From contig CAMGTC010000003.1 of NCBI GenBank assembly GCA_946061765.1, positions 1 to 34,660 of the forward strand: a DNA stretch of 34,660 nucleotides, read 5' to 3'. The stretch comes from an uncultured Treponema sp. (GTDB lineage Bacteria > Spirochaetota > Spirochaetia > Treponematales > Treponemataceae). Below, piece by piece: positions 1 to 34,660 of this stretch. The notes under the pieces were generated by a model that was given only the letters and a program-made list of their open reading frames with translations, did no database searches and was not told where the DNA came from. Position 1 is the first letter of the stretch. The number at the start of each line of letters is the position of its first letter. The position numbers were made by a program, and so were the translations under genes.

Positions 1-84
1 GCCCGAAATTCGAGTTTTTTGAAAATTAAACATAAAATTGATTTTACAAAAAAATATTGATTAAGTATGAAAATACGGGAAGGA

Positions 85-197
85 AGAAAGCGGCTGGCAA
101 AAACATTCGCAAGTCGGAAATGGTAGTTTCCTTGCCGACTTGCGCATGTAGCAACGCTAGCTAGCGGTTTTGACAGTCGCTTTCTGACTGGCAGTCT
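85..197. other. Compact multi-helix inverted-repeat structure in the intergenic region upstream of the ZIP transporter
   Basis: Outer arms AGAAAGCGGCTG (85-96) / CAGTCGCTTTCT (174-185) pair at 11 of 12 positions. They enclose CGCAAGTCGG (108-117) / CCGACTTGCG (135-144) and the perfect palindrome CGCTAGCTAGCG (155-166). GACTGgCAGTC follows at the 3' side. Confidence 0.6.
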
Positions 198-251
198 TTT
201 CATAATACAAATGCGATTATAAAAAGCAATTTTATGCATTACCAATTAAAA

Positions 252-274
252 TTCGAAATTCGAACTAGTATAAT
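252..274 (+). promoter_or_regulatory. Putative promoter of the ZIP transporter with a tandem TTCGAA-A-TTCGAA motif just upstream of the -10
   Basis: TATAAT at 269-274; TTCGAAATTCGAA at 252-264; no good -35 hexamer identified. Confidence 0.35.
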
Positions 275-334
275 GTAATGTTAGTATTTCCTAGCATGTT
301 GAATATATAAAATTGGAGTGATAAGATAAAAATT

Positions 335-1126
335 ATGATTGGAGTAATTGCAAAGGGATTACTTATCCCATTTTTAGGAACATCTTTAGGTGCGCTTTGT
401 GTTATTTTTATGAAAAAGGATTTAAATGTCCTTATTCAAAGAGCTCTTACAGGATTTGCTGCCGGAGTTATGATGGCTGCTTCAGTATGGAGTCTTTTAA
501 TTCCATCTATTGAAGAATCAAGTCAGATGGGAAAATTATCATTTATTCCTGCCGTTGTTGGTTTTTGTATTGGAATGTTATTTCTTTTACTACTTGATGA
601 AATTACCCCACATATGCACATGAACAATGTAGTTGATGGTCCTCAGGCAAACTGGAAAAAGACTACAATGATGGTATTTGCAGTAGTTCTTCACAATATT
701 CCAGAAGGAATGGCAGTTGGTGTAGTTTATGCAGGCTGGTACAAAGGATTTCTTTCAGATTCATCCACATTAACAGCAGCTTCTGCTTTAGGACTTTCAA
801 TAGGTATAGCAATTCAAAACTTCCCGGAAGGAGCAATAATTTCCATGCCACTTCATGCAAATGGACTTTCTAAAGGAAAATCTTGTTTAATGGGTATACT
901 TTCTGGAAGTGTAGAACCAATTGCCGGTTTAATAACTATTTTACTTTCTTCTTTAGTTCTACCAATTCTTCCATATCTTCTAAGTTTTGCAGCAGGTGCC
1001 ATGGTTTATGTAATTATTGAAGAATTAATTCCAGAAATGTCAGAAGGTGAACACTCAAACTGGGGTACAATAATGTTTATGATTGGTTTTGCCCTGATGA
1101 TGGTTTTGGATGTAGCTCTGGGTTAA
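335..1126 (+). CDS. ZIP family metal transporter
   Basis: Multi-TM protein with ZIP signatures HNIPEG and QNFPEG in consecutive TM segments. Confidence 0.9.
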   Translation: MIGVIAKGLLIPFLGTSLGALCVIFMKKDLNVLIQRALTGFAAGVMMAASVWSLLIPSIEESSQMGKLSFIPAVVGFCIGMLFLLLLDEITPHMHMNNVVDGPQANWKKTTMMVFAVVLHNIPEGMAVGVVYAGWYKGFLSDSSTLTAASALGLSIGIAIQNFPEGAIISMPLHANGLSKGKSCLMGILSGSVEPIAGLITILLSSLVLPILPYLLSFAAGAMVYVIIEELIPEMSEGEHSNWGTIMFMIGFALMMVLDVALG

Positions 1127-1202
1127 ATACGTCGAGTCAAGGCACACGTACGCTTAAAGCCTTGACTTCGCCGTTTTTAGGGTTTGTAATAAACCCTAAA
1201 TC
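1127..1202 (+). repeat. Dispersed two-hairpin intergenic repeat, copy 1
   Basis: ATACGTCGAGTCAAGGC...GCCTTGACTTCGCCGTTTTTAGGGTTTGTAATAAACCCTAAAT; begins directly after the ZIP stop codon. Confidence 0.92.
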
Positions 1203-1299
1203 AAAGATTTCTTTATTTATTTATATACCAATATAGGTATACTTACTTAACACAGTGAACATTTCTAATTTTTCTCTGCATATTGCATAAAAATAGAAA

Positions 1300-1503
1300 A
1301 TATTTAAAATCAAAAATGTGTATTTCAATGGAACTGTGTGCAAATCACAGACTGAATGCGCAACGGTAAGGTAATGGCAGTAAAAAACTGCAAAAGTTCT
1401 GTAACAATCACTGAATGAAAATTTGGGAAGATTTGAACTTTATTAATGCTCAAAGGCATTAAAATTCTAAGTCCGGAAACTTTGGTACACGCTGATAATC
1501 TAT
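1300..1503 (+). promoter_or_regulatory. Cobalamin (B12) riboswitch
   Basis: Core matches: GGAACTGTGTGCAAATCACAGACTGAATGCGCAACGGTAA and a 3' B12-box-like AAGTCCGGAAACTTTGGTAC. It lies upstream of a lipoprotein and TonB receptor. Outer boundaries are approximate. Confidence 0.82.
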
Positions 1504-1512
1504 TTCTTTAAA

Positions 1513-1586
1513 ATACGACCGGTCAAGGGAGACTTCGTTCACGCCCTTGACTCAGCCGTTTTTAGGATTTGTAATAAACCCTAAAT
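1513..1586 (+). repeat. Dispersed two-hairpin intergenic repeat, copy 2 (between riboswitch and target ORF)
   Basis: ATACGACCGGTCAAGGG...CCCTTGACTCAGCCGTTTTTAGGATTTGTAATAAACCCTAAAT. Confidence 0.92.
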
Positions 1587-1675
1587 CAAAAGCTTTAGGT
1601 TTTCATATCCTCCGTATGGATGGGTAAACTTAACATTTTGAGAATTGCGCAGATTCGATTCTCGGAGAAAATAAA

Positions 1676-2221
1676 ATGAAAAGAACTAAGTTCTCTCTCC
1701 TTAAGCTGAAACTTTCAGCTCTATTATTGTGTACAAGTATCTTTTTGACTGCTTGTAATTTTTTTAATTTTGGCGACAACTCAAGCCAGCAAGAAAATAG
1801 CTCTTCTAACGAAGAACCTTCAGAAACTATAGATTCCAACATTTACGGTGACTGGAAATCTACTTATGGAGAAAAATATTCAATTTCAAAAAATGATTAT
1901 GACAACTATTGCACTGATAAATCATCAGGTGAATATGTACTTTATTATTCAACAACTAATATTGAAATTGTACCTATAGATGGCACAAAAGGTTTTATTT
2001 ACGGTCAGTTTGATGATAAAAATCATATTGGTTACGGAGCAAGCGTTAATCAATGGTATGCTTTGTATTATGATAATCTTACAAGTTCTTCTGTTTCATT
2101 CTATCAGCCATACAAGTACGGTGGTAAAGCAGGTTGTGATACTTTAGCAGAAGCAAAGACAGAATACACTCTCGATAATGGTTATTTTAATTTATCATAT
2201 CCTTCTGAATGTACAAAATAA
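1676..2221 (+). CDS. Small lipoprotein downstream of the cobalamin riboswitch; candidate surface or periplasmic ligand-binding partner of the TonB receptor
   Basis: Lipobox-like FLTAC after a signal peptide; GGAG ribosome-binding site upstream; overlaps the start of the receptor ORF. Confidence 0.75.
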   Translation: MKRTKFSLLKLKLSALLLCTSIFLTACNFFNFGDNSSQQENSSSNEEPSETIDSNIYGDWKSTYGEKYSISKNDYDNYCTDKSSGEYVLYYSTTNIEIVPIDGTKGFIYGQFDDKNHIGYGASVNQWYALYYDNLTSSSVSFYQPYKYGGKAGCDTLAEAKTEYTLDNGYFNLSYPSECTK

Positions 2222-4182
2222 TTAATTTAATGATTAAAATTCAAAATTTTAAAATAATCATTTTTGGGGGGCTGGTATTGTATTGTTTTACATTTGCCAG
2301 CTTCCTCAAAGCTCAGGAAATTAATCTTGAAGCAGAAATTCAACTTCCTCAAATTATAACTTATCTAAACAATGACTCTGCAGTAAGTGAAGAAAGACAA
2401 GTTTTTACTTCAGAGGACATAGAAGAAAAAAATCTACCTGATTTATCTTCGTTTTTGGCCACTGCCGGCATTCAGATTTTATCTTACGGACCTTATGGTC
2501 TTGAGCAAAAAGCAAGTCTTCGCGGCTTTACTGATGAAACCGTAAGAATTGTAATTGATGGAATTTGTGTAAATAATTCCCAATACGGAACTTTTGATCT
2601 TTCTACAATCAATCTTGAAGAAATTGAAAAAATCGAAATTCTCAGGGGAGGTTTTACAGAATCGGTTTGTGACGAAGATGCTGTGGGGGGAGTAATTTAC
2701 ATAACCAGTAAAAAACAGCAGTTTGGAAATCATTTTACTTCAGATTCCTCTGTAAAAACTTATTTTTACCCTCAAAAAATATTAGACACTTTTAATCAAA
2801 GCCTATTTTATTCAGGCAGTTTTAATAACAATTTTATAAAATTAAATGCCCAGGGAACATTTGCAAATAACCAATACCCATATCTGAACTACAATAAAAA
2901 ATCAGTTCCCAGAGAAAATGCTCAAATTCTAGACGGTAACACCTCTGTAAATTTTCTACATTATTTTACAGACGGTTCATCACTTAGCCTAAATGATTTA
3001 TTCTATGCAGGTAATAAAAACACTCCGGGCTCTGCATCCACCAATAAACATGGAAATCAAAAGGATTTAGACAATATTCTTTCTATGCAATTGTTAAATC
3101 CAGCTCTTGCTCAGGGAAAGATGAAAATAGAAAATAATCTTTCCTGGCTTTCGAATACCCGTTTTTTTAAGGATTCAGCCAGTGATTCCCAACATTATAT
3201 CAACTCAATCCGTTATAATTTTACTGATAATGTAAACTTTAATAGACATTTTTTACAAGATTACGGACTTTCTTTTGATTACACTCACTTAAATTCAACA
3301 GATGACGGTTTACATAATCAGTTTAGCGGGACTTTTAAGATCACTTCAAAAGTATTTATTCCACTACACAGCAAAAATCCACAAGACTATAATCAATTTG
3401 CGTTAAGCTTACCTCTGGCAGTTAAATTTTGTGGACAGAATATGGCTTTTACACCAAAAATTGGACTTAGCGGTCAATTCTCACTCATAAATCTATCATT
3501 AAGAGGCTATAAATTAACACAATTTCCCACAATGGACGATTTGTACTGGGATGACGGCACTTACAAGGGGAATCCCGACTTAATACCGGAAGATGGCTGG
3601 GGTGGAGAGATTTCTTTATCTACTAAGACAAAAGTTTTGCCTTTTACACTTTGCATTTACTCAAATTACTATAAAAATAAAATCCAGTGGGCTGGCACAA
3701 GTCCTCAGAATATTTCAAGTGCCTTTTATCTGGGCTGCGATTTTACTGTAAGTCAGAACTTTTTGGACGACAGAATTCAACTTCAATCCTATTCTGAATA
3801 CCTGTATACAAAATTATTAAATAGGGCAAACGAATTAACTTACGGAAAAAAAATAATGTGGACACCAGATTTAGTTTCCTCTTTTACTGCTAATTTTTAT
3901 TTTCCGGAAATTGGTAAAGATAAAGTCTGGTCATCTAATCTCATTCTGGAAGCAAATTATGTTGGCAAAAGATATATTTCTAATCTGAATACAACTTATT
4001 TAGCACCATACCTTTTAATTAATCTTTCTGGACAGCTGCAAAAAAAGATGAAAAAGAACCAAAACTGGCTGCTAATTCCTTATTTTAGAATCGATAATCT
4101 TTTGAACTGGAGCTATTGTGCTATACCAGATTACCCAATGCCAGGAATAAGTCTTTCTTTAGGATTTAAAATAAAATCATAG
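2209..4182 (+). CDS. TonB-dependent outer membrane receptor (BtuB-like; probable cobalamin/corrinoid transporter)
   Basis: Plug domain ASLRGFTDETVRIVIDGICVNNSQYGTFDLSTINLEEIEKIEILRGGFTESVCDEDAVGGVIYI, then a beta-barrel ending in an aromatic/hydrophobic C-terminus; riboswitch context. An alternative start is at 2230. Confidence 0.85.
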   Translation: MYKIINLMIKIQNFKIIIFGGLVLYCFTFASFLKAQEINLEAEIQLPQIITYLNNDSAVSEERQVFTSEDIEEKNLPDLSSFLATAGIQILSYGPYGLEQKASLRGFTDETVRIVIDGICVNNSQYGTFDLSTINLEEIEKIEILRGGFTESVCDEDAVGGVIYITSKKQQFGNHFTSDSSVKTYFYPQKILDTFNQSLFYSGSFNNNFIKLNAQGTFANNQYPYLNYNKKSVPRENAQILDGNTSVNFLHYFTDGSSLSLNDLFYAGNKNTPGSASTNKHGNQKDLDNILSMQLLNPALAQGKMKIENNLSWLSNTRFFKDSASDSQHYINSIRYNFTDNVNFNRHFLQDYGLSFDYTHLNSTDDGLHNQFSGTFKITSKVFIPLHSKNPQDYNQFALSLPLAVKFCGQNMAFTPKIGLSGQFSLINLSLRGYKLTQFPTMDDLYWDDGTYKGNPDLIPEDGWGGEISLSTKTKVLPFTLCIYSNYYKNKIQWAGTSPQNISSAFYLGCDFTVSQNFLDDRIQLQSYSEYLYTKLLNRANELTYGKKIMWTPDLVSSFTANFYFPEIGKDKVWSSNLILEANYVGKRYISNLNTTYLAPYLLINLSGQLQKKMKKNQNWLLIPYFRIDNLLNWSYCAIPDYPMPGISLSLGFKIKS

Positions 4183-5538
4183 ATTTTTATTTTCTAGTTG
4201 TCTTACATATCTCCAGAAAACAAAAATCAACTGTACGAGCATTAAAACCCAAATCAAAGGTTCGCAAATTATAATGCCCCAAATTCCTAAATGAGGAATA
4301 ATAAGAGCCGTAAAAACAACTTTTCCAAGCAGTTCAATAATACTAGAAGTTAAAGGCAGAAGTTTTTTACCAAGCCCCTGTAAAGCATTTCTTGTAACTA
4401 AAAGCATTCCCAGTACCGGGAAAAATGGAATCATAAAATTAATATATTTTGAACCGTAAGATAAAATTTCTGGAGTATCAGATCCGGAAATTGCAGCAAT
4501 CAAGGCTTTAGAAATAAAAGGCATAATAATTGTACATAAAAGCCCCCAGATTGTGCACATTAAATAAAGTTCCTTTACGCCTTTTTTAATTCTGTCTACT
4601 TTTCCAGCCCCTAGATTTTGAGAAACAAAAGTGGTACCGGCCATTCCCAGGGTAAAAAGGGGAATATTTGAGATTGCAAATATTTTTCGGGCAGAAATAT
4701 GACCTGCAATAATTAATGTTCCAAATTTATTAATGGCGGACTGCAAAATAACGGTTCCAGAGTTGACTAAAGAACTCATTAAAGCCATAGAAAGCCCCTG
4801 TCCTAAAAGCTCTTTGTAGATTCTAACATCAACTTTAAAGCTCTTTTTATTTGGAATAAGAATTTTTACCCTGAATAAAATGTAAATTAAACACAAAACT
4901 GCGCTTATTCCCTGGGCCAGAACAGTTGCAATGGCAGTTCCTTCAACTCCCATTCCGAATTTTGCAATTAAAAGAATGTCCAGAAAAATATTCATAAGGG
5001 AAGAAAAAACTAGAAAAACTAAAGGCATAATAGAATTTCCAATAGCCCTTAATAATCCACTCAAAAGATTATAAGCAAACATTACACTAGACCAGGTTCC
5101 AATCAGCCAGATGTAAGAAAATGCTTCATCAAGAATTTGAGCAGGAGTTCCCAGAAGAAAAAGTAATTTTTTTAAAAAGAAAAGACAAATCAAGAAAATA
5201 AAAAGGCTTACACCTATGCTAATTAAAATTGAAGATAAAACAACTTTCTTTAGCATATTTTCATCTTTTGCACCATAAGCCCTTGCGGCTACAATTCCAA
5301 GCCCGTTACCAAAACCATTCCCAAAGCCCAGTAAAAGATTAAAAATAGCGGATGTAGCACCAATGGCAGCCAGAGAATTTTCGCCTAAAAAATGACCTAC
5401 AACGACAATATCAACAGCATTATAAAACTGCTGAAAAATAAAAGAAATTGCCATAGGAACAGCAAAAGCCAGAATAGATTTATGAATTCTGTCTTTTGTT
5501 AAATCCGGATGGAAAATTTCATTCAGATTTGAATTCAT
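4177..5538 (-). CDS. MATE family efflux transporter
   Basis: About 12 TM helices; MATE-like N-terminus (IHKSILAFAVPMAISFIFQQFYNAVDIVVVGHFLG). Confidence 0.9.
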   Translation of the reverse strand: MNSNLNEIFHPDLTKDRIHKSILAFAVPMAISFIFQQFYNAVDIVVVGHFLGENSLAAIGATSAIFNLLLGFGNGFGNGLGIVAARAYGAKDENMLKKVVLSSILISIGVSLFIFLICLFFLKKLLFLLGTPAQILDEAFSYIWLIGTWSSVMFAYNLLSGLLRAIGNSIMPLVFLVFSSLMNIFLDILLIAKFGMGVEGTAIATVLAQGISAVLCLIYILFRVKILIPNKKSFKVDVRIYKELLGQGLSMALMSSLVNSGTVILQSAINKFGTLIIAGHISARKIFAISNIPLFTLGMAGTTFVSQNLGAGKVDRIKKGVKELYLMCTIWGLLCTIIMPFISKALIAAISGSDTPEILSYGSKYINFMIPFFPVLGMLLVTRNALQGLGKKLLPLTSSIIELLGKVVFTALIIPHLGIWGIIICEPLIWVLMLVQLIFVFWRYVRQLENKNL

Positions 5539-5622
5539 AAATGCTATTCTAGCTTTCTTAAAGATGAATTAATAGATGTTTAATAAAAATTTAATAACTT
5601 TTACAAAGAATTATGAGTGTAA

Positions 5623-6228
5623 TTAAGATTGTAAAAAGTCATATTCTTTAATTTCGCAATTAGCAATCTTAAAAGCAGCAAATTCTTCGTTTGTCATGTC
5701 ATTAAAATATGCATGAATCATTCTTGCTATACCACCATGACTAACAAGAAGATAATTTTTGTTACTTCTAATTTCTTCAGATCTTAATTCATCCAGTAAA
5801 TTAAAAACTCTCTGGCACAAGTGCAGCATAGTTTCTCCATTACCATAATGATTAATGAACTGAGTTTTTGCTAAAAAGAATTCTTTATTTGCAGAACTTC
5901 TGTCGCTGCCTTCATACTTTCCAAAATTCTGTTCGGCAAGACGTGGTTCACAGCGGCTTGGAATACCTGTGTACTCAGCAATTTGTTTTGCAGTTTCTGA
6001 GGCCCTGGCTAAAGGAGAGTAGAGAATCTCATCAATTTTAAAATCATGAAAATCACCAGCATCTCCATCATTTACCTTTGCCTTTTCAATTAAGTCTCTA
6101 ACATTTTTTGCTAATTCAACAGCCTGTTTTTGTCCCCTTTCAGTAAGAGGAACATCAGTGAATCCTGCAACCTTTTTTTCTACATTCCAAACAGATTCTC
6201 CGTGGCGAACTAAATAAATCTTTGGCAT
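5623..6228 (-). CDS. Histidine phosphatase / phosphoglycerate mutase family protein
   Basis: N-terminal YLVRHGESVWN, RASETA motif and SHGG motif. Confidence 0.88.
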   Translation of the reverse strand: MPKIYLVRHGESVWNVEKKVAGFTDVPLTERGQKQAVELAKNVRDLIEKAKVNDGDAGDFHDFKIDEILYSPLARASETAKQIAEYTGIPSRCEPRLAEQNFGKYEGSDRSSANKEFFLAKTQFINHYGNGETMLHLCQRVFNLLDELRSEEIRSNKNYLLVSHGGIARMIHAYFNDMTNEEFAAFKIANCEIKEYDFLQS

Positions 6229-6375
6229 AACATAATCCTCCTTACTTAATTACTAATTTGACACTATTATAACACCATTTTGAAAATAAACAGAAAAATA
6301 GAAAATTTTCCTCACCATAAAAGCTATAAAAAGTTCTTAAGTCTTGGAAATATCATAATATGTTTTACCTCTTAC

Positions 6376-6409
6376 TTGACATTATAATATTGTATACAAT
6401 AATATTGTC
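6376..6409 (+). promoter_or_regulatory. Promoter with palindromic operator for the MarR/OhrR-type regulator
   Basis: TTGACA at 6376-6381; perfect 14-bp palindrome TATTGTATACAATA at 6388-6401; overlapping ACAATAaTATTGT at 6397-6409. Confidence 0.6.
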
Positions 6410-6435
6410 TATAAATACACAAAAAGAGGGTATAC

Positions 6436-6876
6436 ATGGATCAGACCGACAAATATGCATCATTAAGACTAGAAAATCAACTGTGTTTTCCTTTGTACGT
6501 TGTATCAAGGGAAATAATCAGAAAATACACACCTTATTTAACAAAACTCGATTTAACTTACACACAATACATAGTAATGATGGTTATGTGGGAGCATAAA
6601 AAACTTAAGATAGGGGATTTGTGCAATAAATTATTCCTTGATACAGGAACCCTTTCTCCTCTTTTAAAAGGCATGGAAAAGAAAGGCCTTATTACTCGTA
6701 CCCGCAAAAAATCGGACGAAAGAATTGTTCAAATTGAAATTACTCCAAAAGGTCAGGAATTAAGAGATAAAGCTCTGGAAGTACCTCAGAAAATCTTCTC
6801 TTGCGTACAATTATCTCCACAAGATTCCAATGATTTATACAGAATTCTTTACACAATTATTGGAAAAAATAATTAA
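6436..6876 (+). CDS. MarR family transcriptional regulator, OhrR-like
   Basis: Winged-helix protein with the OhrR-type N-terminal LCFPLY (reactive Cys) and LTYTQYIVMMVMWE. Confidence 0.85.
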   Translation: MDQTDKYASLRLENQLCFPLYVVSREIIRKYTPYLTKLDLTYTQYIVMMVMWEHKKLKIGDLCNKLFLDTGTLSPLLKGMEKKGLITRTRKKSDERIVQIEITPKGQELRDKALEVPQKIFSCVQLSPQDSNDLYRILYTIIGKNN

Positions 6877-7046
6877 GGTGTGTAAGGTCACTGGTGGCTG
6901 GTGTTCAATAACAAGGCGTTAAAAAAATTTCGAAAGCAATTTTTAGCCTTACCATCCCCCGTAACGCCCGCTAAAAAAATCCACAAATTTTTCTTTTTTT
7001 TCAATCAGTATCATTCAATGATACAGGCCCCTCATATAATTAACTT

Positions 7047-7120
7047 ATACGTCGAGTCAAGGCACGCTTCGCTCAAGACCTTGACTTCTCCGTTTTGAGG
7101 GTTTTGTAATAAACCCTCAA
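7047..7120 (+). repeat. Dispersed two-hairpin intergenic repeat, copy 3
   Basis: ATACGTCGAGTCAAGGCACGCTTCGCTCAAGACCTTGACTTCTCCGTTTTGAGGGTTTTGTAATAAACCCTCAAT. Confidence 0.92.
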
Positions 7121-7192
7121 TAAAAAAGTTGTCATCCAGACAATTCAACACTATATTAATAGTCCGTTTGGACTAGGAGGGTTATATTAAAA

Positions 7193-7912
7193 ATGAGTGA
7201 TTCTATGATTTCAATTTACATGCGTCAGATTGAACAGATTCCTTTACTTTCTGTGGAAGAAGAAAAAAGTCTTTTGATTCAGGCTTCAAAGGGAAATAAG
7301 GTTGCAAAAGATAAGCTAATTCAATCAAATCTTAGATTCGTTGTAAAAATTGCCAATCTCTATAAAAATCGGGGAGTGGAAATTGAAGATTTAATTTGCG
7401 AAGGCAACGAAGCCCTTCTTAAGGCCATAGAAAAAATGGATTTAAGTAAAAATGTTCGTTTTATTACTTACGCTTCCTTCTGGATTAGACAATATATGAA
7501 GGCCGCTATTTATAAAACTGGTCGTGCAGTCGCAATTCCACAAAATAAAGGCAGGGAATTAAAAAATCCGAACTGGAAGGCCGCAAGTCTGGACCAGCCT
7601 TTTTGCGATTCTCAGGATTCACTCACACTTATGGATTGCATTAAAGATGAAATTAATATTATCCCAGAAGATGAATGCATTAACAAAATACTTTCCTGCC
7701 AGGTAAATACCTGTCTGAATAAACTAAAAGACAAAGAATATCAGGTATTAACAAAACATTACGGTCTTAATGGAGAAAAATCAAAAAGTTATTGCGATAT
7801 TGGACAAGAAATGAACTTTTCTAGAGAAGGGGTAAGACAGATAGAAGCCCGTGCTTTAAATAAAATCCGCCAGATGGAAGAATTTTCTGAATTTGATATC
7901 AATGTTGCTTAA
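7193..7912 (+). CDS. Sigma-70 family RNA polymerase sigma factor (short RpoD/RpoS-like, lacking region 1.1)
   Basis: Region 2 (LIQSNLRFVVKIANLYKNRGVEIEDLICEGNEALLKAIEKMD...FITYASFWIRQ) and region 4 (YCDIGQEMNFSREGVRQIEARALNKIR). Confidence 0.9.
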   Translation: MSDSMISIYMRQIEQIPLLSVEEEKSLLIQASKGNKVAKDKLIQSNLRFVVKIANLYKNRGVEIEDLICEGNEALLKAIEKMDLSKNVRFITYASFWIRQYMKAAIYKTGRAVAIPQNKGRELKNPNWKAASLDQPFCDSQDSLTLMDCIKDEINIIPEDECINKILSCQVNTCLNKLKDKEYQVLTKHYGLNGEKSKSYCDIGQEMNFSREGVRQIEARALNKIRQMEEFSEFDINVA

Positions 7913-7918
7913 AAAAAA

Positions 7919-7946
7919 TGGCCAGACATAAACCCCTGTCTGGCCA
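7919..7946. terminator. Bidirectional intrinsic terminator between convergent genes
   Basis: TGGCCAGACA(8 nt)TGTCTGGCCA perfect 10-bp stem; A8 tract on the left acts as a U-tract for minus-strand transcripts. Confidence 0.8.
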
Positions 7947-7951
7947 GAAAA

Positions 7952-9715
7952 TTATCCAAATTGTGCCATTCTAAGTTTGTAATAAGCACCTTTTTTATCC
8001 ATAAGTTCCTGTGGACTTCCACTTTCTATAATCTTATGGTCATCTATTACAAAAATTCTGTCAGAATTTTGAATTGTAGAAAGTCTATGGGCTATTACAA
8101 AACTTGTTCGTCCTTTTAAAAGACTTGCAATTCCGGCCTGAACTAATAATTCTGTTTTTGTATCAATACTACTTGTTGCCTCGTCCAGAATTAAAATTCT
8201 TGGATTAGACAACATTGTTCTGGCAAAGGCAATCAACTGTCTTTGTCCATTACTTAGTTCTCCGCCCCGGGCAGTTAATTTTGTCTGATAGCCATTTTCT
8301 AACTCCTGAATAAAATCATGGGCATGGACAGCTTTAGCGGCAGCAATTACCTCTTCTTGGCTGGCATCTAATTTACCGTAAAGGATATTTTCGTAAATAG
8401 TTCCAGAAAATATATAATTGTCCTGTGTCATAATTCCCATTTGAGTTCTTAAACTTTCAAGCACAAGACCGCTGATATCAAAGCCGTCTATTAAAATTTG
8501 CCCCTTATCAATATCATAAAAGCGGCTTATCAGGTTCACAATTGTAGATTTTCCTGCCCCGGTTGGTCCTACAAGTGCTATTGTTTCACCTTCTTTTACT
8601 TTAAAAGAAACATCATCCAGTACAGTACTTGCCTTATCATAAGAAAAAGTTACATTTTTAAATTCAACATCACCTTTTACAGGTGGAAGAATAACTGCAT
8701 TTTCTTTATTTGTAACACCAGGCTGGGTATCAATTATTTCAAAAATTCTTTCGGCTCCACTGGCGGCATTTACAAACTGGTTATAAAAATTACTCAAATT
8801 CATAATTGGCTGCCAGAACATTCCCACATAAGAACCAAATGCAATATAAGTACCAATAGAAACATTATCTATACCAAGTAAAAGAACTCCCACAAGGTAA
8901 AGACACATAGTTCCAATACTCCAGCATAAATCAATCCAAGAACCAAATGCATCACACCATCTTACGGCTTTTATAAATTCAGCCCTGTCAGCCCATACTA
9001 AATCTCTAAAAGTTTTTTCTGTTTCATTCTGGGCATTAAAACTCTGAATAATTTTAATTCCAGACAAATCTTCGTTAATAAAAGCAGTCATATTTGAAGA
9101 CTTTTTTCTTTTTGCATTCCAGTGTTTTTCTGCCTTGACAGAAATTAAAAATACACCGGCAATCATAAATGGCAGACTGCCCAAAGCTGCCAGAGCTAAT
9201 TTCCAGTTTTTCAAAAACATGATTATCAAAACTGCAATTACAGTCACAAGATTTGGAATTAAAGAAGTAACAGCGTTTTCAATAATATCTTTTAAGGAGT
9301 TAGTATCTCCAATAATTCTGGCTAGTATTTTTCCTGAAGGCCTTGAATCAAAAAAGGCTAAGTCCAGTTTCTGAATATGGTTGTACAATTCCTGTCTTAA
9401 TTCCTGTATTACTTTGTTACTTGTCTTTGCCATAACCAGCATACGGAATTTTATTGCTAAAACAGCAATTATATTTATTATAGCTGCAATAATTACTATA
9501 CGGATTAAACCTTTAACATCTCCAGGCATAATATATTTATCTATAGCCCTTTCGTTTATTAAAGGATTTATAAGATCTACAAAAGTTCCAATGGCCATCA
9601 TTGCAAAAACAAAGGCAATTCTTCCTTTATATTTCAAAAGATATTTAAAAAGACGGGGCATTGTAGTAAATTTAGAACTTTTTACAGATTTTTCATCAAT
9701 TTTATAACCGTTCAT
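7952..9715 (-). CDS. ABC transporter, permease/ATP-binding protein (heterodimer subunit with canonical Walker B Glu)
   Basis: GPTGAGKS Walker A; LSNGQRQ signature; ILILDEATSSID Walker B; AHRL H-loop. Confidence 0.92.
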   Translation of the reverse strand: MNGYKIDEKSVKSSKFTTMPRLFKYLLKYKGRIAFVFAMMAIGTFVDLINPLINERAIDKYIMPGDVKGLIRIVIIAAIINIIAVLAIKFRMLVMAKTSNKVIQELRQELYNHIQKLDLAFFDSRPSGKILARIIGDTNSLKDIIENAVTSLIPNLVTVIAVLIIMFLKNWKLALAALGSLPFMIAGVFLISVKAEKHWNAKRKKSSNMTAFINEDLSGIKIIQSFNAQNETEKTFRDLVWADRAEFIKAVRWCDAFGSWIDLCWSIGTMCLYLVGVLLLGIDNVSIGTYIAFGSYVGMFWQPIMNLSNFYNQFVNAASGAERIFEIIDTQPGVTNKENAVILPPVKGDVEFKNVTFSYDKASTVLDDVSFKVKEGETIALVGPTGAGKSTIVNLISRFYDIDKGQILIDGFDISGLVLESLRTQMGIMTQDNYIFSGTIYENILYGKLDASQEEVIAAAKAVHAHDFIQELENGYQTKLTARGGELSNGQRQLIAFARTMLSNPRILILDEATSSIDTKTELLVQAGIASLLKGRTSFVIAHRLSTIQNSDRIFVIDDHKIIESGSPQELMDKKGAYYKLRMAQFG

Positions 9716-9724
9716 ATTAACTTC

Positions 9725-11518
9725 CTAGTTTGAATACTGACTATCATAAGTTTCTTTATACAAACCATTTAACTTTAAAAGTTCTTCATGATTTCCACTT
9801 TCCACAAGTTTACCATGCTCTAAAACAATAATTTTATCGGCATTGCGAACAGCACTAATCCTATGAGCAATAATAATCTTGGTCATTCCCTGTAATTCAT
9901 CAAGAACCGACTGTATTTTTACTTCTGTTTCACTGTCCAGTGCAGAAGTTGAATCGTCCAGAACAAGAATTGGTGTTTTTCTAGCAAGAGCTCTTGCAAT
10001 TGTAATTCTTTGTTTTTGACCACCAGAAAGACCAACTCCTCTTTCGCCAATTACAGTCTGTTCCTTATCCTGCATTCTATCTACAAATTCAGCAGAATGA
10101 GATCTTTTCAAAGCCAATCTAACTTCTTGTGTAGACATACTTTCGCGGGCGCCAAGTCTAATATTTCCTTCAATTGTATCGCTAAAGAGGAAGATATCCT
10201 GCATTACACAGGCAATAGACTTTCGTAGAACAGATAAAGGTAATTGTCTTATATCAAGTCCGTCAATTTTAATTGAACCTTCTGTAACATCATACATTCG
10301 TTTTAAAAGATTAATGATTGTTGTTTTTCCTGAACCGGTAGCCCCCATAATTCCAAGAGTCTGACCTGCCTCAATTTTAAAATCAACATCATTCAGAATA
10401 ATAGATTGCCCATTTTTGTAAGTTACATGACTAAATTCTACATTTCCCTTAATATCATCAATTGTAAAGAGGGCGGGAATCATATCTTCATCGCCATTAT
10501 CTTTTAAATTTTGATTAACACTTTCTACCAGGGCATCTTCTGTAATGGCAGGCATTTGCTCGTAGATTTTATTAAGTCTTTTTATACTTGCTTTTGCACT
10601 GGAAAATCCATTTACAAGCCAGCCAAGCATTTCCATTGGCCAGACAATATTGCCAACATAGGAAAGAAAGGCCATAAGCTGACCAATAGTAATTTTTTCT
10701 CCACCCAGAGGACTTCCCTTAATTACAAATAAACCGCCAAAGAGTAGGGTAACAACCGATAATAATCTGGTAATTGTCTGAATTACAGGATTGTGTTTTA
10801 CAAAAACCCTGGATAAATCAATATTAAGTTCATAATATTTTTGATTATGTTTATGAAATTTATTGATTTCAAATCCTTCACGGGCAAAAGCTTTTACAGT
10901 TCTTATACCTGCAAGATTTTCTGCGGCAGTATTATTCAGCTCTGAATTCTCTTGAGCAACATTACCAAATAAAGAATCAAGTTGTTTTTCCATTCTTATT
11001 GCAATAAAGGCTGTAGTTATCATTCCAATCACAGGAATTATAGAAAGCAGCCAGTTGATGTTTATTACAAAGTACATTGTAGAAACAACCCTGATTACCA
11101 CTTCGGCCATAAGAATACCCATAAAGCCTGCAACATCCCAAATTCTGTCTACATCATCTTTAACTCTGGACATAAGTTCACCAGAATTAATTCCGTCAAA
11201 GAAATTTGCAGAAAGACTTTGTATTTTTTCGAATAGATTAATTCTAACTTCCGAAGCTATTTTACTACCGCTGTAATCACATAAAAATTCTTTCGTATAT
11301 TGAAAAACACAGCGTCCAAGTCCAATTCCAAGAATTCCCAAAAGTAAAAGTTTCAAAGGCTGCAGATTATGAACCACAATAACATCATCAACAATATGCT
11401 GAACAATAACAGGTGCCAGCATATCAAGAAGAATTCCGCCTATCATTGCAATTAAGGCAATAAAATAGAGAAAGGCATATTTTTTAAAATAACTGCCAAG
11501 ATTTAATTTGTTTTTCAT
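9725..11518 (-). CDS. ABC transporter, permease/ATP-binding protein (heterodimer subunit with degenerate Walker B, Asp in place of catalytic Glu)
   Basis: GATGSGKT Walker A; LSGGQKQR signature; ILVLDDSTSALD; six TM helices. Confidence 0.92.
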   Translation of the reverse strand: MKNKLNLGSYFKKYAFLYFIALIAMIGGILLDMLAPVIVQHIVDDVIVVHNLQPLKLLLLGILGIGLGRCVFQYTKEFLCDYSGSKIASEVRINLFEKIQSLSANFFDGINSGELMSRVKDDVDRIWDVAGFMGILMAEVVIRVVSTMYFVININWLLSIIPVIGMITTAFIAIRMEKQLDSLFGNVAQENSELNNTAAENLAGIRTVKAFAREGFEINKFHKHNQKYYELNIDLSRVFVKHNPVIQTITRLLSVVTLLFGGLFVIKGSPLGGEKITIGQLMAFLSYVGNIVWPMEMLGWLVNGFSSAKASIKRLNKIYEQMPAITEDALVESVNQNLKDNGDEDMIPALFTIDDIKGNVEFSHVTYKNGQSIILNDVDFKIEAGQTLGIMGATGSGKTTIINLLKRMYDVTEGSIKIDGLDIRQLPLSVLRKSIACVMQDIFLFSDTIEGNIRLGARESMSTQEVRLALKRSHSAEFVDRMQDKEQTVIGERGVGLSGGQKQRITIARALARKTPILVLDDSTSALDSETEVKIQSVLDELQGMTKIIIAHRISAVRNADKIIVLEHGKLVESGNHEELLKLNGLYKETYDSQYSN

Positions 11519-11817
11519 AAAATAATTATTTTTTTACTCTCCTATACAAACTGAATTTTTAGTATAGAGTAAAAAATTGATTAATAGAAGTAGGTTAAAA
11601 ACTTTATTAATGACAATAGAATCAGTAAAAATACCTAATAAAAAAAAACAGAGAAGATGCTATTCTTTATGTATAAAATGCCCTCTATTTTACATACAAG
11701 GGTAGTGGATGCGGTTAATTTAAAGGATTCTCTATAAAATAATAGTTGGAAGTCTAGTATAGCAAAGTAAAATTTTCTATATTTAGGTTAGAAATTAAAA
11801 ATAAAAGGGGTTTTGTT

Positions 11818-13074
11818 TTGAAAATTAGAAATTATTTGTTTTTATTAGGACTGGCTGTTTTGATTACATCCTGCAACATGAATGCAAAAAGTCTTCAAGA
11901 GCCAAGTTTTTCTGGATCACCAAGTGTAAAAACTGGTGATATTTGGAGTCTTTCATATAAAGATGAAGATGGCGATGAAATAACAGATTACTATTGTTTT
12001 ACTTCTCCAACAGAAGGTACAATTATAACTTCTTCTACTGGCTCTATCTCTACAAATTCATTTGAATATGATGAAGGACAGTCTACAGTAAATGGCCAAG
12101 ACTGGTTGACTTTTATCTATGAAAATAATTGCATAAAAGCTTTTAATAAAAAGAATGCTTATGTAAGAGAAGCTGGTAAAGAAGGCCTTTATGCAACTTT
12201 TGCAAATAATGGAGTTGAAATTACTTTGTCTTCAAATGGCAAAGCAAGTATTAAAACTGACAGCAGCACTTTTTCTTATGAATACACAAACAATAATGGT
12301 GTAATTACATTTATTAACAACTATGAAACATTAGAATTCTTGTATTTTTCTGAAGGTTATTTAGTTTATAGTAAATTTATATCTTTATTTACATCACAAG
12401 AAAAAATTCAGCTCAAATTAGTGTTAGATACTACTGGAGATACAGATCTTCTACCATTTTTTAAAAATGAATTACCTGAAAATTTTACATACTCTATTCA
12501 AAATGTATCTACAAATACTGGAAATCGTGCCAAAATTGCTACAATGAAAGAATTGCTTAATACAAATCCAGACAAGTCTTTTTATTTTACTTCATATTAT
12601 TATCCTTTATTAGATACTGATACAATTCCAGATAACGCTTTTGAAGGATGTAAAAACCTTTATGGAATTTATTTTGGTAATGTTAAGACCTCAATTAAAT
12701 TTGGAAAAGAGTCATTTAAAAATTGTACAAATCTCCAATCCATAGAGGCCGGCGATCAATCATTTGGTTCTTTTGGCGAAAGTGCTTTTGAAGGATGTTC
12801 TTCTTTAAAAGGAATTACCATTTATGGAGTATGTGTTCAAGAAAATAGCGAAAAATACTGCAAAATAGGAAAAAATGCATTTAAAGGCTGTACAAACTTA
12901 TATGCAACCTTTAATGGTGGTCATACTTGGACAGTTACAAAAGATGGTGAAACAAAAAAGCTTATTTCAGAAATTAATAAATCAAGTATAAGTGACCTTG
13001 CAGAAAAAAATAAAGAAAATGCTAAATTGCTTACCGAAACATATGTAGATTATGAATGGAAGGGAACAAAATAG
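11818..13074 (+). CDS. BspA-like leucine-rich repeat (LRR_5) lipoprotein
   Basis: Lipobox LITSC; C-terminal repeats NAFEGCKNLYGIYF / ESFKNCTNLQSIEA / SAFEGCSSLKGITI / NAFKGCTNLYATF. Confidence 0.8.
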   Translation: MKIRNYLFLLGLAVLITSCNMNAKSLQEPSFSGSPSVKTGDIWSLSYKDEDGDEITDYYCFTSPTEGTIITSSTGSISTNSFEYDEGQSTVNGQDWLTFIYENNCIKAFNKKNAYVREAGKEGLYATFANNGVEITLSSNGKASIKTDSSTFSYEYTNNNGVITFINNYETLEFLYFSEGYLVYSKFISLFTSQEKIQLKLVLDTTGDTDLLPFFKNELPENFTYSIQNVSTNTGNRAKIATMKELLNTNPDKSFYFTSYYYPLLDTDTIPDNAFEGCKNLYGIYFGNVKTSIKFGKESFKNCTNLQSIEAGDQSFGSFGESAFEGCSSLKGITIYGVCVQENSEKYCKIGKNAFKGCTNLYATFNGGHTWTVTKDGETKKLISEINKSSISDLAEKNKENAKLLTETYVDYEWKGTK

Positions 13075-13122
13075 TCTTACTAATCTGTGAAAAATCATAC
13101 TAATTAGTTAGTATTCTGGATT

Positions 13123-13172
13123 CACCACCTGAAATTGGAAAACAAATTTCAATATCAGGTGGTGTTTTTTTT
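13123..13172 (+). terminator. Intrinsic terminator downstream of the LRR lipoprotein
   Basis: CACCACCTGA ... TCAGGTGGTG followed by T8. Confidence 0.88.
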
Positions 13173-13384
13173 AACGATAAAAAGCCTTGCGAAGTAAGGT
13201 GAGGTAGATATACTTCAAAAACTTTATGTATTTACTGTCTGGTTGACAGAACATATATTATTACAAGTTACATTAATTTCAGATAATAAGAAACCTCATT
13301 ATATTTGGATTAAATTTGGATGAGGTTAATTCATTGTTTTTTTTCAAAAGCTCTAATATAATCGTTTTAACAGAGCATTTAAAA

Positions 13385-14404
13385 ATGAAATTTCTTTTCC
13401 TTGTAATCATCTTATTTACATCTTTTAATCTTAACGCAAAAAACTTTCATATCTGGAAAAATAACGAAAATTCCCAGCCGAATATTGAAATTGATCAGGA
13501 CAAGAAAACAGATTATATAAATGTTAATAATTTTGGAGATATTTTAAAAAAAGATAAAGAACCTGACGGAATTGAAATTTTTAGAAAATCATATCCGGAT
13601 GTAATATTTAAATCTGAGTATAAAGAAGCTATAGACGACTGGAAAATCTATGTAGAAATTCCAGATAAAAATTCAAGTGAGGGGTACAGAAAATCTGAAT
13701 TTTATTGGGCAAAAGGCAGCCTTCTTCCTGAATCTGAATTAAATAATAAAGATAATTACTGGTCCCTTTTGTATCAATACGATTATCATAATCCTCTGCC
13801 AGATCCAGCAGATTATACTCCTGAACAAATCAAAGAAATTAAAAGTTTTACTACAGATGACAATCGTAAAAATGGTGCTGGAACACCAATGTTCTTTTTT
13901 GATGAAGTTTACCATTCACATAATCAGGTAAGTGTTGAAGAACATATCATAAAAATGAATTTTCTTGATAAAAGAATAAATATCCACGAAAAAATAAAAA
14001 TTCCTTTACAGGAAGTTGAAAAAAAAATAAAAGAAGCCGCCCTAACCGACTCCGAAATTCAAAATTTTATTGATTCAATTAATCGTAACGAAGGTTATCA
14101 CTGGCGTCTTATTGCCGGTACAAAAAGAAAATCATTCCACTGTCTTGGGCTTGCAATCGATATAACTCCAAAATCTTACCATGGAAAAGCTGTTTTCTGG
14201 AGTTGGACAAAAGACATTAATCCCGAAAACTGGATGTTAACTCCACTCAAAGAACGCTGGATGCCTCCCCAAAAAGTAATTGATATTTTTGAAGATTGTG
14301 GATTTATTTGGGGTGGAAAGTGGATAATTTTTGATAATATGCATTTTGAATATCATCCTGAGTTAATAAATTATGCCAAATATCTAAAGGATTATAAATC
14401 CTAA
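13385..14404 (+). CDS. M15 family (VanY-like) D-alanyl-D-alanine carboxypeptidase, exported
   Basis: Signal peptide MKFLFLVIILFTSFNLNA; zinc-site motifs SFHCLGLAIDI and FDNMHFEYHPE. The ATG at 13385 is preferred over the TTG at 13316. Confidence 0.78.
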   Translation: MKFLFLVIILFTSFNLNAKNFHIWKNNENSQPNIEIDQDKKTDYINVNNFGDILKKDKEPDGIEIFRKSYPDVIFKSEYKEAIDDWKIYVEIPDKNSSEGYRKSEFYWAKGSLLPESELNNKDNYWSLLYQYDYHNPLPDPADYTPEQIKEIKSFTTDDNRKNGAGTPMFFFDEVYHSHNQVSVEEHIIKMNFLDKRINIHEKIKIPLQEVEKKIKEAALTDSEIQNFIDSINRNEGYHWRLIAGTKRKSFHCLGLAIDITPKSYHGKAVFWSWTKDINPENWMLTPLKERWMPPQKVIDIFEDCGFIWGGKWIIFDNMHFEYHPELINYAKYLKDYKS

Positions 14405-14436
14405 TGCTTTAGGTTTTTGCACAAAGGAGAAAATCT

Positions 14437-16440
14437 ATGAAAAAATTATTATTTCCCCTTATTATTTTAATTCTTTTAGAAAATTTTCTTTTTGCACAAG
14501 CGGGCAAAAAAATTATGATTGATAGCCAGGATAAACTTTATAATCTGGACATCCCAATTTACGAAGGAATTGAAGAATTTCAGGCCAAAATTGATAAAAT
14601 TCGCAGTGAAGAAAACCGGGAACCTCTGGGGTTAGTTTTATGCGGAGGTTCAGCCAGAGCCTTTGCTCACATTGGAGTTTTAAAAGCCCTTGAAAATAAC
14701 AAAATCACTCCTGACTTTATTGTTGCAAATTCTATGGGAGCCGTTATTGGTATGCTTTACGCTTACGGTTTTTCTCCAGACAAAATCCAAGAAATTATTT
14801 CGAACATTACTCTAACCTCTTATTTTGAACCTGTTGTTCCAATTCATGGAGGTGTCCTTTCTGTTAGAAAATTCCGTGCGCTTTTAAATGAACTTTTGGG
14901 TCAGGAATCTACAGATTTAAGTAATTCTGCCATACCAATTATAGTTTTAACCGAAGATTTATATTCAAAAAGACAGATTTGGCATGCCAGTGGTGATTTT
15001 TCAAATACCATGTCTGCATCTTTTGCAATGACCGCATTTATGGAACCAACCCGCTACACTCTTAATGATTCAAAAAAGACAAAAACCCTTTTGATTGATG
15101 CAGGTTCCATTGATATTATTGGGCTTGAAACAGCCTATCATTTTTCTCCAAACCTGATTGTTTCTTCTGCCTTTTATGATGCAAAGCTTAATTTTAACAA
15201 TATGCTGGTAATTATTAACCGCAATTTTTCTATTGGAAAAGAACGCAAGGGAATTAGTGATATAAAAAAATACAAACCAGTTCTAATCCGAAATGAAGTA
15301 GAAAATTTCTCTTTTATGGCATTTGATAAGGCCCAGGAATTATCCCAAATCGGCTACCAGTCAACTCAAAAAGTGCTAAATGAACTTGAGGCCTGTCCTC
15401 ACTCTTATAATTCCTACGAAGAAGTAAGAAAAAAGACAAATCTTATGGCAGATAATCTAATTCACTCAGTTTTGTCCGGAAAAAGATTAACTTTTCAGGA
15501 AAACTATTTTGGTTTAAAAATATGGCCATTTTTCCCGGAAATTGACTATCCAGATTATTATCTTTACGATCAGTTTGGACTTGCTTCCTTTATTTTTGGA
15601 GATTCGTCTAAATTTTACGGCCGTTTAGGAGCAAATATCCCCTTTAATCATTCCTTTTTAACTGCGGAAACTTTATTATCCTTTTATCCTTCTAATAATT
15701 TTGAATCTTCACTTCTGGTAAATTATTCTTTTGATTATAAAGAAAAAATCTTTTCGTCTTTTTATGCGTCTTCATTGATGAAATATAAACTTTCTTTTCT
15801 CCCCTACTTTTTTAAATCAGTTTTTGTCAGTGCAGAATATGATGCAAATCAAAAGCTGGTAGCAGAAAACATACTTTTTAAGTCGGGTTTAGATATGGGA
15901 AGTAAAATTACAAGTAAAGGCTATTTAACTTTTACTCCCTATTACTTTATTTCTGGAAATGCATTTGACAATCTTTCCCAGGGAATTGGTTCTGTTTTCC
16001 AATCTTCTCTGGATGCTTCTATTTTTAGTAAAAAGGAATGGGCAATTTCTCCGGGAATTGGACAAAATCTTTCTGCCCGCTATGCAATTTCTAATTTTTC
16101 AGATAATGAAGCACAAACCTCTTTTTACAATCCAGATTTTTACAGGGCAAAGAAACCTGATGAATTAAGCCACTTTGTTTTTTCTGGGGCCAGTGAATTA
16201 TATCTTCATTTTCCTCATTCAGATTTGACTTTTGCAGAAATGTTGATTTTACAGCAAGTTAAATTTGGCGCTTTTTATGATTTTGCCCTAAATGGAGACT
16301 TTTACCACTGTGCAGGAGGTTTTTTACGGGCTAAAATTTCCCTTGTTGGCCTTTATGATTTAATTTTTGAAGGCGGATGTGGACATAATCTTAGCCTTAA
16401 TTCTTTCTTTGCTTATTTTGAGATGAAAAACAGAATGTAA
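14437..16440 (+). CDS. Patatin-like phospholipase with C-terminal outer-membrane barrel-like domain (type Vd-like)
   Basis: Signal peptide; patatin motifs LVLCGGSARAFAHIGVLKAL, VANSMGAVIG and IDAG; C-terminal ~300 aa rich in alternating aromatic/polar strands. Confidence 0.8.
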   Translation: MKKLLFPLIILILLENFLFAQAGKKIMIDSQDKLYNLDIPIYEGIEEFQAKIDKIRSEENREPLGLVLCGGSARAFAHIGVLKALENNKITPDFIVANSMGAVIGMLYAYGFSPDKIQEIISNITLTSYFEPVVPIHGGVLSVRKFRALLNELLGQESTDLSNSAIPIIVLTEDLYSKRQIWHASGDFSNTMSASFAMTAFMEPTRYTLNDSKKTKTLLIDAGSIDIIGLETAYHFSPNLIVSSAFYDAKLNFNNMLVIINRNFSIGKERKGISDIKKYKPVLIRNEVENFSFMAFDKAQELSQIGYQSTQKVLNELEACPHSYNSYEEVRKKTNLMADNLIHSVLSGKRLTFQENYFGLKIWPFFPEIDYPDYYLYDQFGLASFIFGDSSKFYGRLGANIPFNHSFLTAETLLSFYPSNNFESSLLVNYSFDYKEKIFSSFYASSLMKYKLSFLPYFFKSVFVSAEYDANQKLVAENILFKSGLDMGSKITSKGYLTFTPYYFISGNAFDNLSQGIGSVFQSSLDASIFSKKEWAISPGIGQNLSARYAISNFSDNEAQTSFYNPDFYRAKKPDELSHFVFSGASELYLHFPHSDLTFAEMLILQQVKFGAFYDFALNGDFYHCAGGFLRAKISLVGLYDLIFEGGCGHNLSLNSFFAYFEMKNRM

Positions 16441-16444
16441 TTTA

Positions 16445-16518
16445 ATACGACCGGTAAAGGTACGCTTCGCTCAAGGCCTTGACTTCGCCGTTTTTAGGGT
16501 TTGTAATAAACCCTAAAT
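16445..16518 (+). repeat. Dispersed two-hairpin intergenic repeat, copy 4
   Basis: ATACGACCGGTAAAGGTACGCTTCGCTCAAGGCCTTGACTTCGCCGTTTTTAGGGTTTGTAATAAACCCTAAAT; sits between convergent stop codons. Confidence 0.92.
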
Positions 16519-16522
16519 CAGA

Positions 16523-18613
16523 TTACTGAACTGAGTACAATAAATCTTCATAACTTGGGAAAGCTTTAAATTCTTCGCCAAGTAATGGTTCAATTCTATC
16601 TGCAACAGCTCTTACTTTTTCCATCATTGGAATAACTTCTTTTGCATAAGACTGCGATTTTTCCATTAAATCAGTAATTTTCTTTGTTTTTTCATGAAGT
16701 TTCAGAAGCTCATTTGATTTATTTTCAAGAACATTAATTAATTCATTTAATTCTTTCATCAAATTAAGTCCTGCATCACAAAGATTGAATACTCTCTGCA
16801 TCTTAAATTCAGTATCAGCAAGCATATTCATATATTTAAAAGCTGCAGGCATAATATCTTTGTGAATCATTTCCAGCATTGTATTAACTTCAATGTTCAA
16901 AACCTGACAGTATTTTTCAAGCTTAATATCATAATGGCTCTGCATTTCTTCTTCTGTATAAATGCCCATTTCTGTATAAAGCTTGATATTTTTCTTATCA
17001 AGATAATGTTCCATTGCATCTGGTGTTGTACGATAATTTTTTAATCCACGTTTTTCTGCTTCTTTTACCCAGGATTCATCATAACCATTACCGTTAAAAA
17101 GAATATTCCAATGTTTTGTAATTTCTCTTTTAATAAGTTTCTGTAAATCTTCTTCAAAATTCTTTGATTGTTCAAGTTCATCAGCAAATTCTTTGAGTGT
17201 ATAAGCAAGAATTGCGTTCATTGTTGTATTTGGTCCAGAGATTGAAAGTGCAGAACCAACCGAACGGAATTCAAAACGATTTCCTGTAAATGCAAATGGA
17301 GATGTTCTGTTCCGGTCTGTAGAATCTTTTGGAATTGGAGGTAATACATCAGCTCCAATTGTCATCTTACCTTTTGCCTGATTATTATAAGCAGTTCCAT
17401 CTTTTATTGATTTTAGAATAGCACCAAGTTCATCACCTACGTAAATTGAAATAATTGCAGGAGGTGCTTCATTTGCTCCCAAACGATGATCATTTCCGGC
17501 AGAAGCAACTGTACAACGTAGTAAATCCTGATTTTCATCAACAGCCTTAATTACAGCTGTTAAAAATAAAAGAAACTGAGCATTGTCTTTTGGAGATGTT
17601 CCTGGGGCAAAAAGATTCTCGCCTGTATCGGTAGCAATTGACCAGTTGTTATGTTTACCACTTCCGTTTACACCTTCAAATGGTTTTTCGGCAAGTAAAC
17701 AGATTAAACCGTGACGACGGGCAACTTTTTTCATAATTTCCATAGTCAACTGATTCTGATCTGCTGCCAGGTTAGAAGTTGTAAAAATAGGTGCCATTTC
17801 GTGCTGAGCTGGAGCTACTTCATTGTGTTCTGTTTTACAGTAAATGCCCATTTTCCACAATTCGTTATTCAAATCTTCCATGTATTCAATTACACGAGGT
17901 TTGATTGCACCAAAGTACTGATCGTCCATTTCCTGGCCCTTAACTGGTTTTGAACCAAAAAGTGTACGTCCGCACATCTTAAGATCTTTTCTTTTCTGAT
18001 AGAGTTTTTCGTCTATTAAAAAATATTCCTGCTCAGGCCCCATTGTTGTAGTAACATGTTTTGCCTTATTTCCAAAAAGTTTAAGAATACGTAAAGACTG
18101 TTCATTAATTGACTCCATAGAACGTAATAAAGGAGTCTTTTTATCCAAAGCTTCTCCGTTGTATGAACAGAAAGCAGTTGGAATACAAAGTGTGTGATCT
18201 TTTACAAATGGATAAGAAGTTGGATCCCAAACAGTATAACCTCGGGCTTCAAAAGTAGAACGTTTACCACCATTTGGGAAAGAAGAAGCATCTGGCTCCC
18301 CTTTTATAAGTTCTTTTCCACTAAATCTCATTATGATTTTTCCTTCTTCTGCAGGAGTTAAGAAGGAATCGTGTTTTTCGGCAGTAATTCCGGTTAATGG
18401 CTGGAACCAGTGAGAATAATGAGTGGCACCTTTTTTTATTGCCCAGTTTTTCATTGCCTCTGCAACTTGATTTGCAACATCAAGATTTAACGGGCTGCCA
18501 TTTTCCATAGTATGTTTCAGAGCTTTATAAGTCTCCGCAGGTAAAGTTTCTTTCATTACAGTCTGATTAAAAACCAGACTTCCAAAAATTTCTGTGATAT
18601 TAGAACCTTGCAT
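16523..18613 (-). CDS. glnN: Glutamine synthetase type III
   Basis: 696 aa; NGGKRSTFEARGYTVWDPTS, GPEQEYFLID, EVAPAQHEMAP, NGSGKHNNWS motifs of GSIII. Confidence 0.93.
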   Translation of the reverse strand: MQGSNITEIFGSLVFNQTVMKETLPAETYKALKHTMENGSPLNLDVANQVAEAMKNWAIKKGATHYSHWFQPLTGITAEKHDSFLTPAEEGKIIMRFSGKELIKGEPDASSFPNGGKRSTFEARGYTVWDPTSYPFVKDHTLCIPTAFCSYNGEALDKKTPLLRSMESINEQSLRILKLFGNKAKHVTTTMGPEQEYFLIDEKLYQKRKDLKMCGRTLFGSKPVKGQEMDDQYFGAIKPRVIEYMEDLNNELWKMGIYCKTEHNEVAPAQHEMAPIFTTSNLAADQNQLTMEIMKKVARRHGLICLLAEKPFEGVNGSGKHNNWSIATDTGENLFAPGTSPKDNAQFLLFLTAVIKAVDENQDLLRCTVASAGNDHRLGANEAPPAIISIYVGDELGAILKSIKDGTAYNNQAKGKMTIGADVLPPIPKDSTDRNRTSPFAFTGNRFEFRSVGSALSISGPNTTMNAILAYTLKEFADELEQSKNFEEDLQKLIKREITKHWNILFNGNGYDESWVKEAEKRGLKNYRTTPDAMEHYLDKKNIKLYTEMGIYTEEEMQSHYDIKLEKYCQVLNIEVNTMLEMIHKDIMPAAFKYMNMLADTEFKMQRVFNLCDAGLNLMKELNELINVLENKSNELLKLHEKTKKITDLMEKSQSYAKEVIPMMEKVRAVADRIEPLLGEEFKAFPSYEDLLYSVQ

Positions 18614-18762
18614 AGAGAGCTCCTCTACAATTAATTATTCTCCTTTATATTAGTGAAAACGCATATTTAGGTCAAATATTAATGTTTTAAAGCATTTATT
18701 CTCTATTTTGTGGTGAATTCTTTATCACATTTTGATATATTAATTTGGTTGAGGAAAAATTA

Positions 18763-20166
18763 ATGAAATATGATGTTGTTATTATAGGAGCCGGTCCTGG
18801 TGGTATTTTTGCCGCTTATGAATTATTAAAAGATAATCCTGCAAAATTAAGAATTGCAGTTATAGAAAAAGGCAATGAATTAGCTTTAAGACAATGCCCT
18901 ATTAGCGCTGGAAAAACAAAACGCTGTATAAAATGTCAACCATGCTCAATTATGAGTGGATTTGGTGGAGCCGGAGCTTTTTCTGACGGTAAATATAATA
19001 TTACAAATGACTTTGGTGGAACTCTTTGCGATAAAATTGGTAAAGAAGAAGCTTTAAATCTCATGCATTATGTTGATGATATAAATCTTTCTTTTATTAA
19101 AGATAAAGATGTTAAAGTTCCTGCCCTATTTTCATCTTCACTTTCTCAATACAAAAAAATCTGTTTACAGCATAAATTGCATTTAATGTCTGCTGATATC
19201 AGACACTTAGGAACTGATATAAACTACGTAATTCTTGCAGAAATGTACAAACATCTGGTAGATTCTGGAGTTGATTTTTATTACAAGGCCGAAGTTACAG
19301 ATATTCAGGTTGAAAATGGAATCTACAAAATTCATACCAATAAAAAAGAAGAAGGAACTTTTACAACAGAAAAATGTATTATTTCAGTTGGAAGAAGCGG
19401 AAGTAAATGGCTTGAAACTGTTTGTGACCAGTTAAAAATCCACACAGTTTCTAATCGTGTTGACATTGGTGTTCGTGTTGAAATACCTGCAGAAGTTTTC
19501 TCACACATCACAAATGAGCTTTACGAAAGTAAAATTGTATACCGTACAGAAAAATTCGAAGATTATGTAAGAACTTTCTGTATGAATCCAAATGGAATTG
19601 TAGTAGCAGAAAATACAAACGGAATCATCACTGTAAACGGCCATTCTTTTGAAGATCCTGCTAAAAAAACAAACAATACAAACTTTGCCCTTCTTGTAAG
19701 CAAACATTTTACAGAACCTTTTAAAGATTCAAATAACTACGGTGAATCAATTGCAAGACTTTCAAATATGCTTGGAGGCGGTGTAATTGTTCAACGTTTT
19801 GGAGACCTTGAAAGAGGACGGAGAAGTACTCCAGGTAGAATTAAAGAATCCACTCTACAACCAACATTAGCTGCCGAACCAGGAGATTTAAGTCTGGTTC
19901 TTCCAAAAAGAATATTGGACGGCATCATAGAAATGATTCATGCTCTGGATAAAATTGCTCCTGGAACTGCCAATGATGATACTTTACTTTATGGTGTTGA
20001 AGTTAAATTCTACAACATGGAAGTAGATGTAAATGAAAATCTTGAAGTGCCTGAATACAAGGGACTTTATATTATTGGAGATGGTTCTGGTGTAACTCAT
20101 TCACTTTCTCAAGCTGCTGCTTCGGGCGTTTATGTAGCTCAGAAAATTAAAAATCCAGAGGTTTAA
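18763..20166 (+). CDS. NAD(P)/FAD-dependent dehydrogenase (COG2509-like)
   Basis: VVIIGAGPGGIFAAYEL Rossmann motif; C-terminal YIIGDGSGVTHSLSQAAASGVYVA. ATG at 18763 is preferred, with GAGG upstream. Confidence 0.88.
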   Translation: MKYDVVIIGAGPGGIFAAYELLKDNPAKLRIAVIEKGNELALRQCPISAGKTKRCIKCQPCSIMSGFGGAGAFSDGKYNITNDFGGTLCDKIGKEEALNLMHYVDDINLSFIKDKDVKVPALFSSSLSQYKKICLQHKLHLMSADIRHLGTDINYVILAEMYKHLVDSGVDFYYKAEVTDIQVENGIYKIHTNKKEEGTFTTEKCIISVGRSGSKWLETVCDQLKIHTVSNRVDIGVRVEIPAEVFSHITNELYESKIVYRTEKFEDYVRTFCMNPNGIVVAENTNGIITVNGHSFEDPAKKTNNTNFALLVSKHFTEPFKDSNNYGESIARLSNMLGGGVIVQRFGDLERGRRSTPGRIKESTLQPTLAAEPGDLSLVLPKRILDGIIEMIHALDKIAPGTANDDTLLYGVEVKFYNMEVDVNENLEVPEYKGLYIIGDGSGVTHSLSQAAASGVYVAQKIKNPEV

Positions 20167-20169
20167 TCT

Positions 20170-20540
20170 AATTTTATGCCATTAATAGACCATCCAGTCA
20201 TGCTAAGGGAAGTCTGATTTTACAATGTCAGGATTATGCTTTTTTAGGGGACGGACCTTACGCAAAACCTGTCAGAGGTCATCATACTTACAATGCCCAG
20301 CTTTTACTTGAAATGATAAAAGTTATGGAAAGCCTTGATGTAAGATATTTTTGTCTGGATCATGACAAAAACTTTATCCAAACAAAAGAAGAAGTAATCA
20401 AGCGTTATAAAGAAATCTATAAAAACTACCATAATCCCAATTCCCCTATTATTGATGTTGAAGATTTTTTTACTCCCGATGGAAAAGTTAAAGACCAGCC
20501 ACCAATTAAATACGTCGAGCCAAGGCACGCTCACGCTTAA
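20170..20540 (+). pseudogene. 5'-truncated gene relic (tentatively C-terminal part of an MBL-fold-like protein), terminated inside repeat copy 5
   Basis: Open frame without a start reads NRPSSHAKGSLILQCQDYAFLGDGPYAKPVRGHHTYNAQLLLEMIKVMESLDVRYFCLDHDKNF... and runs into the repeat (KYVEPRHAHA*). Confidence 0.55.
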
Positions 20541-20585
20541 AGCCTTGACTTCGCCGTTTTGAGGGTTTTGTAATAAACCCTCAAT
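20510..20585 (+). repeat. Dispersed two-hairpin intergenic repeat, copy 5
   Basis: ATACGTCGAGCCAAGGCACGCTCACGCTTAAAGCCTTGACTTCGCCGTTTTGAGGGTTTTGTAATAAACCCTCAAT. Confidence 0.92.
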
Positions 20586-20782
20586 AAAATCAGACAGAAG
20601 GTGATATTCTGTCTACAAATATTCAACTTTACCAGACACTTAGCTTGCTCTGACCATTGTTAGTTTAGTTTTTACAGTTAATAAGTCTAATATTTTATAC
20701 TATCTCGTAATTCTTTTTAGCTTCTTCCATGTTAAAATCTTAATAAAGTGTAAATAAAAAACTTTCTTTTAAGAGGAAAAAA

Positions 20783-22051
20783 ATGAAAAAACATTCAATT
20801 TTTGAAAAAATTCTTTTTATTTTGGCATTAAGCATTGGAATTTTTACTTCCTGTTCAACAACCGCAAAAAGTGCTGATGGAAATTCAGAAAAACAATATC
20901 AGGCAAACGGATTAGCGGTTTTAAACATTCAAGAACCCTTAATTCTAGAGGCTTACCCTACAAGTCATACAGGCGATGGAACTTTTCACAAAGCTGCATA
21001 TATCGCAAAAGATATGAAAATTGGGCTGAATATTGGTAACACAATGGAAGCTTATGATGCAAACGGCTGTGAAAAAATTTCATTCACCTGGATACCTAAA
21101 ATTGGAAGTAATCAACCTGGAGATTATGAATCTTGCTGGGGAGCCCCAATTACAAGCCAGAAAATGATAGACGGCATTAAGGCTGCCGGTTTTAACACAG
21201 TTCGCATTCCGGTTTTCTGGGGAAATATGATGGAAAACGACGGAACATGGACCATTAATCCTAAACTTTTAGACCGTGTTAGAGAAATTGTTGATTATTG
21301 TCTGAATGATGATTTATATGTAGTTGTAAACATCCACCATTTTGATGAATTTGTAATCCGCAGAAATTCTGTAGAAGATTGCCAGATAATTTTTACTAAT
21401 CTTTGGACTCAGATTTCTTCTTACTTTTCAAATTATGGCGAAAAGCTGATTTTTGAAGGTTATAACGAATACCTTGGAGGAGATGTATTTAACTCTAAAG
21501 GTTCTCTTTCTCCTTTGAATAACGAAATGGCATATAAATACACAAACACAATGAATAAAGCCTTTGTAGATGCAGTACGTTCTACAGGAGGAAATAACAG
21601 CCAGAGAGTGCTTATTATAAGTGGACTTTGGACAAATATCGACAGAACTACTGCTTCTTACTTTCAGATACCAGAAGATTCTGTGGAAGATAAATTAATG
21701 GTTTCGGTTCACTATGTTGATAATTCAATGTACTGGGCTCATAAAATTGCAAGTTCAGAATGGGTTACATACATTGATCAACAGTGTAATCTTTTGGACA
21801 AGGCATTTACTTCAAAAGGAATTCCAGTCTTCTTAGGAGAAACAACTTGTTACTACTCTGACCTGCGTTACAGTGATACTTATAAAACTTCCCAGGATTG
21901 CGTTAAATATGTAATGGAAACTCTTTTAAAAAGAGGTTTTGTACCAGTTTTATGGGATACTCCAAATGATTTCTATGACAGAAATGGAGCAAAAATTAAA
22001 ACTTCTGCCAACGAAGAAATGATTAAAAGTGTGGCAGATTTTGCAAATTGA
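20783..22051 (+). CDS. Glycoside hydrolase family 5-like endoglucanase lipoprotein
   Basis: Lipobox FTSC; GLNIGNTMEAYD; GFNTVRIPVFWG; NIHH; FEGYNEYLGG (acid/base Glu); PVFLGETTCY (nucleophile Glu); VLWDT. Confidence 0.88.
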   Translation: MKKHSIFEKILFILALSIGIFTSCSTTAKSADGNSEKQYQANGLAVLNIQEPLILEAYPTSHTGDGTFHKAAYIAKDMKIGLNIGNTMEAYDANGCEKISFTWIPKIGSNQPGDYESCWGAPITSQKMIDGIKAAGFNTVRIPVFWGNMMENDGTWTINPKLLDRVREIVDYCLNDDLYVVVNIHHFDEFVIRRNSVEDCQIIFTNLWTQISSYFSNYGEKLIFEGYNEYLGGDVFNSKGSLSPLNNEMAYKYTNTMNKAFVDAVRSTGGNNSQRVLIISGLWTNIDRTTASYFQIPEDSVEDKLMVSVHYVDNSMYWAHKIASSEWVTYIDQQCNLLDKAFTSKGIPVFLGETTCYYSDLRYSDTYKTSQDCVKYVMETLLKRGFVPVLWDTPNDFYDRNGAKIKTSANEEMIKSVADFAN

Positions 22052-22127
22052 CTGCATCGAAGTAACAAAGGGAGCTGATTCCGTATTGTACGGAAGCGAT
22101 GCTATTAATGGTACTATTCCAATCTAG
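22044..22127 (+). pseudogene. Relic of a TonB-dependent receptor plug domain
   Basis: Frame gives LQIDCIEVTKGADSVLYGSDAINGTIPI*, matching the plug consensus (IEV.KG..S.LYGS.AI.G.I); no start codon and too short for a gene. Confidence 0.7.
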
Positions 22128-22139
22128 AGGTGATTTTTA

Positions 22140-22973
22140 TTATGCTTCTTCTACTTCCATAACCCTTGGTTTTGAATGTTTTGATTTCCAGGTAAAATAA
22201 GCAAAAATGGCATTTAAAACTGAAATGAGTAGAATAAATAATTCTATCAGCCAAACAGGATAGCGCATAGAAGATAAAATTACAGAAACAAAATCTAATC
22301 CTGTATGAAGAAAAATTGCAATTGGAAGATAGAACCAGTCCTTTTTATTTTTACAGGCAAACCATACAATCACTGAAAATGAAATATGAGAGATAAAAGC
22401 AAATAATCGTTCAAAAATACTCAAATAAAAAACATAAAATTTTGTATTAATCAACTGACTTTTAATTAACAGGATGGCATGGGCAGTAGCACCTCCACTA
22501 TTTGACAATAAGGTATTTATATTTCCAGAATTAATAAGAATAGAGTAATATAAATTAGAAACCATGGAAACAAAAAGAATTGCAATTATTTCCATGCCTG
22601 CATGTCCAGCTCCATACATAAAAGACTGAAAATCATCATTTAGTTCTTTTTTTAATATTGTTTTAAAGGCTGTAAATCTGCCGAATTCTTCAAAAAGTCC
22701 GGCAAGAAGAGCCCCAAATAGAGATGAAATCAGCAGATTTTTATTAAAAAAATTCAGACATGCTTCATTTAAGTAAAAAGGAAGTTTGAAAACCTGTTCC
22801 AGTATTAAAGCAAAGACTAAAAATACCCCGCATCCTACAAAAAAAGACTTTGTTTTTCCATTTAATTTTTTGCGCAAGATAATAAAGGTCATGACAGGAA
22901 TGGCAATTGCCAAAATCATAACAATAATAATTGAAATCACATTTGCAAGTGGAACTTTTTCTACAGGATTCAT
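22140..22973 (-). CDS. YhfC-family/PrsW-like intramembrane metalloprotease
   Basis: Multi-TM; motifs EEFGRF, GAGHAGME, SHISF, HTGLD. Confidence 0.78.
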   Translation of the reverse strand: MNPVEKVPLANVISIIIVMILAIAIPVMTFIILRKKLNGKTKSFFVGCGVFLVFALILEQVFKLPFYLNEACLNFFNKNLLISSLFGALLAGLFEEFGRFTAFKTILKKELNDDFQSFMYGAGHAGMEIIAILFVSMVSNLYYSILINSGNINTLLSNSGGATAHAILLIKSQLINTKFYVFYLSIFERLFAFISHISFSVIVWFACKNKKDWFYLPIAIFLHTGLDFVSVILSSMRYPVWLIELFILLISVLNAIFAYFTWKSKHSKPRVMEVEEA

Positions 22974-23042
22974 AAAATCTCCTTATTTTTATCTTTTTAT
23001 AAAATTTTATTGCAGCCTTATTCTTATTTCGGGCTAAATTCA

Positions 23043-24026
23043 TTAATTTTTCACAAATTTATATTTTATTTTTCCTTTTTCATCTTTTTCTAAAAGACCA
23101 CAGAATGTATCTTCAAAGAAAACTGCTACAATACTATTGTTTGGAATTTTATATAAATCTTCAATGAACAAACGGTTTTTTAGAGGTTTACCATTTGAAA
23201 ATTCTGCCAGGGCATCTTTATTAATCAAATTGATTATTATAAAGCCACAATTAATTGCCAGTTCCCTGTTAAAACTCTGTATTTTTGCAAGAATTTCTTC
23301 CTGAATATTATCACCATAATAAACTTTATCTTCTATCTTAAAATCTTTTTCATGATTTAAACAAGCATCAATTGTAAAGTCATCAAGTTCAGAAAAGGCC
23401 GCTGCATCTTCAACTTTAAAATCACCAATACGGCTTCTATAAAGTCCTATAAGATAAGCAGCGCTATTACAGTAATTTCCAATATCTCTGGCAAGACTTC
23501 TGATGTAAGTTCCCTTAGAAACTGTAAACTTTACTAGACATGCTAATACTTTTCCTTGAGAATTTAACTTAACATCTTCCAAATCTGCCGAGTAAACTAT
23601 TATTTTTCGTTCTGGAATATCAGAAATTTGCCCTTTTCTTGCTAAATCACCAGCTCTTTGACCATCTACATGAATTGCAGAAAACAAAGGCGGCTTTTGC
23701 ATCTGAGGACCTGTAAAATGCTCCAAAGCCTTCAATAAATCATTTTTATCTGGTAAAGGGGCCTGTTTTATTATATTTCCAGTGTATTCAAGTGTATCAG
23801 TTTCAGCACCAAATTTAATTACAGCTGAATAAGTTTTATCAAACTCGGTAATATTACCTGCAAGTCGTGTAAGCCTTCCGCAACAAACAACAAGCAATCC
23901 CTGGGCAAAAGAATCTAGAGTGCCTGTATGACCAACTTTAGTAGTTTTTAGGGCTTTTTTTATATTACTAAGCGAAGCAAAAGAAGTTAATCCTCTTTTT
24001 TTTGCTAGAAGAACAATTCCATCCAT
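23043..24026 (-). CDS. truB: tRNA pseudouridine(55) synthase TruB
   Basis: MDGIVLLAKKRGLTSF...KVGHTGTLDSFAQGLLVVCCGRLT; in the infB-rbfA-truB cluster. The ATG at 24026 is preferred over the TTG at 24056. Confidence 0.9.
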   Translation of the reverse strand: MDGIVLLAKKRGLTSFASLSNIKKALKTTKVGHTGTLDSFAQGLLVVCCGRLTRLAGNITEFDKTYSAVIKFGAETDTLEYTGNIIKQAPLPDKNDLLKALEHFTGPQMQKPPLFSAIHVDGQRAGDLARKGQISDIPERKIIVYSADLEDVKLNSQGKVLACLVKFTVSKGTYIRSLARDIGNYCNSAAYLIGLYRSRIGDFKVEDAAAFSELDDFTIDACLNHEKDFKIEDKVYYGDNIQEEILAKIQSFNRELAINCGFIIINLINKDALAEFSNGKPLKNRLFIEDLYKIPNNSIVAVFFEDTFCGLLEKDEKGKIKYKFVKN

Positions 24027-24042
24027 ATTTTCATTCACACAA

Positions 24043-24077
24043 AAAAAATCTGACAAGTATTTACCTGCCAGATTTTT
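24043..24077. terminator. Hairpin with flanking A and T tracts between rbfA and truB
   Basis: AAAAATCTGaCA...TGcCAGATTTTT; terminator-like in both directions. Confidence 0.5.
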
Positions 24078-24102
24078 AATTTATCTTAGTTTGTTAAGAT
24101 TA

Positions 24103-24504
24103 TTAATCTGAATCTTTTTGAGAATCTGAAGCTTTTGCTTTTTCTCTTTCTTCTGATTCTTTTTCCAAAGCATTCAGTTTCTGCACCATCTTGAACCCTT
24201 CTTTCATTCCCTTATCAACAATAAACTGTAATTTAGGGAACTGGCGGATTCTAAGTTTTTTTGCAATTTCTCTTTGAATAAAACCTGCTGCGGCATTTAA
24301 TCCATCAACTCCGTGTTTTAATTCACCATCTGGCAAAAAAGATGATACATACACTTTTGCATAAGCCAAATCATTCGTAATTTCAACACGATTTACACTT
24401 AGGAAAGTAGATACTCGTGGATCTTTTACCTGTCCACGAAGTATCAATTGGGAAATTTCATCACGGAGCTGATCATTCAATCTCTGTAATCTGTATTGTC
24501 CCAT
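24103..24504 (-). CDS. rbfA: Ribosome-binding factor A
   Basis: YRLQRLNDQLRDEISQLILRGQVKDPRV...; position directly after infB. Confidence 0.9.
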   Translation of the reverse strand: MGQYRLQRLNDQLRDEISQLILRGQVKDPRVSTFLSVNRVEITNDLAYAKVYVSSFLPDGELKHGVDGLNAAAGFIQREIAKKLRIRQFPKLQFIVDKGMKEGFKMVQKLNALEKESEEREKAKASDSQKDSD

Positions 24505-27152
24505 TATTGAGCTCCTTCTGAACCGGTTGCAGTTACATTACGTTTTGCAGCTTCAGCTTCTTCTTCGGCAATTGTTTTTCCAAGTTTCTTGGCAACTTCA
24601 ACAACTTCAAATACTTCGAGTTTATCGCCAACCTGAATATCCTGCCAGTTTTCAAGACCAATACCACATTCGTAACCTACGCTAACTTCGCGTGCATCAT
24701 CCTTAAAGCGTTTAAGAGAAGAAATTTTTCCAGTGAATTTAACAATTCCATCACGGATAAGGTTTACGCTGGAAGTTCTACGAACAATACCTTCTGATAC
24801 AGAACAACCGGCAATAACACCAATTTTTGGTACTTTGAAAGTTTCGCGAACTTCAACCATACCAACAACTTCTTCTTTTGTATCTGGCTGTAACATACCT
24901 TCCATAGCCTGCTGAATTTCTTCAACACACTTGTAGATGATGTTGTATTTTCTGATTTCAACCTGTTCCTGCTCTGCCAAAGTTTTTGCCTTTGGAGTTG
25001 GACGTACGTTGAATCCGATGATTATTGCATTTGAGTCTGCAGCTGCAAGTGTAACATCCGATTCGTTGATTGCACCGGCACTTGAATGAATAACAGAAAG
25101 TCTGATTTCGCGTGTTGAAAGTTTTTCCAAAGAAGTCTTAAGTGCTTCTGCGGAACCCTGTAAGTCAGCCTTAATGATAACCTTAAGTTCTTTAACTTCG
25201 CTGTCCTTAATATCGCTGAAAAGTGTATCAAGAGTTGTTTTCTTAACAGCTTTGGCAGCTTCAAATCGTTTTAATTCCTGACGTTTTGAAGAAATTGCAC
25301 GTGCATCTTTTTCGCTTTCTGTTACCTGGAATGGATCCCCTGCATTTGGCATTTCTTCCATACCAAGAACTTCAACTGGTGTAGAAGGACCAGCTTCCTG
25401 AATACGTTTACCACGATCATCAAACATTGCACGAACACGACCAGAATAAATACCTGCAACAAATGGATCGCCCTGTTTAAGACATCCACGCTGAACCATT
25501 ACAGTTGAAACAACACCACGTCCCTGATCTACACGAGATTCAAGAATTCTACCTTCTGCACGACATGTATCATTAGCTTTAAGTTCAAGCATTTCTGCCT
25601 GAAGTAAGATTGCATCCAAAAGATCATCAATACCCTGTTTCTGTTTTGCAGAAATATGTACATACTGAGTATCTCCACCCCATTCTTCTGGAGTAAGTCC
25701 CTGTTCAGACAACTGAGTTTTTACTCTATCTGGATTTGCTTCTGGTTTATCAATCTTGTTTACAGCAACAATAATTGGAACTTTTGCATCTTTAGCATGA
25801 GCAATAGCTTCCAATGTTTGAGGCATAACACCATCATCTGCTGCTACTACAAGAACAACAATATCTGTTACCTGAGCACCACGAGCACGCATCATGGTAA
25901 ATGCTTCATGTCCTGGTGTATCAAGGAAAGTAATTTTACCTTTTGGAGTTGAAACAGAATAAGCACCAATAGACTGAGTAATTCCACCAGCTTCTCCTTC
26001 TGCAACATGTGCATTACGGATTGCATCAAGTGTTTTTGTTTTACCGTGGTCTACGTGTCCCATTACTGTTACAATAGGTGGACGAGGTTTTAATTCAATT
26101 CCATCGTCTTTTTCGCTTTCGATTACAGTTTCATCATAAAGAGAAACAAGATGAACTTCACAACCATATTCTGCAGCAAGCAATGTAGCTGTATCTGAGT
26201 CAATAGATTCTGTAATTCTAACCATCATACCCATACCCATAAGCTTAGTAATTACTTCGTTTGCCTTAAGATTCATCTTACGAGCAAGGTCTGAAACAGA
26301 AATAGATTCCATAATATCAATTGATTTTGGAACTACAGAAGCTGGAGTTTCAATCTTCTTTTTCTGTTCAAAGAGATTATCATCATATTGTTCTGCATCT
26401 TTACGATTGTAAATCTGCTTTTTACCTTTAAACTGTTTCTTAGCTGGCTGTCTAGACTGTTCTACCTGAGGAACTGGAGCTCCACCGCCCATTCCTGGTC
26501 TTGGACCATGATTAAATCCGCCGCCCTGACCATTATTACGGTTAAAACCACCGCCCTGACCATTGCGATTAAATCCACCACCTTGTCCATTTCTGTTGAA
26601 ACCGCCCCCCTGGCCCTGACCGCCACGATTAAAACCGCCCTGTCTGTTATTTTGCTGGGCTCTCTGACGTGCCTGATCTCCGCTAAATCCAGATGAACCT
26701 TCACGGTTATAACGATTATTTCCAGGTCGTCCACCGTCCCGATTATAATTATTACGGCCATTATTCTGTCTTCCCTTATCGGAAAGATTTCCAGCCTTTA
26801 CATTTGGTCTTTCTGTATTAAATACAAATGGTTTTTTATCTTTATTATTGCCACCTGCATTATTTTTTGCGGGCTGATTTGAAGATGTCTGAAGGTTTGT
26901 TTCTTTTTTCTCAGGAGCAGGAGCTGGTGTTTCAGGTTTCTTTACAAGAACACGAACTCCTTCTTTCTTACCTTGCTCAGCAGCAGGTTTTGCAGTTTTT
27001 TGAGGCTGCGCTGGACCTGAAGCTGGTTTCCTTTTGAGAACAACAACCTTTTTCTTTTCTCCAGAACCATTATTTGTTGGATTATTAGGATTTGAATCCT
27101 GCTGTTTTTTGTGCACAACAAATTCTGGTTTTTTCTCTAATTCTTCTGCCAT
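24504..27152 (-). CDS. infB: Translation initiation factor IF-2
   Basis: GHVDHGKT G1 motif, DTPGHEAF, NKIDK; long low-complexity N-terminus. Confidence 0.97.
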   Translation of the reverse strand: MAEELEKKPEFVVHKKQQDSNPNNPTNNGSGEKKKVVVLKRKPASGPAQPQKTAKPAAEQGKKEGVRVLVKKPETPAPAPEKKETNLQTSSNQPAKNNAGGNNKDKKPFVFNTERPNVKAGNLSDKGRQNNGRNNYNRDGGRPGNNRYNREGSSGFSGDQARQRAQQNNRQGGFNRGGQGQGGGFNRNGQGGGFNRNGQGGGFNRNNGQGGGFNHGPRPGMGGGAPVPQVEQSRQPAKKQFKGKKQIYNRKDAEQYDDNLFEQKKKIETPASVVPKSIDIMESISVSDLARKMNLKANEVITKLMGMGMMVRITESIDSDTATLLAAEYGCEVHLVSLYDETVIESEKDDGIELKPRPPIVTVMGHVDHGKTKTLDAIRNAHVAEGEAGGITQSIGAYSVSTPKGKITFLDTPGHEAFTMMRARGAQVTDIVVLVVAADDGVMPQTLEAIAHAKDAKVPIIVAVNKIDKPEANPDRVKTQLSEQGLTPEEWGGDTQYVHISAKQKQGIDDLLDAILLQAEMLELKANDTCRAEGRILESRVDQGRGVVSTVMVQRGCLKQGDPFVAGIYSGRVRAMFDDRGKRIQEAGPSTPVEVLGMEEMPNAGDPFQVTESEKDARAISSKRQELKRFEAAKAVKKTTLDTLFSDIKDSEVKELKVIIKADLQGSAEALKTSLEKLSTREIRLSVIHSSAGAINESDVTLAAADSNAIIIGFNVRPTPKAKTLAEQEQVEIRKYNIIYKCVEEIQQAMEGMLQPDTKEEVVGMVEVRETFKVPKIGVIAGCSVSEGIVRRTSSVNLIRDGIVKFTGKISSLKRFKDDAREVSVGYECGIGLENWQDIQVGDKLEVFEVVEVAKKLGKTIAEEEAEAAKRNVTATGSEGAQ
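26512..26642 (-). repeat. In-frame tandem repeat in the IF-2 N-terminal region (GGFNRNGQG-type units)
   Basis: Encodes GGFNRGGQGQGGGFNRNGQGGGFNRNGQGGGFNRNNGQGGGFN; ~24-27 bp period. Confidence 0.9.
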
Positions 27153-27173
27153 ATATTACTCGATTCCTTCTAT

Positions 27174-28649
27174 TTATTCCTCTTCAAATACAAACTCAGC
27201 ACCACAATTTGGACAGTGAGTCATATCAAGTGTGATTTTTGCTCCACAAGCAGGACAGAAATATTCTTCTTCATCTTCTTTTTCTTCTTCGTGAGTTTCT
27301 GTCTCTTCTACTTCATTTTCTTCAGTCTGTTCTTCTTCAACAAACTCTACATTGTTATTAATCAAATCGTTTACTTCTTCAAGATCATCAGCTGTAATAC
27401 CTTCGATGTGAATAGCATCTTTATCAAAAGCTTCAACAAAATCCTGAATCTGTTCAATTCCATTTTCCTTAAGTAAAGCAGCAACATTTTCTTTGATTCC
27501 AGGAAGTTCTGAAATTGTGTAAATTTCTGAATTTTCTTCTTCTGCAACATCATCATTAAAGAGGTTTTTAGCATTCTGAACTGTATTTACAGTTGAGAAG
27601 TCAATTTCTTCTGCCTGTTCAACAGTCTTAACATCAATATTCCAGTCACAAAGTCTGTTTGCAAGTCTTACGTTCTGTCCCTGTCTTCCAATTGCTAGTG
27701 AGAATTGACTTTCTTCTACAATTGCAAGAGCCTGGCGTTTATCTGCATCCATAATAACTACTCTTTCAACCTGAGCTGGCGAAAGCGCGTTTTTAATAAA
27801 ATCAACAGGATTTGGTTCATAACGTAAAACATCAATTTTTTCGTTGTAAAGTTCACGAATAACATTCTGAATACGAACACCTTTTAATCCTACACAAGCT
27901 CCTACAGGATCTACTTCTTCGCGTTTTGTAGAAACTGCAATCTTTGTACGATATCCGGCATCACGAACAATACGTTCAATTGTGATTGTACCATCAGAAA
28001 TTTCTGGAACTTCTTTTTCAAGAATTGAACTAACCAATTTTGGATCGCTTCTTGAAAGTACAAGCTGAATACCAGAATTTGTCTTTTTGATTTCTACGAT
28101 TAGAGCCTTAATACGATCATTTTTTTCGTAGAATTCAAGTTTTGACTGATATTTAAGTGGAAGAACTCCTTCGATTTTTCCAGCATTACCAAGATCAAGG
28201 TAAATATTGCCATTTCTTTCTCTCTGGAAATAACCAATGATAATTTCTCCAATTTTATCCTTATATTCGTTGTACAAAGAATCTTTATATGTTTCGTTTA
28301 AGCCCTGATGAGCTGTCTGTTTTCCTGTAGAAACTGCAGAACGATTGAAAGTTTTAGGATCTTCAAGAATATCAATTTCATCACCAACTTCAACATCTTC
28401 TGAAAGTTTACGAGCATCTTCTAATTCGATTTCTTTTACAGGATCCCAAACTCCATCAAGAACAACTTTTCTTGAATAAATAGATACATCTGACATATTA
28501 TCTGCAAATTTTACAATTGCGTTTTCATCAGTTCCGTAAGTTCTCTTATAAGCAGCCTTAAGTGCTTTTTCAATTGTCTGTCTAACTGAATCTTCAGAAT
28601 AACCTTTTTCTTGAATCAGTTGACGGATAGCATCTGCCATTTCTGACAT
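27174..28649 (-). CDS. nusA: Transcription termination/antitermination factor NusA with C-terminal acidic linker and zinc ribbon
   Basis: S1/KH core (VGACVGLKGVRIQNVIREL, SLAIGRQGQNVRLANRLC); C-terminus FCPACGAKITLDMTHCPNCGAEF. Confidence 0.95.
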   Translation of the reverse strand: MSEMADAIRQLIQEKGYSEDSVRQTIEKALKAAYKRTYGTDENAIVKFADNMSDVSIYSRKVVLDGVWDPVKEIELEDARKLSEDVEVGDEIDILEDPKTFNRSAVSTGKQTAHQGLNETYKDSLYNEYKDKIGEIIIGYFQRERNGNIYLDLGNAGKIEGVLPLKYQSKLEFYEKNDRIKALIVEIKKTNSGIQLVLSRSDPKLVSSILEKEVPEISDGTITIERIVRDAGYRTKIAVSTKREEVDPVGACVGLKGVRIQNVIRELYNEKIDVLRYEPNPVDFIKNALSPAQVERVVIMDADKRQALAIVEESQFSLAIGRQGQNVRLANRLCDWNIDVKTVEQAEEIDFSTVNTVQNAKNLFNDDVAEEENSEIYTISELPGIKENVAALLKENGIEQIQDFVEAFDKDAIHIEGITADDLEEVNDLINNNVEFVEEEQTEENEVEETETHEEEKEDEEEYFCPACGAKITLDMTHCPNCGAEFVFEEE

Positions 28650-28651
28650 TT

Positions 28652-29125
28652 CTATGCCTCCTCAATAGTATAAATAAATTTTGCTTTAGCTATATTTTCA
28701 TAAGTAACAGTTACCGAAGTACCGTCATCTTTTTCCAATGTAACTGATTTTTCGTCAGAAGAAAGGATTTTTCCCCCAACCCAATCTGTAACAGTTTTAT
28801 CCCAAACTCTTACATTTCTTCCTGTAAAAACAGAAAATTCTGCTGCGTTCTTAATGTTATGTTCAACTCCAGGACTTGTAAGTTCCATTGATGTATCATC
28901 AGTGCCAAGAAGTGCTTCCAGACGAGGTAAAAGAAGGCGATGAACTTTTGCACAGTCATTAACTCCAATATTTACTTTTGGATCAGAACTGGCAATCATA
29001 GCAGAAATTTTTGTAGTAGTTTTACCAGGAATAATTTTAAGGTCTACAAGTTTAAAACCAAGACCTTCTACAAGAGCTGCACACTCTGTGTAATACTTAA
29101 TGTTTTTATATGATGTATATTCCAT
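28652..29125 (-). CDS. rimP: Ribosome maturation factor RimP
   Basis: Position directly upstream of nusA; LEALLGTDDTSMELTSPGVEHNI motif (ELSSPGxxR-like). Confidence 0.88.
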   Translation of the reverse strand: MEYTSYKNIKYYTECAALVEGLGFKLVDLKIIPGKTTTKISAMIASSDPKVNIGVNDCAKVHRLLLPRLEALLGTDDTSMELTSPGVEHNIKNAAEFSVFTGRNVRVWDKTVTDWVGGKILSSDEKSVTLEKDDGTSVTVTYENIAKAKFIYTIEEA

Positions 29126-29169
29126 ACCTGTTTCAAGTCAGATAATTTTTACTTCGCAAAAAGTGCTAA

Positions 29170-29244
29170 ATACGTCTGGTCAAGGGACGCTTCACTCTTC
29201 GGCCTTGACTCAGCCGTTTTTAGGATTTGTAATAAACCCTAAAT
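29170..29244 (+). repeat. Dispersed two-hairpin intergenic repeat, copy 6
   Basis: ATACGTCTGGTCAAGGGACGCTTCACTCTTCGGCCTTGACTCAGCCGTTTTTAGGATTTGTAATAAACCCTAAAT. Confidence 0.92.
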
Positions 29245-29277
29245 AAAAAAGACCCGTGGGTTGACACGAGTCTTTTT
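29245..29277. terminator. Bidirectional intrinsic terminator downstream of hisS
   Basis: AAAAGACCCGTG GGTTGA CACGAGTCTTTTT stem with flanking A/T tracts. Confidence 0.82.
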
Positions 29278-29353
29278 AATATAATATTAAACTGACGTAT
29301 ATTAATATAAAGTCTTTTAAAATAAATGTCAATAAAGCATTATAGCCAAAAGT

Positions 29354-30595
29354 CTATTTCAGGACTAAAGTTCCATCTTTGAATGAAGCAAATTTTGTAT
29401 AACCCTGTTTTTCCAGCATATCAAACTGAGGGCCTGCCTTTTTTGCCTTTTTAATAATTGAAACTGAATAAGTCTGACGTAATTTACCAGCCTCTTTCAT
29501 AACCTGAGCAAAAGGAATTGAATCTTCATAAAGCAAGGCACATTTTTCTTTTGCCCCAGGAATCTGATAATTCTGCTCTAAAAGAATATTACAAATTCTT
29601 TCAAAACCAATACTAAAACCTACGGCTGGAACCGGCTGACCAATGAACTTTCCAATAAGATTATCATAACGACCACCACCGCCAATTGCACCAGAAAAGA
29701 GTGGACTTCCAATTTCGAATACAGCACCAGTGTAATATCCCTGACCTCTAACAAGACTTGGACAGTATTTAATATCATAAGCACCCTGAGAAACTTCTCT
29801 GGCAGTTTGGATTATGTACTTAAGATTATCAGCAATAGATGGATCTGCACATTTTGATGCAACATAATCCAGAGTAATTTCATTTCCACTTGAAACAAAA
29901 TCTACCAGGGCTTTTATTGCATTTTCTGGCATAGCTTTTTCTTTTAATTCAGCTTCAATCCCCTCTGCCCCAATTTTATCCATTTTGTCAAAAGTAATAC
30001 AAACTGAATCTAAAGTTTCTGGAGCAAAACCCATGTTTTCCAGCATACTTCTTAAAATTCTGCGGTCATTAATATTTATATAAAAATCTTTAAATCCAAT
30101 AGCCAGCATTGCATTTGCTGTTACATCAATTAATTCAACTTCTGCATTAGGAGATGAATCTCCAAGAATATCAATATCACACTGAACAAATTCTCTCATA
30201 CGACCTTTCTGTGGTCTTTCTGCACGATAAACTCTATCAGTCTGAATAACCTTAAATGGAAATTGAAGATTATTGCGGTTTGCAGCAAAAAATCTTGTAA
30301 GAGGTAGAGTTAAATCATAACGTAAGCCCATGTCAGACAGTTCTTTTTCCGATGGATGTTCCTGTGAAAGTGCGCTATCTAATTTATCTCCGCGTTTTAA
30401 AACTTTGAATATAAGATTAAGATTATCTCCACCGTCTGATTTATCAAGATTTTCTGAATCTTCAAGAATTGGAGTTGAAATTCTTTCAAATCCAGATGCA
30501 CGATAAGTTTCAAGGATTTTACCCTGTACATAATCTCTCATTTTTTGTTCTGCAGGAAGAATATCTTTCATTCCCTTTAAGGCATTTGTTTTCAT
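29354..30595 (-). CDS. hisS: Histidyl-tRNA synthetase
   Basis: Class II motifs: LRYDLTLPLTRF, QTDRVYRAERPQKGRMREFVQCDIDI, GGGGRYDNLI. Confidence 0.94.
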   Translation of the reverse strand: MKTNALKGMKDILPAEQKMRDYVQGKILETYRASGFERISTPILEDSENLDKSDGGDNLNLIFKVLKRGDKLDSALSQEHPSEKELSDMGLRYDLTLPLTRFFAANRNNLQFPFKVIQTDRVYRAERPQKGRMREFVQCDIDILGDSSPNAEVELIDVTANAMLAIGFKDFYININDRRILRSMLENMGFAPETLDSVCITFDKMDKIGAEGIEAELKEKAMPENAIKALVDFVSSGNEITLDYVASKCADPSIADNLKYIIQTAREVSQGAYDIKYCPSLVRGQGYYTGAVFEIGSPLFSGAIGGGGRYDNLIGKFIGQPVPAVGFSIGFERICNILLEQNYQIPGAKEKCALLYEDSIPFAQVMKEAGKLRQTYSVSIIKKAKKAGPQFDMLEKQGYTKFASFKDGTLVLK

Positions 30596-30699
30596 TTATT
30601 GTTGTATCCTCTTTTTATGGTTATAATATTAAAAATGTTCAAATAAGACAATAAAGAGATTCTTTAAATTATAAAGGAGTGAATCTGGAGATATTTTAT

Positions 30700-31494
30700 A
30701 TGACTTTAGTTTTTGATATTGGAAATACAAATATAAAAACAGCCCTTTTTGAAGGAAATACATTAAAACAAGTGTGGAGACTTTCCACTGATATAAAAAG
30801 AACCGGAGATGAATATTTTTCGATTTTAAGGTCCCTTTTTAGAGACAGTCAGATTGATTTTTATGATATCAAGAAAATAGTTTTAAGTACGGTTGTTCCA
30901 GCATTAATCGGACCTTTTGTAATTGTAAGTCAGCACATTACAGGCAAAAAACCAATTTTATTATCCCCTGAAAATTATGATAAATTGCCAATCAAAATAC
31001 CCGAAACTGCAAAACACGAAATTGGAACAGATCTTCTTTGTGATGCCCTGGCTGCCTGGACAAAATATAAAACTCCCTGCATAATCGCCGATTTTGGTAC
31101 AGCCCTTTCTTTTACCGCTTTGAATCAGCATGGATGTATAGCAGGTGTTGCAATTGCACCGGGAATTAGAACAGCTTTTAATTCTCTTTTTAATAACACA
31201 GCTCAAATTCCTGCAATTCCTCTGGATATTCCAGAAACCAGTTTAGGAAAAAACACTGTTGTTGCAGTTCAAAGTGGAATTGTTTTAGGCTACAAAGGAC
31301 TTGTAGAAGGTCTGCTTGCAAATATGAAGGCAGATTTAGAAAAGGAAAATGGAATAAATCAGAAAGATATTATTGTAATTGCAACTGGCGGTTTAAATAG
31401 TATGATTGCACCTATTACAAAAGTTTTTGATAAACTCGAAAAAGATTTAACTTTGGAAGGCATTAAAATTGCCGGAGACTTTATTGAATCTTAA
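30700..31494 (+). CDS. coaX: Type III pantothenate kinase
   Basis: MTLVFDIGNTNIKTALFEG; GTDLLCDALAAW; DFGTALSFTAL; IAPGIRTAFNSLF. Confidence 0.92.
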   Translation: MTLVFDIGNTNIKTALFEGNTLKQVWRLSTDIKRTGDEYFSILRSLFRDSQIDFYDIKKIVLSTVVPALIGPFVIVSQHITGKKPILLSPENYDKLPIKIPETAKHEIGTDLLCDALAAWTKYKTPCIIADFGTALSFTALNQHGCIAGVAIAPGIRTAFNSLFNNTAQIPAIPLDIPETSLGKNTVVAVQSGIVLGYKGLVEGLLANMKADLEKENGINQKDIIVIATGGLNSMIAPITKVFDKLEKDLTLEGIKIAGDFIES

Positions 31495-32599
31495 TAAAAT
31501 CCAAAAGTTGAACACCCTGGCCAGCCTTTACATCTCTTACCAGATAAGCACCGATTAAAGTGTCGTAAAAATCAGGTGATATTCCAGGGCTTAAAACTTT
31601 TTCTGTTCTTAAAATTGAAATATCTTCCGGCCTAATCTTATGTCCACCCTTAAAATCTTTCATAAAATGTAAAGAGCGGTTGGTACGTCCATAATTTGCC
31701 TCTTCTGCAGGAGCAAGATGTTTTATACCATCTCCTAAAGTTGCCATTACTTTTTCTTTCCCAAAACCTTCTGCTAGCTGCTGTATAGTTTTTTCAAAGC
31801 CAAGATTATTTCCATAATGAGCCATAAGAGTTTCTGTTTGGTGAATTACATGTACCATCATTGCAAACTGTTCTGGCTCCAGAGCAACAGGATCGTCCAG
31901 ACCGGCAGTTTTACGGCTTAAAGTAATATGTTTTTCAACAAGGCTTCCACCACAGGCAACTGAAAGTGATGGAACTAAAATTGGATCTAAACTGTGATCA
32001 CTAACGCCACATTCAATTCCAAAAATATTTTTGAGATTTGTAATTAAACGTAAATTGTATTCTTCTTCTGGAGCGGGATAAGAAGTTACACAGTGAAGTA
32101 AAGAAACGCCCTCTTTTCCAACAATATCCAGAGCTTTTTCTATATCTGCTAATTTTGAAACTCCGCTGGAAAGTACCAGAGGAATCTTCTCTCCTTCTGG
32201 CTCATTCTTTCTAAACTCGCGAATAGATTGCAATAATTTATAATGATTTAATTCTGGAGAAGCTATTTTTAAGATATCAGGTTTAATTTCAAGTAAATCT
32301 TGTAAACTTCTGAGTCCAAAAGGTGAACAGCAGAATTTACAGCCTTTAGAGTGAACGTAATCTAATAATTCCTTGTAAAAAGCCTTATCACATTCCAGCT
32401 GCCTGAATCTTTCGTAGAGTGGAATATTTCCTGTTGGCAATTTTACATAACCAGTATCAGGATGTAGAATTTCATCTGCATAAACCCACTGGAATTTTAT
32501 GGCATCTGCACCAGAATCCACTGCTGCATCAATTAATTCAAAAGCCTTTTCTTTAGAACCTTCGTGACTTGTTCCAATTTCAGCTATGATTGTAGACAT
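31481..32599 (-). CDS. N-acetylneuraminate synthase family protein (NeuB-like, with C-terminal SAF/antifreeze-like domain)
   Basis: IIAEIGTSHEGS; ADAIKFQ; LSSGVSKLADIEKAL; GVSDHSLD; SAF-like C-terminus. Confidence 0.9.
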   Translation of the reverse strand: MSTIIAEIGTSHEGSKEKAFELIDAAVDSGADAIKFQWVYADEILHPDTGYVKLPTGNIPLYERFRQLECDKAFYKELLDYVHSKGCKFCCSPFGLRSLQDLLEIKPDILKIASPELNHYKLLQSIREFRKNEPEGEKIPLVLSSGVSKLADIEKALDIVGKEGVSLLHCVTSYPAPEEEYNLRLITNLKNIFGIECGVSDHSLDPILVPSLSVACGGSLVEKHITLSRKTAGLDDPVALEPEQFAMMVHVIHQTETLMAHYGNNLGFEKTIQQLAEGFGKEKVMATLGDGIKHLAPAEEANYGRTNRSLHFMKDFKGGHKIRPEDISILRTEKVLSPGISPDFYDTLIGAYLVRDVKAGQGVQLLDFIKIQ

Positions 32600-32602
32600 T
32601 GT

Positions 32603-32962
32603 TTACTGCTCCAAACGATTTGAAAAGGCCTGAGCCTTGTATCTGTTGTCAAAAACAGAGAGACAACTATCCGGTAACCAGCCATCTTCGAATAAATACC
32701 AGACTTCCCCATTTTTATCATTGGACTGACCTAAAACCTGAAGAATATCTCCACGTCTTGAATGGCCGTAACCATTGGAATTCCAGTCTGCTTCTTTTCT
32801 GTAAGCGGCATAAGGATCTGAAACAACTGCCCAGGAAACATCTGGAGCCAGAGCCAGAGGATGAGTCTGGTCAAAAACAATCTTTTCTTCCTTTCGTAAT
32901 TTACAGGAAATAAAAGACAAAAAAATCAAAGCTGCACAAATTATGACCTTTATTACTTTCAT
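32603..32962 (-). CDS. SH3-like domain lipoprotein
   Basis: Lipobox LSFISC; SH3-like stretch RRGDILQVLGQSNDKNGEVWYLFEDGWLPDSCL. Confidence 0.65.
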   Translation of the reverse strand: MKVIKVIICAALIFLSFISCKLRKEEKIVFDQTHPLALAPDVSWAVVSDPYAAYRKEADWNSNGYGHSRRGDILQVLGQSNDKNGEVWYLFEDGWLPDSCLSVFDNRYKAQAFSNRLEQ

Positions 32963-33375
32963 CTATCATCCTCTTTTATGCCAAGATTTTTAAAAACTTC
33001 AGGCAGAAGTTTTAAATCTGAATCTACAAAATTTAATTTTTTTATTTCAGACGGGAAGACCCATTTATAATCGGTGTGTTCTGTTAAAACAAATTTCTTT
33101 TCAATTCCATCATGGGCAAAGTGAACTTTAAAAGCCTGGACGGTGCATGTCTTTCCCTTATGTTCAAACTGGCAAAAACCTATTTTTTCAAAAACATCAA
33201 CATCCACAGAAAATTCTTCATTCATTTCCCTTTTGATTGCCTGCTGATAATCTTCTCCAGAATCTATTTTCCCACCAGGAAATTCCCAGCGGCCACCCAT
33301 ATCACCACCGTTCTGACGTTTTGCAATAAAAATTTTTCCATCTCTGTAATCTATACATGCAACTGAATCACTCAA
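32959..33375 (-). CDS. NUDIX hydrolase (MutT-like 8-oxo-dGTP diphosphatase)
   Basis: Nudix box GGKIDSGEDYQQAIKREMNEEF. Confidence 0.9.
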   Translation of the reverse strand: MSDSVACIDYRDGKIFIAKRQNGGDMGGRWEFPGGKIDSGEDYQQAIKREMNEEFSVDVDVFEKIGFCQFEHKGKTCTVQAFKVHFAHDGIEKKFVLTEHTDYKWVFPSEIKKLNFVDSDLKLLPEVFKNLGIKEDDR

Positions 33376-33390
33376 AGGAATCTCCTTAAA

Positions 33391-33957
33391 TCAATGTTTT
33401 ACCTGAGTAGAAAGTTCTTTTTCCTGACCATCTACATTTACTATTAAGTCCACTCTGATTATATCAAAGTCGGTAAACTTTGCACGAATAAATTGTTCAC
33501 CATCTTTATAATCCAGAAATTCGACAGTTTTATCGCTTACATTATTATTTGGATCTATCATAAATATTTCTGCCTGAACTTTTTTAGGACTTAAATCTTT
33601 AGCCTTTTTATTTCTCTTGATTTTAAGATTAACATAAACTTCTTCTTCAAAAGAAAAAGCCTGAACTTCGCAATCAAGATGATTGATAAGTGCGTAATTT
33701 CTACTTTTGTTAAATCCATTGTAAATCAAAATGGTAGCACAAAAGAAAATCAAAGAAAAAAATATATACCTGTTTTGCTTTGTAAAAAGAACTTTAAAAC
33801 CACGTACAGGTTTCATTTCGCCCCGGTAATAAGCCTTTACAATTTCCGGAGCCCTTGCAATTCTTTCTTCCCGATTGTAATAAAAATGAAGAGGCTGCTC
33901 CCCGTCCGGTCTCATTTCTTCAACATTTTTAAACAATTTATTTCTCTGCTCTGCCAT
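33391..33957 (-). CDS. Hypothetical protein with single TM helix
   Basis: Complete ORF with a central hydrophobic segment YIFFSLIFFCATILIYNGF and an extracytoplasmic beta-rich C-terminus. Confidence 0.7.
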   Translation of the reverse strand: MAEQRNKLFKNVEEMRPDGEQPLHFYYNREERIARAPEIVKAYYRGEMKPVRGFKVLFTKQNRYIFFSLIFFCATILIYNGFNKSRNYALINHLDCEVQAFSFEEEVYVNLKIKRNKKAKDLSPKKVQAEIFMIDPNNNVSDKTVEFLDYKDGEQFIRAKFTDFDIIRVDLIVNVDGQEKELSTQVKH

Positions 33958-33979
33958 AATTTAATTATAAATCTATTTT

Positions 33980-34660
33980 TTATTTAATTAAACTTTCAAT
34001 CAAACTATCAGTTCTATACCAGGAAACTCTGGCACTATCTTTTTCGATATACAGAACAGATAAAAGGCCTTCTGGAGATAAGGCCATGGAATTAAAAAGA
34101 ACATCATCATGATTAACATCAATATGACGTCTTAACATTCTCTGATTTTCATTTTGAATTATTTCCAGATTAAAACCATTTTCTGTTTTAGCAATAAAGA
34201 ATTTCCAGCCGCTTTTTGTAACACCCAAAAAATCATAAGGAATTTTATAAGTAAGACGGCTATAATCTGCAACTACAGATTCTTCATAAGGAGGAATTGT
34301 AATTGGTTCTTCGTAGGAAGAAGTTTCAATATCCAGCTCATAAAGATTTGTCTGTACATAATTAACACCAGATTGTACTTTAGATTCTTCATCAAAATAT
34401 GTTGAATAATAATCAACTTTTACATAAAGCTTATATTCTGAAACATTAGGAATAACATTTTCTACAGTCTGAAAAACTTCTGAGTTTTCATCTATTCCCT
34501 TAATTGTTGGAACTTTTTTATCATCAATTGGAATCATGTATTTTAAAAAGCCGTCAATTCCAAACCAATAAACTATTACTCCACTTGCAGTTTTTGAAAC
34601 TACTACCAGCTCATCTTTATCGGTAGTGTAAATATTTTTAATATAAGGAAATGGAGTTCC
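33980..34660 (-). CDS. Hypothetical protein, 5' end truncated by the window edge
   Basis: The frame stays open past the annotated Met at 34537 to the window end (…GTPFPYIKNIYTTDKDELVVVSKTASGVIVYWFGIDGFLKYMIPIDDKK…). Confidence 0.65.
   Translation of the reverse strand, partial: GTPFPYIKNIYTTDKDELVVVSKTASGVIVYWFGIDGFLKYMIPIDDKKVPTIKGIDENSEVFQTVENVIPNVSEYKLYVKVDYYSTYFDEESKVQSGVNYVQTNLYELDIETSSYEEPITIPPYEESVVADYSRLTYKIPYDFLGVTKSGWKFFIAKTENGFNLEIIQNENQRMLRRHIDVNHDDVLFNSMALSPEGLLSVLYIEKDSARVSWYRTDSLIESLIK

Follow-up and report, generated by a model that had tools for sequence, protein, structure and literature searches.

A riboswitch-controlled operon of Treponema pairing a BtuB-type receptor with a member of a spirochaete lipoprotein family that probably captures vitamin B12

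The stretch of DNA analyzed here (the window; 34,660 nt) covers positions 1 to 34,660 of the forward strand of contig CAMGTC010000003.1 from an uncultured Treponema sp. (GCA_946061765.1), whose draft genome amounts to 2.84 Mb and is about 87% complete. Near its start, a cobalamin riboswitch leader is followed on the same strand by the genes for a small lipoprotein and a TonB-dependent receptor, with these features:

1318-1490, forward strand: cobalamin riboswitch aptamer (Rfam match at 1330-1480; RF00174 by cmscan)
1357-1362, forward strand: L5 loop UGCGCA of the aptamer, the kissing-loop partner, complementary to 1646-1651 and covarying in relatives
about 1514-1582/1590, forward strand: interspersed repeat of ~69 bp in the gap between aptamer and expression platform, delimited by alignment with a related locus (L032)
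1605-1624, forward strand: small conserved hairpin lying after the aptamer and before the L13 hairpin, loop sequence (N)CGUAU(N)
1640-1663, forward strand: expression-platform hairpin P13/L13, GAGAAU-UGCGCAGAUUCG-AUUCUC, with compensating stem changes in relatives
1664-1667, forward strand: Shine-Dalgarno sequence of the lipoprotein gene (GGAG), immediately after the L13 hairpin, at a position kept in relatives
1676-2221, forward strand: small lipoprotein, the proposed corrinoid-capture protein (open reading frame of 181 aa)
2230-4182 (longest open reading frame from 2209), forward strand: BtuB-type TonB-dependent receptor, from its Plug domain, profile matches, and start conservation

A preliminary description of this DNA, made from its letters, had recognized a B12 riboswitch core upstream of the lipoprotein gene at 1300-1503 and had staked its reading on how Infernal would score that stretch. 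The leader scored well above threshold (42.1 bits against the RF00174 gathering score of 31.5; E = 1.6e-7), and the extent first proposed is correct, since inspection by eye lengthens P1 to the ends GUGUA (1318-1322) and UACAC (1486-1490), which are common to the relatives. Cobalamin riboswitches are known to work through a kissing loop between L5 and L13, and the window leader has both partners, with the UGCGCA of L5 (1357-1362) matched by the UGCGCA carried in the L13 loop (1646-1651). Among relatives, both strands of the P13 stem differ (GGGAAC/GUUCCC, AGAUUC/GAAUCU, and GGAAAG/CUUUCC, among others), and the L5/L13 pairing is preserved despite changes in the loops, for example, as GGCGA/UCGCC (L056), UGAG/CUCA (L059), and UAUCC/GGAUA (L053). 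When loop partners were permuted among 21 distinct loci, with kinship between the loci ignored, mean complementarity within loci exceeded the permuted value in 4999 of 5000 trials, and it exceeded that of letter-shuffled loops in 1000 of 1000; the L5 loop was wrongly picked by the script in three loci, an error that acts against the result. A covarying kissing loop beside the Shine-Dalgarno sequence implies that the leader would act as a translational form of L5-L13 cobalamin riboswitch control.

The leader shares its core, its P1, and a kissing loop adjoining the Shine-Dalgarno sequence with translational cobalamin riboswitches in general but differs from the L5-L13 form of RF00174 in having a 69-bp genomic repeat between aptamer and expression platform. 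This element, an inverted repeat (GTCAAGG...CCTTGAC) followed by GCCGTTTTTAGGRTTTGTAATAAACCCTAAATC, occurs in 41 copies on both strands of the genome, against 0 for a reversed control pattern, with further copies in the window at 1127-1205, 16487-16519, and 29213-29245; the leader copy is missing from the nearest relative in the alignment with L032. By eye, the hairpin with the CGUAU loop is present in the leaders of most treponeme relatives.

The lipoprotein gene specifies the 181-aa lipoprotein of the preliminary description, laid out as a signal peptide (to residue 26), a tether rich in Ser and Asn (to about residue 52), and a conserved domain (residues 55 to 181). Its lipobox, LTAC, fits the pattern [LVI][ASTVI][GAS]C and ends in the lipidated Cys27 (codon at 1754-1756). 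Homologues were found in 31 of the 197 related genomes searched, and an alignment of 30 members shows an invariant lipobox cysteine (C27) along with invariant W60 and Y170 and the pattern GTWxSSxGExYxI...YxGxN...GYIYxKxT...VGKWYAxxYKxLT...SGAYKxGG...TLxEAxxEFTxxNGYF. The remark that the protein belonged to no nameable family was borne out: the window lipoprotein recovered no relative in Pfam, NCBIfam, or PDB, none of the 30 members had a meaningful match in Pfam or NCBIfam, and the 30-member profile gave nothing significant in PDB. A likeness to streptavidin (E = 0.25 in PDB) was rejected, as most of the match comes from the signal peptide and a single GTW motif. An AlphaFold model built from a two-sequence input (the window and the related locus L031) was uninformative, with a pLDDT of 42.7. 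A full-text literature search, with a coverage mostly outside subscription journals, returned no description of a spirochaete B12 lipoprotein.

Searched across the order, the 30-member profile matches 184 of 394 genomes at E ≤ 0.001, about 130 of these matches falling below 1e-9 and the weakest of the 184 being doubtful and often covering only the signal-peptide end. At E ≤ 1e-6 it reaches about eight families of Spirochaetota, among them one genus, probably Brachyspira, whose paralogues form arrays of three to five. A pattern-based scan of genome contigs for more relatives yielded one locus, and a scan of viral contigs yielded none; two putative members (L061 and L062) were removed as false or doubtful matches. 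In longer members, the domain occurs two or three times, and the family further includes tandem paralogues and riboswitch genes that lack a receptor. In L038, the family domain forms the N terminus of an 836-aa lipoprotein (5314-7824) that has no Pfam domain and lies upstream of the same type of receptor without a recognizable riboswitch. In another family of the order, multidomain members in B12 loci are adjoined by large lipoproteins (L100, 4321-5844; L102, 3766-5034; L103, 1141-2523; L104, 4814-6490), some with fibronectin-like sequence. The Brachyspira-like clusters (L119 to L123, L126, and L134) hold several other lipoprotein families of ~180 to 200 aa beside a TonB receptor, some of them preceded by sub-threshold AdoCbl-II riboswitches; these lipoproteins have no Pfam match, and the idea that they are remote paralogues was rejected because profile comparison with hhalign found no relation.

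The receptor contains a TonB plug (Pfam Plug, PF07715; E = 1.7e-16). Its longest open reading frame starts at 2209, with its first 13 bases lying in the lipoprotein gene, and the preliminary description accordingly had the two genes overlapping. We reject the overlap, which is probably a start-codon artefact, because the ATG at 2209 lies within the conserved coding tail of the lipoprotein and the ATG at 2230, eight bases past the lipoprotein stop, is conserved in the nearest relative (L032); the receptor thus probably starts at 2230. The best PDB match of a 20-member receptor profile is Bacteroides BtuB1 (8blw_A; E = 6.8e-38; positions 12 to 621 of 623), followed at nearly full length by 8bmx and two further BtuB-type entries, and these rank above the colicin I receptor, Escherichia coli BtuB (plug region), and the enterobactin receptors. 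A plug combined with full-length likeness to a solved BtuB agrees with the BtuB-like label first given to the receptor, and the finding that the best solved relatives are Bacteroides BtuB proteins backs the analogy drawn with the BtuB-BtuG pairs. TIGR01779 (TonB-B12) matches 20 of 20 receptor members and is the best NCBIfam family for the window receptor, which scores 63.2 bits against an equivalog cut-off of 599.7; with the score this far below the cut-off, we term the receptor BtuB-type rather than a proven BtuB and treat cobalamin transport as its putative function.

The association of lipoprotein, riboswitch, and receptor was counted in 67 loci holding a family member, which are best matches rather than a random sample, so the proportions are not population estimates. 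A cobalamin riboswitch above threshold lies on the same strand and ends at most 600 nt upstream of the lipoprotein gene in 44 of the 67; one more locus (L127) has its riboswitch at the operon head, before the receptor, with the lipoprotein last, bringing the number with a threshold riboswitch before the lipoprotein gene or its operon to 45, and nine further loci have a sub-threshold riboswitch at the same place. Only 3 of 48 riboswitch hits were placed elsewhere in the scanned sequence. Two riboswitch classes occur, AdoCbl-II in L052 and the Brachyspira-like clusters and RF00174 in the other loci. No recognizable riboswitch was found in L034, L038, L041, L101, and L111, nor in L102 and L103, which start near contig edges. 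In about 60 of the 67 loci, the cluster includes a TonB receptor gene. Seen from the receptor side, the lipoprotein lies no more than 1.5 kb upstream of 93 of the 150 receptors listed across the order, and for the other 57 none was detected within that distance, a set that comprises about a dozen receptors at contig starts, some with the lipoprotein 2 to 5 kb upstream, and also true absences. The genomic survey and the co-occurrence check proposed in the preliminary description thus came out in its favor, and the linkage is conserved across the phylum.

How the lipoprotein serves the receptor can be read in more than one way. Its gene lies directly upstream of the receptor gene in most loci, and BtuG provides an example of a stable lid on BtuB (PMC10404256), so that the lipoprotein might be an accessory subunit of the receptor (a lid, plug stabilizer, or assembly factor) with no corrinoid binding of its own. 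We consider this unlikely: multidomain and tandem copies are ill suited to a fixed subunit, riboswitch-lipoprotein units occur without an adjacent receptor (L054 and L132), and the lipoprotein can be paired with divergent receptors (L040 and the Brachyspira-like clusters). The multidomain, tandem, and receptor-less forms instead favor a catcher of ligand over a 1:1 partner of the receptor. Together with the swapped gene order of L127, the divergent receptor of L040 and the receptor-less units also argue that the lipoprotein is itself part of the B12 regulon. In four loci (L131, L124, L135, and L100), the operon runs on into a Peripla_BP_2 (BtuF-like) gene, a FecCD (BtuC-like) gene, or both. 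Such continuations would suit a lipoprotein that faces the periplasm, receives corrinoid from the receptor, and delivers it to a BtuF-type binding protein, and a lipobox by itself is silent on the membrane face; even so, we rate this role as improbable, given that the BtuF-like proteins of the window genome already fill it and that the long, variable, low-complexity tethers resemble those of surface lipoproteins. A capture protein at the cell surface is the reading that we retain.

Within the draft genome, the match at 1330-1480 is the only one to RF00174, and no second copy of the lipoprotein or receptor gene was found; the corresponding proteins of the related Treponema sp. RUI494 are 78% (lipoprotein) and 82% (receptor) identical. 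A B12-dependent methionine synthase (MetH) and two BtuFCD-like ABC operons are encoded in the genome (gene names assigned by visual reading of the sequences together with Pfam matches), and an imported cobamide would therefore have a use. Elsewhere in this genome (L117, 3346-3888), an open reading frame judged by eye to be CbiK-like is followed by a BtuF/FecCD/ATPase operon. Control by cobalamin riboswitches is not limited to transporter genes. Given this, and with the receptor scoring so far short of the curated cut-off for BtuB equivalogs, the operon could be regulated by B12 and yet bind and carry another substrate, such as a different metal chelate or a B12-sparing nutrient. This seems very improbable to us, because the receptor family finds its closest solved structures among B12 transporters and because the only cobalamin riboswitch of a genome bearing MetH would then regulate something other than B12 uptake.

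Taken together, we regard it as fairly probable that the operon serves B12 uptake in this treponeme, joining a translational riboswitch to a surface-type capture lipoprotein and a BtuB-type receptor, and the lipoprotein family is probably an undescribed B12-capturing family of spirochaetes. At low cobamide levels, the ribosome-binding site would be open and both proteins would be made. The lipoprotein would then sit on the outer membrane by way of the lipidated Cys27 and its flexible Ser/Asn-rich arm, capture corrinoids, and pass them to the receptor, which would import them using TonB energy. At high levels, cobamide would be bound by the aptamer and L5 (1357-1362) would pair with the loop of L13 at 1646-1651; the hairpin thus stabilized next to the Shine-Dalgarno sequence would shut off translation. 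That the lipoprotein binds corrinoid, lies on the outer face of the membrane, and delivers its ligand to the receptor is our inference from the genomic context. The preliminary description had likewise paired a capture lipoprotein with the receptor, and this overall reading is supported, as neither of the computable outcomes that it named as contrary to it (a sub-threshold leader and a lipoprotein that does not co-occur with the receptor elsewhere) was observed.

Capture of B12 with the help of lipoproteins has so far been worked out mainly in Bacteroidota. If the proposal is right, spirochaetes would be using a binder of separate evolutionary origin, belonging to a phylum-wide family, in the competition for cobamides, and a large set of hypothetical lipoproteins would gain a function; the family also supplies a small soluble domain that is directly testable for B12 binding. 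The precedent lies in outer-membrane lipoproteins of Bacteroides that capture B12 for BtuB, namely, BtuG and BtuH (PMC10404256, PMC8941943), of which BtuG acts as a lid in a stable complex with BtuB (PMC10404256) and BtuH binds B12 with picomolar affinity without forming a stable complex (PMC8941943). The BtuG-BtuB system (PMC10404256, PMC6143338) resembles the one described here in its riboswitch-controlled locus and in an outer-membrane lipoprotein encoded next to BtuB, the closest PDB relative of the window receptor family. However, BtuG is a beta-propeller of roughly 40 kDa, whereas the spirochaete domain is ~130 residues long, too small for such a fold, and gave no Pfam hit and no match to a BtuG structure in PDB at E values up to 10. 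BtuH (PMC8941943) is comparable as an accessory B12-binding lipoprotein of btuB loci with a variable copy number and domain arrangement, but it has PKD/Ig-like domains and a larger B12 domain without sequence relation to the spirochaete protein, and its C-terminal B12 domain was not matched in PDB at E values up to 10. The exported B12-binding domain BtuJ/DUF4465 (IPR027828) is found in riboswitch loci, as is the spirochaete lipoprotein, and is reported to reach Spirochaetota (PMC12751083, PMC13398666); none of the 30 members matches it in Pfam, and BtuJ1 (9fct_B) came up at no better than E = 2.1, a chance-level value. With no sequence relation to any of the three, the spirochaete lipoprotein would at most work like BtuG, BtuH, and BtuJ. 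We give roughly even chances to the broader proposition that spirochaetes evolved a corrinoid-capture domain of their own, of ~130 residues and possibly with a small beta-rich fold unlike known B12 binders, deployed singly, in tandem, or in multidomain proteins, as a fourth independent solution beside BtuG, BtuH, and BtuJ.
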